Assembly: GCA_003451675.1 (NCBI GenBank) | Contig: DMCY01000006.1 | Coordinates: 1 to 54,954 of the forward strand | DNA from: Candidatus Atribacteria bacterium | GTDB lineage: Bacteria; Atribacterota; JS1; SB-45; 34-128 | Direction: 5' to 3' | DNA: 54,954 nucleotides | Shown: one piece after another, positions 1-54,954 of the stretch | How positions within the stretch are numbered: position 1 is the stretch's first letter | Layout: the number at the start of each line of letters is the position of its first letter | Made by a program: the position numbers and the translations under genes | The notes under the pieces: model-generated | The model's database searches: none | What the model saw: only the letters and a program-made list of their open reading frames with translations | Told to the model about the DNA's origin: nothing

Positions 1-96
1 TTCATTTAAGAAAATAGTTTTCTCTTTTTTAAGTAACTTTTGATATCGACCTCTCAATTCTCTGGTTATGTCCTTTTTCTGCCCCATAGTCAACAT
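1..96 (-). CDS. 5' end of an integrase-core transposase (truncated by window edge)
   Basis: The first 32 codons of a leftward ORF run off the window edge. It begins MLTMGQKKDITRELRGRYQK, a Lys/Arg-rich opening like the N-terminal region of integrase-core transposases that start 'KKELTKELxxRYxxxxKKEK'. GGAGG lies 9 nt before the first ATG at 96, which favours it over the in-frame ATG at 87. Two near-identical IS-end-like repeats lie upstream (175-234), consistent with an element entering from the left. The catalytic domain is outside the window, so the family is tentative. Confidence 0.5.
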   Translation of the reverse strand, partial: MLTMGQKKDITRELRGRYQKLLKKEKTIFLNE

Positions 97-174
97 TCCC
101 TTCTACCTCCTCTATATTCTAAAGATAATTTTCTATCTTTCAATATAGAGGAGATTAGGTTATAATTAAAATAA

Positions 175-234
175 TTTGGAGTACTTTTTTATATGAGGCA
201 TCGATACTATTTGGAGTACTTTTTTGATGAGGCA
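175..234. repeat. Two direct copies of an IS-end-like motif
   Basis: TTTGGAGTACTTTTTT followed by ATGAGGCA occurs at 175-200 and again at 210-234, with only the linking bases differing. They lie just upstream of the transposase start at 96 and look like transposase-binding or terminal repeats of that element. No matching inverted copy can be seen because the other end is outside the window. Confidence 0.55.
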
Positions 235-372
235 ATTCGCTATCTTGACAGTTTGTCATTTAAAAATCAAAACCGGACTGTTTTTTAATGATTTAAAGTT
301 TAAAAGTGGACTCTTCAAAAGAGCATAAAAACTGTAATAATATAGGATAAAAATATAAGGAGGTCCTATATT

Positions 373-516
373 ATGGAACAGTTGCATAAGAAGTTCACCG
401 ACTCCCAGGTTAAAGCAAGCAATCATGATAATCATGAAATAAAAAAATTACAGATACAGATAGCTAAGCTTGAGCAGATGATCGGGAAACTAACTTATGA
501 AACCTTTTTGATATAG
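373..516 (+). pseudogene. Chimeric transposase remnant, 47 codons
   Basis: A short ORF follows a good ribosome-binding site (GGAGG at 359-363). Its first part (MEQLHKKFTDSQVK) looks like the start of a helix-turn-helix transposase. Its second part (KKLQIQIAKLEQMIGKLTYE) looks like the coiled-coil tail of an IS3-family OrfA. The two halves appear joined by deletion. It is followed directly by an IS3 OrfB remnant, so it is read as IS debris rather than a working gene. Confidence 0.5.
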
Positions 517-518
517 CT

Positions 519-751
519 GAAAAGATTTCTTATTTTATAGAAGATGTGTATAGTAAGAAGAGGTTGCATTCATCTTTGGGCTATCGAATCCAAAAGAATA
601 TAAGAAATTATTTGTAAAGAATTGCTCTCAGGAATGCATTATGGCTAAGACCGAAGGAGTCTATCTTGAGGGGTTCACTCCAATGCATGACCAGTTTTTT
701 AATTCAAATTGTAAACACTATTCAAAATTAGTACATATTAAAACTGTTTAA
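519..751 (+). pseudogene. IS3-family OrfB C-terminal remnant
   Basis: Translation gives ISYFIEDVYSKKRLHSSLGY, the characteristic end of the IS3 OrfB integrase domain ('YNxxRxHSSLGYxxPxEF'). A frameshift just after this motif (about 590) separates it from the continuing PKEYKKLF reading. Everything upstream of the motif, including the DDE catalytic residues, is missing. The gene is dead; only the 3' end of the element remains. Confidence 0.7.
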
Positions 752-800
752 AAAGTATTTTTGGAATAATTATTTTTATTAAATTTTACTATATAAGGCT

Positions 801-851
801 AAATGAAGCCATCTTATCTTTTTTAAAACAAAGATAAGATGGCTTCATTTT
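801..851 (-). terminator. Rho-independent terminator, likely bidirectional
   Basis: AATGAAGCCATCTTATCTT at 802-820 pairs perfectly with its reverse complement at 831-849 around a 10-nt loop. A/T runs flank the stem on both sides. It lies 30 nt past the nhaC stop and would end the leftward lysine-riboswitch transcript; it also shields that operon from the IS debris on the left. Confidence 0.85.
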
Positions 852-880
852 GAATTATTCATTACAGAACTAAATATACT

Positions 881-2560
881 TTAAACTTCTTCCGCTTTCT
901 TCACTTTAAGTTCAGGCAGAGGAAAGGAAATTCCCGCTGATTTTGCAGATATCGATGAAAATAGGTAAAGCAGAATTCCTACTAATATTATCCCTAAAGG
1001 TAATACCAAAGCTACTGACATTCCAGTTCCTGCCAGGATATAGCCCAATATAGCAACTCCTGCGGCAGTGAGGGCATAAGGTATCTGAGTCTTAACATGA
1101 TCTATATGATCAGAACCAGAGAACATTGAAGACATTATAGTAGTATCAGAAAGCGGTGAACAATGATCTCCCATAACCGAACCGGTCAACACTGCAGATA
1201 TGCCCAAAGGTAAAGGTACGCCCAAAGCTAAAGCTAAAGGAATAGCAATAGGCATAGCTATAGCCATGGTCCCCCAGGAAGTACCGGTAGAAAAAGAAAT
1301 AACATTACAGATTAAAAACATAACCATAGGTAGTAAAATTGGAGAGATAACTCCTTTGGCGGCATTTACTACATAAGGAGCAGTTCCGATACCGTCACAA
1401 ACACTACCTATTGACCAGGCGGAAATTAAAATCAAGTTAGCCAGAACCATCATCTTGGCTCCGTCTATAAAGGCGTCCATCATATCAGCTAAAGTTCCAA
1501 TCCCCTGGGCTTTATACATTAATATAGCTGTGATTACAGCAAACATAGCTCCCCATAAAAGGGCGGTCATAGCATCCGCATCAGAAATTGCGGCAGTAAA
1601 TGATTCAGCGGAAGTACCTCCACCAGTCCACCACATTCCAAATATACTAACTGCCACCAGTACCACAATAGGCACTACCATATTTGCAGTCTTCTGGGGT
1701 ACATCTTCTAATACTTTTAATTTGCTTCCGCCGGAAAGCGGGGTTGCTCCGTCTGCAAATACTTTGCCAGTAGTCCTTGTTCGATGTTCAGCTTTTAACA
1801 TAGGTCCATAATCTCTTTGAGACAAGGCAATAGCAAGGACTAATATTATAGCAAAGATACTGTAGAATCGATAAGGTATTGATTGTAAAAAGATGGTGTA
1901 AGGAGTTAAAGATACCGAAGTGCCTTCTATAGCATCGCCAATAAGCCCCACCTCATACCCAACCCACGTAGAAATTAGAGCTAAAGAAGCTACCGGTGCA
2001 GCTGTGGAATCGACAATGTAAGAGAATTTTTCTCGAGAAATCCCCAATTTATCGGTTACTGGCATAAAGGCATTACCTACTATTGCAGTATTAGCATAAT
2101 CATCAAAGAAAATTATTAATCCAAATAGCCAAGCAGTAAATTGCCCGCCACGAGCAGTTTTTACTTTATCAGTTATACTTTTAACAAAGGCTTGAGCACC
2201 GCCAGAAAGATAGATTAAACCGATAAGCCCACCGATTACGAAGTCAAATAGTAAGATAGTAGCATTCCAACTATCAGCAGTATTTTCTACCAGATAACCT
2301 AAAGTCTTAGTAACACCGCCTATGGGATTCCAACCTGTCAGAATGGTAGCACCTACCCATATACCTATAAAAAGAGAAGCTAAAACTTGTTTAGTTAAAA
2401 AACAAAGAACAATAGCTACCAATGGTGGTAATAAAGATAAAAAACCATAACTTGCTGCAGTTTCTTCTTCTGCAGCCCAGACTATACCAGATAAGGCAAA
2501 GAAAATAAATATTAACAAAGTCAATAACAATGCATTTTTGTACTTGTTCCAATGATACAT
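881..2560 (-). CDS. NhaC-family antiporter, possible lysine transporter
   Basis: This 559-residue integral membrane protein has a signal-like first helix and many hydrophobic segments, as expected for the NhaC family. Family marks include GDHCSPLSDTTIMSS near residue 475 and FFDDYANTAIVGNAFMPV near 150. NhaC proteins exchange Na+ and H+, but members under lysine riboswitches are considered lysine transporters. It is the last gene of a leftward unit that begins with a lysine riboswitch at 6893-7067, so lysine or a related amino acid is a reasonable substrate here. AAGGAGAG precedes the ATG. A strong hairpin terminator follows 30 nt after the stop. Substrate is inferred from context only. Confidence 0.85.
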   Translation of the reverse strand: MYHWNKYKNALLLTLLIFIFFALSGIVWAAEEETAASYGFLSLLPPLVAIVLCFLTKQVLASLFIGIWVGATILTGWNPIGGVTKTLGYLVENTADSWNATILLFDFVIGGLIGLIYLSGGAQAFVKSITDKVKTARGGQFTAWLFGLIIFFDDYANTAIVGNAFMPVTDKLGISREKFSYIVDSTAAPVASLALISTWVGYEVGLIGDAIEGTSVSLTPYTIFLQSIPYRFYSIFAIILVLAIALSQRDYGPMLKAEHRTRTTGKVFADGATPLSGGSKLKVLEDVPQKTANMVVPIVVLVAVSIFGMWWTGGGTSAESFTAAISDADAMTALLWGAMFAVITAILMYKAQGIGTLADMMDAFIDGAKMMVLANLILISAWSIGSVCDGIGTAPYVVNAAKGVISPILLPMVMFLICNVISFSTGTSWGTMAIAMPIAIPLALALGVPLPLGISAVLTGSVMGDHCSPLSDTTIMSSMFSGSDHIDHVKTQIPYALTAAGVAILGYILAGTGMSVALVLPLGIILVGILLYLFSSISAKSAGISFPLPELKVKKAEEV

Positions 2561-2649
2561 TTTTTAATTCACTCTCCTTATTTAAAAATAATATTTTATC
2601 TATGACTTAGCTGCAGCTAATCTGTTAAGTTTTTTTTAAACCTTCTACG

Positions 2650-3975
2650 TCACCTCCTGTTCTTAATTTTTTGACTCAAGACTTCCTCCAAATTCGGCCT
2701 ACCAATTTCCTGCAAATCATATTTTACTCTTACTGATTTCTTATTAATTTTGATAATTCGGGACAAATTAATAGGGGTACCAATAATTACCATGTCGCAA
2801 TCAACAGCATTTATAGTATCTTCCAGTTCCTGAATCTGTTTTTTCCCATACCCCATTGCAGGCAATAATGTCCCTATTCCAGGATATTTTGTATAAGTAT
2901 CTTTGATAGTCCCCACTGCGTAAGGGCGGGGATCTATAATCTCTTTTGCGCCAAACTTTTGAGCAGCCACCACTCCGGCACCATATTTCATCTCGCCATG
3001 AGTCAAAGTAGGACCGTCCTCTACTACCAGGACTCTTTTACCTCTAATAAATTCAGGATGGTCTACAGTTAAAGGAGAAGCAGCGTCTACCACTATTGCA
3101 TTCGGGGCTAATTTATGAATATTCTCTCTTAGTAAATTTATTTTATCCGGATTAGCAGTATCTATTTTATTAATTACTACAACATCCGCCATTCTGAGAT
3201 TAGCCTCTCCGGGATAATAAGTCATTTCGTGTCCTGCTCGGTGGGGATCAGTTACTACAATATGTAAATCCGGTTGATAAAAAGGTAAGTCGTTATTTCC
3301 TCCATCCCAGACAATTATATCCACATCTTTTTCGGCTCTGGTTAATATTTCTTGATAATCTACTCCGGCATAAAGGATGTTACCTCTATCCAGATGGGGT
3401 TCATATTCTTCTCTTTCTTCAATAGTACAATTATAACGATCTAAATCAGCATAGGTCTCATATCTTTGCCAGATTTGCTCTCTAAGGTCACCATAGGGCA
3501 TAGGATGCCTGATTACGGCAATTTTGTAGCCTATCTCCTTTAATATTTCGCTAACCTTACGAGTAGTTTGACTTTTCCCGCAACCGGTGCGAACAGCACA
3601 TATTGATACTACCGGAACCTTAGACTTTAACATAGTGTTCTTTGGTCCCATTAATCTAAAGTCAGCTCCACTCGCTAACACGATTGATGCTTTATCCATA
3701 ACATACTGATGGAGAAGATCACTATAAGCTAAAATTACCTGGTCTATCTGTTTTTCCCTTATTAAATCGGGTAATTCTTCTTCTGAATATATGGAAATAC
3801 CTTCAGGATATAAAGGGCCGGAAAGTTCAACAGGATACTTTCTATCAGCGATATCCGGGATTTGAGTAGCAGTGAAAGCAACTACCTCGTAACCTGAATT
3901 ATTTCTAAAATATACATTGAAATTGTGAAAATCTCTCCCAGCAGCTCCCATTATGATGACTTTAATTTTACTCAC
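2650..3975 (-). CDS. Cyclic 2,3-diphosphoglycerate synthetase-like P-loop protein
   Basis: This 441-residue protein has an N-terminal Rossmann-like part (MGAAGRDFHNFNVYF) and a P-loop AVRTGCGKSQTTRKV near residue 130. Further GTPase-type segments follow: VVINKID near 265 (NKxD-like) and VVEDGPTLTHGEM near 320. It matches the family annotated as cyclic 2,3-diphosphoglycerate synthetase or predicted GTPase (COG2403). In bacteria that do not make cDPG the role is unknown, and genes of this family often lie near carbamate kinase and nitrogen-compound catabolism. Here it sits between a class III aminotransferase and NhaC, 89-nt and 88-nt gaps, in the lysine-riboswitch unit. The enzyme assignment should be read as family only. 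Confidence 0.75.
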   Translation of the reverse strand: MSKIKVIIMGAAGRDFHNFNVYFRNNSGYEVVAFTATQIPDIADRKYPVELSGPLYPEGISIYSEEELPDLIREKQIDQVILAYSDLLHQYVMDKASIVLASGADFRLMGPKNTMLKSKVPVVSICAVRTGCGKSQTTRKVSEILKEIGYKIAVIRHPMPYGDLREQIWQRYETYADLDRYNCTIEEREEYEPHLDRGNILYAGVDYQEILTRAEKDVDIIVWDGGNNDLPFYQPDLHIVVTDPHRAGHEMTYYPGEANLRMADVVVINKIDTANPDKINLLRENIHKLAPNAIVVDAASPLTVDHPEFIRGKRVLVVEDGPTLTHGEMKYGAGVVAAQKFGAKEIIDPRPYAVGTIKDTYTKYPGIGTLLPAMGYGKKQIQELEDTINAVDCDMVIIGTPINLSRIIKINKKSVRVKYDLQEIGRPNLEEVLSQKIKNRR

Positions 3976-4063
3976 AAAAAATTCCTCCTCTAATACTATT
4001 TTATTTATTCGACAAAACTTTCAAAATTCCTCTTTTTTTCATCTATTTTTTTAATTTTTTTTA

Positions 4064-5368
4064 TCACACCTTAGCTACTGCCTTCTCCAATACGTCTAAG
4101 GCCTTATCTAACTGCTCATCGGTAATCTCTAGGGAGACTAACATTCTAAGAAGGTTTTTATTGATTCCGGCAGTGGCAATAAATACTCCGTTCTTTATGC
4201 ATTCCTGAACAATCCGGGTTGTTTCCTGAGGGGCCGGTTCTTTAGTTTTTTGGTCTTTTACCAATTCTACAGCCATCATCGCTCCTATACCACGAATCTC
4301 TCCTATTAGTGAATATTTATCCTTCATCTTAAGGAACCGCTCTTTTAATTTTTCTCCGATCTTTAGAGCTCGGTCTAAGAGGTGCTCTTCTTCGATAATC
4401 TTTATCACCTCCAGGGCTGCCCGGCAGGCTACCGGGTTACCTACATAGGTTCCTCCGATACATCCTCCGGGGAGGGTATCGGTGATCTCTTTTTTGGCGA
4501 TCACTGCCGAAAGAGGCAGACCGGCAGCTAAAGATTTAGCCAAACAGATAAGGTCTGGTTCTATACCCCAATTTTCTATGGCAAAAAACCTTCCGGTTCG
4601 GCCTATACCACTTTGAATCTCATCGATTACCAGTAACATACTATATTTATTAGTTAGTTTTCTTAAGTATTCTAAAAATCCCTTCTGAGGGACATTAAAC
4701 CCTCCTTCTCCCTGGATAGGTTCGACCACTATAGCGGCCACGGAGTCGGGGGTAACGGTATTTATTAGTACCTTTTCAAAATCCTCTATGTTAGTTACAG
4801 GATTAGAAGAACTCGGGAAGGGTAGTCGGTATATTTCGGGGGCAAAGGGTCCGAAGTGGTACTTGTAGGGCATAGCCTTATGGGTCATGGTCATAGTAAG
4901 TAAGGTGCGGCCGTGGAAAGCGTTTTCAAAGACGATGATAGCCGGTCTTTTGGTATAGGCCCGGGCAATCTTTACCGCATTTTCTACTGCTTCTGCACCG
5001 GAGTTAAAAAAGGCAGCTGCTTTGGGAGTATTCCCGGGGGCCAACTTTACCAGTTTCTCAGCCAGTTCTACTAGAGATTCATAGGGGACAGCGGTGAAAT
5101 CGGTATGCAGATACTTTTCTGCCTGGTCTTTAACTGCGGCTACCACTTTCTTATGGGTATGTCCTACGGCCAGACATCCCCACCCTCCGGTAAGGTCGAT
5201 AAACTGATTACCGTCTACATCAGTAACCAATGCTCCCTCACCATGGGCAATATAACAGGGAGAAAGGGAGCTACCCATCGGTTTAGCGATATATTTTTCT
5301 CTTCTTTTGGCAATTTTTTTAGACTTTGGCCCGGGTAAACTGGTTTTAAGGGAAATGAATTTGGTCAT
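4064..5368 (-). CDS. Class III PLP aminotransferase (GabT/ArgD/LysN-like)
   Basis: The 434-residue protein carries the full class III (ornithine/4-aminobutyrate) signature. HGRTLLTMTMTHK is the phosphate-cup region, VVEPIQGEGGF precedes the cofactor Asp motif LLVIDEIQSGIGRTG, and LAKSLAAGLPLSAVI contains the Schiff-base Lys near residue 278. Length is normal. Such enzymes move omega- or alpha-amino groups from GABA, ornithine, lysine or 2-aminoadipate. Placement behind a lysine riboswitch and a saccharopine-dehydrogenase-like gene favours lysine, 2-aminoadipate or 2-aminoadipate semialdehyde as substrate, but sequence alone does not decide. Codon use is noticeably more GC-rich than in neighbours. 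Confidence 0.85.
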   Translation of the reverse strand: MTKFISLKTSLPGPKSKKIAKRREKYIAKPMGSSLSPCYIAHGEGALVTDVDGNQFIDLTGGWGCLAVGHTHKKVVAAVKDQAEKYLHTDFTAVPYESLVELAEKLVKLAPGNTPKAAAFFNSGAEAVENAVKIARAYTKRPAIIVFENAFHGRTLLTMTMTHKAMPYKYHFGPFAPEIYRLPFPSSSNPVTNIEDFEKVLINTVTPDSVAAIVVEPIQGEGGFNVPQKGFLEYLRKLTNKYSMLLVIDEIQSGIGRTGRFFAIENWGIEPDLICLAKSLAAGLPLSAVIAKKEITDTLPGGCIGGTYVGNPVACRAALEVIKIIEEEHLLDRALKIGEKLKERFLKMKDKYSLIGEIRGIGAMMAVELVKDQKTKEPAPQETTRIVQECIKNGVFIATAGINKNLLRMLVSLEITDEQLDKALDVLEKAVAKV

Positions 5369-5467
5369 GTAATTGTGTCTCCTTTAATTTTATATTTAAA
5401 TTCAATAAAATAATTTTCCAAAATTCACAGTATATTATTTTTAAATAACTACCTTATTTAAATCTTA

Positions 5468-6712
5468 TTATATCTTCTTGGAAACCTCAAGTATATTTAT
5501 CTTTCTCCTCTTCAACTCTTCCAAGAAGTTTTCATAAATTTTCCCTTCTATAGCATCTTCGGGAGCTACTATCCCTTTCCTGGTTATCTCTCCTTTTCCC
5601 AACATTACTGTGGCAATAGCTTCCGGGAAAGCGGTAACTCTCCCCATGGCAGAAATACCATTTTCAGTATCTGCTTCTTCCCACATATAATAATCAATCC
5701 TCATCTTCCGGCCATCTTTCATCCCGGTAACCGTATTCCACATTACACAGACATCAGTTTCACTCTCTAATGGTTGAAGTTTGGGAGTCATTACATGGGA
5801 TAAAAATTCACGAGGAGATATCTTTATTCCTTTAAATTCTATCTGGGTAGAATTTAACATCCCACATTCCTTTAATACTTTCGCTCCCTCCCAATGACCC
5901 GGCCAACGGATAGTTTTTTCCGCACATTCTTTAAGTTGTGCTCTCGTATAAAGAAAGCTGGGCATTCCCGGAGTAATAGCACAGGCTAATTCCTCATCTT
6001 TTCCTAACTGGTTAAATCGAAATTTTTCAAGATCATCCATTGCGTTTGCTTCTACAATTTTACCATTTTTAATTACATCTACCTTAATCATATATTCTCT
6101 TAATACATGCTCAAAAGCCCAGGTGATCATATATTTCAAGGGATGTTTGTGGGCAAATTCTTTAGCCGGAACACCTCCACATCTGGCTATAGCCGATTCT
6201 GCCTGGTCCATTTTCTTGATACCTTCACCTAAAGTAATATTAGTTAATCCGGGGGCAAAACCCATTCCATCAATAAAGGTTACTCCATTTTTTATTGCTT
6301 TTTGGTGAAGTGATTCTCCGTATTCATCCAAGGTCATCCCATTGGGAATTTCTAAACCTTCAACCTCGTATTTATCCGGTTTCCTATGATATTCTTCTAA
6401 TATATCCACAATATTTAGTCCAGCGTCAATAGCCATATCCACCACTTTATAACTACACTTTCTGTTGGGTAAGGTAATGGCGCCTACATCATATTTTTCC
6501 ATTAATTTCGTGGTTTCTTTACGATTATTTACATCAATAGTATGGAGCACTATCTTATCACTGTTTATCCATTTTTTAGTCTTTTCCAGTGTATTCTCTC
6601 TCCTACCGGTAATTCCTATAATTCCTACTTCTCCAACTTTGTTATTTTTGGCTAAATCCCAGGCAACAGCAGAACCCATCTTTCCCGAGCCTCCGAAAAC
6701 TAAAACCTTCAT
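5468..6712 (-). CDS. Saccharopine dehydrogenase-family oxidoreductase
   Basis: A 414-residue protein opening with the nucleotide-binding loop GGSGKMGSAVAWDLAKN at residue 7. The central and C-terminal parts fit the saccharopine reductase/lysine 6-dehydrogenase fold (for example FIDGMGFAPGLTNITLGEGI near 150). It is the first gene after the lysine riboswitch and its attenuator hairpin, about 110 nt downstream of the hairpin, which ties it to lysine metabolism. Possible reactions are saccharopine formation or cleavage, or lysine 6-dehydrogenation. A paralogue with a different opening lies upstream at 7181-8317; the two are clearly divergent rather than recent duplicates. Confidence 0.8.
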   Translation of the reverse strand: MKVLVFGGSGKMGSAVAWDLAKNNKVGEVGIIGITGRRENTLEKTKKWINSDKIVLHTIDVNNRKETTKLMEKYDVGAITLPNRKCSYKVVDMAIDAGLNIVDILEEYHRKPDKYEVEGLEIPNGMTLDEYGESLHQKAIKNGVTFIDGMGFAPGLTNITLGEGIKKMDQAESAIARCGGVPAKEFAHKHPLKYMITWAFEHVLREYMIKVDVIKNGKIVEANAMDDLEKFRFNQLGKDEELACAITPGMPSFLYTRAQLKECAEKTIRWPGHWEGAKVLKECGMLNSTQIEFKGIKISPREFLSHVMTPKLQPLESETDVCVMWNTVTGMKDGRKMRIDYYMWEEADTENGISAMGRVTAFPEAIATVMLGKGEITRKGIVAPEDAIEGKIYENFLEELKRRKINILEVSKKI

Positions 6713-6823
6713 ATGTTCTTCCTCCTTCTTTGGTTACTTAGTTAACCCGTTAGTTAATTTTTACAAGATAAGTTGTAAGCCTATCTGATAAAAAAATATC
6801 ATTTGAAAACATCTACAAAATGA

Positions 6824-6863
6824 AATAGGCAATTAATGATAGAGTCTTCATTAATTGCCTATT
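6824..6863 (-). terminator. Attenuator hairpin of the lysine riboswitch
   Basis: A 16-bp perfect stem (AATAGGCAATTAATGA with TCATTAATTGCCTATT, 8-nt loop) lies 29 nt downstream of the aptamer on the minus strand and is followed by a T-rich tract. An alternative pairing is visible: GGTAGAGT just 3' of the aptamer (about 6886-6893) can pair with ACTCTATC, which covers the hairpin loop and the start of its 3' arm. With TTAA pairing across a one-base bulge this would also invade the last bases of P1, giving an antiterminator. This fits lysine-dependent termination, although the overlap with P1 is small. Confidence 0.8.
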
Positions 6864-6892
6864 ATTTCCCCTTTTTAGATGAAGTACTCTAC

Positions 6893-7067
6893 CTTAAGGC
6901 AGCGCTCCATCTAAATCCGGGGTCGGATTTGATGACAGTCTTATAGTTATTCACTATAAGCCCAGCAAAAAAATTTAATATAACCTTTTTGCTTCGGCGG
7001 AAATACCTTTCAAGATGAATTAATTTTTTTCACCTTTACTCATTATTATCCGCGCCTCTACCTTGCA
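6893..7067 (-). promoter_or_regulatory. Lysine riboswitch (L-box) aptamer
   Basis: Read on the minus strand, the conserved blocks of the L-box appear in order: AAGGTAGAGGCGCGG, then CGCCGAAGC, TGCTGGGC, GACTGTCAT, and finally GGAGCGCTGCCTT. P1 forms between AAGGTAG (5') and CTGCCTT (3'); AGCAAAAA and TTTTTTTGCT form another helix; ATCCGACCCCGGAT closes a further one. All core motifs are present, so the aptamer looks functional. It precedes an attenuator hairpin and the saccharopine-dehydrogenase-like gene starting at 6712, making lysine the sensed ligand for the leftward unit ending at nhaC. Confidence 0.95.
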
Positions 7068-7073
7068 TTGTTT

Positions 7074-7101
7074 TAAATACAAGTAAATATTAATTTGTAA
7101 A
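7074..7101 (-). promoter_or_regulatory. Candidate sigma-A promoter of the riboswitch transcript
   Basis: On the minus strand TTTACA (7096-7101) and TATTTA (7074-7079) are separated by 16 nt. Transcription would start near 7067, exactly at the 5' strand of the riboswitch P1 helix, which supports the call. The region is AT-rich so chance matches are possible. Confidence 0.45.
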
Positions 7102-7180
7102 AATTATTTTAGTTGACTTAAATAATTAAATTACCACCTCCTCATTAATTTGACATTGAGTAATTTGCCAATTAATTAAA

Positions 7181-8317
7181 TTATATCTCAACTATATTTT
7201 CTTTATAAAATACATTTCTTTTTTCTAATTCTTTCATTTCTTTTTTATATACTTTGCGTTCTCTCCCTATATATTCTGGCGGACAGACTCCTGGGCATTT
7301 GAATTCTCCTTGAGCAACCAACCTGGCCATAATCGCACAGGGAAACCCGGTAGCGCGAGACATAGAAGTAGCTTTTTCATTCTTGTCGTAATAATCCAAT
7401 AAATCATAGGTATATCTTAATTCTTTCCCTTCTTTTTTCCCCTGAACAATTACCTGCATAACGGTTAGCTCTTCTTCCCCTTCTTCTAATTCCCATTTAG
7501 GGAAGAGGAGCTTAGAGGTAAGGTCTATGGGTTTAACTTTTGCTCCTCCTACTTCTATAGGTATATCACTGAAAAATCCGGTTTCTCTAAACATCCGCAT
7601 CTTTTCAGCATAACCCGGATAACGCAAGGTCTTCTCTTTCATAGAAGGGATTTTAAGAGTATAAAGTAAGCTACGAAGTCCATCAGTATTAAAGGCCTCT
7701 AAAGTTCCAATCTTGGGTAAATCAACCAATTCCAAATCAGAAAGAGCAGGTTTTTCTACAATTTTTCCTCCTTCTATTAATCTTGCCGGTCTTATATATT
7801 CTTCTATAACATCTTTGGGAGACCAGGCAATCTTGTATTCATAAGGCCATTCCCTTATCACCGGAAGCCCTCCTACTAAAATAGTAGCACTTTCAGTTTC
7901 GTCTAACAGGCTATTGATATAACCTACAATCATATGACTCATTCCGGGGGCAACTCCCATATCCACTACGGCGGTAACCTTTCTCTCTTTGGCAAGTTCA
8001 TCCAAACTCAAAGTATCTTCAGCCATAAAAGATATATCGACTATGTTCTTGCCGGCTTCAATAACTGACCGTAACATATTAAATCCTAAAAATCCCGGGA
8101 CGGCACCGATTACTATATCTTTATCAGCAACTATCTTTTTGATAGCTTTCGAATCAGATAAATTTGCCTTTACTCCTTGTATGCCTGCCTCTTTAGCTAA
8201 TTTCTCTAATTTTTTCTCATCAATATCTGCTACAGTTACTTGAAAATCTTTATCTTTTGCCAAATCTTTGGCAATTAATCCACCTACCAAACCACAACCC
8301 AGCACTATTGCTTTCAT
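7181..8317 (-). CDS. Saccharopine dehydrogenase / lysine 6-dehydrogenase-like oxidoreductase
   Basis: A 378-residue NAD(P)-dependent enzyme beginning MKAIVLGCGLVGGLIAKDL, a classic GxGxxG Rossmann loop, with the acidic VTVADIDEKKL strand end at about residue 30 that suggests NAD preference. AVVDMGVAPGMSHMIVGYI near 117 is typical of the family. The compact length resembles lysine 6-dehydrogenases (about 385 residues) as well as bacterial saccharopine-reductase-like proteins. It follows the MmgE/PrpD gene by 22 nt and precedes the riboswitch promoter, so it belongs to the organic-acid cluster and is not under the riboswitch. Substrate unknown; lysine, 2-aminoadipate semialdehyde or a related amino acid is inferred. 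Confidence 0.75.
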   Translation of the reverse strand: MKAIVLGCGLVGGLIAKDLAKDKDFQVTVADIDEKKLEKLAKEAGIQGVKANLSDSKAIKKIVADKDIVIGAVPGFLGFNMLRSVIEAGKNIVDISFMAEDTLSLDELAKERKVTAVVDMGVAPGMSHMIVGYINSLLDETESATILVGGLPVIREWPYEYKIAWSPKDVIEEYIRPARLIEGGKIVEKPALSDLELVDLPKIGTLEAFNTDGLRSLLYTLKIPSMKEKTLRYPGYAEKMRMFRETGFFSDIPIEVGGAKVKPIDLTSKLLFPKWELEEGEEELTVMQVIVQGKKEGKELRYTYDLLDYYDKNEKATSMSRATGFPCAIMARLVAQGEFKCPGVCPPEYIGRERKVYKKEMKELEKRNVFYKENIVEI

Positions 8318-8339
8318 ATTACTACCTTTCTATTGTTAT

Positions 8340-9713
8340 TTATTTATCGCTTACTAAAAGTTCCATATATTTTCCAATTTCATTAATGTTTCCTAGTTCT
8401 TGAGTAGCCTTTATTATTTTTTCCATTCTGGAAGAAGAAATCTTTTTCTCCGAGTTAGCTTTAAATTTAGAAATAAGTTCTTCGTCACTTAGAGGTCGCT
8501 CTGGTTGGCCTTTGGCAAAATCTTCCTGCTTTTTATATTCCCCTTTGGAGGTTTTAATGGTGACAATAGCTCGTTTTACTTTGGGAAATAGATTGTCAAT
8601 TTCAGGATTTGCCACTACTTTAATCTTGTCGAGCAATGACCAGACAAAGGGATCTCGAAGAGTACTTTCTTCAAAGTCAGAAGGCAGAACATTACCTTTA
8701 GCCACAGCCACCGCTATACAGTAAGGGAGAGAGTGATCGGCAGTCTCTTTAGTAGTAGGTTTATATTTACTGGGATCAGAGAGAATATCCGCTCCTCGAG
8801 TAGTAGTCTCTACTAAAACTTCTTTTACTTCCTTTGGGTCAATACTATTTTCCTGCATAACTTCTAAAGCAGCAGTAATGGGCTGATGAGTTAAAGCTTC
8901 AGTGGGAAAAGCTTTATAACCACATTGATTAATCAGAAATTTATCTCCCAATCCTTTGGTTAAAATATCTCTATCCCATTTTACTTTATCCAATACTTCA
9001 AACAATCCCTCTTTACCTTCAAATACTTTTACCGGACCGGTATAACCTTTGCTGGCTAACAGGGCAGCCCGTACACCTGCCTCCACAGCGAAAGGATCTG
9101 CAGCATTTTTCATATTGGTAAGGTGACCGGCCACTACTCCCCCTAAAGTAAAATGAGAAGAACCACTAATGCCTATGGCAGCAACTATCTCCTTTTCACT
9201 TAAACCCAACATCCTTCCAGCTGCTACCGGACTTACCAATTGAGTTAGGGTTGCATGATGCCAGCCTATCTCTCGAACTCCCGGGAAAGCAGCCAGACAT
9301 AAACGCATCTCTAATTCATAGGCAATTATTATTCCTACCAGTACCTCTTTCCCATTTTTTTTCATAAATTCTCCGGTACTAAGTACAGCAGGAATAATAT
9401 CTGAAGGGTGAGAGGGATCCTGTTCCCAATAGATATCATTATAATCGAGAGCTCTAACTAGGAGGGAATTTATTAAAGTAGCCTGGGGCAAGTTTGCCTT
9501 TGTTCCCCATCCGATAATAGTAGCCTGCTCTTCCCCTCCCAGATCCTGAATATAATTATAAGCTGCTTGAGTATCTTTATTATTCAGCGCGGAAAAAGCA
9601 CAACCTATACTGTCTAAAAGAAATCGTTTAGCTTCTTCTAAAGCTACAGAAGGAATATTTTCATAATTTAATCCCGGGGCAAATTTAGCCCATATTTGAC
9701 TTATAGTCTCCAT
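8340..9713 (-). CDS. MmgE/PrpD-family dehydratase or decarboxylase
   Basis: A 457-residue protein of the MmgE/PrpD family, which includes 2-methylcitrate dehydratase and cis-aconitate decarboxylase. Recognisable parts are LLDSIGCAFSALNNKDTQAA near residue 30, RALDYNDIYWEQDPSHPSDI near 90, and GWHHATLTQLVSPVAAGRML near 150. These proteins add or remove water, or isomerise, on tri- or dicarboxylic acids without an iron-sulfur cluster. Neighbours include an aconitase-family pair and an isocitrate/isopropylmalate-type dehydrogenase, so a tri- or branched carboxylate is the probable substrate. It is unlikely to be a methylcitrate-cycle PrpD since prpB and prpC are absent here. Confidence 0.8.
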   Translation of the reverse strand: METISQIWAKFAPGLNYENIPSVALEEAKRFLLDSIGCAFSALNNKDTQAAYNYIQDLGGEEQATIIGWGTKANLPQATLINSLLVRALDYNDIYWEQDPSHPSDIIPAVLSTGEFMKKNGKEVLVGIIIAYELEMRLCLAAFPGVREIGWHHATLTQLVSPVAAGRMLGLSEKEIVAAIGISGSSHFTLGGVVAGHLTNMKNAADPFAVEAGVRAALLASKGYTGPVKVFEGKEGLFEVLDKVKWDRDILTKGLGDKFLINQCGYKAFPTEALTHQPITAALEVMQENSIDPKEVKEVLVETTTRGADILSDPSKYKPTTKETADHSLPYCIAVAVAKGNVLPSDFEESTLRDPFVWSLLDKIKVVANPEIDNLFPKVKRAIVTIKTSKGEYKKQEDFAKGQPERPLSDEELISKFKANSEKKISSSRMEKIIKATQELGNINEIGKYMELLVSDK

Positions 9714-10030
9714 TTTTCACCTTCCTTAAATTGGATAATATAATACATTATATTTTTATTACTCATTTATAGGACAGATATCTCGCCTACTTCGATTAAC
9801 TAATTTATTAGTCTGCCAGTCTACCAGTCACCCAGTCTTCCAGTCATTTCAGTCGTTAGTGAATGGTCATTAGTTTATAGTTATTAGATAGAAATAACTT
9901 ATTTTCAGTTTTTGATTTTGATTTGATTTTTATCTTAGTTTTAAATTTTAAATTATGGTTTTTCGTTTTTCGCTATATAAACTAATTAACCAATTAACCA
10001 TGCATTATACATTATCCATCACTAATCACT
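9714..10030. other. Non-coding gap with degenerate short repeats
   Basis: No gene is seen in 317 bases. The sequence holds low-complexity motifs typical of intergenic gaps in this genome: reiterated CCAGTC units (about 9818-9850) and TAATTAACCAATTAACC (about 9984-9998). AT-rich sequence near 9730-9760 (TATAATGTATTATATTAT on the minus strand) could serve as a promoter for the MmgE/PrpD gene. If so, the cluster is transcribed as at least two units. Confidence 0.45.
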
Positions 10031-11149
10031 TTATAATTTGTTTGCTACTTCTCGGGCTACATCTAAAGTAGAGGATGTTCCTCCCAAATCATAGGTCCTG
10101 ACTTTTCCTTCCTCAATAACCTGGGAAATAGCATTCTCTAATCTTTGAGCCAATTCTTTTTCCTCTAAATAATCCAACATTAATTTAACCGTTAAAAGCA
10201 TCGCCATGGGATTTACTTTGTATTGCCCTGCATATTTGGGAGCAGAGCCATGAGTTGGTTCAAAGAGGGCATAATCATCTCCGATATTTGCACTGGAGGC
10301 GAACCCTAAACCACCTATCAATTGGGCACAAAGATCAGAAACTATATCTCCGAACATATTAGAAGAAACCAGGACACTATAAATCTGAGGATTTTTTACC
10401 AGCCACATACACATTGCATCTATATTGGTCTCCCAAAGTTCGATTCCGGGATATTCTAAGGCAATCTTGCGGGCTTCCTTTACCATCAATCCACTGGTTT
10501 CTCTGATTACATTTGGTTTCTCAATAATAGTAACTGAATTTCCGTTAAACTTCTTTGCATATTCAAAGCCTTGTAGAACAATAGATTGACACGCTTTTCT
10601 AGTAAAAATCCGGCAGGATAGAGCAATATCTTCTAAAGGGGTCTCCATAAATCTTTTCATCTTAGGATGATTTTTTAAAAGAGAATCCATTACCTCTTTG
10701 GGTAGAGGATGAAATTCTACTCCACTGTATAGCCCTTCGGTATTTTCTCGAAAAACTACTAGATCTATATCATCTCTATAATTCAGAGGATTTCCTTTAT
10801 AGGCCTTACATGGTCTCAGGTTAGTGTGTAGCTTAAATTCCTGACGTAGTCTTACAATGGGGCTTGAATAAACATAGCCTTTTCCTTTAAGTTCAGGAGC
10901 GAGTTCCTTTTCTGCTTCTTCTTTAGGTTTGGAAGTTATCGCTCCAAAGAGACAACAATCAGTCTCTTTAAGAAGTTTTATAGTTCTGTCAGGCAAAGGG
11001 TTTCCTTCTTTTTTCCAAAATTCCCAACCCACATCACCGGATATATAATCAGCATCAAGCTTTAGCTCATCCAATACAATTTTCGCTGCCTCCATTACAT
11101 CATTTCCAATTCCATCACCTGGCAGCCAGGCTATCTTATATTTTGCCAT
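10031..11149 (-). CDS. Isocitrate/isopropylmalate/homoisocitrate-type dehydrogenase
   Basis: The 372-residue protein belongs to the beta-decarboxylating dehydrogenases. It has WLPGDGIGNDVMEAA at the start, LVVFRENTEGLYSGVEF near 132 with the substrate-binding Arg, the RETSG segment near 213, IDAMCMWLVKNPQIY near 240 and the Mg-binding run SSNMFGDIVSDLCAQLIGGL. The NAD(P) loop is FEPTHGSAPKYAGQ near 296. RENTEGLY is the form found in isocitrate and homoisocitrate enzymes, whereas LeuB usually has a different motif. It follows the aconitase small subunit by two bases, so hydratase and oxidative decarboxylase probably act in sequence on one substrate. Confidence 0.8.
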   Translation of the reverse strand: MAKYKIAWLPGDGIGNDVMEAAKIVLDELKLDADYISGDVGWEFWKKEGNPLPDRTIKLLKETDCCLFGAITSKPKEEAEKELAPELKGKGYVYSSPIVRLRQEFKLHTNLRPCKAYKGNPLNYRDDIDLVVFRENTEGLYSGVEFHPLPKEVMDSLLKNHPKMKRFMETPLEDIALSCRIFTRKACQSIVLQGFEYAKKFNGNSVTIIEKPNVIRETSGLMVKEARKIALEYPGIELWETNIDAMCMWLVKNPQIYSVLVSSNMFGDIVSDLCAQLIGGLGFASSANIGDDYALFEPTHGSAPKYAGQYKVNPMAMLLTVKLMLDYLEEKELAQRLENAISQVIEEGKVRTYDLGGTSSTLDVAREVANKL

Positions 11150-11151
11150 CT

Positions 11152-11655
11152 TTATTCTCCCTTCTCTATTTTCAATATTTTTTTAGTATGAGGAATAAGT
11201 CCTCCATCTTTAAGAATTCCTAAAACAGATTCCGGTAAAGGAGGAAAGTTAAAAACTCCTTTTTTACAAGATAATTTGCCTTTTTCAAAATCAACGGTGA
11301 TCGTCTCGTCTGGAGATATACTTTCCACAGCTTCTTTGCACTGAACTAAGGGAAGTCCCTGGTTAATAGCATTTCGGAAAAATATTCTGGAAAATGATTT
11401 TGCAACAATTACTCCCACGCCAGCATATTTTAGACAGGTTGCGGCTTGTTCCCGAGAACTACCACAGCCAAAATTCCTTCCCGCGACAATAATATCTTCC
11501 TTTTTAATTTCTTTAGCAAACTTCGGATCAAGGTCTTCCAGGGCATGAAGAGCCATCTCTTGCGGATCTGTTATGGTATAAGTATATTTGCCCGGAAAGA
11601 TAACATCAGTATTTACATTATCACCATATTTCCATACTTTCCCTTTAATACTCAT
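11152..11655 (-). CDS. Aconitase-family small (swivel) subunit, LeuD/homoaconitase type
   Basis: The 167-residue protein is the stand-alone swivel domain of the isopropylmalate isomerase/homoaconitase group. It starts with KVWKYGDNVNTDVIFPGKYT, carries the substrate-loop region YTITDPQEMALHALEDLDP, and has the GRNFGCGSSREQA motif near residue 60 that contacts substrate carboxylates. It overlaps the large subunit stop by four bases, so both are translated together. Candidate substrates are isopropylmalate, homocitrate, dimethylmalate or methylated citrates. No leuA or homocitrate synthase gene lies in the window, which argues against a simple leucine or lysine biosynthetic operon. Confidence 0.85.
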   Translation of the reverse strand: MSIKGKVWKYGDNVNTDVIFPGKYTYTITDPQEMALHALEDLDPKFAKEIKKEDIIVAGRNFGCGSSREQAATCLKYAGVGVIVAKSFSRIFFRNAINQGLPLVQCKEAVESISPDETITVDFEKGKLSCKKGVFNFPPLPESVLGILKDGGLIPHTKKILKIEKGE

Positions 11656-12911
11656 TTTAAATCCCCCCTTACATCAGTAATCTCACTATAGAGGGAAGAA
11701 ATCGCCACAGTTGCCGGACTGGCTAAATAAACTTCTGCCTCTTTACACCCCATTCTCCCTTTAAAATTTCTATTAGCCGTACTCAAACAAACCTCTCCGG
11801 GGGCCAAGGCCCCTTCATGAGCTCCCAAACAAGGGCCACATCCCGGATTCATTATTACTGCCCCACTTTTAACTAATTCCTGAAGGATTCCTAATTCCAT
11901 CGCCTGGGCAAAGACTTCCATCGAGGCAGGAAAGACTAAAAGTCTAACTCCGTTAGAAATCTTTTTACCATGAAGAATTTTACTGGCAACTTTTAAATCT
12001 TCTAATCTTCCATTGGTACAGGTTCCAATTAATGCCTGGTCAATTCTGGTCCCTGCTACTTCCGAAACAGGTTTTACATTGTCTACGGTGTGAGGACAGG
12101 CAATTTGAGGTTCTAAATCACTTATATCGTAATCTATGATTTTTTCATACTCAGCATCTGCATCTGACTTTACTATTTCGTATTTTTTATTGGTTCTTGC
12201 AGCAAGCCACTGTACAGTTTTTTCATCCGGTTCTACGTAGCCGATCTTTGCCCCCATCTCCACTGCCATATTACATAGAGTCATTCTCCCCCCGATATCC
12301 ATTTCCTTAATTACTTTTCCGCTAAACTCTACTGCTTTATACAATGCTCCATCTGCACCTAAATCTCCAATAATATGAAGAATAATATCTTTGGGATATA
12401 TCTCCGTAGGAATTTCTCCTTCAATATTTATCTTGGTGGTCTCCGGCACTCTAAGCCAGATTTCATCTGTAGCCCAAATTGATGCTACTTCACTCCTACC
12501 AATACCGGTTGAAAAAGCACCAAATGCTCCATAAGTAGTGGTATGTGAGTCGGCTCCCAAAATTAGACTCCTGGGGATGATGTGTCCTTTTTCCGGAAGA
12601 ACCTGATGACAGACTCCGGTATTAATGTCATAAAAATTTTTAATTTTTTGTTCCCGGACAAATTCTCTTATCTCTTTATGATTGGAAGCATATTTTTCTG
12701 TTGCTGCCGGGGCACAATGATCCAGGGGAATTACTATCTTCTCCGGATGTTTTACTTTATCAATTCCAATCTGTTTGAATTTTTTAGCTATAGCAGCGGT
12801 ATTATCGTGGGACATTACTACATCCGGAGAAACAGTCACAATTTCTCCGGTAACTACACTTTCTTTACCCGATTTAAGGGCTAATATCTTCTCCGCAAAA
12901 GTCTTTCCCAT
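11652..12911 (-). CDS. Aconitase-family large subunit (3-isopropylmalate dehydratase/homoaconitase type)
   Basis: The 419-residue large subunit has the expected iron-sulfur ligands: Cys in LIGTCTNGRLEDL near residue 295 and the CxxC of NPGCGPCLGAHEG near 355. HDNTAAIAKKF and GADSHTTTYGAFGAFSTGIG also fit the LeuC/HacA branch, and the size matches the archaeal-type enzyme of about 420 residues rather than the bacterial LeuC of 460-470. Together with the small subunit it should form a 4Fe-4S hydro-lyase in the cytosol. Gene order (HD protein, large, small, dehydrogenase) is compact, with 12-nt and overlapping junctions. Substrate unresolved. Confidence 0.85.
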   Translation of the reverse strand: MGKTFAEKILALKSGKESVVTGEIVTVSPDVVMSHDNTAAIAKKFKQIGIDKVKHPEKIVIPLDHCAPAATEKYASNHKEIREFVREQKIKNFYDINTGVCHQVLPEKGHIIPRSLILGADSHTTTYGAFGAFSTGIGRSEVASIWATDEIWLRVPETTKINIEGEIPTEIYPKDIILHIIGDLGADGALYKAVEFSGKVIKEMDIGGRMTLCNMAVEMGAKIGYVEPDEKTVQWLAARTNKKYEIVKSDADAEYEKIIDYDISDLEPQIACPHTVDNVKPVSEVAGTRIDQALIGTCTNGRLEDLKVASKILHGKKISNGVRLLVFPASMEVFAQAMELGILQELVKSGAVIMNPGCGPCLGAHEGALAPGEVCLSTANRNFKGRMGCKEAEVYLASPATVAISSLYSEITDVRGDLK

Positions 12912-12923
12912 ACTATAACCTCC

Positions 12924-13475
12924 TTATTTAAATTGTTCGAAATTGGTAAAATCAGCATGGTGAACAATAATGGCTTCCGGAGTTCTCTTGGAACGATCTC
13001 CCTCCCAGGAATGAGAGGCGATAATATGCATTACCTCTTCGGGAATACCCTGACTATAACAAAGGCTCACTCCGGATATGGGGTGACGAACTAATTTTCC
13101 TAAATTGCTCTGGGTGAATTTTCCGTTCTCCTCTTTATATTCCACTAACTTCCCAATATCGTGAAGTAATGCCCCAGCAATAAGATAATCCTCATTTATT
13201 TTCACTTTATCTTCATAGATGCTTTGAAGAGCTTTCGCGGCCCCTATCGAAACATTTACTACTCCCCTAATATGTTCAATCATGCTACAAGGACAGGGTT
13301 CAATTAATAAAGTAAAGGGCATTCTTTGCAAATCACTCACTTCCCATCCCCCGGCAGTAAGAGCAATCTCCCAAACTTTTAAAACTTTTTCTTTTAAATC
13401 TGAATCTTTGATTAAATTAAATTCCGGTATAAATTTTAATAGATCTTCTCTCATTTTTTTCTCCTTATCCTTCAT
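12924..13475 (-). CDS. HD-domain metal phosphohydrolase-like protein
   Basis: A 183-residue HD-superfamily protein. The metal-binding set is visible: MIEHIRGVV near residue 64, the LLHDIGKL doublet near 103, HPISG near 128, IASHSWEG near 148 and VHHADF near 172. Most HD proteins hydrolyse phosphate esters or nucleotides; a few act as oxygenases or lyases. It overlaps DUF4387 by 11 bases and is followed by the aconitase large subunit after 12 bases, so it is a fixed member of this operon. A catabolic role specific to the pathway, rather than signalling, is an inference from position. Confidence 0.7.
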   Translation of the reverse strand: MKDKEKKMREDLLKFIPEFNLIKDSDLKEKVLKVWEIALTAGGWEVSDLQRMPFTLLIEPCPCSMIEHIRGVVNVSIGAAKALQSIYEDKVKINEDYLIAGALLHDIGKLVEYKEENGKFTQSNLGKLVRHPISGVSLCYSQGIPEEVMHIIASHSWEGDRSKRTPEAIIVHHADFTNFEQFK

Positions 13476-13794
13476 AAGGTATTTTAATTTCTAAAAGTGG
13501 GGCGTGTTGTTGAGCACCATAGACATCGGTCTCCCCGATACTTCCTGAATCTACCGGCCTTACAATAGTTGCCTTTATAGCATTAGCGGGGTCAAATTCT
13601 ACAAAATAAAGAACTTTTTCTATGGGAACATGGTAGAGTTTGGCAATAAGTTCTTTGGTAATTACTTTGGTTTTTTTAACCTTTTCGTAAGTCTCTTTAT
13701 CTTTAAAAATTATATCGAAGGTCAACTCAAAAGGACCGGCATTTTTACTTCTAATTACTTTTACTAAATCTATAATGGAAACTTCTTTAGCCAT
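13465..13794 (-). CDS. DUF4387 protein (AtuA partner)
   Basis: A 109-residue protein starting MAKEVSIIDLVKVIRSKNAGPFELTFDIIF, which matches DUF4387. Members are usually found next to, or fused with, AtuA/DUF1446 proteins, as here (33 nt downstream of that gene). The biochemical role is unknown; the pair is generally linked to carboxylic-acid or terpenoid catabolism. The end overlaps the HD gene start, implying coupled translation. No catalytic motif can be identified. Confidence 0.75.
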   Translation of the reverse strand: MAKEVSIIDLVKVIRSKNAGPFELTFDIIFKDKETYEKVKKTKVITKELIAKLYHVPIEKVLYFVEFDPANAIKATIVRPVDSGSIGETDVYGAQQHAPLLEIKIPYEG

Positions 13795-13827
13795 TTATAT
13801 ATTCTCCTTTTTAAACTTTTTATTATT

Positions 13828-15186
13828 TTAAACTTCTACCATTTCTATGGAAAAAAGTTCGTCGGGGTCATCGACTTCTACCAAGTGATGAACATTAAAT
13901 CTATACACCGCTCCGGTAGGTATATCCGAGGGAGCATAAGGAAAAGCTAAATTACCGGCAGTGGCAACGCGCCCCTTGTAAGAATAATGCATTAAAGTAG
14001 AACGAGCAAAAGCACAAATAGTATTGGCCAGCTCCTGGTCTTTGGCCACAACTTCCAAAATAAGACAAAGTTCGTGAGAGGTAATTTCTTTCCGGGGTTC
14101 TAATTCTCCCATTACTCCGTTTCTCCCGTAAATATGAAAGATTAGGCTATAATCTTCCGGAGAAATATTGCTAAAGTAAGTAAGTACAGTATCACGAACG
14201 TGTTTTTCACATTCATCAATCTGTTTAATCATAATTGGGTCTCTCAAGCCAGCGATACATATAGTCCGATAAGCTACTTTGCTGGCGCCTTCAAGTTTTA
14301 TATTAATAGTTTCATTCTTCTTTAGTTTAGAGCCCGATACTTTTACTGCCCTTTCACTATATTGCTCAAATTTACATCCGGTAACATCAACTACCCCTTC
14401 CGGGCCAATAATATGCAGAGGGCTCGACTTTTCGTATAGAGTATGGGCAGCTACTGTGCTGGGTATACATTTTCGTATGGTATTAGGAGGTTCTACTATA
14501 AAACAATCCTCTCTTAAATATGCCATCATACAATCAGAGGTGGTCCCGGGAGTGGAGGCCATAGCTCCACATTCTAAAATCTTTCCCATATGTAGAGCCA
14601 GTCCGGGGTCATATCCTTCCTTAATGGGAAGAGCAGCAAACATAGCCGGATCATTGGAACGACCGGCAATAATAACATCTGCCCCCATCTCTAAGGCTTT
14701 TATATGAGAGTGTGTGCCCATTACCGCCACAATTCGAGTAGCTTCTTCTATATCTTTAGCAGTTAATTCAGGGACAGGACCTAAAGGTTTTATTTTCCCT
14801 TGGGCTAACTTCTTTTTAAGATAATCTTTTTCAACTTCGGCATGAATCAAGGCCATCTTAAAGTGTAGGTTTTTCTCTTTAGCAATTTCTTTTACTATTT
14901 CTGAAGTCCAATTAAGATGGACTTCGGCACCGGAACCTCCCGCAGAACCGATAATAACCGGAATTTTATGTTCGCATCCGGCAGTTAACATTAAGGTAAG
15001 GTCTTTTTTGGTTGCTTCTTTGCTTACAATACCTACTCCTGCTCCTAATTTATGGGGACCGGCGTCTGTGGAGCCGGCATCAGCAGCAATAACATGGGGT
15101 TTCTTTTCTAAACCTTTCTGAAAAGATTCTGCTGGGAAACCATACCCCAACATACCTACGGGTGATAAAACTCTTATCTCTTTCAT
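13828..15186 (-). CDS. AtuA-like (DUF1446) protein
   Basis: A 452-residue protein of the DUF1446/acyclic-terpene-utilisation AtuA family. Characteristic segments are HVIAADAGSTDAGPHKLG near residue 32, IGSAGGSGAEVHLNWT near 79 and VIIAGRSNDPAMFAALP near 175. The chosen start at 15186 has GAGGAG at a suitable distance; an in-frame start 12 codons upstream lacks this. The family's reaction is not established. Here it heads an operon of DUF4387, HD, aconitase-type and decarboxylating dehydrogenase genes, so it probably acts on the same carboxylate or its CoA ester. Confidence 0.8.
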   Translation of the reverse strand: MKEIRVLSPVGMLGYGFPAESFQKGLEKKPHVIAADAGSTDAGPHKLGAGVGIVSKEATKKDLTLMLTAGCEHKIPVIIGSAGGSGAEVHLNWTSEIVKEIAKEKNLHFKMALIHAEVEKDYLKKKLAQGKIKPLGPVPELTAKDIEEATRIVAVMGTHSHIKALEMGADVIIAGRSNDPAMFAALPIKEGYDPGLALHMGKILECGAMASTPGTTSDCMMAYLREDCFIVEPPNTIRKCIPSTVAAHTLYEKSSPLHIIGPEGVVDVTGCKFEQYSERAVKVSGSKLKKNETINIKLEGASKVAYRTICIAGLRDPIMIKQIDECEKHVRDTVLTYFSNISPEDYSLIFHIYGRNGVMGELEPRKEITSHELCLILEVVAKDQELANTICAFARSTLMHYSYKGRVATAGNLAFPYAPSDIPTGAVYRFNVHHLVEVDDPDELFSIEMVEV

Positions 15187-15294
15187 TATATATATCTCCT
15201 CACTTTTACTAACAATTTTCATCCTTTAATTACTCGCTTGCATTTTTCTTAATCCTCGAGCTATTTTTTTATTCTTCCCCTGCCTATTAGAATC

Positions 15295-15392
15295 TGTCAT
15301 TGCGAGCTCCGATTTATCGGAGTGTGGCAATCTCATTTGAGATTACTTCCCCTGCTTTCGCAAGGGCAGGCTTACTTCGTTCCGTAATGACA
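15295..15392. repeat. MITE/REP-like intergenic repeat
   Basis: The element opens with TGTCATTGCGAGC and ends with TCCGTAATGACA, imperfect inverted ends, and contains TGTGGCAATCTCA and two internal hairpins (TCCGATTTATCGGA; CCTGCTTTCGCAAGGGCAGG). This 'GTCATTGCGAG...' type is a widespread bacterial intergenic repeat. It fills the space between the GntR regulator and the AtuA-like gene and could affect termination or message stability there. Confidence 0.7.
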
Positions 15393-15402
15393 AATTTCCT
15401 AT

Positions 15403-16092
15403 TTATATTCCAACTACAACTTTTCTTATGCTCCTTAAATGTTTCAGCATAGCTTCGCCAGCTTTTTTGCTATTATGTTCTTTAATAGCTTGAAATATCG
15501 CTATATGCTCCTGTTTTTGCTTTTCTCGTCTTCCTGGTATTTGCCAGGTCTTTTCTCGAGTCTCTTTTAATAAATCCAGGTGCAATCGTATTATATTAAT
15601 GAAAACAAAATTGTGAGATGCACTGGCAATAGCCAAATGAAATTCGGTATCCGATTCTGTTTTTTTATCATCTTTCAGTTCTTCTTCCTCGCCCATTTTA
15701 TTTAAAGCTTTTTCAATTAAATCTATATCTTCAGGAGTAGCCCTCTGGGCAGCAACCTCAACAATCTTTACCTCAAACATCTCTCTTGCTTCCAAAAGTT
15801 CTAAAATAGAAGATTTTTCTAAACTTAAGATAATATTTTCTGTATTATTATGGCCATTTTTTCTTATCTCTCGAATATATCTTCCTCCACCAGGTTTACT
15901 CTTAATCAGACCCCGTGATTCCAAAACTCTAAAGGCTTCCCGTAAAGAACTTCTACTGATTGATAGCTTTTCAGCCAATTTTCTCTCTGGAGGAAGTTTA
16001 TCCCCTGGTTTTAATTCATTATTTTCAATTAAATCCATAATTTGCTCTATTACACTCTCATACAAACGAACAGGAGTAATTTCTTTAAACAC
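15403..16092 (-). CDS. FadR-type GntR transcription regulator
   Basis: A 229-residue regulator with an N-terminal winged helix (LYESVIEQIMDLIENNELKPGDKLPPERKLAEKLSISR in its first 55 residues, the standard GntR pattern) and a C-terminal helical FCD domain. Candidate metal or ligand residues of the FCD domain include DTEFHLAIASASHN near 148 and a late His in EHNSKKAGEAML. FadR-type regulators respond to carboxylic acids. Position directly upstream of the AtuA/aconitase/PrpD cluster and same orientation suggest it controls that cluster or itself. No operator can be assigned with confidence. Confidence 0.85.
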   Translation of the reverse strand: MFKEITPVRLYESVIEQIMDLIENNELKPGDKLPPERKLAEKLSISRSSLREAFRVLESRGLIKSKPGGGRYIREIRKNGHNNTENIILSLEKSSILELLEAREMFEVKIVEVAAQRATPEDIDLIEKALNKMGEEEELKDDKKTESDTEFHLAIASASHNFVFINIIRLHLDLLKETREKTWQIPGRREKQKQEHIAIFQAIKEHNSKKAGEAMLKHLRSIRKVVVGI

Positions 16093-16261
16093 TACTTCGC
16101 CTCTTTATTTGGATAATTGAGTCACTGGGTGACCCACTTTTATATCCTATATACGACATAAATTTTAAAAATCCTTCTTTTTTTGAAAAAAATATTAATA
16201 TTTTTTTGAAGTGGTATAAATTATGCGGATAAAACTGAAGATAGATAGTTAGTTCTCGCAG

Positions 16262-16290
16262 AAGGGGGGCAGATTTCTCTGCCCCCCTTT
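16262..16290. terminator. GC-rich hairpin between pckG and the GntR gene
   Basis: GGGGGGCAGA (16264-16273) and TCTGCCCCCC (16278-16287) form a perfect 10-bp stem with a TTTC loop. It lies 56 nt beyond the PEP carboxykinase stop and is likely to end that leftward transcript, although the T-rich tail (TTTATTT) is on the plus-strand side, so efficiency in the leftward direction is uncertain. Confidence 0.6.
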
Positions 16291-16345
16291 ATTTAAATTT
16301 ATTTTTCTGTAGTTTTTTTAAATACAAGAATCTATTATTTATTTT

Positions 16346-18184
16346 TTATATATCTAAAAACTTAAAAGGAGAAATTATGTCCTCTCCATATTTTGTTTTC
16401 GCTAATTTTAATCTCTCGGTCTGTGTCTTTAACTCTTCGGTAAAGGCTGAGGGCATTTGGATATTTCTAAAGATTTTGCTCATCCTTTCCATTTTCTCCA
16501 GGTATTTTACTACTCTTAAGGAGAATTGTTGAATGTATTCAGCCTTAGTATAATCTTTATCCAGCTCACGGATGAATAAGGTTTTTAAATCTTCGTATTT
16601 TGGTATTAGGCCAACGGGAGTTTCAATGGCTTCGTATTCACCGTAAACTCTCCCCTCAGCCCAGAGAAGCCATACTTTTTTATCTAATTTACTATTTAAA
16701 TAATTGCCAGATTCGTCTTTTAAGAAATAATTGGTAGTATAAATTTTGGGAACTTCTTTAAGACCATAAGAAAATTTTAGGTGATTTTCTATGTAGGTAT
16801 TAAAAGGTACCGAGATAAAGTCAAGATTGGCCATCGGGTTGTGTTTCCTTATCCCTTGGGCACCGATAGTGGCAGAGGTAGTCTCTGATTCTACGGTAGC
16901 CCCAAAAAAGACTCCATGGGACCAACTGAGAGATTCTACTATGGGCATAGTGGTATCAGAATCTCTTCCCCCATAGATAATTGCCTGCACCGGTACACCT
17001 GCCGGGTCATTGGCCTTGGGGTCGACATTTTCTAAGGCATTTAATCTTATGGTATATCTTGCATTTTTATGGGAGCAGTCAATAACATTACCTTTACTAT
17101 CTTTTTTACCTTTAAACCATTCTCCAGAATGATTAATGCCTTTATCTGGTATATCTTTCCCCATGCCCAACCAGTAAGGTATGCCATCATTAATTAGTAC
17201 ATTGGAAAAAATCATTTCCCTTGGCGTAGTTAAGGCTTGATATATTAAAGGGTCATCCTGAGGATTTACATCCCGGATAATACCAAATATGCCATTCTCA
17301 ACATTTACCGCTCTTACTACCCCATTAATCTTCTTGAGGTAGGCGATATCATCACCGACTACAGATTGACCGGGGATCATGGCGGTGCTGGTCTTTCCAC
17401 AACCACTGGGGAAGGCACCGGTAAAATAGGTAACCCGATCTTTGGGACCATGTACACCCATTACAAACATATGCTCCGCTAACCATTCTTCATTTTGAGC
17501 TTTATTGATAGCTAACCTGAAAGCTAATTTTTTTAGTCCTAAAGAGTTACCGGCATACTGATTATTTACTGAATAAACTCTGTTTTCTTCCAGGTCAATA
17601 TAGATTCTTCGTTTATCTATATCTACACTTACTCCGTTTTCTAACCTTCCGGCAGAGTGGAGGAAGAAAAAGAAATCTGGTGAACCGTTAAGTTTTTTAA
17701 ATTCTTCATACCCTTGTCGATATAGTAGGTCTTCACTGTGGGCAACATAGGCAGAATCGGTAATCTGCAGGGCTTTCAAGGAAAATACCGAATTAGTGGG
17801 ACCAAGAGAAAAAAATCTTACCAGCATTTCTTTCCCGGTCATACTACCATCAAGGAAAGAATATATTTCTTTCAAACCTTTATCTTTTTTCATCGAATTT
17901 ATTTTTATTCCCCAGTCTACATCTTTTGACAATAAATATTTGGTATTGTCTTTGTCTCTACCCTGGTCATAATAGCCATCGAAATGGATAGTATGACCTT
18001 CCATTTTCAATTCTTTTTCTTCTCCAACAGCAAGTGCTAATTCTCTTACATAATTGACATCTTCTTTTGAATCAGTTATCACAACTACTTTTGCCGGTTT
18101 ACAAAGCCGGACAGCTTCTTCTACTACTTTTACAACATGCCGATTATTTAGTTCTTCTAATTTCTGCAAATTAAGTTTATCCAT
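16346..18184 (-). CDS. pckG: Phosphoenolpyruvate carboxykinase (GTP)
   Basis: A 612-residue GTP-type PEPCK, interconverting oxaloacetate and PEP with GTP/GDP. The P-loop is FTGAFPSGCGKTSTAM near residue 260, with the reactive Cys of GTP enzymes; VVGDDIAYLKK follows with metal-binding Asp residues, and YGGRDSDTTMP near 405 is also typical. Length matches the family. In anaerobes it often runs toward oxaloacetate, conserving GTP, or feeds C4 acids into gluconeogenesis. It sits upstream of the GntR gene and downstream of the amidohydrolase; gaps of about 110 nt leave operon membership open. Confidence 0.95.
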   Translation of the reverse strand: MDKLNLQKLEELNNRHVVKVVEEAVRLCKPAKVVVITDSKEDVNYVRELALAVGEEKELKMEGHTIHFDGYYDQGRDKDNTKYLLSKDVDWGIKINSMKKDKGLKEIYSFLDGSMTGKEMLVRFFSLGPTNSVFSLKALQITDSAYVAHSEDLLYRQGYEEFKKLNGSPDFFFFLHSAGRLENGVSVDIDKRRIYIDLEENRVYSVNNQYAGNSLGLKKLAFRLAINKAQNEEWLAEHMFVMGVHGPKDRVTYFTGAFPSGCGKTSTAMIPGQSVVGDDIAYLKKINGVVRAVNVENGIFGIIRDVNPQDDPLIYQALTTPREMIFSNVLINDGIPYWLGMGKDIPDKGINHSGEWFKGKKDSKGNVIDCSHKNARYTIRLNALENVDPKANDPAGVPVQAIIYGGRDSDTTMPIVESLSWSHGVFFGATVESETTSATIGAQGIRKHNPMANLDFISVPFNTYIENHLKFSYGLKEVPKIYTTNYFLKDESGNYLNSKLDKKVWLLWAEGRVYGEYEAIETPVGLIPKYEDLKTLFIRELDKDYTKAEYIQQFSLRVVKYLEKMERMSKIFRNIQMPSAFTEELKTQTERLKLAKTKYGEDIISPFKFLDI

Positions 18185-18294
18185 TTATTCTTCCTCGCTT
18201 TTCACTAAAGATTACTTACAATTTTATTAAAAAATATTACTTTAAATCATATTATTTTTATTTTAACTATTCTCTTCTTTATAATTAAAAAACA

Positions 18295-19677
18295 TCAACT
18301 TCTGTATACTTTTATAATTTCTCCGTATCCCGGAGAAACGGCTATTTTACCATCATCAAAAACCACTTTCCCTCTAACTATAGTCATTTCCGGTTTACCG
18401 TAAACTTCCCATCCATCATATACCAGGGCACTGTCTCTGCATTTGGTAAACATGTTATTCTTGGAAATGACATCTTTTTTGTCAGGATCGAAGGTTACAA
18501 AATCTGCATCTGAACCGAGAGCAATAGTACCTTTTTTGGGATACAAACCAAACACTCTTGCCGGATTTTCACAAATAAGTTCGACCATTCTATCCAGCTG
18601 TATCTTTCCTTCTTTTACTGCTGTGAAAAGCAGGGGTAATCTGGTGGATAAACCTGGAAATCCAGCAGGAGGCACAAATATATCTTCGCTACCTCTCTCT
18701 TTTTCCTCTTTGGTATATGGTGCATGGTCACTTCCGATAATATCGATACTTCCGTCATTTACCATTTCCCACATCCCCTGCCGTTCTTCTTCACTCCTTA
18801 AAGGAGGGTTGCACTTGGCAAATACTCCTACTTTATTAAGAGCATTCTCATTAAGAAATAAGTAATGGGGACAGGTTTCGGCAATAGCATATACGCCTTT
18901 ACATTTCGCCTCATTTATTAATTCTACTACTTCCGGAGTAGTAATATGGCATATTTCTACTTTTGCCCCGGTCTTTTCTGCAAAAAGTAGAATTTTAGAT
19001 GCTGTCTCTATCTCTACCACCGGAGGCCGTGATTTGCCGTGATATATGGGAGAGATTTTGCCTTCACTCCTTAAGCGTGCAATATTTTTATTTATCATAT
19101 CATTGTTTTCTGCGTGAAAACCTATCATTACTCCCGTCTGAGCTACTTTTTCCATTAGCTCATATTGGTCACCTGTATTTGGAGCAGTAAGACCGATAAA
19201 TTCCTCTTTTCTCCCCGGAGGAGCTTCGTGTAAAAAAGTTTTAAAGGCAACAATACCGGATTTTGCACAGGGGATAACATCATCCAGGCAATCCGTTCCT
19301 GCAGCTCCAAAAAAAGCCATATCGACCACAGCTTCTTTATCTGCAATATCCATTCTTCTTTTTACAATTTCGGGGGAATGCGGAGGAGGAACAGAGATAG
19401 GCATTTCAATAATTGTCGTAACTCCACCTAATGCTGCATCTTTTGAACCACTCTCAAAAGTTTCTCTTTCATCATGCCCGGGAGCTCGAATATGCACATG
19501 AGGATCCACTGTACCAGGCAACACCATTTTACCTTTCGCATCAATCACTTTTTCTGCCTTTAAATCTTCTTTACTTATAGTAGCAATAATTCCATTTTTT
19601 ATCCCTATATTACAATCAATTAGACCATCATTGATAAATACCTTATTAGATTTAATAACTAAATCATATTTTCCCAT
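18295..19677 (-). CDS. Cyclic amidohydrolase (dihydroorotase/allantoinase/hydantoinase family)
   Basis: A 460-residue metal-dependent amidohydrolase. DPHVHIRAPG near residue 58 supplies the two metal His plus an Arg, as in dihydroorotases and allantoinases. The carboxylated Lys is probably in VAFKTFLHE near 149, ETCPHYLFL near 267 gives another active-site stretch, and IGSDHAPYT near 313 carries the catalytic Asp. NPPLRSEEER near 288 resembles dihydroorotase more than allantoinase, while the length fits allantoinase/hydantoinase. It should open a cyclic ureide such as dihydroorotate, allantoin or a hydantoin. Nearby aspartate carbamoyltransferase and carbamate kinase favour a carbamoyl-amino-acid product. 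Confidence 0.85.
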   Translation of the reverse strand: MGKYDLVIKSNKVFINDGLIDCNIGIKNGIIATISKEDLKAEKVIDAKGKMVLPGTVDPHVHIRAPGHDERETFESGSKDAALGGVTTIIEMPISVPPPHSPEIVKRRMDIADKEAVVDMAFFGAAGTDCLDDVIPCAKSGIVAFKTFLHEAPPGRKEEFIGLTAPNTGDQYELMEKVAQTGVMIGFHAENNDMINKNIARLRSEGKISPIYHGKSRPPVVEIETASKILLFAEKTGAKVEICHITTPEVVELINEAKCKGVYAIAETCPHYLFLNENALNKVGVFAKCNPPLRSEEERQGMWEMVNDGSIDIIGSDHAPYTKEEKERGSEDIFVPPAGFPGLSTRLPLLFTAVKEGKIQLDRMVELICENPARVFGLYPKKGTIALGSDADFVTFDPDKKDVISKNNMFTKCRDSALVYDGWEVYGKPEMTIVRGKVVFDDGKIAVSPGYGEIIKVYRS

Positions 19678-19846
19678 AATTCGTCCTCCTAATACTATTT
19701 TACTCTCTATATTTATCTATTTACATAATTTTTTCTTATTTTCTATAAATGATAGTTTTACTATAATTTCTACTTTATAATTCAAATAATTCAAGCATGG
19801 AGTTAATTATAAATTAACAAAATATTTCATTTTTATTTTAATTTAC

Positions 19847-20518
19847 TTAAGAATATTTTCCCACTTTACTTGTTGATACTCCATACCTGATAAGTGATTC
19901 CATCATCATTAATGCACTTACCACGCCATCAATAACTGGAACTCCAACTTCTTTTTCAATTTTTTTATCGATACCTGCCATTCCTGCACAACCCAAAATT
20001 AATACTTCAGCACCATCTTCTTTTACAGCTTTTATCCCTTCCTGTACAAGCTTTTCTCTTTTCTCTTTATCAATCGCAACAATTCCTAATCCAGTAGCTC
20101 GAATAGATGCACAACGTTTTTCAAAACCATATTTTCTAACCAAGTCTTATTTCTTAGCTAAAATTTTCTTTTTTAAGGATAAAATACTAAATTTATGTCC
20201 TAATACTGAAGTAAAAAGTAAAGAAGCTTCTCCTATCCCGATGACTGGTTTAGAAGTCATTTCCCTAAGCAAGTCGACACCTACATCACTATAACAAGTA
20301 CAATAGATCCATCATACCGCTCTTTCTATTCTTCAAATTTTTCTAATAAATACTTTTCAGAGATGGTGGCATCGTGATACTTTTCTATACCCGGTGGAGC
20401 CTCTCTAATGCATTTTACTTTTATTTTCTGTAGTTGGTAAAGCATAATTTTTACAAACACTTTCAATACCTGCCGTAACTTCTTGCGAACTGTTAGGATT
20501 TATGCACAATATTTTCAA
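19847..20518 (-). pseudogene. Asp/Glu/hydantoin racemase family, frameshifted
   Basis: The start (TTG at 20518 behind AGGAGG) encodes MKILCINPNSSQEVTAGIES, the standard opening of this racemase family. The reading frame stops after about 37 codons and continues in another frame (KCIREAPPGIEKYHDATISEKYLLEKFEE), with more breaks before the final part. The last 98 codons are open, with VLILGCAGMAGIDKKIEKE (catalytic Cys region) and GVPVIDGVVSAL. Hydantoin racemases accompany hydantoinases, so it was probably a partner of the amidohydrolase at 18295. Several lesions make it non-functional unless the assembly is poor here. Confidence 0.8.
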
Positions 20519-20546
20519 AATAAACCTCCTAAAAAACATACTAATA

Positions 20547-21766
20547 TTATTTATTAATTAATTTATCATATTCTGCTAATTTTTCAGCAATATCTTTTAA
20601 CCCAATCTTCTCCAATCCTGATCTGGTCTGTTTACCGGTCTTTTTATCTAATCCCCATAATTCATAGAACTCATCAAGCATATCATTATATTTATTTACA
20701 TCAATCTTAGACTCTTTATAAGGGCTGGATTTCACTTCTTCTTTCATAAACCTCTTTAGAGGAAGGTCATCTTCGCGAGTCATATCGGTGTGAAGAGCAT
20801 TGAACGCAATTTCAAGATTTCTTCCTATGACCGCATATTTATTCATTAACTCTTCTTCTGTTAAATTAATTCCCATTCAGGAATTAATTAATTCCGCAAA
20901 GTCACTTATAGTAAGAAAATTAGCTCCAGACCAGGTTTCCACACGTGAGTAGAGACACTAAAATTATCTTCTATTTCTTTAGTTTCCCCTTGCTATACTA
21001 CTCCGTTCGCTTGGTTTGGGTAATCAGTCACGCTAAAATTACCCAATTACGGTTTAGGATCATATCTATTACTTCCCAATAGTTACTCCTCTTAAATGTC
21101 TTTCTGCCACAGGCGAAGTAGATACTACAAGCGCCCAACCCTTAGGAACACGAAAAGGCTCGATTGAAGGCTGTCCTTTCACTTGAATAAGATAATATTC
21201 TGAGTTACGACCAATTTTTTTTGCTGTTTCTACCATTCCATCAGCTAATAAATTACCAATTCCTTCTCTATAGGCTAATTTTTTAATCATTTTTATCAAA
21301 GATTCGCTATTACCCCAGTCTAATTCTACACCATCAGTATCTTCTTTAGTTATGATGCCTTTTTCATATAATTCAAAAATCCAGGATAACCCGCCACCAC
21401 CATAATCACCATCTAATCCTAATTTATTAGTACGCAAGCAAGGTTTTACCAGAGCTTCCGGATCGGAAATATCAAATCGACAAGCATGTCCCATAATAGT
21501 ATTAATCCAAAAACCTTAACCTTTATTGTCTTTATATTTTCCTTTACTTATTTCCATAAAAAGTATACATCTAATAATCACAAATAAAAAGCCCTTGTTC
21601 CTTTCTGCATACTGGAAATATCTGTTAGAGGAATTATTTCATTTATCATAAATAAAGAATTTATTCCTCTATTACCTAATGTTTTTTATATACAAGGTTT
21701 AGTTTCTTCACTCCATATCTTTTTATTTGACAAGTCTATTCGCAAAATTTTACCTGTTACTTGCAA
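20547..21766 (-). pseudogene. Decayed aldehyde:ferredoxin oxidoreductase (tungsten enzyme)
   Basis: Three traces line up in order. At about 21766-21550, GKILRIDLSNKKIWSEE and NRGINS resemble the AOR N-terminus, broken by stops. An open middle part follows (21494-21069, 141 codons, with GLDGDYGGGGLSWIFELYEKG). Then come DYPNQANGVV and FAELINS in the gap, and an open C-terminal part of 109 codons (GINLTEEELMNKYAVIGRN...). The whole spans about 1.2 kb against about 1.8 kb for an intact gene, so the tungstopterin-binding N-terminal half is largely deleted. It lies between the broken racemase and the broken aspartase. Confidence 0.75.
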
Positions 21767-22017
21767 GATAACCTTTAATCTCTCTTTTTTTAAACATTTT
21801 TCTTACTCTTCTAGTTTAAGTCTCCTATAAATAGAGAATTTAACACATAAAAGCTTATTCTTATCAATACACCGATCACAAGTTGAATTCAAATGCCACT
21901 TTATAGCACCTTTCTGAGGATTATAAGTAACTTAAATACTACTTTTTGAGGCTAAAAGACTTGGTGTGATGAAAGGAACAGATTAATTGACAGGTTTTAC
22001 AAACATAGCATAATTTG
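21767..22017. other. Non-coding stretch upstream of the AOR remnant
   Basis: No gene or clear signal was found between the likely 5' edge of the AOR remnant and the end of aspA. The sequence is AT-rich and probably decayed leader or terminator DNA. Confidence 0.4.
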
Positions 22018-23470
22018 TTATCTCCTATAATCTTCATAATTCTTTCTAATTATTCTTTTTTCTAACAATTCTTTTCCGGCAATTCCTACTTCAGTCATTT
22101 CGTAAGGGTCAAGAATTTTATTCAATTTTCCTTCTTCCAAAAATTTATGAGCTAAAACAATCTCTCGTATACTTTTGTTGGTTTTTAAAGCTTCTTTAGC
22201 CACCAGACATGCTTTCTCATATCCGATATGTGGATTTAAAGCAGTTACTATTCCTATACTTTTTTCTACAAATTCTTTGCATGTTTTCTCGTTAACAGTT
22301 ATATTATTAACACATTTTTCTACAAACATATTTTGAGCATTAGTCATTATATCAAAGGTCTGCATTAAATTAAATACTAATACCGGTTCCATTACGTTTA
22401 ATTCCAGCTGTCCGGCCTCAGCAGCTAAGTTAATAGTTAAATCATTTCCTATAACCTGGAAAGCAACTTGATTAACTGCTTCGGGTATAACTGGATTAAC
22501 TTTACCAGGCATAATTGAGGATCCTGGCTGTACTTCAGGCAAATTTATTTCCCCTAAACCACATCTAGGCCCAGATCCCATCAATCTTAAATCATTACTA
22601 ATTTTAGATATTACAACTGCCCATGTCTTGATAGCAGAAGAAACTTCTACAAAGACATCTGTATTTTGTGTCGCATCAATTAAATCCTCAGCAAGAGTTA
22701 TATCAAAACCGGATATTTCCTTTAAATTTTCTATTACTAATAAAATGTATTGAGAATTAGCATTAAGACAAGTTCCAATAGCAGTTGCTCCCATATTTAC
22801 TGTTTTTAGCTTATTAATTGCTACACTCATTCTTTCTCTTGATCTTTTAGTTACGCTTGGCATAAGCTGAAAATTCCTGCCCCAATCTAATGGGAACAGC
22901 ATCTTCTAATTGAGTTCTTCCCATCTTTAAAACATGATCAAATTCTCTGGCTTTTTCTTTAAAATCATTTTCTACTCTCTCCGTAGCTTTTAACAACTCT
23001 TTAGATTTTAATAAAAGAGCAATTCTTATGGCAGTAGGAACAGCATCATTAGTTGATTGAGACATATTAACATGGGTTAAAGGTGAAATTATTGAATTAT
23101 CACCTCTATTTCCTTCTCCATACAGCTCTATAGCTCGATTAGCGATGACTTCATTGACATTCATGTTCATGGAAGTACCAGCGCCTCCCTGAATTGGGTC
23201 TAATAAAAATTCATCATTAAGTTTACCATCAATTACTTCCTGACTGGCACTCATTATAGCCCTAGCACGTTTTTCATCAAGTAAACCAACCATCATATTT
23301 GCTTTTGCAGCAGCCTTTTTAACTATTCCCAATGCTTTAATTAAAGCATTATCCATTTTATATCCTGTTAGGCGAAAATTTTCCATAGCTCTCAGAGTTT
23401 GAACTCCATAATATGCATCTTTTGGAACTTTCTTTTTTCCTAATAAATCTTCTTCAATTTGATAATTCAT
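22018..23470 (-). pseudogene. aspA: Aspartate ammonia-lyase, single frameshift
   Basis: Two overlapping frames together give a full aspartase of about 480 residues. The first (from 23470) runs MNYQIEEDLLGKKKVPKDAY to FSAYAK; the second continues RSRERMSVAINKL to the normal end. Removing one base in the CCAA run near 22857-22862 would restore AYASVTKRSRERM. Fumarase/aspartase motifs are intact: GAGTSMNMNVNEV, GRTQLEDAVP, and the signature GSSIMPGKVNP. The enzyme deaminates aspartate to fumarate. Only one lesion is seen, so a sequencing error or a very recent mutation are both possible. Confidence 0.85.
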
Positions 23471-23533
23471 GATTTTAAATTCCTCCTATCTCCATTTTTA
23501 AAATATAATAAAAAATCAATATTTTGATTTAAT

Positions 23534-24893
23534 TTAAACCATTTTAGTAGGGCCAACCACTTTATCAAATTCTTCTTCCGTTAATAAATTTAATTTTATT
23601 GCTGCCTCTTTTAAAGTAATCCCTTCTTTATGAGCCTTTTTGGCAATTCTTGCAGAATTATCATAACCGATAATAGGATTTAAAGCAGTAACCAACATCA
23701 GGGAATTCTTTAAATAATAGTCAATTCCTTCTTTATTTGGTTTAATTCCAACTACTAAATTATTCGTAAAGGAAGGCTATCAGACAGTAGTCCTACAGAT
23801 TAGAGAAAATTATATATGGTAACAGGTAAAAATACATTTAATTCAAAATTACCCTGACTGGCAGCAATTCCAATAGTTACATCATTCCCCATCACCTGAA
23901 TAGCCACCATAGTGACAGATTCACATTGTGTAGGATTTACTTTACCGGCATAATAGAACTACCGGGTTCATTGATAGGAATAATTAGCTCACCGATTCCA
24001 CAGCGAGGTCCACTAGCTAACCAACGAATATCATTGGCTATTTTCATCATATCAGCTGCTAATGCTTTAAGGGCACCGTGAGCAAATACTAATTCATCCA
24101 AACTGGTTAAGGAATGAAATTTATTGGGTGCTGACTTAAAATCTTTTAAAGTAAGCTCGGAAATTTTCTTAGCTATTCTATCGCCAAACTCCGAATGAGT
24201 ATTTAAACCGGTACCTACAGCAGTTCCACCTAAGGCTAAATCTGCGAGTTTTTAAATTCCTTCTTTAATCATCTCTTCGCTTCGTTCTATCATTCTATGC
24301 CAGCCACTTATTTCCTGCCCCAAGGTTATAGGAGTAGCATCCTGCAAGTGGGTACGTCCTGTTTTTATCACATCTTTATTTTCATTAATTTTCTTTTTTA
24401 AAGCATCTTTTAATAATCGTATTGACGGCAATAACCTTTCTTCTAATTCTGTCACTGCTGCAATATGCATGGCAGTAGGAAAAGTATCATTCGAACTTTG
24501 ACCTTTATTAACATGATCATTGGGATGAACTATATCTTCTCCAATAATCTGATTAGCCCGATGAGCAATAACCTCGTTTACATTCATATTGGTTTGTGTG
24601 CCACTTCCGGTCTGCCATACAACCAGGGGAAAATTATCGTCTAATTTACCTTCCTTAATTTCGTCACATACTTTGGCAATCGCTATCACCCTTTTCCTGT
24701 CTAATTGTGATAATTCCATATTGGTTAACGCTGCTGCCTTTTTTAAAATAGCAAAAGCGTGAATAACTTCAATAGGCATACAACCTTTCCTAATTTTAAA
24801 ATTTTGGAAACTTCTCTGGGTTTGTGCTCCCCACAATTTATCTTTAGGAAGCTTAATTTTTCCTAAGCTATCTTTCTCAATTCTATATTGCAT
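23534..24893 (-). pseudogene. fumC: Class II fumarase, several lesions
   Basis: The start is taken as ATG at 24893 behind AAAGGGG. The first 213 codons are intact ([36 protein letters not shown]). An in-frame TAA near 24253 follows EEMIKEGI, after which the frame resumes ([19 protein letters not shown]). A one-base deletion near 23947 breaks the family signature after GSSIMP, and the stretch near 23780-23820 is scrambled. The end [20 protein letters not shown] and KMV-stop are recognisable. It lies beside aspA, a likely aspartate-to-malate pair. The gene is dead as sequenced. Confidence 0.8.
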
Positions 24894-25087
24894 TTTTAAA
24901 ATCCCCTTTATTTTTTTAAATTCCAAGATTTTATTAAATAATTTTTAGTTGAATATAAATCTTACAAATTGTATGTAAATATTTTACTTTTTCTTTTTAA
25001 ATTTGATATAAGTTAATTAAATAGTTCCATATTATAGCACATTGTTCCATTATAATACTAAAAAAATAAGGGTATTATTTATCTCAT

Positions 25088-25204
25088 TCATAATAATTTT
25101 TCTGTAGTATAATCAGCATCAACTAAAATATCAAAGGCACCTGAATTAGGTTCGATATTGCAAAAACTAAATGGTCTTTTTAATAGAAGCTCTTTTATTA
25201 AGCC
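25088..25204 (-). pseudogene. C-terminal fragment of an unidentified gene cut by IS200
   Basis: An open stretch ending LIKELLLKRPFSFCNIEPNS and GAFDILVDADYTTEKLL, then a stop at 25088, abuts the left end of the IS200 element. No continuation is visible on the far side of the element. I do not recognise the family. It may be coding by chance, but the sudden end at the IS boundary suggests a gene remnant. Confidence 0.3.
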
Positions 25205-25745
25205 ACATAAAACACCAGACTCCTGTCTGGTGATGTAGTGGCTATCCAGACGAGATGGCATTTGGTATAATGGAGCATGAGATTCAGAAAAAGTGCCCAT
25301 ACTATCTACAAAACAGAATACCACCTCGTCTGGATACCGAGATATCGGAGAAAAATCTTTGCAAAAGGAGTAAGGGAATATACGGAAAAAATACTTTCGC
25401 ATATCCCAGAACTTTATCCCGATATCGAGGTAGTAAAGCTTAGTGTACAAGAGGATCATGTTCACATGGTAGTCGTGATACCTCCCAGAATTGCAGTTGC
25501 CGATGCAATTCAGTATATCAAAACACAGTCGGCAAAAAAGCTCAAGGCGAAATTTCCTTTTATGCAAAAAACCTATGCAAGGAAAGGTGGCATCTGGTCG
25601 AGAGGGTACTGTGTATCGTGTATAGGCTTGAATGAAAAGGAAATTCTCGCCTACGTTGAGCATCAAGAAAAAGAAGACAAAGGGCAACTGCAATTAACAT
25701 TACCATAGGTTTAAGATACCCCCAGCTCCTGCTGGGGGAGTTTCA
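25205..25745 (+). mobile_element. IS200/IS605-family element (complete)
   Basis: The element is bounded by short imperfect hairpins rather than inverted repeats, as usual for this family. CACCAGAC...GTCTGGTG lies at 25213-25232 on the left and CCCCAGC...GCTGGGG at 25720-25737 on the right. A single intact TnpA gene fills the space and no TnpB is present. The exact cleavage sites are estimated. Confidence 0.8.
25277..25708 (+). CDS. tnpA: IS200 transposase TnpA (Y1 HUH family)
   Basis: A 143-residue single-strand transposase. The HUH motif is HVH in VQEDHVHMVVVIPP near residue 60, the expected YHLVWIPRYRRKI opening is present near 15, and the catalytic Tyr is probably the one in the helix following GYCVSCIGLNEKEILAYVEH near 115-127. 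Length is standard for TnpA. It appears intact, so this copy may still move. It is one of only two sizeable intact plus-strand ORFs in the window. Confidence 0.9.
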   Translation: MRFRKSAHTIYKTEYHLVWIPRYRRKIFAKGVREYTEKILSHIPELYPDIEVVKLSVQEDHVHMVVVIPPRIAVADAIQYIKTQSAKKLKAKFPFMQKTYARKGGIWSRGYCVSCIGLNEKEILAYVEHQEKEDKGQLQLTLP

Positions 25746-25920
25746 TTTTCCGTTTAGTTACTACTGAACTTGTATTTTTTGGTTTTTACATAATTTTCTC
25801 TGTTTCTGGAAATATTTTGATTGTTATTTAACACAATGGTTATTTTCCAAAAAGCCAAAAATATTTTCAACAGATTATATCTATGGTAAATTGTATATAA
25901 TTTTTTGGTTATTATTATGT

Positions 25921-25982
25921 CGTAGGGGCACAATAATTTGCCCTACACTACTATTTGTGTACTTTTTTGGTAACAATCACAC
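25921..25982. repeat. Intergenic repeat, GGGCAC family
   Basis: GTAGGGGCACAATAATTTGC continues into CCTACACTACTATTTGTGTA and then CTTTTTTGGTAACAATCACAC. The same arrangement recurs at 48412-48472 with a better preserved palindrome (GCACGATGCATCGTGC). It lies downstream of pyrB. The rest of the gap 25746-25999 shows no gene. Confidence 0.5.
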
Positions 25983-25999
25983 AATAAAAGTTAAAATAT

Positions 26000-26923
26000 T
26001 TATACTCCGCCACTAACTAAAGCCAAAAGAGCCATTCTGACATAAAGTCCATTATGGGCTTGTCTAAAGTAAGCAGCACCTTCATAATCATCAACATCAG
26101 TAGATATTTCATCTACTCTCGGTAGAGGATGAAGAATAGTAATGCCCTTTTTAGCTTGATTAATCATATTCATATTCACTATATAAGAACCCTTTACTCT
26201 CTCATATTCTGCTGAATCTGCAAAACGTTCTCTTTGAATTCGGGTAACATAAACCATATCACTAACTGATAGAGCTTCCTTTAAATTTTCTGTCTCTTCA
26301 ATTTCTGCCCCTCTATTCCTTAAATCTGCAGTTATTTCTGCGGGCATTTTTAAAGATTTTGGAGAAACAAAAATCATTTTATTTTTACATAAAGCCATAA
26401 AATATCCTAAAGAATGAACTGTTCTTCCATTTTTTAAATCACCTAAAAAGGTAATAGTTTGCCCGCCTAAAATACCTTTTTCTTTACGAATAGTATAAAG
26501 ATCTAAAAGGGCCTGGGTAGGATGTTGACCAGTTCCATCACCAGCGTTAATAAAAGGATGTTCCGCATTGTCAGCGGCAATCTGGGCTGACCCCTTCATA
26601 GGATGGCGCATAACAATAACATCAACATAGCCATCCACTGTTCTGATACTATCCGCCAAAGATTCGCCTTTAGCCACAGAAGAACTGGCTGCATTAGCTA
26701 TAGTAATTACTCGAGCTCCTAATCTATTTATAGCAGTTTCGAAAGAAAGGCGGGTTCTTGTGCTTGGTTCAAAAAATAAACTGGCGACTACCTGTCCTTC
26801 CATATTTCTAATAATTTCTCCATCTTTAACCTTTTTTTCAAAATTTGCGGCGGTATTCATAATCAAATTTAATTCCTGAAGTGTAAATTGAGCAGTATTT
26901 AAAATATCTTTTCCTTTTAACAT
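26000..26923 (-). CDS. pyrB: Aspartate carbamoyltransferase
   Basis: A 307-residue catalytic chain of normal length. It has the carbamoyl-phosphate motif FFEPSTRTRLSFE near residue 50, KGESLADSIRT near 80, the GDGTGQHPTQALLDLYTI segment near 127 and the aspartate-loop HPLPRVDEIS near 262. Reaction: carbamoyl phosphate plus aspartate to N-carbamoylaspartate. No pyrI or other pyr genes adjoin it; instead it is beside a carbamate kinase remnant and a Liv transporter/hydroxylase block. A catabolic role, running in reverse to release carbamoyl phosphate, is therefore plausible but not shown by sequence. Confidence 0.9.
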   Translation of the reverse strand: MLKGKDILNTAQFTLQELNLIMNTAANFEKKVKDGEIIRNMEGQVVASLFFEPSTRTRLSFETAINRLGARVITIANAASSSVAKGESLADSIRTVDGYVDVIVMRHPMKGSAQIAADNAEHPFINAGDGTGQHPTQALLDLYTIRKEKGILGGQTITFLGDLKNGRTVHSLGYFMALCKNKMIFVSPKSLKMPAEITADLRNRGAEIEETENLKEALSVSDMVYVTRIQRERFADSAEYERVKGSYIVNMNMINQAKKGITILHPLPRVDEISTDVDDYEGAAYFRQAHNGLYVRMALLALVSGGV

Positions 26924-27022
26924 TTTACTAACTCCTTAATTTATTTTTTTATATCTTAACTTATTATATTAATCCTATAATAGCATAACATCGTGTTTTC
27001 TAATAATCTTTACCCTATTATT

Positions 27023-27178
27023 TTATTTTTCTATAACCGTTCCACTTTTTCCCTCAAATGCTTTTAAGGCCTTATATAAAGAGGTAATTATTGCTTTCTT
27101 CCCTCCATTTTCTAAAAATCTTAAACAAGCTTTCATTTTTGGCCCCATACTTCCTGCTAAAAAATGTTTTTCAATCAA
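27023..27178 (-). pseudogene. Carbamate kinase 3' fragment
   Basis: The last 50 or so codons of a carbamate kinase ([17 protein letters not shown], then [17 protein letters not shown]) end at 27023. The DNA is nearly identical to the end of the intact gene at 40853-41010, including an uninterrupted identical run of about 80 bases and about a dozen mismatches overall. Upstream it stops at an IS200 element; the rest of the gene is missing and livF follows instead. The first codons of the open frame ([16 protein letters not shown]) come from the IS end. Confidence 0.85.
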
Positions 27179-27715
27179 TTCCCACGCCTTTACAGGCGTG
27201 GTACGTTCAAAAATCAAGCTTTGCTTGTCCTGTTTCTTCCTTTTCTTGTGATTGGACGTATCTTCGGATCACTTCTTCGTTTATCCCTACCGTAGATACA
27301 AAATATCCTCTGCCCCAAATGCCTTTTCTGTCCCAATACATCTTTTTCAAGAAGGCAAGCTTCCTGTTTAGAGATTTGCTGGTATTCTTTTTGATGGTTT
27401 TCACTACTTTGCTTACGGCATATTTTGGGGGAATGACCATATATAAATGAACGTGATCTTTCTTTATTCCTATCTCTATATATTCCCAATCAGGATAATA
27501 TTTTTTTATTTCCTGAAGTTTTATTTTCAGATAACTTTTTATCCCGGTTACTAAAATCTTTCTTCGGTATCGGGTTATCCAGACAATATGATATTGGGTC
27601 TTGTTACGGTATGAGCTGCTTTATATAATTTCATGTTTCCATTATAGCAAAGTACGAACGGAAGAAACAGGAAAATGCTCTCATCCTCACCTTTACAGAT
27701 GGGGATTTCCCGCTA
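27176..27715 (-). mobile_element. IS200-family element between arcC remnant and livF
   Basis: The end nearest the carbamate kinase remnant has the hairpin CCACGCCTTTACAGGCGTGG (27182-27201). The opposite end, near 27690-27712, has a weaker GATGGGG/CCTCAC-type hairpin. Inside is a frameshifted TnpA. Its left edge is exactly where the arcC copy stops matching the intact gene, so it inserted into, or marks the deletion point of, that gene. Confidence 0.75.
27207..27634 (-). pseudogene. IS200 TnpA, N-terminal frameshift
   Basis: The ATG at 27634 opens MKLYKAAHTV, then the proper sequence (YRNKTQYHIVWITRYRRKIL) continues in a different frame to the end. The HUH motif HVH (IKKDHVHLYMVIPP) and the Tyr region [20 protein letters not shown] are intact. 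A single early indel near 27605 inactivates it. It is only distantly related to the TnpA at 25277, so the two elements arrived independently. Confidence 0.8.
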
Positions 27716-27732
27716 GATTAAAATATCTTAAA

Positions 27733-28440
27733 TTACACTTGCATATATGACTTTTTAATAATATCATTTTCTTCTAATTCGCTTTTTGTTCCGTTAAAAA
27801 TTATCTCTCCCTTTTGCATAATATATCCCCTATTGGCAACCATAAGAGCCTTATTAGCGTTTTGTTCTACCAGAAGAATTGTTATTTTATTATTTTCATT
27901 TATGTTTTTTATATATTCAAAAATTTCATCAACTAAAACCGGAGCCAAACCCAAAGAAGGTTCGTCCATTAATAGTAATTTTGGATCTGAAATCAATCCT
28001 CGGGCTATGGCAAGCATGGTCCTCTCGCCGCCACTTAAGGTTCCGCCTTTTTGGTTCCATCTTTCCTTTAATCGAGGAAACAGTTTATAAATATCTTCCA
28101 AACGATCTTTTATTACATCTTTGTTTTTTTCAAAATATGCTCCCATTATAAGATTTTTCTCCACTGTCATTTTTGGGAAAACTCCTCCTCCTTGCGGAAC
28201 AATAGAAATTCCCAATTGTACAATTTTATAAGAAGGGATGATGTCTATTCTCTTATCATAGAAGGTAATTGTACCCTCAATAGGTTTTACTAAACCTAAA
28301 ATAGTTTTTAACGTGGTTGTCTTTCCTCCGCCATTCGCCCCTAAAATACAGACAATTTCACCTTTATTTATTTCAAAGTTAACCTTTTGTAACATAGGAA
28401 TTCTGTCATAAACTGTAGAAACATTATTAATTTTAAGCAT
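27733..28440 (-). CDS. livF: Branched-chain-type ABC transporter ATPase LivF
   Basis: A 235-residue ATPase with Walker A GANGGGKTTT near residue 34, signature LSGGERTMLAIARGL near 133 and Walker B LLLMDEPSLGLAP near 155. The size and the PSLGLAP form are those of LivF. It pairs with LivG, whose stop overlaps this start by one base, to energise uptake by a Liv-type permease. Liv systems import branched-chain amino acids, but relatives take up urea, amides and heterocyclic compounds; the neighbouring molybdenum hydroxylases make such a substrate worth considering. Confidence 0.9.
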   Translation of the reverse strand: MLKINNVSTVYDRIPMLQKVNFEINKGEIVCILGANGGGKTTTLKTILGLVKPIEGTITFYDKRIDIIPSYKIVQLGISIVPQGGGVFPKMTVEKNLIMGAYFEKNKDVIKDRLEDIYKLFPRLKERWNQKGGTLSGGERTMLAIARGLISDPKLLLMDEPSLGLAPVLVDEIFEYIKNINENNKITILLVEQNANKALMVANRGYIMQKGEIIFNGTKSELEENDIIKKSYMQV

Positions 28441-29216
28441 TACTGTGTGCCTCCCAAATAAGCAAGGCGAACATTTTTCTCTTTTGAAATTTCTTCAAAC
28501 TTTCCCCTTGCAATCTCCTGGCCAGCATTAAATACAATTACAAAATCACTAACATCTGAAATTACCGACATATCATGCTCAATAATTACTATGCTAATCT
28601 TTTTATTTCTTTCTTGAACATTTTTGATATGTTTCATCATTTCTGATGTTTCTTCATTGTTAAGCCCTGCCGAAGGTTCATCTAATAGCAGAAGGTCAGG
28701 TTTTGAGATTAAAGCTCGACATATTTCTATTCTTCTTCTATCTATATGAGGAATATTTTTAACCTGTTCGAACTTTTTATCAACTAAATCTTTATTGAAA
28801 TATCCCAATAAATTAATTGCTTTATCAATGCCGTCACTTATTTCTTGGTCTGATTTCTTAATATTAAATAAGATTGTCTTCCAATTTGTCTTCCATTCTG
28901 ATTGAAGTCCTGATAATACATTGTCTAATACACTTAAATCCCAGCAAAGCCTACTACTTTGAAAAGTACGGGAAATTCCTCTTTTTTTAATCTGATTTGG
29001 TAATAAACCTGTTATGTCCTTATCTTTAAAATATATTTTACCTTTTGTAGGAGCATATATCCCACTTATTAAATTAAAAAATGTCGTTTTTCCAGAACCA
29101 TTCGGGCCAATTAGTCCAATAATTTCTTTTTCTTTGATGGTAAAATCAATATTCTTTACTGCCCACAAGTCTCCAAAATTTATTCCAACTTTATCGGTAC
29201 GCAGCAATTCTTTCAT
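28440..29216 (-). CDS. livG: Branched-chain-type ABC transporter ATPase LivG
   Basis: A 258-residue ATPase: Walker A GPNGSGKTTFFNLISG near residue 37, the LivG-type region GISRTFQSSRLCWDLSVLDN near 84, and Walker B LLLLDEPSAGLNNEET near 175. The ABC signature is degenerate here: IPHIDRRRIEICRALISKP replaces the usual LSYGQQRRLEIARAL, so LSGGQ is not seen. Whether that alters ATPase cycling is unknown; the partner LivF has a normal signature. It is third-from-first in the order livK-H-M-G-F. Confidence 0.88.
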   Translation of the reverse strand: MKELLRTDKVGINFGDLWAVKNIDFTIKEKEIIGLIGPNGSGKTTFFNLISGIYAPTKGKIYFKDKDITGLLPNQIKKRGISRTFQSSRLCWDLSVLDNVLSGLQSEWKTNWKTILFNIKKSDQEISDGIDKAINLLGYFNKDLVDKKFEQVKNIPHIDRRRIEICRALISKPDLLLLDEPSAGLNNEETSEMMKHIKNVQERNKKISIVIIEHDMSVISDVSDFVIVFNAGQEIARGKFEEISKEKNVRLAYLGGTQ

Positions 29217-29255
29217 ACAATTTTCCCCTCCCCTAAATAATATGTAAGGTTTTAT

Positions 29256-30434
29256 CTACGCTAACTGTTTCTTTTTCTTAAAATGGGGCAAATACTTTCT
29301 TATTCTCTTTGGTATCATGCCTTCTGGGCGCACAATTAATACTACTATTAAAATACTTGCATATAAAAGCATCCTATAGCCCGAGAGTTCCCTTAATTTT
29401 TCATCTATTAAGGTTAAGAAAACAGCACCAGTAATTGCTCCGGCTACATTATCCATCCCGCCCAATATGACCATACAGATTATTGTTAGCGATTTCGTAA
29501 AATCAAAATCTTGATAGCCGATAAAACTAACATAATGAGCATAAAGGGCTCCTGCAGCCCCGGCAAATGAAGCTCCTATACAAAAGGCAAGAAGTTTGCT
29601 ATTGGGCACATCTATTCCCTGGCATATTGCGGAAGTTTCATCACTCCCAATTGCATTCCAAGCTAATCCTATTCGTGAATTATATAAACGCGAAGCGAAT
29701 AGGGCACAGAAAATCAATACGATTACTCCTAAAAAATAGTAATGTATTCCATAGGGAATTTTATTTCCAAATATGAGGAGCTTGCTTCTAAAAGAATGGC
29801 TTCCTATGCTAAAAGGAGGTATGCCGGGAATACCATTGGGTCCGCCCAACCAATCAGTATTTACAATCAACAGACTAAAAATTGTTTGCATAGCTAAAGT
29901 TATCAAAGAAAGATAATATCCCTTTGTTTTTAGAGTCGGCAATCCGATAAGATAACCTATAATAATTGCTAAAATTATCCCGCAAATAGAAGATATCCAA
30001 GGATTAACTCCATATCTGGTTGATAAAATTGCTGTAGTATAAGCTCCTGTGCCAAAAAATGCAGCAGGAGCAAAATTTACCATATTAGTACTGCCCATTT
30101 GAAGATTTAACCCTAGGGCAATTATGGAATACACACAAGCCATAAAAGCCATATGCAAAAAATAAGAGTTCTTAAATATAGTAAAAGGAAAAACAATTAA
30201 TAAGACAATTAAAGATATCCATGCCTCTTTCTTATATTTTGAATATATTTCAAAAATAGTTTCTAACAATTTTCTCTTTTCCAAATATAAAAGTGCTAAA
30301 AATGCAAATGCTATTAATAATATGCTTAGCCAAAATGTAGTAGTAATAATTAAGTACAAACAAGTAAAAATTAAAACATTCATTAATACAGTGTAAATAG
30401 GATTTTCTCTTGCTTTTTCTATAAAGGTTTTCAC
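29256..30434 (-). CDS. livM: Branched-chain-type ABC permease LivM
   Basis: A 392-residue inner-membrane permease with many hydrophobic segments. Family marks are LGLNLQMGSTNMVNFAPAAF near 108 and GIDVPNSKLLAFCIGASFAGAAGAL near 270, the EAA-like loop region. The N-terminal 90 residues add extra hydrophobic helices, as in longer LivM forms. It is followed by livG after 39 nt. It forms the membrane channel with LivH. Confidence 0.88.
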   Translation of the reverse strand: MKTFIEKARENPIYTVLMNVLIFTCLYLIITTTFWLSILLIAFAFLALLYLEKRKLLETIFEIYSKYKKEAWISLIVLLIVFPFTIFKNSYFLHMAFMACVYSIIALGLNLQMGSTNMVNFAPAAFFGTGAYTTAILSTRYGVNPWISSICGIILAIIIGYLIGLPTLKTKGYYLSLITLAMQTIFSLLIVNTDWLGGPNGIPGIPPFSIGSHSFRSKLLIFGNKIPYGIHYYFLGVIVLIFCALFASRLYNSRIGLAWNAIGSDETSAICQGIDVPNSKLLAFCIGASFAGAAGALYAHYVSFIGYQDFDFTKSLTIICMVILGGMDNVAGAITGAVFLTLIDEKLRELSGYRMLLYASILIVVLIVRPEGMIPKRIRKYLPHFKKKKQLA

Positions 30435-30520
30435 TGCTTTTTCTATCTCCTCTCTCGATAAATGATCTATATTTTAAAAAGTAAATCATAAAATATGCAA
30501 TTAATAAGTATGTAAATTTT

Positions 30521-31441
30521 CTATACTTTTTCTATGGTCTTTTGCCCAATAATTCCTTCTGATTTGAAAATCATGAACAAAATAACTATTAAAAATGAAA
30601 ATACTTTCGCATAAGCAGTGCCCCCCGGGATATATGCAGTCATAAACGTTTCGGCAAAAGCAAGCAACATTCCACCAACTATAGCACCATAAATATTTCC
30701 TAATCCGCCAACAACTGCTGCACTATAACCCATCAATCCATACATAGAACCCATATCAAATCTTACTATATTATAATAAGAGCCAATAAGAAATCCGCCA
30801 ATTGCCAATATTGTTCCTCCTATTATAAAAGTCACACTAATAATCAGCGGAGTATTAACCCCAATCATGGCAGCAACTTCTTTATTCTGAGCTAATGACT
30901 GCATGGACAAACCTAATTTTGTCTTATTGACTATTATAAATAAAACCGCAATTATAATAAAAGTAATTCCAATGATAAAAAGATTTTTATACGACAGTAA
31001 ATAATTCCCTTTTATGCAACCTTTAGGCAGCATATCGGGAAACACCTGAGGATTACGTCCTTGAGGATAAAAAAGCCCTATTAATTCTCGGATAAAAATA
31101 CCGAAGGCAATAGTACTTAAAAGAGGCATCAATTCTGAGGCGCGCTCAAATGGTTTTATAGAGACTAAATGCACAACTTTTCCAAATATTGCACCAAGAA
31201 TCATTCCGCAAATCACTATTAACAATATAAATAGCCAATAAGGCAAAAAAGTTGTTAGTCCTGTCGCTGTAAATAATTTATAAAATATTAATACAGCAAA
31301 AGAACCAAAGATAGCAATATCCCCTCCACAAAATACTACTACATCTACAACACCAAAAAATAACGAGAATCCAATTGCCACTAATGTATAAGTGCATCCT
31401 AAAAGCAATGCATTCATAATTTGCTCACTTAATAATCCCAT
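30521..31441 (-). CDS. livH: Branched-chain-type ABC permease LivH
   Basis: A 306-residue permease, about eight membrane segments. The N-terminus (LLSEQIMNALLLGCTYTLVA) and the loop near residue 180-190 (LSMQSLAQNKEVAAMIGVN) are typical of LivH, as is GLGNIYGAIVGGMLL near 245. AAGGAGG precedes the ATG. It lies between the binding protein and LivM in the standard order. Confidence 0.9.
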   Translation of the reverse strand: MGLLSEQIMNALLLGCTYTLVAIGFSLFFGVVDVVVFCGGDIAIFGSFAVLIFYKLFTATGLTTFLPYWLFILLIVICGMILGAIFGKVVHLVSIKPFERASELMPLLSTIAFGIFIRELIGLFYPQGRNPQVFPDMLPKGCIKGNYLLSYKNLFIIGITFIIIAVLFIIVNKTKLGLSMQSLAQNKEVAAMIGVNTPLIISVTFIIGGTILAIGGFLIGSYYNIVRFDMGSMYGLMGYSAAVVGGLGNIYGAIVGGMLLAFAETFMTAYIPGGTAYAKVFSFLIVILFMIFKSEGIIGQKTIEKV

Positions 31442-31555
31442 TAATTGTTCCTCCTTGCCAAACTAAATCAATTTCTATTTTCCTATATACTGAATATTAA
31501 ATTTGAGGGGTAAGATTCTTTTATTTATTACTTAGTATTTTTGTTATCAAATTTT

Positions 31556-32731
31556 TTATAAAGATTTTTTTCCTGATTTGTATTGGGAATCATTATAATC
31601 TACCCATACGCCGTCATCTACAACAAGAATGGTGGATAAAGTATTATTTGTTTGTCCAATTTCATTGAAGGAGGTAACTCCCAATAATCCATCTAAATTA
31701 ACTTTAGTGATAGCTTCTATTAATTTAGCGGAATCTGGTCCAACCTCTTTTAAAGCCATCAATATTACATTAGCTGCATCATAGGCATATGGTCCATATG
31801 CTCCGTATGGCTCTTTGTAGCCAATTTTTTTGTAATTTTCCATAAATTCTTGTCCTTTTGCCAATTTATCCAAAGCTTTCCCAGGAGTTGTACAAACAGT
31901 ACCTTCTGCAACTTCAGGAGTAGCGACTTCGATAAATTTATCATCGGCGATGCCTGAAATACCTACTAATAAAGTATCTCCCATTCCAACATCATTCATT
32001 TGTCTTCTAATTAAAGCCCCTTCCATTACTACTCCTCCAAAATAAACAGCATCAGGATTCAGACTTTTTATTTTCGATAATATAGCCTTGAAATCAGTCT
32101 GTCCCACCTGAACTTCATCAAGGGAAATTAATTTCATTCCACTACGTTGTTTAAGTTCGCTTGTCCAGGCAGAAGTATTATTCTTCCCATATGTACTTGT
32201 ATCAGAAATTATTGACCATTTTTTATATCCTAAATCATCCATAACAAACTTTGCCAAAGGAATATTTTCTTGTTTTAAAGTAGGACAAACTCTAGTTATG
32301 GTAGGATAATTTTCTGCGCTAGTAAGGCTTTCACCGATAGCACCCCAAATTACCAAAGGCACCTCTGCATCTTTAAAAATAGGAATGGTTGCATTTGCAA
32401 CAGGACTATTCCAATGGCCACTTGCAGCAACAACATCAGGGTCAGACAATAATTTCATCGCGGCAGATGCGCCCGTACCTGGATTAGAAGCATCATCCAT
32501 AGCAACAACTTCAATTTTATAATCAAAATCTCCTGATTTATTAGCTAACTTGACAGCTAAATCAAAAGAATTTTTAGCACCAACACCTTGGGCTGCATTT
32601 GGACCGGTTAAAGGTCCTATAAAACCTATTTTTACTACCTTTTCTTTAGCACCGACATTCATACAAAAAGCAAATGCTAATATTAGAATTAATGAAAGCA
32701 AAAATATAAGTAAGCTTTTCTTAGATAACAT
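31556..32731 (-). CDS. Liv-type periplasmic substrate-binding protein
   Basis: A 391-residue binding protein with an N-terminal signal/anchor (MLSKKSLLIFLLSLILILAF) and the mature opening VVKIGFIGPLTGPNAAQGVG typical of the LivK/Leu-Ile-Val-binding fold. YGPYAYDAANVILMAL near 315 is also typical. It supplies substrate to LivHMGF just downstream. LivK relatives bind amino acids, urea, amides or aromatic acids. It follows the Mo-hydroxylase large subunit by 122 nt in the same direction, suggesting that the ligand is the hydroxylase substrate or a product. Confidence 0.88.
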   Translation of the reverse strand: MLSKKSLLIFLLSLILILAFAFCMNVGAKEKVVKIGFIGPLTGPNAAQGVGAKNSFDLAVKLANKSGDFDYKIEVVAMDDASNPGTGASAAMKLLSDPDVVAASGHWNSPVANATIPIFKDAEVPLVIWGAIGESLTSAENYPTITRVCPTLKQENIPLAKFVMDDLGYKKWSIISDTSTYGKNNTSAWTSELKQRSGMKLISLDEVQVGQTDFKAILSKIKSLNPDAVYFGGVVMEGALIRRQMNDVGMGDTLLVGISGIADDKFIEVATPEVAEGTVCTTPGKALDKLAKGQEFMENYKKIGYKEPYGAYGPYAYDAANVILMALKEVGPDSAKLIEAITKVNLDGLLGVTSFNEIGQTNNTLSTILVVDDGVWVDYNDSQYKSGKKSL

Positions 32732-32853
32732 TGTTCAATACCTCCTATTTAATATTTTTTTGATCTCACCCCACAAATTTATCATAATTTTTTTATTTTA
32801 CACTTACCTCCTATCTATTTTTTTCTTCTTTATTCTTCTTATTAAAAAAGTAT

Positions 32854-35160
32854 TTATTTTTCAAAGTAATCTTTTTTTAAATCTCTTATTATTTTTTCTG
32901 CAGTAGCAGGCAATTGCCTAATTCTTACTCCGGTAGCATCATAAATAGCGTTTAAAATGGCAGGAACAATATTATTAAATGAGGGTTCTCCTATGCCTTT
33001 GGCTCCATAAGGTCCTAAACCTCCGCCTGATTCAATCATAATAGTTTTAACTTCCGGAGAATCAACAGCCGTAGGAATAAGATATTCAGCCAAAGAAGGT
33101 GTTTGGGGAATTCCCTTTTGCAAAGCGTAATCCTCAGATAGAGCATAGCCTATTCCCTGTATAGAACCGCCTTCCATCTGTCCCTCTACACAGGCCAGAT
33201 TGAGTGCTTTTCCTACATCATAACAACTGATAATTTTTAAAACTTTCACCTGCCCTGTCTCCATATCAACCGCAACTTCTGCGGCCTGGGCTCCAAAGGT
33301 AAAATCAGGATGAGTCATACCTTTCATATTGGTTAAATCTGGTATTCCGGTAAAAGGTGCATTAAATTGAGCTTCCGAATACAATTCTATCCCAGCTGCA
33401 TTGCAGGCTTGTATAGCTTCCGTCAAAGGTAAATATTCTGATTCATCATATTTTACTATTACTTTTTCAGAAACAATATCTAATTTATCAGGATTGACAT
33501 TTAAAATCTCGGCTGCTTTATGTAAAATTCGATTTCTTACTTCTCTCGCTGCCTTAAGTGCAGCATTCCCTGACATATAAGTCTGCCGGGTAGCAGTGGT
33601 GGTTCCGGCTAAAGGTGTTAACATGGAATCTGTATTATAAACCTTTACTTTTTCCATAGGAACTCCCAATTCATTAGCCGCGATTTGGGATAGGAGAGAA
33701 GCCTGCCCTCCGCCTAAATCAGGTATTCCGCTTCTTACTATCAAACTGCCATCAGTCTCTAATTTTACATAGCAGCGGGAAGAGTCCCGAAGAAAAGTCA
33801 TTCTTCCATAACTCATCTGCCCCATAGCTATGCCCCGGCCGATTTTAATATTTTTCCCCTTAGAGACAGTAGGTTCTCCTAAACCCGCCCAAGCTTTTTC
33901 TGCAGCTTCCGGCAGAGCTACATAGGTTTTTATCACCTGCTCGGTGGTAGATAGGGCATCTCCGGTATGTATACAATTTATTCTCCTAATTTCCAAAGGA
34001 TCCATATTTAGTTCTCTCGCTAATTCGTCTATTATACTTTCATAACCGATATTCGCTTGGTTTGCTCCAAATCCTCTAAGAGCACTGGCAAAAACATTAT
34101 TAGTTAATACCATTTGAGTTTTTATTTTTACATTAGGAATTTTATAGGGACCGGCTGCACTAACCGTAGCATATAAACCTACCCAGGGGGTTAAGTAAGT
34201 ATAAGCTCCGGCATTTCCGATATAGTGTGCTTCTAAAGCCACAATTTTTCCGTTCTTTTTTGCTCCAATTTTATATTTTTCAATAAAGGCGTGTTTCTTG
34301 CAATGGGCCATTAGAGATTCTTCTCGGGTATACACTAATCTTACCGGTTTTTTAGTCTTTAAAGTAAGTAGTGCTATAAAGGATTCTACGGTAATATCTT
34401 CTTTCCCCCCAAATCCTCCTCCTATCATTGTCCCAATATAGCGGACTTTATTATGGGGTAGATTAAGCACTTCTGCTACATCTCTAAAATGTTCTATAAC
34501 CTGGCTGCATACCCTGATATTAATTGTTCCATAATCATCTAACCAGGAAATTCCAGCTTCCGGTTCTAAGTAAGCATGGTCAATAAAAGGAATTTCAAAT
34601 CTATCTTCTATGATCACTTCGGATTCAGCAAAACCCTTTTCTATATCTCCGGTGAGGCAACCGAATTCGTTTACTATATTACTATCTTTTTCTCCGACTA
34701 AATAAGCGTTTGGTTTCATGGCCTCTTCCGGGTCAAAAACTCCGGGAAGAAGTTCATATTTAATTTCAATTAAATCACAAGCTCTTTCTGCTATTTCTTC
34801 AGTCTCCGCCGCTACCAGGGCAATTGGTTCTCCGACAAATCTGATCTTCTTGCCTTCTTCTGCTAATACCCTATATAAACCTTCAAAACCTCCACGAACA
34901 TCTGTAGATTGGCCGAATTTAGTTACTGTTTCATTACGGGGGACATCATGAGCAGTTAAAACTGCTTTTACTCCTTTTAATGATTTTGCCTTACTTATAT
35001 CGACTGAAATAAGTTTAGCAGCCGGATATTTACTGCGGCAAACCTTGGCATATAACATTCCTGGTAAAGTAAAATCATCTGCATATTTAAGTTCTCCCCT
35101 TACTTTAGCCCAGGCATCATGTCTGGGGATATTTTTACCTACAACTTTAAATTCAGACAT
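32854..35160 (-). CDS. Molybdenum hydroxylase large (Moco) subunit, set 1
   Basis: A 768-residue xanthine-dehydrogenase-family catalytic subunit. The start at 35160 (MSEFKVVGKN) is preferred over an upstream ATG because GGAAGGTGAT lies just before it and it overlaps the 2Fe-2S gene stop by 8 nt (ATGTCTGA). Moco contacts are MIGGGFGGKEDITVE, ALRGFGANQANIGYE and DLGGGQASLLSQIAANELG; the catalytic Glu lies in YGAKGIGEPSFNN near residue 725. It should hydroxylate an N-heterocycle or aldehyde and pass electrons to the adjacent 2Fe-2S and FAD subunits. Substrate not predictable from motifs alone; purines or nicotinate-like compounds are candidates. Confidence 0.9.
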   Translation of the reverse strand: MSEFKVVGKNIPRHDAWAKVRGELKYADDFTLPGMLYAKVCRSKYPAAKLISVDISKAKSLKGVKAVLTAHDVPRNETVTKFGQSTDVRGGFEGLYRVLAEEGKKIRFVGEPIALVAAETEEIAERACDLIEIKYELLPGVFDPEEAMKPNAYLVGEKDSNIVNEFGCLTGDIEKGFAESEVIIEDRFEIPFIDHAYLEPEAGISWLDDYGTINIRVCSQVIEHFRDVAEVLNLPHNKVRYIGTMIGGGFGGKEDITVESFIALLTLKTKKPVRLVYTREESLMAHCKKHAFIEKYKIGAKKNGKIVALEAHYIGNAGAYTYLTPWVGLYATVSAAGPYKIPNVKIKTQMVLTNNVFASALRGFGANQANIGYESIIDELARELNMDPLEIRRINCIHTGDALSTTEQVIKTYVALPEAAEKAWAGLGEPTVSKGKNIKIGRGIAMGQMSYGRMTFLRDSSRCYVKLETDGSLIVRSGIPDLGGGQASLLSQIAANELGVPMEKVKVYNTDSMLTPLAGTTTATRQTYMSGNAALKAAREVRNRILHKAAEILNVNPDKLDIVSEKVIVKYDESEYLPLTEAIQACNAAGIELYSEAQFNAPFTGIPDLTNMKGMTHPDFTFGAQAAEVAVDMETGQVKVLKIISCYDVGKALNLACVEGQMEGGSIQGIGYALSEDYALQKGIPQTPSLAEYLIPTAVDSPEVKTIMIESGGGLGPYGAKGIGEPSFNNIVPAILNAIYDATGVRIRQLPATAEKIIRDLKKDYFEK

Positions 35161-35644
35161 TGGTATCACCTTCCAATCTATGATTCTCCACTGCGACATC
35201 ATAAATAGCTTCTACAATCTTTTTATATCCTGTGCATCTACATAGATTACCCGATATGGCTTTTCTAATTTCCGCCTTGTCGGGATCAGGATTTGTATCT
35301 AAATAGCCTTTGGCTGCCATCAACATACCGGCAGTGCAAAAACCGCATTGTACAGCCCCATGTTGAACAAAACTCTCCTGTAATTTTTGACCTATTTTTG
35401 TTTTCTCCAAACCTTTAACCGTTAATATTTCTTTCCCATTAGCTTGCATGGCTAAAGTAATACATGATTTAATAGTTTTTCCGTTCATAATAACCGTACA
35501 GGTACCACAATCCCCTTTTTCGCATCCGCATTTTACTTCAGTAAAGCCATTTCGGCGTAAAAATTTTAATAGAGATTCTTCAGGCTTAGCAGCAGTACTT
35601 AATTTTTCATCATTTACAGTTAGTTTTATTTTATATTCTTCCAT
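35153..35644 (-). CDS. Molybdenum hydroxylase 2Fe-2S subunit, set 1
   Basis: A 163-residue small subunit with both clusters: plant-type CGCEKGDCGTC plus a later Cys (residues about 39-62), and the helical-domain CGFC and CRC pair (VQCGFCTAGM; GNLCRCTGY). It transfers electrons from the molybdenum site to the FAD subunit. The end overlaps the large-subunit start by 8 nt. It is a divergent paralogue of the 2Fe-2S subunit at 36763, which has CGIGECGAC instead. Confidence 0.92.
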   Translation of the reverse strand: MEEYKIKLTVNDEKLSTAAKPEESLLKFLRRNGFTEVKCGCEKGDCGTCTVIMNGKTIKSCITLAMQANGKEILTVKGLEKTKIGQKLQESFVQHGAVQCGFCTAGMLMAAKGYLDTNPDPDKAEIRKAISGNLCRCTGYKKIVEAIYDVAVENHRLEGDTNV

Positions 35645-35654
35645 TTAAAACCTC

Positions 35655-35822
35655 CTTGATTTGGTTACTTAGTTAATTGGTTAAAAGATGCCACATTCTA
35701 ATAAAACAGGATGTGATATAATCTCACCTACAAACGAAAAATAATAACTAAAAACAAGTTTTCTATCTTAAATCTGTTTTTTTAACTAGCTAACTATCTA
35801 ACCAACCAACTAGTTAACTAAT
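35655..35822. repeat. Low-complexity TTAGTTAATTGG-type spacer repeats
   Basis: Short units such as TTAGTTAATTGGTTA and its complement AACCAACTAGTTAACTAA fill the start and end of this gap. The same units recur at about 6735-6760, 9975-9998, 36690-36735 and 36765-36790. They look like slippage-prone spacer repeats characteristic of this genome. No gene is seen. Confidence 0.5.
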
Positions 35823-36674
35823 TTAATTGGTGAATTTTTTTAATGCCCGTTTGAATAAGATTCCAGAAATGTATCGGCGATATTCAGCAGATGCTCGAAT
35901 ATCACTAATAGGCTTCACTTCTTCTCTTACTTTTTTTATGGCTTCTTCAATCAATTCATCATTTATTTTCTTATTTTTTAAAAATCCTTCTATATTGATT
36001 AATCTAAGAGGTGTCGGAGCAATCGAACCCATAGCAATACGTACATCTGCAATTTTATCTTTTTCTACTTCCAAGATTAGGGCAACTGTAGCAAGAGAAA
36101 TAGCCATAGCTTGTCTTAATCCTAATTTAATAAAACATCCATTTTTATTTATAGAATCATCCCTAATCTTTATACTGGTAATCATTTCATCATCATGCAA
36201 AACCGTTTTTCTCGGACCGATAAAAAAATCCTTTAAGGAAATTTCTCTTTTTCCATCCATACTTTCTACTTCTAAAACCGCATCTAAAACCAATAAAGGC
36301 GGTGCCATATCAGCCGCCGGTGAGGCATCAGCCAAATTTCCTCCGATGGTAGCACTGTTTCTTACTGTAGGATCGGCGAATTGTTCGGCTGCTTGATATA
36401 ATATATTACATTCTTCTCTGATAATTTTAGAATTAATTAAATCAGAAATAGTTGTACCTGCCCCAATATAAATTTCACCCTTACTTTTTTTAATATAATT
36501 TAATTCTTCAATACTAGAAATATCCAATAGCAGTTTTGCCGGTAACTTCTTATCTTTTATATAAGGTAATACATTACTGCATCCTGCCACTATGCAGGCT
36601 TCTGATTTTTCTTGTTTCAAAATTCCTAATACTTCTTCTATTGTTTTAGGAGAAATATATTTAAATTGATTCAT
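35823..36674 (-). CDS. Molybdenum hydroxylase FAD subunit, set 1
   Basis: A 283-residue FAD-binding subunit of the CoxM/XdhB type. The second FAD motif (TIGGNLADASPAADMAPPLLV near 112) is standard. The first, normally AGGTDLLP, reads VAGCSNVLPYIKD near residue 30, a clear departure that may weaken or alter phosphate binding. The C-terminal CO-dehydrogenase flavoprotein domain is present (DIRASAEYRRYISGIL). It lies 178 nt upstream of its 2Fe-2S partner. Confidence 0.88.
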   Translation of the reverse strand: MNQFKYISPKTIEEVLGILKQEKSEACIVAGCSNVLPYIKDKKLPAKLLLDISSIEELNYIKKSKGEIYIGAGTTISDLINSKIIREECNILYQAAEQFADPTVRNSATIGGNLADASPAADMAPPLLVLDAVLEVESMDGKREISLKDFFIGPRKTVLHDDEMITSIKIRDDSINKNGCFIKLGLRQAMAISLATVALILEVEKDKIADVRIAMGSIAPTPLRLINIEGFLKNKKINDELIEEAIKKVREEVKPISDIRASAEYRRYISGILFKRALKKFTN

Positions 36675-36762
36675 TTTCCCCTCCTCATTTTGGTTAGTTA
36701 GTTACCTGGTTAATTGGTTAATTAGTTAATCGAATAATCTTTTAATTATTTTCTTGTATCAA
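36675..36762. repeat. TTAGTTACCTGGTTAATTGG-type spacer repeat
   Basis: The gap between the two hydroxylase sets holds units such as GGTTAGTTAGTTACCTGG and TTAATTGGTTAATTAGTTAA, related to those at 35655-35822. They extend into the 3' end of the 2Fe-2S gene of set 2 (LANLPIN is encoded by such a unit), so the repeat may have lengthened that protein. Confidence 0.45.
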
Positions 36763-37284
36763 TTAGTTAATTGGTAAATTGGCTAATTGGCTTTTTTCCT
36801 CTGCCGCGCAGGACTTAATTGCCTTAATTATTTGGATATACCCAGTACAACGACAGATATTACCTCTCATATAATCTTTAATCTCTTCTTCTGTAGGATT
36901 TGGATTTTCTTTCAAGAGGGCAACCGCAGTAAGTATCATTCCCGGAGTGCAAAAACCGCATTGTACTGCTGCATTTTTTAAAAAAGCTATTTGCATAGGA
37001 TGTAACTCATCTCCCTTTGTCAGACCTTCTATAGTGGTAATTTTTTTCCCGTCAACCGCAGCTGCTAAAGTTAAGCAAGATAAAACCGGTTCATTATCTA
37101 AAAAAACGGTACAAGCCCCGCATTCACCGATACCACAACCATATTTAGTCCCGGTTAGATATAAATCATCCCTTAATATATTTATCAGAAGGTCATTTGG
37201 GTTTACCAAGGCTTCTCTTTTCTGACCATTGATAGAAAATTCAATAGGAATTTTTTTCACTTTATAATTCGCTCCTTCCTTCAA
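36763..37284 (-). CDS. Molybdenum hydroxylase 2Fe-2S subunit, set 2
   Basis: A 173-residue small subunit with YGCGIGECGACTVFLDN and a later Cys for the first cluster, then VQCGFCTPGMILTA and GNICRCTGYIQ for the second. The N-terminus is about ten residues longer than in the set 1 protein. It ends the xdh set 2 order large-FAD-2Fe-2S and lies 12 nt from the FAD gene. Confidence 0.92.
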   Translation of the reverse strand: MKEGANYKVKKIPIEFSINGQKREALVNPNDLLINILRDDLYLTGTKYGCGIGECGACTVFLDNEPVLSCLTLAAAVDGKKITTIEGLTKGDELHPMQIAFLKNAAVQCGFCTPGMILTAVALLKENPNPTEEEIKDYMRGNICRCTGYIQIIKAIKSCAAEEKSQLANLPIN

Positions 37285-37296
37285 ATTTAATTAAAA

Positions 37297-38181
37297 CTAA
37301 TCTTTCGCTCTTGCCCAGGCTAATTCAAAGCCGCCTTTAATCATTTCCTTAGACATGGCAATTCTATACTCGGCAGTTGAGCGAATATCATCTATAGGTT
37401 TAATCTCACAAGATGCTTTTTCTGCTGCTTTATTTATTAACTCAGAATTTATTATCTGCTCTTTTAAGAGATTTTCTGTTTTTTCTGCTCGCAAAACTTT
37501 AATCCCAACCGAACCAAAAACTATCTTACAATCTTTACAAATATTGCCTTCTCTTTCTAAATAAATTGCTAAATTTATTTTAGAAAGGTCTGCTTTTACT
37601 CTGCTCTTTTTTAAAAAAGCACTTCCTGTATTTTTGTTTACTTCGGGAATATTTATTTCAGTAATCAGCTCATCGGGCTCCATAATTGTTTCCCCTACTC
37701 CGATAATAAAATCTTCTACTAAAACAGTACGTTCTCCTCTTTTGTTTTGCAATTTTACTTCTGCTCCATAGGCAATCAAAGGAGGAACAGTATCTGCCGC
37801 CGGAGAAGCATTGCCCAGATTACCTGCCATAGTTCCCATATTTCTAATAGCCGGAGCAGCCATAGACATAATCCCCTTATATAAAGCGGAATATTTCATT
37901 TTAACTTTTTCTTCCCTTGTAATATGAGACAAGGGGGTAACTGCTCCAATTGCTAATCCTTGATTGGTATCAATAAAATTAAGTTCGGAAATATCTTTTA
38001 TATTCATTAGATAATCGACTTTTAAATTAATGGTCTTCATTTTAACTAAGAGATCGGTTCCTCCGGCTAATATCTTAATATTTTTATCTTTATATTTATC
38101 CAGTAAACCCAAAGCTTCATCTATTGTTTTAGGGGCTAGATACTCAAATTCTTGAGCCAATATTTTTGTATTAGTTTGCAT
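37297..38181 (-). CDS. Molybdenum hydroxylase FAD subunit, set 2
   Basis: A 294-residue FAD subunit with both canonical loops: ILAGGTDLLVKMKTINLK near residue 38 and MGTMAGNLGNASPAADTVPP near 115. DIRSTAEYRIAMSKEM marks the end of the C-terminal domain. It starts within the last 11 bases of the large subunit gene, indicating coupled translation. Unlike set 1, its FAD motifs are standard. Confidence 0.92.
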   Translation of the reverse strand: MQTNTKILAQEFEYLAPKTIDEALGLLDKYKDKNIKILAGGTDLLVKMKTINLKVDYLMNIKDISELNFIDTNQGLAIGAVTPLSHITREEKVKMKYSALYKGIMSMAAPAIRNMGTMAGNLGNASPAADTVPPLIAYGAEVKLQNKRGERTVLVEDFIIGVGETIMEPDELITEINIPEVNKNTGSAFLKKSRVKADLSKINLAIYLEREGNICKDCKIVFGSVGIKVLRAEKTENLLKEQIINSELINKAAEKASCEIKPIDDIRSTAEYRIAMSKEMIKGGFELAWARAKD

Positions 38182-40546
38182 TTCTAACTTTCCCTCCTAT
38201 CTCTTTTTCTTCCAGGGCTTTAAGCATTATTTCCGGCGTTATGGGGAGTTCATGAAATCTAATCCCTACCGCATTATAAACCGCATTTCCGAAGGATGAA
38301 GCTACTGCGCTTAGGGCGGCCTCACCTATTCCCTTTGCTCCGAAGGGACCGGTCGGTTCATAAGTATGAGCATGATCTACGATAATATTATCGATATTAG
38401 GCATATCAACGGTGGTAGGAACTTTAAAATCAGTAATAAATCCATTGCATTTTAATTTACCGGTAACCTCATCATAAGGTATCGATTCTAACTTTCCTAC
38501 ACCCAATCCCAAAGCATAAGCACCCAATATCTGTCCTTTCCATAGCTCAGGATTAATAATGGTACCCGAATCGCCTAACATTACTACTCTCGGTATCGTA
38601 ATTTCACCGGTTCTGGTATCCACTTCGACTTCCGTAAAGTAAGTAATAAAACAAGGGGGGCAATTTTTTTGCCTGAGAGTAGAGGTATAAGAAATAGTAC
38701 CTGTGCTGGTTATTCGAGCATAATCTGCTATCTCGCCAATCGTTTTATAATTTTCCGGCAGACCTTCGGGATATACTATGCCCTGGCCAAGTTCTTCGTT
38801 TAAAGTTAAGGTTAAGTTCTCCGGTCTATCGTTAAAAAGAGTAGCCGCATAATTTAACAACATTTCTTTAACTTTTTCTGCCACATATTTTATGGCACCA
38901 CATCCGCAGTATATCCCTCTGGTAGCATGAGTATTAACATCAAAAACAGTGGTGCGCGTATCTACTTCATTATCAATGCTTATTTTTTCAAATGGTACTT
39001 TTAAAACTTCTGCTACAACTTTTGCCCCGGCATCCCAGGTTCCACCACCATGGTCCATCAAAGCAGTGATAACATCTACCGAACCATCTTCATTAATTTT
39101 AATGGTTGCACCGGAATAATCTATAACTTCGCCAGCCTTGGGACCGCCGGTACCTGAAGTATGAAACCCTCTGGCGACTCCAATGCCCCTTCTAATCGTT
39201 CCGGATTTTTCATCAGGATTAGCTCTTTTATCCCAACCAATAAGTTCAACCCCTTTAACCAACATCTCTTCTACGCCGCAACTTCTAATGATAGACTTAA
39301 CGGTAGGCCCCTGTCCCCAAAATTCATCACCTCTTCCCACATAATTTTGTAGTCTGAAGTGCACCGGGTCAACCCCTAATTTCTCCGCTAAAATATCCAT
39401 CACATTTTCTACCGGGAAATTTATTTGAGGGCTGCCATAGCCCCTTCTGGCACAAGAAGGACCTTTATTACTATAGATTGCTTTTCCTTCATATTTTATA
39501 TTCTTCCATTTATAAAGTGAAGCAAACCAACCGGCAACACAACCAAGATAAGGATAAGCCTGAATATTATGGCCGCCAATCTCCACCCATACTTGACAAT
39601 GAGCTGCGGTTAAAGTTCCGTCTTTTTTAACCCCTACTTTTAAACGAGTCTTTAAGGGATAGCTTGAATGGTCATACATATCTTCTTCCCGAGAAGTCAC
39701 TAATTTCACCGGTCTTTTTGCTTTCAAAGCTAAAGCTACACAAATCGGGGTTATTGAATTCATTTGAATACTTGAACCGAAAGAACCTCCCAAAGTAATT
39801 CTTTTTACATTAATTTTACTAAGTGAAATATTAAAAATATGTCCTAAGAGTATACGTACATTATGAATTCCCTGGGTAGTTGTCCAGAGAGTTATCCCTC
39901 CGTTTGCTTCCGATTTACATACTGCAGATTTAGTCTCCAGCTGCATATGGTAAACTCTTTTTATATTAAAGGTTTCATCTACAATTAAATCTGCTTCTTT
40001 AAACCCTTCTTCTACATCACCCACTGTAATATTCCGCTCACAGGCAAGGTTGTTTTTTACCTCTACTTTTTCTTCTCCTAAATATACATGGTCATATATC
40101 GCGGGAGCATTCGGATCCATAGCGTCATCAAGGGTTAGCACCGGTTCCCATTTCTTGCCCCACTCTACTTTTATCTTTTTAAGAGCAGCAAAAGCCTTCT
40201 CCTCTGTTTCTGCGGCACAGGCAGCAATAGCCTCTCCTACATGGCGAACTTTATCTTTAGGTAAAACTGTCCTGTCACGATAGGTCTTATCAGGAATACT
40301 TACTATACGCTCATTATATAAAGTGGTTGGCACATCATCAGGACCAATGCATATTGCACCCATCTTTTCTGCTTCTGTATAATCAACTTTCTTAATTTCC
40401 GCATGTGCATAGGGGCTCCTCAAAACAACCGCATGTAATTGACCGGGAATATTTACATCACAAGAATAAACTTCCTTACCGGTTACTTTTCCCATATTTT
40501 TGATGTCATATCTTTTACCGATAACGTCATATTGTTCCTTTTCCAA
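38171..40546 (-). CDS. Molybdenum hydroxylase large (Moco) subunit, set 2
   Basis: A 791-residue catalytic subunit. The catalytic Glu motif PFGAKGIGEAALSAV is present near residue 750, and CARRGYGSPQINFPVEN matches the usual RGFG region. The loop that usually reads GGGFGGK is GGSFGSSIQMNS near 250, and the Moco segment is DHGGGTWDAGAKVVAEVL near 500, so the active site differs from set 1. This branch resembles dehydrogenases grouped with selenium-dependent hydroxylases such as nicotinate or xanthine types, but assignment is uncertain. It heads a unit of six hydroxylase genes and, further down, the Liv transporter. Confidence 0.88.
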   Translation of the reverse strand: MEKEQYDVIGKRYDIKNMGKVTGKEVYSCDVNIPGQLHAVVLRSPYAHAEIKKVDYTEAEKMGAICIGPDDVPTTLYNERIVSIPDKTYRDRTVLPKDKVRHVGEAIAACAAETEEKAFAALKKIKVEWGKKWEPVLTLDDAMDPNAPAIYDHVYLGEEKVEVKNNLACERNITVGDVEEGFKEADLIVDETFNIKRVYHMQLETKSAVCKSEANGGITLWTTTQGIHNVRILLGHIFNISLSKINVKRITLGGSFGSSIQMNSITPICVALALKAKRPVKLVTSREEDMYDHSSYPLKTRLKVGVKKDGTLTAAHCQVWVEIGGHNIQAYPYLGCVAGWFASLYKWKNIKYEGKAIYSNKGPSCARRGYGSPQINFPVENVMDILAEKLGVDPVHFRLQNYVGRGDEFWGQGPTVKSIIRSCGVEEMLVKGVELIGWDKRANPDEKSGTIRRGIGVARGFHTSGTGGPKAGEVIDYSGATIKINEDGSVDVITALMDHGGGTWDAGAKVVAEVLKVPFEKISIDNEVDTRTTVFDVNTHATRGIYCGCGAIKYVAEKVKEMLLNYAATLFNDRPENLTLTLNEELGQGIVYPEGLPENYKTIGEIADYARITSTGTISYTSTLRQKNCPPCFITYFTEVEVDTRTGEITIPRVVMLGDSGTIINPELWKGQILGAYALGLGVGKLESIPYDEVTGKLKCNGFITDFKVPTTVDMPNIDNIIVDHAHTYEPTGPFGAKGIGEAALSAVASSFGNAVYNAVGIRFHELPITPEIMLKALEEKEIGGKVRNAN

Positions 40547-40852
40547 TGAGAAATACCTCCTTTTTATTTATTTCTGATAATCTTATATTAAACGTTATTA
40601 AATATAAATCACTTTTTATTATTACTTCTAATGTTTTTTAAAATTTATTAATTTAAAAACTATTTTATTTTACACTACTTATTATTATTTATATAATTTT
40701 TTATTTTTTACTTCTTATACGACTTAGTAAGCTTAACTAATAACAATCTTAATAAACTTCTTCATATTGTTTGATAATATTCTATACAGGCTTTTGATCC
40801 TATTATAATTCTACAACTCTTTATAAATATTAAAATTACAAATTATATTTCA
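40547..40852. other. AT-rich leader region of the hydroxylase unit
   Basis: The 306-base gap has no gene. It is very AT-rich. On the minus strand a TATAAT occurs near 40805-40810 (GAATTATAATAGG), which could be the -10 of a promoter for the hydroxylase genes with a leader of about 250 nt, but no clear -35 box accompanies it. No riboswitch motif was recognised. Confidence 0.3.
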
Positions 40853-41821
40853 CTATTTTTCTATAATGGTTCCGCATTTTCCTTCAAATGCTTCTAAAGC
40901 CTTATATAAAGAGGTAATTATTGCTTTCTTCCCTCCATTTTCTAAAAATCTTAAACAAGCTTTCATTTTTGGCCCCATACTCCCCGCTAAAAAATGTCCT
41001 TCGTCAAAATAATTTTGAGCTTCCTGAAAGGTTATTTTACCTAAAGCTTTCTCATCAGGTTTACCATAATTAATTTTAGCATTTTCTACATCCGTAAGAA
41101 TTAAAAAAATATCAGCACCTACTATTTCTGCTAATCTTTCTCCGGCAAGGTCTTTATCTATGACTGCCTCAATTCCTTTATAATTTCCTTCCTCATCTTC
41201 TAATATTGGTATACCACCACCACCGGAAGCAATAACAATTACTCCATCATCAACTAATTTTTTAATAACATTTCCCTCTAAATTAGATATAGGATCCGGT
41301 GAAGGAACAGTTCTCCTCCAACTGCGTTCTCCATTTGGCCTTACTTTTTTAACTATATAACCAGGATTATTTTTTTTCATTTCTTTGGCTTCCTCCTCAG
41401 TTAAAAAATTGCCAACAGGTTTCGAGGCATTATCATCAAAAAATTCGGGATCATTTTTATCTACTATAACCTGATTTAATATAGTACAAACTGGTATATT
41501 AAGACCCATTCTTTTAAGATGATTCATTAAAGTTTGTTGTAACATATAACCAATTTGCCCTTGAGTCATTGCTCCTACTATATCCATGGAATGAGCAGGA
41601 ACAACATCCTGACCCATCTTTTGCTGTACCATAAGATTGCCAACTTGTGGTCCATTCCCATGAGTTATTACCAACCGATCCTCTTTGTCAAGGTTCTTTA
41701 TAATTTCTGCAATATATTTTGTAGTCTTCTCACAATTTCTAAATTGCTCCTCAGAAGTTCCTTTTTCATTTGATTGCTTTATTGCATTCCCGCCCAATGC
41801 TATTAATATTACTTTTGCCAT
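40853..41821 (-). CDS. arcC: Carbamate kinase
   Basis: A 322-residue amino-acid kinase-fold enzyme that makes ATP from carbamoyl phosphate and ADP. Motifs: ALGGNAIKQSNEKGT at residue 8, ITHGNGPQVGNLMVQQK near 54, SGGGGIPI near 215, and DKDLAGERLAEIVGADIFLILTDV near 235. Length is normal and no lesion is seen. A 150-bp near-copy of its 3' end occurs at 27023. It lies between the IclR gene and the hydroxylase unit; the carbamoyl phosphate supply may come from carbamoyltransferase action on ureido products. Confidence 0.95.
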   Translation of the reverse strand: MAKVILIALGGNAIKQSNEKGTSEEQFRNCEKTTKYIAEIIKNLDKEDRLVITHGNGPQVGNLMVQQKMGQDVVPAHSMDIVGAMTQGQIGYMLQQTLMNHLKRMGLNIPVCTILNQVIVDKNDPEFFDDNASKPVGNFLTEEEAKEMKKNNPGYIVKKVRPNGERSWRRTVPSPDPISNLEGNVIKKLVDDGVIVIASGGGGIPILEDEEGNYKGIEAVIDKDLAGERLAEIVGADIFLILTDVENAKINYGKPDEKALGKITFQEAQNYFDEGHFLAGSMGPKMKACLRFLENGGKKAIITSLYKALEAFEGKCGTIIEK

Positions 41822-41929
41822 TTTTCTTTCCGCTCCTTGCTAAATGTTTAATTAATTTATAATACTAAATATATCAATTTTTTTTAATTTTAATCTTCCA
41901 AATTATCTATATAATATGTAGTTCCTTAT

Positions 41930-42697
41930 TTAAAATATTTTTTCTTTATATCCTAACATTTTAGATAATCCCTGAGTCGAATTAACCAAAATTTTAATTA
42001 ATTTTTCAATATTATTATTAGATATCCTCTTAGATAATCCAGTAATTGTAATGCTGGCTATAACCTTTCCATTAATATTTCTGACAGGAGCAGAAATCGC
42101 CTTTATGCCTTCCTCAAGTTCTTCATCACAAATAGCAAACCCATTTTTTCTTATTTTACTTAAATGCTCTTCTAATTTTTTAGGGTCTATAATTGTCCTT
42201 GGAGTATATTTTTGAAGGGGATTCTCATTAATAATTCTTTTGATTTCTTCAGAAGTTTGGTAAGCTAAAAGAATTTTTGCCGAAGCAGTACAATGAAAGG
42301 GCATTTTCTTGCCAATTTCAATAAATAAGTGGTGAGTATTTAACTTTTGAGATGGAGTAACTGAATCAATACATATACTATGACCATTATACCAGGCGGT
42401 TAAAGAAGTAGTAAGCCCGGTCTCTATGCATATTTTTTTTAAAATCGGCTTAGCAATTTGTCTGAAGTCAAAAGAATTGTAAAATGAATTTGAATATTCC
42501 AGTATCTTTAGTCCTAAATTATATTTGGAAGTTTCTTTTTCTTGACTTACCAGAGAATAACTTAATAAGCTATTTAATATCCTATGAACTGTACTCTTTG
42601 GAAAGAACAATTTTGAGCTTAATTCAGTTATTCCTACACTTCTTTTAGTCTTACTAAGATAATTTAAAATTTTTATTGACTTTTCTATTGAATTCAT
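41930..42697 (-). CDS. IclR-family transcription regulator
   Basis: A 255-residue regulator. The N-terminal winged helix (SIEKSIKILNYLSKTKRSVG, then STVHRILNSLLSY) and the C-terminal effector domain (FHCTASAKILLAYQ near 138, GFAICDEELEEGIKAISAPV near 180) are standard. IclR proteins bind small organic acids or aromatic and nitrogenous compounds. It lies directly upstream of carbamate kinase and the hydroxylase/transporter block in the same orientation, so it is the likely local regulator of that catabolic region. Confidence 0.9.
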   Translation of the reverse strand: MNSIEKSIKILNYLSKTKRSVGITELSSKLFFPKSTVHRILNSLLSYSLVSQEKETSKYNLGLKILEYSNSFYNSFDFRQIAKPILKKICIETGLTTSLTAWYNGHSICIDSVTPSQKLNTHHLFIEIGKKMPFHCTASAKILLAYQTSEEIKRIINENPLQKYTPRTIIDPKKLEEHLSKIRKNGFAICDEELEEGIKAISAPVRNINGKVIASITITGLSKRISNNNIEKLIKILVNSTQGLSKMLGYKEKIF

Positions 42698-42882
42698 AGA
42701 ATGTGTTTCCTTTTATAATTATTCCATTATATGGAACTTCATTCCAAATAAACAACATAATAAGTATACACCATAAAAATTAAAAAATCAATATTTTTTT
42801 AATATACTTTTTTAAAAAATAAAAATATTAGCACTCTTTTTCTTTTAGTATTATAATTTCTTTTTCTTTATTCTCTCTATCT

Positions 42883-43929
42883 TTATAAAGCTTTTATCTT
42901 TCTTAATTTAAATATTAAAAATACTTCAGTACCAATCTGCAAATTCATCCCTTCAAATATGTGGTGAGGAAGCTCAGCTAATAAATTATTCTTTTCGACT
43001 TTTATTTTTAATCTTACTGTTTCACTACTTATATTAATATCAGTAATAATTCCTTTAAATCGGTTAACATTAATAGGGCCAGGTGGTTTTATTTCGGAAA
43101 CATAAATATCTTGAGGCAATAAAGCAATTTTTTTTATCTTTCTTCCCTTATCATAAACAATTACTGACAATCCTCCGCAATTAACTTCTACAATCCCTCT
43201 TCCCAATATATGAAAATCATCACAATTCAGGATATTCGGCGCTCCGATAAATTCAGAAACTCTTTTATTTTTAGGGAAAAAAAATATTTCTTCAGCTTTA
43301 CCTATCTGTTCAATATTACCTTTCTCAATTATTGCTATTCTATCAGCCATTTCTTCAGCTTCTGTTAGATTATGAGTAACATATATAGTAGTAATACCTA
43401 ATTTTTTTTGTAGTTGTCTTAACTCCGTGCGCAAATACTTTGAAGATTGTAGATCTAAACTACTCAATGGTTCATCTAAAAGCAAAATTTCTGGTGACAA
43501 AGCAAGTGCTCGAGCTAAAGCTACTCTTTGTTTTTCCCCTCCACTTAATTCCTTAGGATAACGATAAGATAAATGTTCTATTTTTAACATTCTAAGCAAT
43601 TTTTTAACTCTTAGTTTTTTTTCTTCAGTCATTTTACTTTTTATTTTTAAGGCATAAGCTATATTGGAAGCAACATCAAGATGAGGAAATAAATATAAAT
43701 CCTGAAATAAATAACCTATCTTCCTTTTATTAGCCGATAATTTATCTACCGGTTTACTTCCAAAAAAAACTGTTCCCTTATAGTCAATTAAACCAGCTAT
43801 AATATTCAATAAGGTACTCTTCCCGGCACCATTGGCTCCTAATAATACTAATAATTCTTTATCTATTACTTCGAGATTAATATTTTGGCAGATATAGTTT
43901 GATATATTTTTAAGTTTGATAGAAGACAT
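42883..43929 (-). CDS. ABC transporter ATPase with C-terminal TOBE domain
   Basis: A 348-residue ATPase. Walker A GANGAGKSTLLNIIAG near residue 33, signature LSGGEKQRVALARALAL near 127, Walker B ILLLDEPLSSLDLQ near 149, and the H-loop VTHNLTEAEEMADRIA. Residues from about 235 on form a TOBE-like regulatory domain, as in molybdate/tungstate (ModC/WtpC) or PotA-type ATPases rather than the usual TauB/SsuB partner of the adjacent permease. This hybrid pairing hints at oxyanion or metal-related import. It follows the permease by 9 nt. Confidence 0.85.
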   Translation of the reverse strand: MSSIKLKNISNYICQNINLEVIDKELLVLLGANGAGKSTLLNIIAGLIDYKGTVFFGSKPVDKLSANKRKIGYLFQDLYLFPHLDVASNIAYALKIKSKMTEEKKLRVKKLLRMLKIEHLSYRYPKELSGGEKQRVALARALALSPEILLLDEPLSSLDLQSSKYLRTELRQLQKKLGITTIYVTHNLTEAEEMADRIAIIEKGNIEQIGKAEEIFFFPKNKRVSEFIGAPNILNCDDFHILGRGIVEVNCGGLSVIVYDKGRKIKKIALLPQDIYVSEIKPPGPINVNRFKGIITDINISSETVRLKIKVEKNNLLAELPHHIFEGMNLQIGTEVFLIFKLRKIKAL

Positions 43930-43938
43930 AAAACATTT

Positions 43939-44700
43939 TTACCTCCACCTACCGGTTAATTTTACTTCTAAGAAAATAAATATTCTTTCAAAAAGAAAAC
44001 ACATTACCGATAATACTATCAGGCATACAATAATAATATCTATACGCATTAAACTCTCCGCCTTCATCATTAAGGCCCCAATACCAGTAGGGATAGCAAC
44101 CATCTCTGCAGCTATTATCACTCTCCAGGCCATTCCGGATTCTAATCTCAGACCAGTAAAGATATTGGGTAAAGCCAAAGGAATAACTACTGTAGTTAAT
44201 ATTTTTTTATCAGATGCTCCTAAACTTTTGGCTACTTGTATATAATGTTTATCAACTGTTTTGATACCGGTTGCGGTATTGTAGAGGATAGGAAAAAAAG
44301 AACAGATAAATATTATAGTTATTGGTAAAATTTCACCAATTCCTAACCATAACATTAAGAGCGGCAACCAACCTAAGGCCGGTATAGGATAAATTAAACT
44401 AACTATAGGACTTAGTGCTTTATCAGCTACTCTATTCCATCCCATTATAATTCCGATAAATAGTCCGGCCATAGAACCTGCAGAAAAACCAATAAGGACC
44501 CGGATTAAACTGCTTAAGAAATTACGCCCCAATACTCCGCTGGTCGTTAAATACCAAAATTCTGTTACCACAGCAGAAAAAGGAGGGAAAAAGAATTGAC
44601 CGGGAATTAAATTCAATCGGGCAATTATCTCCCATATTCCCAGAAATATGATAATGGGGATTATCTCCCATTTTAATTGAAATATTTTATATCTTTTCAT
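43939..44700 (-). CDS. NitT/TauT-type ABC permease
   Basis: A 253-residue membrane protein with about six hydrophobic segments. It matches the SsuC/TauC type: LGIWEIIARLNLIPGQFFFP near residue 20, PIPALGWLPLLMLWLG near 105 and the EAA loop AKSLGASDKKILTTVVIPLA near 158. It overlaps the binding-protein gene by four bases. Substrates in this family include nitrate, sulfonates, thiamine precursors and others; the neighbourhood (ModE, MoeA-like, DUF364) suggests a molybdenum, tungsten or cofactor-related ligand. Confidence 0.85.
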   Translation of the reverse strand: MKRYKIFQLKWEIIPIIIFLGIWEIIARLNLIPGQFFFPPFSAVVTEFWYLTTSGVLGRNFLSSLIRVLIGFSAGSMAGLFIGIIMGWNRVADKALSPIVSLIYPIPALGWLPLLMLWLGIGEILPITIIFICSFFPILYNTATGIKTVDKHYIQVAKSLGASDKKILTTVVIPLALPNIFTGLRLESGMAWRVIIAAEMVAIPTGIGALMMKAESLMRIDIIIVCLIVLSVMCFLFERIFIFLEVKLTGRWR

Positions 44701-45710
44701 GGTTTTATAAAACTCAAATCTAAAATATCTTCAGCCGTAAAACTGCTCCTAATGTAACCTAATTGAGTGACATAATCTATTGCTTCCTGAACTACTGCAG
44801 GGTCAATATCGGTGGTATATTCCAACCTGTTCATAGACCTTAATAAAACTTCGGGAGTAATCTCTGTCTTGGCAGCTATATCGGCTATTTCCACCGGGAA
44901 AAGGCTTCCTCCGGCTTCCTGTAATTGCCGAGCCACAATTTCTGCTGACGCCTTAGGATGCTGATTAATCCAATCGTTCGCCCTTTGTGATATCTTTACC
45001 AATTTTTCAACGACTTCGGGATGGTCTCTTATCAATTCTTCTTTAACCACCAGAACGCTCCCCTGCATTTCGGGCCAGACATCCTGACTCATCAGCAGCA
45101 TTTTAAAACCAAAGTCTTCGGCCATAGTAGCCCATTGCTCAGGGAGAAAAGCAGCATCTAATTGTCCTGTTTTAATAGCCAAAACCTGTTTTGGAGGATT
45201 CATACGATAGATATTGCTCAATACTTTCTGTTCATCTAAATTATATTTATCTATTGTTTTGTGGAGAAGCACATCTACTGCGCCTCCTTCTCTAACACAT
45301 CCCATTCGAATATCTGGCTTTTCTAAATCTTTGATTGTTTTTACCTTATCAGGATTAACTACTAAACCATAACCATATTTATGTGTTCCGGCAACTATCT
45401 TTATCGGCACTTTAGCATTGGCGTATACATTTATAGCTGGTACTAAGCAAATATAAGCCACCTGAATATCACCTCGAGCCAAAGCAGAAGCTAAAGCCAT
45501 ACCAGTTACATAGCTCTCATAGGAAGTTAGCTCCAAACCTTCTTCTTTAAACCACCCTTTGTCCTGACTTATATAGGCACAAGCAGCATGATCCATAAAT
45601 TCTACCGCCATACCTATAGGAACCTTCTCTTGTGAAGCACATTCACCCACTATAGAAATAGAAGTAAAAACTAATGATATTATTAATAATAAAATAGATA
45701 TCCTTTTCAA
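44697..45710 (-). CDS. NitT/TauT-type substrate-binding protein
   Basis: A 337-residue periplasmic protein with a signal peptide (MKRISILLLIISLVFTSISI, likely cleaved near GECA) and an SBP fold of the NMT1/TauA/SsuA type (QDKGWFKEEGLELTSYES near 52, IKTGQLDAAFLPEQWA near 185). It is distinct from molybdate-binding ModA. Ligand unknown. It leads the ABC set 45 to 43 kb and follows the DUF364 genes by 66 nt, so it is probably co-transcribed with them. Confidence 0.85.
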   Translation of the reverse strand: MKRISILLLIISLVFTSISIVGECASQEKVPIGMAVEFMDHAACAYISQDKGWFKEEGLELTSYESYVTGMALASALARGDIQVAYICLVPAINVYANAKVPIKIVAGTHKYGYGLVVNPDKVKTIKDLEKPDIRMGCVREGGAVDVLLHKTIDKYNLDEQKVLSNIYRMNPPKQVLAIKTGQLDAAFLPEQWATMAEDFGFKMLLMSQDVWPEMQGSVLVVKEELIRDHPEVVEKLVKISQRANDWINQHPKASAEIVARQLQEAGGSLFPVEIADIAAKTEITPEVLLRSMNRLEYTTDIDPAVVQEAIDYVTQLGYIRSSFTAEDILDLSFIKP

Positions 45711-45776
45711 AATTTTTCTCCTCCTTTTTTACTTAATTTTAACCTCTTAATTTTCTTTTTAAACTCCAACAATTTA

Positions 45777-46517
45777 TTAACTCTCTTTCTGAATAGTAAC
45801 TAATTTTACTCCTCGGCCATGAATCTGTTTAAAGACCACTCCTTCCGAAACAAGGCGAAGTACTAACTCTGGATCAGTTACTCTTGTTCCGGAAACTAAA
45901 TCTACTCCATAATCAAACCACACGGGAGAAAGAGGTATAGTCGGTCCCAAGACCATAACTAAACTTTTTTCTGGACACCAAGATAAAAGTGTTCCCATAG
46001 TACCATTAATTAAAGCAGTACCGGTAATAGCAACAATATCAGCTTGGGGAATTACCCGTTTTGCTTCACTGGCCGGTATATCTCCACTTTGAGGCTTTCT
46101 CTCTACCACCCAAAGCTCTTTAGTTAACTCACGCAACTTATTAACAAAAGGAAAATGGCCTACCACTACTACTTTTTTATTTTTTCCTTTTTCATAAAGT
46201 ACTTCTGCTGCATTAATATTCTGACATTTATTCAAATCAACTTCTAAAGCAGAATTAATAGCCGCCATACCAACAGAAGCCTGCAATAGACAATCAGAAT
46301 TTGCATAATTACAAAGTTCTAATATCGATTTCCCAGTTAAATTCCCTGCTTCTCTTATAGGGGGAGGCATCGTCGGTTCATGGGTAAAAGTAGTAGAAGC
46401 TAATCCACCATATTTACTCCAAACTCCGGTCCAAAAAGGTCCTATTCGCACTTCTTTTACTAAAATATCTTGGGTGCTTTTTTCTATAGTGGAAATAATA
46501 TCCTCGATAATCTTCAT
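45777..46517 (-). CDS. DUF4213/DUF364 protein, putative metal-chelation fold
   Basis: A 246-residue protein. The N-terminal part (ISTIEKSTQDILVKEVRIGP, then WTGVWSKYGGLASTTF) fits DUF4213 with an enolase-N-like fold, and the rest (VVVVGHFPFVNKLRE near 113, AITGTALINGTMGTLLSWC near 162) fits DUF364, a Rossmann-like domain proposed to bind metals. Known members often occur near metal transport genes, but activity is not shown. It is followed by an ABC importer and preceded 26 nt upstream by a second DUF364 protein, so the pair may form a heteromer. Confidence 0.75.
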   Translation of the reverse strand: MKIIEDIISTIEKSTQDILVKEVRIGPFWTGVWSKYGGLASTTFTHEPTMPPPIREAGNLTGKSILELCNYANSDCLLQASVGMAAINSALEVDLNKCQNINAAEVLYEKGKNKKVVVVGHFPFVNKLRELTKELWVVERKPQSGDIPASEAKRVIPQADIVAITGTALINGTMGTLLSWCPEKSLVMVLGPTIPLSPVWFDYGVDLVSGTRVTDPELVLRLVSEGVVFKQIHGRGVKLVTIQKES

Positions 46518-46543
46518 ATTTATTTATCCTCCTTCTATTTTCT

Positions 46544-47269
46544 TTAGTGGCCGCAAAAACAATATTGTTCATACCCCATAAGATAGGCAATTCCGCTAAT
46601 AGTAACTCCGTAAAATATAATCGGTTTTTCAATTAAAAGGGAAGGCAAAGTATTGTTTACAACAGTAGTACCTGTAGCCAAAACTATATCCCCCCAGGAT
46701 AAAATTTCTTTCGTTTTGGAAACACTCTCTATTAACACTCCTGCTTTTCTTTTACCAATATTATCTACATTCAAGTCAACCACTCTAATTTTAAATTGAG
46801 CTGTTAAGGCCTCCACCATAGCTGGCTGCATCCCGATAAAAGCAATACGGGGATTGCCAAATAGTTCTTTGATATAATCTACCAGGTGAGCAGCGCACTC
46901 TCCCGGTTCTTTATCTCGACAATGAACTGTTTTAGAAATAAATTTAAAATAACGCAATACAGCATTTATGCTGGCTGTAAAAATTGCTCTTTGAAAATTA
47001 TTAACAAGCGGCATTTCAAAAACTTCCCTCAGTGTGCCACTATAATTTCCCGGCATATCTGTAAAAGCTTGACCTCGACTTCCCCTGAAATCTGCTTGTA
47101 TCATCACTTCTTTCCCCCTTAACAAGGGAAAGTCATCTCTCTCCGGATTCCCAATTACCTCTTGAGGAGTAAGAGGTCGAATATTAACTACATTTATCCG
47201 GGAAGACCAAACGTCATCTCCTTTAATTAATTGACAAAATTTTTCTTTTATCTCCTGGTAAAAGTCCAT
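46544..47269 (-). CDS. DUF364-type protein with C-terminal Cys/His tail
   Basis: A 241-residue protein with a Rossmann-like DUF364 part (IAFIGMQPAMVEALTAQF near 140, DIVLATGTTVVNNTLPSLL near 192). The N-terminal half is more divergent, with HCRDKEPGECAAHLVDYI near 116. It ends in YCFCGH, a possible metal ligand set. It is a paralogue of the next gene downstream but not a recent duplicate. Its position between MoeA-like and the second DUF364 gene suggests handling of a metal or metallocofactor. Confidence 0.65.
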   Translation of the reverse strand: MDFYQEIKEKFCQLIKGDDVWSSRINVVNIRPLTPQEVIGNPERDDFPLLRGKEVMIQADFRGSRGQAFTDMPGNYSGTLREVFEMPLVNNFQRAIFTASINAVLRYFKFISKTVHCRDKEPGECAAHLVDYIKELFGNPRIAFIGMQPAMVEALTAQFKIRVVDLNVDNIGKRKAGVLIESVSKTKEILSWGDIVLATGTTVVNNTLPSLLIEKPIIFYGVTISGIAYLMGYEQYCFCGH

Positions 47270-47317
47270 TACTGCTTCCTTTCTTTTTTCTTTAATGAAT
47301 CTTTTAAATAGTTTTTA

Positions 47318-48337
47318 TTATCGGCCAAAATAACAATAAGGGTAATGGCATACCGAACAGGTAGAACAAAATCCTCCCTCTCCCATCTTTACAAAATCTC
47401 TTTTAGTTAAAATATCCCCAATAAATATTCTGGGCAAAACAATATCTAATATAGTATTTTTATAAAATAAAGAAGCGCCCGGTACACCTATGAGAGTAGT
47501 CTTTCCTAAACAAGCCAGCATAAACATATTTCCTGGTTGTACGGGAACTCCATAAGTTACCACTTTTGCACCACTTTCTCGAATAGCCCCAGGAGTAAGG
47601 TCATCAGGATCTACAGACATCCCTCCAGTTAAAGCAATTAAATCAGCTCCTTGCTCTTTAAATTGTAAAATTGCTTTTTTGATCTCTCCTATATTATCCG
47701 GACAAAAAATTTGTCCTTGAAATTCTGCTCCAAAATAAGAAAACTTCTCTTTTAATAACGGGCCAAATCCATCCTGGATTAATCCCTTGTATACCTCGTT
47801 CCCGGTAGTAATAATAGCTACTTTTAACTTTTTATACTTTTTTACGGAAAAAACTGTACCCTTCTTCTGGCATAATTCCTCTATTTGTTTTATTTTTTCT
47901 TCTTCAATAGTCAGAGGAACAATCCGCACTCCGGCTAATTTTTGACCTTTTTCTACCTTAAAATTATTGGGAAGGCAGGGAATGGTAATATTTTCCATAG
48001 AATTTATCTCATATAAAAGTTCGCATTTAACTTTAAATAATCCTCTTATTAGAGATTTTAAAGTTATTTTTCCTTCAATGGCTCCGGTTAATTCTATATT
48101 TTCTCCTGCTACTGCTTTAGACATTCTTAAAGAAGCTTCATCCTCATGAATCTCCCCTTCTTTTGGCTGCCAGATATATAGGTATTCTTTCCCTATCTTT
48201 TTTAACTTTTCTATATCTTCTTTTTGAACTATATGACCTTTGCGAAAAGCCGGACCTTTAAATTCCCCGGGTATAATTTGGGTAATATCATGGCACAAGA
48301 TCATTCCCACCGCTTTTTCTACCGGTATCTTTTTCAT
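47318..48337 (-). CDS. MoeA-like molybdopterin-binding protein with Cys-rich tail
   Basis: A 339-residue protein. The N-terminal region (PVEKAVGMILCHDITQIIPG) and the MoCF-binding domain (VAIITTGNEVYKG near 170, ALTGGMSVDPDDLTPGAIRE near 235, GVPVQPGNMFMLA and LIGVPGASLFYKNT) resemble the MoeA/MogA fold, but the usual MoeA domains I/II are shortened. The C-terminus reads GGFCSTCSVCHYPYCYFGR, four Cys and a His that could bind an iron-sulfur cluster or zinc. A molybdenum or tungsten cofactor function is probable. A possible ModE site lies upstream. Confidence 0.8.
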   Translation of the reverse strand: MKKIPVEKAVGMILCHDITQIIPGEFKGPAFRKGHIVQKEDIEKLKKIGKEYLYIWQPKEGEIHEDEASLRMSKAVAGENIELTGAIEGKITLKSLIRGLFKVKCELLYEINSMENITIPCLPNNFKVEKGQKLAGVRIVPLTIEEEKIKQIEELCQKKGTVFSVKKYKKLKVAIITTGNEVYKGLIQDGFGPLLKEKFSYFGAEFQGQIFCPDNIGEIKKAILQFKEQGADLIALTGGMSVDPDDLTPGAIRESGAKVVTYGVPVQPGNMFMLACLGKTTLIGVPGASLFYKNTILDIVLPRIFIGDILTKRDFVKMGEGGFCSTCSVCHYPYCYFGR

Positions 48338-48411
48338 AATATTTGAAATAACACCCCTACCTTACTCCTTCCCCCCTCAAGGGGGGAGGAAATTTACAAA
48401 ATTTTCTCTAT

Positions 48412-48472
48412 GGGCACGATGCATCGTGCTCCTACATTACCACTTTGTTTACTTTTTGGGTTACAATCATAC
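48412..48472. repeat. Intergenic repeat with GCACGATGCATCGTGC palindrome
   Basis: GGGCACGATGCATCGTGC is followed by CTCCTACATTACCACTTTG and TTACTTTTTGGGTTACAATC. The right part matches the repeat at 25921-25982. A separate hairpin (CCCCCCTCAAGGGGGG, 48371-48386) sits just to its left. The repeat lies between modE and the MoeA-like gene. Confidence 0.55.
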
Positions 48473-48503
48473 TATTTATTATTCATCTTAAAAGATTCAT
48501 CAA

Positions 48504-48527
48504 TATTATACTTTTATTTATATAACG
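48504..48527. promoter_or_regulatory. Candidate weak ModE-type operator upstream of the MoeA-like gene
   Basis: The right half TATATAACG matches the ModE consensus right arm and the left half TATTATAC keeps five of eight positions (expected CGTTATAT) at the standard 24-bp overall length. It is less good than the site at 53768. It lies 170 nt upstream of the MoeA-like start and downstream of the modE-like gene. Confidence 0.4.
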
Positions 48528-48544
48528 CAAAGTAAATAAAAAGA

Positions 48545-48892
48545 TTAATCTCCTTCTTTGAATATTTTTCTATACAGTGAATTTAAACTTTGACCAGCTC
48601 TCTCGTGGAATATTTCAAATTTCATCATCAATTCCCTTGCTTCCTCGGTAATCTCTGACCCTCCACCACTTTCTCCTCCTACTTTTCTCTTTAAAAGTTT
48701 AAATCCCAATCTTTTCTCTAAATCCCTCATCAAATTCCACGCCTGAGAATAAGACATATTTATTTCTGCTGCTGCTTGTCTTAACGAACCGGTCCTTTCT
48801 ACCCGATGAAGAATATCTAAAGGACCATCGCCAAAGACTTTCTCTCCATCTTTTTCTATCCAAATTTTATATCTCACTTTCAATATATTCAC
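48545..48892 (-). CDS. Stand-alone ModE-type HTH regulator
   Basis: A 115-residue protein matching the N-terminal winged-helix domain of ModE (DGPLDILHRVERTGSLRQAA, then EINMSYSQAWNLMRDLEKRL). The two molybdate-binding Mop/TOBE domains of full ModE (about 260 residues) are absent, so this is the short form that cannot be assumed to bind molybdate. A strong ModE-like palindrome lies upstream of xdhC at 53768-53791. It opens the MoeA-like/DUF364/ABC group, all leftward. How metal status is sensed is not evident. Confidence 0.85.
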   Translation of the reverse strand: MNILKVRYKIWIEKDGEKVFGDGPLDILHRVERTGSLRQAAAEINMSYSQAWNLMRDLEKRLGFKLLKRKVGGESGGGSEITEEARELMMKFEIFHERAGQSLNSLYRKIFKEGD

Positions 48893-48982
48893 TTCCTGTA
48901 AACATACTCTCTTAAAAACTTACGGTTGATAAATTTTAAATTCAGATTACTTCATCTTGCAATTCTTCACTCACGGCTAAAC

Positions 48983-49001
48983 GGGCGTATGCAATACGCC
49001 C
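48983..49001. repeat. Short intergenic palindrome GGGCGTATgcAATACGCCC
   Basis: A 19-base near-perfect palindrome with flanking CCTACC. It belongs to the same class as the GGGCAC repeats at 25921 and 48412. It lies between the selenium module and the modE-like gene and might form a hairpin ending the leftward selenium transcript, although it has no T-run. Confidence 0.5.
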
Positions 49002-49121
49002 CTACCTCTCATAAATAATATATTTAGATACTAATTGGTTATTATAAGATAAACAAAGTGCAATAATTTTTAAAAATTTTTTTTACAATTTAATTACTCT
49101 TTTTGTTCGATTTAAAAGAAA

Positions 49122-49352
49122 TTATATTTTATAAATATTCTCATATTCAATTTTATTTTCCTTCAGGATTTCTTCTATCTTTTGTTTATCCTCACTATTA
49201 AAACGTAAACAGATGCCGCAATCAGAACTCAGATGACGAGGAACGGGAATAAGTTTCACTTCCAGTTTTACTTTCTTGGCTAAACTTTCTGTTTTTATCG
49301 CTGCACTGGTAGAGTAGAAAATAACTACACTATAACTTTCTTTCATTAACAA
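49122..49352 (-). CDS. DUF3343 protein, selenium-module member
   Basis: A 76-residue protein matching DUF3343, with the Cys pair in SSDCGICLRF near residue 44. Members are commonly found beside SelD, YedE and YedF in selenium-using genomes. The start may be TTG at 49352 (5 nt after GGAGG) or ATG at 49346 (11 nt); the former is used. It ends the six-gene unit. Putative substrate-binding for sulfur or selenium is an inference from its Cys and context. Confidence 0.75.
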   Translation of the reverse strand: MLMKESYSVVIFYSTSAAIKTESLAKKVKLEVKLIPVPRHLSSDCGICLRFNSEDKQKIEEILKENKIEYENIYKI

Positions 49353-49366
49353 AAGTTCCTCCTGAA

Positions 49367-50533
49367 CTATTTTCCCTTAGCAATATTTTTTATGGCTAAA
49401 ATTGCTTTGTCTACTTCTTCAAAATTATTAAAGTAGCTCATACTAAAACGAACTGTACCTATAGGGAAAGTGCCAATGGTTTTATGGGCAGCCGGGGAAC
49501 AATGCAGGCCAACCCGACACATAATACCATATTCTTCATCAAGCCTCAGCCCTACATCAGAAGGCCATTTATCTTTGATATTAAACGAAACTACAGCTAC
49601 TCGCTCTTTTTGATAATCTCCTCCGTAGAGAGTAACTTCGGGTACCTCCTTTAGGCCTTTTATTAAACAGGTAATTAGTTCTTTTTCATGCTGGCGAATT
49701 TTATCAATCCCTTCTTCCAGTACAAAACGCACACCTTCATTTAATCCACTTAGGCCTACAGTATTAGGAGTTCCGCTTTCATAGATATCAGGTAAAAAAT
49801 CTGGCTGTTCTTCTAACTCTGAACGGCTACCTGTACCACCAACTTTTAAAGGATTTAACTTTTTAATATCTACTCTTTCTCCAACTACCAACCCTCCTGT
49901 CCCTGGTGGTCCAAAAAGAGCTTTATGCCCAGTAAAGGCTAAAAGATCAATATTATCCCTTTTTATATCCAAAGGGTAACAGCCAGCTGACTGGGCAGCA
50001 TCTACTAAAAAAAGAATATCATATTTTCTGGCAATTTTCCCCACTTGAGAAATAGGTAATATGCTACCTATAACATTCGAAGCATGATTCAAGACAATTA
50101 AGGCGGTATTTTTCTTAATTGATTTTTCAATATCAAAAGGATCAAGGTCTCCTTGAGGAGAACAAGAAACAACCTTAATCTCTATCCCTTTCTTTTCTAA
50201 TTCTCGAAGAGGACGCATAACTGAATTATGTTCCATGCTACTAGTAATAACCTGGTCCCCAGGTCGTAGTAATCCCTTTAAAGTAAGATTTAATGCCTCA
50301 GTTATATTTAAAGTAAATATAATTCGTAGAGGATCATTAACACTAAATAATTCCGCTAAACTTTCTCTAGTCTGATAAAGTATACGTCCAGATTCTATGG
50401 AAAGCCGATGACCAGAACGACCAGGACTGGCTCCAATTTTCTCTAAAAAATAAAGCATCGCTTGACCTACCCTCTTGGGCTTAGGGTAGGAGGTAGCTGC
50501 GTTATCAAAATAAATCACAATTCTTCCTCTCAA
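49367..50533 (-). CDS. Class V cysteine desulfurase-like protein
   Basis: A 388-residue PLP enzyme. FDNAATSYPKP at residue 8, MEHNSVMRPL near 98, the PLP region VDAAQSAGC near 175, Lys in FTGHKALFGPPGTGG near 203 and the catalytic Cys in GLHCSPAAHKTIG near 340 show a complete class V desulfurase. This form belongs with the desulfurases found in SelD-linked clusters rather than IscS. It may release Se or S from (seleno)cysteine onto YedF or DUF3343. It follows TusA/YedF by 7 nt. Confidence 0.85.
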   Translation of the reverse strand: MRGRIVIYFDNAATSYPKPKRVGQAMLYFLEKIGASPGRSGHRLSIESGRILYQTRESLAELFSVNDPLRIIFTLNITEALNLTLKGLLRPGDQVITSSMEHNSVMRPLRELEKKGIEIKVVSCSPQGDLDPFDIEKSIKKNTALIVLNHASNVIGSILPISQVGKIARKYDILFLVDAAQSAGCYPLDIKRDNIDLLAFTGHKALFGPPGTGGLVVGERVDIKKLNPLKVGGTGSRSELEEQPDFLPDIYESGTPNTVGLSGLNEGVRFVLEEGIDKIRQHEKELITCLIKGLKEVPEVTLYGGDYQKERVAVVSFNIKDKWPSDVGLRLDEEYGIMCRVGLHCSPAAHKTIGTFPIGTVRFSMSYFNNFEEVDKAILAIKNIAKGK

Positions 50534-50540
50534 ACCCTTT

Positions 50541-50753
50541 TTATTTGGAGATGGTGAGTAAATACTCTTCGCCTTCTTCTTTTACCTCTACTTTCCAGCC
50601 TTCATTTGTAGTCATTCGAGTAATATTATCTTTAGATGTCCCGGTATCTACTAAAACTTCTAAAATACCCTTTTTCATCTCCAGTAGCTTATTTCTAACA
50701 GCAACTACGGGAAGCGGACAGGAAAGGCCTCGAACATCAATCTTTTGATTCAT
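50541..50753 (-). CDS. TusA/YedF-family sulfur (selenium) carrier
   Basis: A 70-residue protein with the CPxP signature in DVRGLSCPLPVVAVRNKL near residue 12. TusA proteins carry persulfide on that Cys; YedF versions accompany selenium genes. Its start overlaps the YedE stop by 4 bases. In this unit it may hand selenium or sulfur to SelD or to cofactor maturation. Full-length YedF has a second C-terminal domain that is absent here and may be represented by the separate DUF3343 gene. Confidence 0.8.
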   Translation of the reverse strand: MNQKIDVRGLSCPLPVVAVRNKLLEMKKGILEVLVDTGTSKDNITRMTTNEGWKVEVKEEGEEYLLTISK

Positions 50754-51847
50754 TTCTTATCCTCCATCTTCTTTTTTCCTAAATCACTCATACTAAAGCC
50801 AATAATTAGACAGATAATCAATCCTACAATAACTGAAGCAGGCCCCCAAAGACCTGGACCTTTTGGGGAACTAGCAGTAGCAAAATTATGGGCAAAGCCT
50901 GCCCCCGCAATCATCCCCAGGACAAATACAGCTGCATCAGCATCTCCTTCCCCAGAAAGAAAAAGTTGACGGCCTGGACAGCCTCCAGCTAAGGTAAAAG
51001 CCAATCCAGCTAAAACCATACCCCCAAAATTCCAAAGTTGATAGCTGTGAGCAATAGGTTGTCCTTGAAAACCAGGATGAAACTGCTTTAAGATTAGATT
51101 ACTCACCAAAGCAGCCAATAATAGACTAATAACTCCTGTAAAAAGATAAGTATCTTTAATAAGTATTACATCTCGAACTGCAGCTACTGTACAAAATCTA
51201 GTTCTTTGAGCAAAAAATCCAATCGCCAAAGCAATTATTAGAGCAATAAATATAGGGGCATGTTGAGCTCCTGGTCCTTTACTACTGAAGAAAACTGCTC
51301 CTGAAGGTAATTGTGGTCGAAAAATAAGTAATAATAAAAACCCCACCATTATAACCGGCATAATCCAACCGACTATTGGGTAAGTTCTCTGGTTTCGACC
51401 TAAATTATAACCTGATTTAATAAAAAATATTCCTATCCAAATCCCTACCACTAATCCAGCTAAGCCAAAAAGGGCGTTCCCATCACCACCAGCTAACCGA
51501 AGTAAGGTTCGCCAGGGACAACCTAAAAAGACTAATGCCCCCACCATAGCCAAAAAACCTAAGACAAAACGAACCAGGGGAGCTGAACCAGATCGTGGTT
51601 TAAACTCTTTAAATAATAAAGCTGCTATTAAAGAACCTAAACCAAAACCAATAATTTCGGGACGAATATATTGAACTACTGCTGCTCTATGTAAACCTAA
51701 AGCCCCGGCAATATCCCGCTCCATACAGGCTACGCAGATTCCCATATTAGGTGGATTCCCTAATTTTTGTAGAATCGTCGCTGAAATACCGATAAAGATA
51801 CCGGTAAAGATAATAAATTTTCGTGAACTAAAAAATTGTTTTAACAT
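50750..51847 (-). CDS. YedE-family putative selenium transporter
   Basis: A 365-residue membrane protein with two YeeE/YedE half-repeats. Conserved stretches are PPNMGICVACMERDIAGALG near residue 32, GCPWRTLLRLAGGDGNALFG near 108, RTRFCTVAAVRD near 215 and GGCPGRQLFLSGEGDADAA near 289. The repeated Cys residues suit chalcogen transfer. YedE is associated with selenium traits, whereas YeeE moves thiosulfate. Neighbours SelD and TusA/YedF support selenium compounds, not shown directly. Confidence 0.85.
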   Translation of the reverse strand: MLKQFFSSRKFIIFTGIFIGISATILQKLGNPPNMGICVACMERDIAGALGLHRAAVVQYIRPEIIGFGLGSLIAALLFKEFKPRSGSAPLVRFVLGFLAMVGALVFLGCPWRTLLRLAGGDGNALFGLAGLVVGIWIGIFFIKSGYNLGRNQRTYPIVGWIMPVIMVGFLLLLIFRPQLPSGAVFFSSKGPGAQHAPIFIALIIALAIGFFAQRTRFCTVAAVRDVILIKDTYLFTGVISLLLAALVSNLILKQFHPGFQGQPIAHSYQLWNFGGMVLAGLAFTLAGGCPGRQLFLSGEGDADAAVFVLGMIAGAGFAHNFATASSPKGPGLWGPASVIVGLIICLIIGFSMSDLGKKKMEDKK

Positions 51848-51874
51848 ATTAATTAAACGCCTCCTTCTCTCCTC

Positions 51875-52927
51875 TTATTTTATCTGAATCTTCCTGTTAT
51901 TATTTTTATCGGTTAATTCTTTAACTTCTCCGATAATTTTACTTTCACTAAAACCTTGCTGTTTTAAAAGTTTTATCGCTTTTTCCATGTTCCGGGGATC
52001 AATAGAGATAAGAAATCCTCCGGAAGTTTGGGGGTCATAGAGAACAATCTCTTGTTCAAAAGCAAGAGAACCCTTTTTTTCTACCAAACAGGAATAAATC
52101 CTTTGATTTCTCATTGCCCCTTCAGATACCATCCCCATATTAATATAATTATAAACTCCATTAATAACTGGAATATTTTTAATACTTATTTCTGCCCCTA
52201 ATTCTTTTCCGCTTAATAGTATCATTTCGCTAAGGTGCCCAATCAGTCCAAAACCAGTAACATCAGTCAGGCTGTGAATACTCAAGTCTAATAATTCTTC
52301 TGAAAGTTTATTCAGTTTAGTCATCCAATGAACTGCTTCATCTACCACCTCTTTTTCTGCTATCTCTCCCTTAAGAGCAGTGGAAACTATTCCTACTCCT
52401 AAGGGTTTAGTTAAGATAAGGGCATCTCCTGCTTCAGGGGTATTATTATAAATTACTTTCTGAGGGTTGGTTATCCCCACTACTGCTAATCCATACTTTG
52501 GTTCTTTATCATTTACTGAATGACCCCCGGCTAAAAGTCCACCTGCTTCTGTAACCTTATCAGCTCCTCCCTGTAATATTATATCTAAGAGATGGTATTT
52601 CCCCTCTTCTTCTGGAAAACAAACTATATTTAAAGCCATAAGGAGTTTTCCTCCCATAGCAAACACATCACTCAAAGAATTAGTAGCGGCAATCTGGCCA
52701 AAAGCATATGGATCGTTAACTACGGGAGTAATTAAATCTAAAGTAAATATAATTGCCGTATTTTCGTCTAATTTATAAACAGCAGCATCTTCATTATGCT
52801 CAAAGCCAGCCAGTAATCGTTTATCTTTGGTTTGCTTAATTCTACTTAAAAAATTCTCTAAATCTTTGGGATTTATTTTTGCTGCACACCCGGAGGCTCT
52901 GGTCATCTGCATTAGCTTCTCTATCAT
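51875..52927 (-). CDS. selD: Selenide, water dikinase (selenophosphate synthetase)
   Basis: A 350-residue SelD making selenophosphate from selenide and ATP. The catalytic Cys is in RASGCAAKINP, encoded by TGT, so no selenocysteine codon is used; the Lys three residues later is present. ATP-binding segments include TLDLITPVVNDPYAFGQIA near 62, GGHSVNDKEPKYGLA near 145 and SLTDVTGFGLIGHL near 222. Its ATGA start overlaps the xdhC stop. No selA, selB or tRNA-Sec is in the window; with xdhC and YedE this looks like selenium use for a molybdenum cofactor. Confidence 0.95.
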   Translation of the reverse strand: MIEKLMQMTRASGCAAKINPKDLENFLSRIKQTKDKRLLAGFEHNEDAAVYKLDENTAIIFTLDLITPVVNDPYAFGQIAATNSLSDVFAMGGKLLMALNIVCFPEEEGKYHLLDIILQGGADKVTEAGGLLAGGHSVNDKEPKYGLAVVGITNPQKVIYNNTPEAGDALILTKPLGVGIVSTALKGEIAEKEVVDEAVHWMTKLNKLSEELLDLSIHSLTDVTGFGLIGHLSEMILLSGKELGAEISIKNIPVINGVYNYINMGMVSEGAMRNQRIYSCLVEKKGSLAFEQEIVLYDPQTSGGFLISIDPRNMEKAIKLLKQQGFSESKIIGEVKELTDKNNNRKIQIK

Positions 52928-53730
52928 TTCTTATCTGTAACCTCCTCAAAATTAATTTTTCCCCTTCTAACTTGGATAATCTCAGCAATAATGCTTATGG
53001 CGATCTCTTCAGGTGTCTGGGCTTTTATATCGATTCCGATAGGGGCATGAACTTTATCCAGTTCCTCTTTTGATATCCCCTGTTCTACCAATCGTTGAAA
53101 GACAGTAGCATTCTTCTTTCGACTCCCAATCATCCCTATATAAGCAGCCCCTGACCTGATAACTGAACCCAAAACTTCTTTGTCTTCTAAGTGTCCCCTG
53201 GTTACTATAATTATGTAAGTAGAAGGAGTTATCTTAAGATGAGTTAGGGCTCTTTCTATATCTTCTACTATTATTTCATCTGCTTCTGGAAACCTATCTT
53301 GATTGGCAAACTCTTCTCGATCATCGATTACAGTCACCTTAAATCCCACCATCTTGGCTAATTTGGAAACATAAACAGAAATATGACCTGCCCCGAAAAT
53401 TAATACCTTTTCTTTTGGTTGAAGGATGTCTATAAAAATTTTCATATCACCACCACAGATAGCTCCTTCATCCCGTGCTGCTTCTTCTTTAGTCAAATGA
53501 TAAGCTAAAACCCGCCCTTTTCCTTCCTTTATGGCCTGTTTTGCCTCCTTAATTACTTTGGCTTCTGTTATCCCGCCTCCGATAGTACCAGCTATCAGAC
53601 CATCCTTATTCACTAACATTTTTGCACCTACTTCTCTTGGAGTAGAACCCTTAGTTTCGACAACAATAACCCAAGCGATTGTTTCACCTCTATTAATTCT
53701 CCCTAAAGCCTCCTTTAAAACCTCTAACAT
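52924..53730 (-). CDS. xdhC: XdhC/CoxI-family molybdenum-cofactor maturation protein
   Basis: A 268-residue protein. The N-terminal XdhC/CoxI domain has VVETKGSTPREVGAKMLV near residue 23 and GTIGGGITEAKV near 48; the C-terminal Rossmann domain has VLIFGAGHISVYVSKLAK near 109 and AAYIGMIGSRKKNATV near 195. XdhC inserts or protects the sulfurated Moco of hydroxylases; in selenium settings it may deliver a selenido ligand. AAGGAGGGG precedes the ATG. It opens the unit whose ModE-like operator lies 38 nt upstream. Confidence 0.92.
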   Translation of the reverse strand: MLEVLKEALGRINRGETIAWVIVVETKGSTPREVGAKMLVNKDGLIAGTIGGGITEAKVIKEAKQAIKEGKGRVLAYHLTKEEAARDEGAICGGDMKIFIDILQPKEKVLIFGAGHISVYVSKLAKMVGFKVTVIDDREEFANQDRFPEADEIIVEDIERALTHLKITPSTYIIIVTRGHLEDKEVLGSVIRSGAAYIGMIGSRKKNATVFQRLVEQGISKEELDKVHAPIGIDIKAQTPEEIAISIIAEIIQVRRGKINFEEVTDKK

Positions 53731-53767
53731 CTACTTCCCCTCCTTTGGTAAAATTCCATTTCACTAT

Positions 53768-53791
53768 CGTTATGCTTATATAAATATAACG
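53768..53791. promoter_or_regulatory. ModE-type operator upstream of xdhC-selD
   Basis: CGTTAT-N12-ATAACG, total 24 bp, with a central TTATATAA. On the minus strand it reads CGTTATAT-N8-GCATAACG. This is the arrangement of the Escherichia coli ModE site at modA (CGTTATAT-N8-ACATAACG), as known from the literature. It sits 38 nt upstream of xdhC, and a ModE-type HTH protein is encoded at 48545-48892. Whether binding activates or represses cannot be told. Confidence 0.75.
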
Positions 53792-53931
53792 ACATGCAAA
53801 AAAACACCTTTTCTTTAGGATTGTAAAATACTATGCTAAAATTTTAGTATGAACATTCTTTTTTAAAGTATACAATATTACTTTAGAATTTTTCAAGATT
53901 AATTAAACTTCTGTAAAATAATTTTCTCTGA

Positions 53932-54072
53932 TTATTTTTTATTCATATAAGCACAGACGGCCTCTAAAACTGCTCCTCCTATCGAGCGGGCTTTATCAGA
54001 AACAGTAAAGCAGTAATCTCTTATCTCTCGAAGGTCAATATCTCCAACCTTGGTAAAATGAGAAATAGTCAA
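53932..54072 (-). pseudogene. C-terminal fragment of an unidentified gene
   Basis: An open stretch LTISHFTKVGDIDLREIRDY, CFTVSDKARSIGGAVLEAVC, AYMNKK then stop looks protein-like. Upstream, the reading continues only in other frames (IPRVEKILQNKSLKI) and is soon lost, so only a decayed 3' end remains. I do not recognise the family. It lies between xdhC and the ISLre2 element. The rest of the 700-base gap 53731-54432 holds the ModE site and AT-rich sequence. Confidence 0.4.
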
Positions 54073-54432
54073 TTTTTAAACTTTTATTTTGTAATATTTT
54101 CTCTACTCTAGGAATTATAGATAATTGTAAGTGTAAATTAGTATTTGCTATTTCACAAGAAAACCTTCATCTCCTTCATAATTCTTTATCAAATTAATTA
54201 GCGTTTATATAAACCTTTATTATAGTATATATTGATTTTTTTACTCCTTAAATCCCTTTCTATGGATGAGTCCACTCTAAAAAGTCAGGTTACAGGATGA
54301 TAGTGTAAAATTTTAGTAGGGGGTTTTGAAGAAAAAGACTTGCCAAGAGGTAAATAAAAAAGGTAGACTTACCTCAAAAGAATAGAAGAAAAAGAAATAA
54401 CATTCTTTTTCAAAAGGAGGTAAATCTACCCT

Positions 54433-54954
54433 ATGGAAAACTTAGAAGTAACCATACAATTACCAAACCTTAAATTAAATATACCAGAAAAGCACCTAAA
54501 TTTCCACTACCTGGAGAGAATAGTCTTCGACTTAAGCCGAAAGATCGGCCAAGAATTACTAGAAGAACTCTTACAGATAATAGATGATAAATTAAAAAAA
54601 GAAAGAAAAAGAGGGATATTATCCAATCAAGGTAAAAGATTAAGGTATATGACTACCCTCTTGGGAGATATCACCTTCTCCAAGAGATTGTACCAGGACA
54701 GAGAGGGTAAATACCACTATCTTTTGGACGAAAAATTAGGTTTAGAAAAGAATCAACGGGCAAGCAAGTCCTATCAGAAGATAGAAGGTCTTATGGCCTT
54801 TGTAAGTGGCAGTTATCGTAAGGCCGAGGGACTTATCCGAGAATTTTATGGGGACAGTCCTAGTTTTGAAAGCGTAAGACAACAAACAATAAGGCAAGGA
54901 AAAAAGATCCTAAAAGAAGAGAAAGACCAGATAGACAGGGAGCTCATAAAGGCC
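54433..54954 (+). CDS. ISLre2/UPF0236-family transposase, 5' part (runs off window)
   Basis: The first 174 codons, open to the window edge, begin MENLEVTIQLPNLKLNIPEK behind AAAGGAGG. RYMTTLLGDITFSKRLYQD and HYLLDEKLGLEKNQR near 85-115 are typical of the ISLre2 (UPF0236) group. The catalytic DDE part is outside the window. Somewhat higher GC and codon use unlike its neighbours fit a mobile gene. The element's left end probably lies near 54290-54330. Confidence 0.85.
   Translation, partial: MENLEVTIQLPNLKLNIPEKHLNFHYLERIVFDLSRKIGQELLEELLQIIDDKLKKERKRGILSNQGKRLRYMTTLLGDITFSKRLYQDREGKYHYLLDEKLGLEKNQRASKSYQKIEGLMAFVSGSYRKAEGLIREFYGDSPSFESVRQQTIRQGKKILKEEKDQIDRELIKA

Follow-up and report, generated by a model that had tools for sequence, protein, structure and literature searches.

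Here we report that the leader at 7068-6824 (minus strand) of a 54,954-nt stretch of Candidatus Atribacteria DNA, referred to below as the window, is probably a transcription switch that lysine turns on and that would drive SDH1, a likely lysine 6-dehydrogenase gene. We predict that lysine activates SDH1 by way of an inverter superimposed on the OFF design found before lysA; lysA leaders from the same genomes act as an internal control against which the sign of the switch can be inferred from sequence. Atribacterota are a little-cultured group of anaerobes; if the model is true, the leader shows one extra helix reversing a riboswitch and provides a first handle on lysine sensing and use in this phylum. 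The elements of the leader and of the operon behind it are as follows:

7062..7083, minus strand: hairpin upstream of the aptamer, its 3′ arm overlapping the P1 5′ strand; it has a counterpart in relatives
6892..7068, minus strand: lysine riboswitch aptamer (L-box, RF00168; Rfam 116.4 bits, E 1.8e-30, full model)
7058..7063, minus strand: P1 5′ strand, partner 6902-6897 (Rfam alignment, model positions 6-11)
6897..6902, minus strand: P1 3′ strand (Rfam alignment)
6905..6915, minus strand: P5 3′ strand with some of J5/1; the same stretch provides the 5′ side of the anti-aptamer helix and can be lengthened to 6922
6879..6891, minus strand: antiterminator 5′ strand (segment X, which directly follows P1; folding and complementarity)
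6874..6884, minus strand: 3′ strand of the anti-aptamer helix, within segment X; extendable to 6868
6840..6851, minus strand: antiterminator 3′ strand, the end of the terminator 5′ arm plus the loop (folding and complementarity)
6824..6863, minus strand: intrinsic terminator-like hairpin with a 16-bp stem and an 8-nt loop (hairpin and terminator scan)
5468..6712, minus strand: SDH1, saccharopine-dehydrogenase-superfamily enzyme, likely a lysine 6-dehydrogenase (PF03435+PF16653)
4064..5368, minus strand: AT3, class III aminotransferase (Aminotran_3, PF00202)
2650..3975, minus strand: GTPase/CobW-like ORF (weak match to PF02492, 22.5 bits; cut-off 20.7)
881..2560, minus strand: NhaC-superfamily transporter (Na_H_antiporter, PF03553, 229.5 bits)

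A first-pass annotation had placed an L-box at 6893-7067 on the minus strand and proposed a covariance search with the Rfam lysine model as a check. That search bore the L-box out (7068-6892, 116.4 bits, E 1.8e-30): RF00168 was the single Rfam match of the entire window and covered model positions 1-182 of 182, against a gathering cut-off of 30. Judged by its sequence, the leader is a genuine lysine riboswitch motif, and lysine binding is predicted. The 16-bp hairpin that had been noted ahead of the ORF at 6712 was recovered at 6863-6824 (minus) as the only terminator-like site in 6700-7200, where 0.2 are expected, though its U-tract is broken (TCATTTTGTA). A promoter pair placing the start at P1 did not reappear, as no sigma-70-like pair exceeded the threshold on the minus strand of 6700-7200, a threshold strict enough that absence of a match does not exclude a promoter.

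The distribution of the leader was surveyed from the SDH1 side and across the phylum. Named close relatives of SDH1 belong to Atribacterota, Candidatus Atribacteria or Candidatus Caldatribacter. Among 51 loci with SDH1 relatives, the genomes of 40 were searched for L-boxes, leaving out 11 that were all archaeal by title; an L-box was present in 11 of the 40, ten titled Atribacteria or Atribacterota and one titled 'bacterium' (SDH1 93% identical; L046), and was not found in the other 29. The comparison set comprised 50 genomes from one phylum, that of G002, and yielded 37 L-boxes in 23 genomes. The first gene behind them was SDH1 in 11 cases, lysA in 15 (nine supported by a family or BLAST match, six by similar N-termini judged by eye), NhaC in 7 and other or undetermined in 4, namely one probable lysC and one short amidohydrolase-like ORF, both assigned by eye, and two contig ends. 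At L057 (G013:C10) an L-box precedes short ORFs that resemble, by eye, pieces of an amidohydrolase. Of the 50 genomes, 13 contained SDH1 itself (E no higher than 1e-60), 11 of them directly behind an L-box and two (G010 and G013) without one directly before it. L-boxes of the lysA and the SDH1 kind occur together in six genomes (G001, G002, G005, G027, G069 and G072).

Subsequent analysis compared 12 SDH1 leaders (11 from these genomes plus the window) with the 24 other leaders, preceding lysA, NhaC or other genes. The aptamers of the SDH1 leaders score 98.5-118.6 bits against RF00168. Their P2 region is 57-61 nt long versus 63-73 nt in the other leaders. A word search of the P2 and P3 regions, which does not assess structure, detected GAGC and GCUC together in 22 of the 24 others and neither word in any of the 12 SDH1 leaders. 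Lysine aptamers usually have a K-turn in P2 and a contact between the P2 and P3 loops; as passages of PMC2258182 describe some L-boxes without the P2 K-turn, these differences fall within the lysine riboswitch class. A hairpin like that at 7083-7062 precedes 10 of the 12 SDH1 aptamers and 22 of the 24 others; since it overlaps the P1 5′ strand and recurs in most related leaders, it suggests a transcript start upstream of P1. In the absence of ligand, this hairpin and its equivalents could form at the expense of P1.

Segment X of the SDH1 leaders has two possible partners, the P5 3′ strand with J5/1, or the terminator 5′ arm. In the window, 6891-6879 pairs with the terminator arm and loop at 6851-6840, and 6884-6874 pairs with 6915-6905 in the P5 3′ strand and J5/1, a helix that is longer in several leaders. 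Pairing of X with the terminator arm was equalled by 0-46 of 400 shuffles across the SDH1 leaders, and the duplex of X with the P5 3′ strand was better than all 400 dinucleotide shuffles in 10 of 12 (G072, 1/400; in G005 it was no better than shuffles, 108/400). In partition-function folding of transcripts stopping before the terminator, anti-aptamer pairs numbered 16-24 in every SDH1 leader, while P1 and P5 did not exceed 0.01; the 24 other leaders had no more than 2.1 such pairs. Anti-aptamer pairing thus dominated the ligand-free fold before the terminator in 12/12 and 0/24, respectively.

The state with the aptamer formed was represented by forcing P1 and P5. Averaged over transcript lengths through the terminator, this increased antiterminator pairs in all 12 SDH1 leaders (median +9.5; window +2.3), whereas in the 24 others they fell by more than 0.5 in 20, changed little in 3 and rose in one (G068). 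Terminator pairs moved the opposite way, falling by more than 0.5 in 9 of 12 SDH1 leaders and in none of the 24 others, and rising by more than 0.5 in 18 of the latter. By folding, then, an aptamer compatible with antitermination and a ligand-free fold that is not, the arrangement of a transcriptional ON switch, appeared in 12/12 SDH1 leaders.

These data bear on the conventional reading, in which lysine would stabilize P1, the terminator would form and an operon taken to serve lysine uptake or synthesis would be repressed. OFF is the usual sign of L-boxes, the one given for B. subtilis and E. coli in passages of PMC11477304, and the lysA and NhaC leaders have the usual OFF design, with a P1 3′ strand able to pair with the terminator 5′ arm and loop. 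As a plain duplex this pairing is modest even there (3-209 of 400 shuffles as good over the 24 other leaders), so the duplex test is weak alone, and it is the forced-aptamer test that separates SDH1 leaders from the others. Within the SDH1 leaders the same pairing beats 399 of 400 shuffles in G001 and lies inside the shuffle range in the remaining 11 (50-302 of 400 as good), including the window (162/400), which in this respect does not resemble an OFF-type L-box. Moreover, the antiterminator strand of SDH1 leaders lies outside P1, so P1 and the antiterminator can coexist, and forcing the aptamer raises antiterminator pairing in all 12. On the other side, and as counter-evidence to the ON model, NhaC-GTPase-AOR genes lie behind OFF-type boxes in G006, G010 and G013. 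Weighing both, we regard an ordinary OFF switch in the window as distinctly unlikely. The three NhaC-GTPase-AOR loci (L120, L121 and L119, respectively, the last also with AT3) mean that, depending on the lineage, these genes stand behind boxes whose predicted signs are opposite.

In the preferred lysine-ON model, lysine would hold P1 and P5 folded, which would make X available to the 5′ arm of the terminator, and polymerase would continue into SDH1. Without lysine, X would fold back, soon after its synthesis, on the P5 3′ strand and J5/1; this pairing would dismantle the aptamer and at the same time take away the antiterminator strand, allowing the terminator to form. The proposed chain is one in which the aptamer excludes the anti-aptamer helix, the anti-aptamer helix excludes the antiterminator and the antiterminator excludes the terminator. 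Related lysA leaders would be one step shorter, their antiterminator being drawn directly from the P1 3′ strand, and repression by lysine is expected; the L-box before this lysine-making gene is accordingly predicted to turn it off.

Equilibrium folding alone did not separate the states. At full length the terminator won in both states in 9 of the 11 SDH1 leaders computed (G001 was left out; G003 and G039 were the exceptions) and in 24/24 others, and from 24 nt past the aptamer onwards the forced aptamer lay 0.9-22.4 kcal/mol above the free fold (4.2-7.4 in the window). Because equilibrium folding favours the terminator and disfavours the forced aptamer, the model needs kinetic, cotranscriptional control, with lysine capturing the aptamer before X emerges. 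At the loop-end length the margin between the states is small in the window, which, like G039, retains antiterminator pairs there whether or not the aptamer is forced; the window may therefore switch less strongly than its relatives.

Covariation was counted on the alignment of the 12 leaders, for which RNAalifold chose the anti-aptamer helix unprompted. Its 14 pairs are formed in 94.0% of cells, compared with 86.2% in shuffles (reached in 0/500) and at most 58.3% when the strands are slid; double-change cells number 10 versus 3.5 (0/500), the covariation score is 0.299 versus 0.183 (0/500) and five pairs have changed on both sides (20/500 shuffles). Further pair types were not distinct from shuffles (11 versus 9.8; 120/500). 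Double changes in the core of the helix come from G006 and G007, which are close relatives, and those in the outer pairs from G003, G027, G006 and G007. The antiterminator shows 97.2% pairing, against 49.3% or less after sliding, yet hardly varies: a single pair has a double change, and its covariation is no higher than in shuffles (140/500). Both structures were derived from the sequences being counted, which favours them in such counts. Duplexes of the P5 3′ strand with X averaged -22.1 kcal/mol for native strands versus -11.5 when strands were exchanged across clades (n=36), and those of X with the terminator arm -13.4 versus -9.3, with one cross-clade value stronger (-16.0).

A leader that does not switch at all, a decayed L-box beside a chance hairpin with the operon controlled otherwise, could account for the broken U-tract of the window, for the terminator being favoured at equilibrium and for the small number of lineages (12 leaders in three groups). 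The shuffle, slide and cross-clade controls argue against it, as do the absence of the anti-aptamer helix from the 24 sister leaders and the 98.5 bits or more retained by every SDH1 aptamer, and we consider such decay very unlikely.

The gene order behind the L-box is SDH1, AT3, the GTPase/CobW-like ORF and the NhaC-family transporter. The dehydrogenase, aminotransferase and NhaC genes proposed as one unit in the first-pass annotation are all present (PF03435 and PF16653 in ORF 6712-5468, PF00202 in 5368-4064, PF03553 in 2560-881), with the difference that a fourth ORF (3975-2650) intervenes between the aminotransferase and NhaC. The two SDH1 domains fit a saccharopine dehydrogenase or reductase but are not specific for one, because they are common to the whole superfamily, and SDH1 matched no NCBIfam equivalog. 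Its fold, that of the superfamily, is nearest among solved structures to 3abi, the archaeal L-lysine dehydrogenase of Pyrococcus horikoshii, which makes SDH1 a likely, putative lysine 6-dehydrogenase. A separate fold predicted from ten near-identical sequences was poor (pLDDT 43.9) and was left out. SDH1 has 414 residues and 3abi 365; residues added in SDH1 near 105-130 include E106, H109, P112 and D113, invariant in 45 relatives, and residues 1-104 align weakly with 3abi by sequence.

Lysine could instead be merely a signal, with the ON switch holding and SDH1 being another superfamily member such as a carboxyspermidine or saccharopine dehydrogenase. We find this rather unlikely, given that 3abi led the next match by 5 Z units and had the smallest rmsd (2.1) of the best 15 and that, in other phyla, no constant neighbours from another pathway were seen beside SDH1 (ten neighbours scanned); for the same lack of a constant neighbour (nine scanned from other phyla), gene context there did not serve to assign its function. 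In one such locus (Acetothermia, L018) AT3 lies divergently nearby. The first-pass annotation had pointed to a 2-aminoadipate-type or a lysine-degrading route under lysine control, a reading that is partly supported. Degradation is predicted. Saccharopine/2-aminoadipate biosynthesis is disfavoured because 8 of the 13 SDH1 genomes have lysA above cut-off; the remaining five gave no full lysA match (a fragment in G004), their completeness being unstated. Fermentation through lysine 2,3-aminomutase was rejected as a common alternative, the enzyme being above cut-off in 1 of the 13 (G006), with weaker matches in 7 more.

AT3 remained under the cut-off of each NCBIfam family among 25 of 69 listed, including 2-aminoadipate transaminase NF049976 (387.1 bits; curated cut-off 650) and 4-aminobutyrate transaminase TIGR00700 (501 bits; 506.65). 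A dedicated lysine role was set aside, as AT3 was present in 20 of the 50 genomes, including seven that lack an SDH1 match, and three scanned adjoining ORFs (~330-390 aa; G010, G076 and a second copy in G005) are ornithine carbamoyltransferases, hinting at an ornithine or basic-amino-acid omega-aminotransferase. AT3 orthologues lie next to ornithine carbamoyltransferase at L125, L128 and L129. The GTPase/CobW-like ORF matched no NCBIfam family, and the transporter fell below the Na+/H+ antiporter NhaC equivalog TIGR00931 (65.7 bits; curated cut-off 370). Upstream, at 15222-7181 (minus), a conserved cluster encodes AtuA-like (by eye and BLAST), DUF4387, HD, LeuC/HacA-like, LeuD-like, IDH/homoisocitrate-DH-like and MmgE/PrpD proteins and then SDH2, a second lysine-dehydrogenase-like enzyme that is nearer to 3abi than SDH1 is; one idea is that the cluster might run a reversed homocitrate-type route for lysine carbon. 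Farther along, 16346-53730 (minus) holds, by eye, PEPCK, hydantoinase, xanthine-dehydrogenase-like subunit, branched-chain amino-acid ABC transporter, carbamate kinase and SelD genes, a set that points to the breakdown of purines or hydantoins.

Parts of this arrangement have precedents. Passages of PMC2258182 and PMC5584792 predict lysine-ON riboswitches on other catabolic genes, and L-boxes before the kal/kce lysine-fermentation genes of Thermoanaerobacter, Clostridium sticklandii and Fusobacterium nucleatum are said in a passage of PMC5584792 to be positively regulated; in the partly available literature searched, natural lysine-ON riboswitches appeared as predictions, with no demonstration found. 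Like the SDH1 leader, the kal/kce boxes put a lysine aptamer ahead of lysine-catabolic genes, but the enzymes and phyla differ. ON lysine riboswitches in passages of PMC2258182 bury pieces of the terminator stem directly, and OFF switches add a reversing element; SDH1 leaders have one further element than these designs, and those passages contain no chain of anti-aptamer and antiterminator. The NhaC superfamily is already known behind L-boxes as lysW/NhaC transporters (passages of PMC5584792 and PMC11477304), whereas in the window NhaC is the fourth gene of an operon headed by a catabolic-type dehydrogenase. A literature search on lysine riboswitches, catabolism and Atribacter returned no title or abstract reporting an SDH1-type lysine riboswitch system, and the SDH1 target, the platform and the opposite-sign pairing in six genomes look new.

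A further comparison is within the phylum. Atribacterota lysA/NhaC L-boxes share aptamer family, phylum and terminator type with the SDH1 leaders but take their antiterminator from the P1 3′ strand, lack the anti-aptamer helix (0/24) and have the opposite predicted sign. P5/J5-1, the proposed switching helix of the SDH1 leaders, lies on the binding-pocket side of the lysine aptamer. We tentatively propose, at somewhat less than even chances, that evolution inverted the sign by inserting a single inverter: once the P5 5′ strand had been copied to a place after P1, an OFF lysine switch of the kind still preceding lysA would have become a lysine-ON switch driving a lysine dehydrogenase, in an aptamer that became slimmer and lost the usual P2-P3 loop words, leaving six relatives with sensors of opposite sign on lysine synthesis and breakdown.
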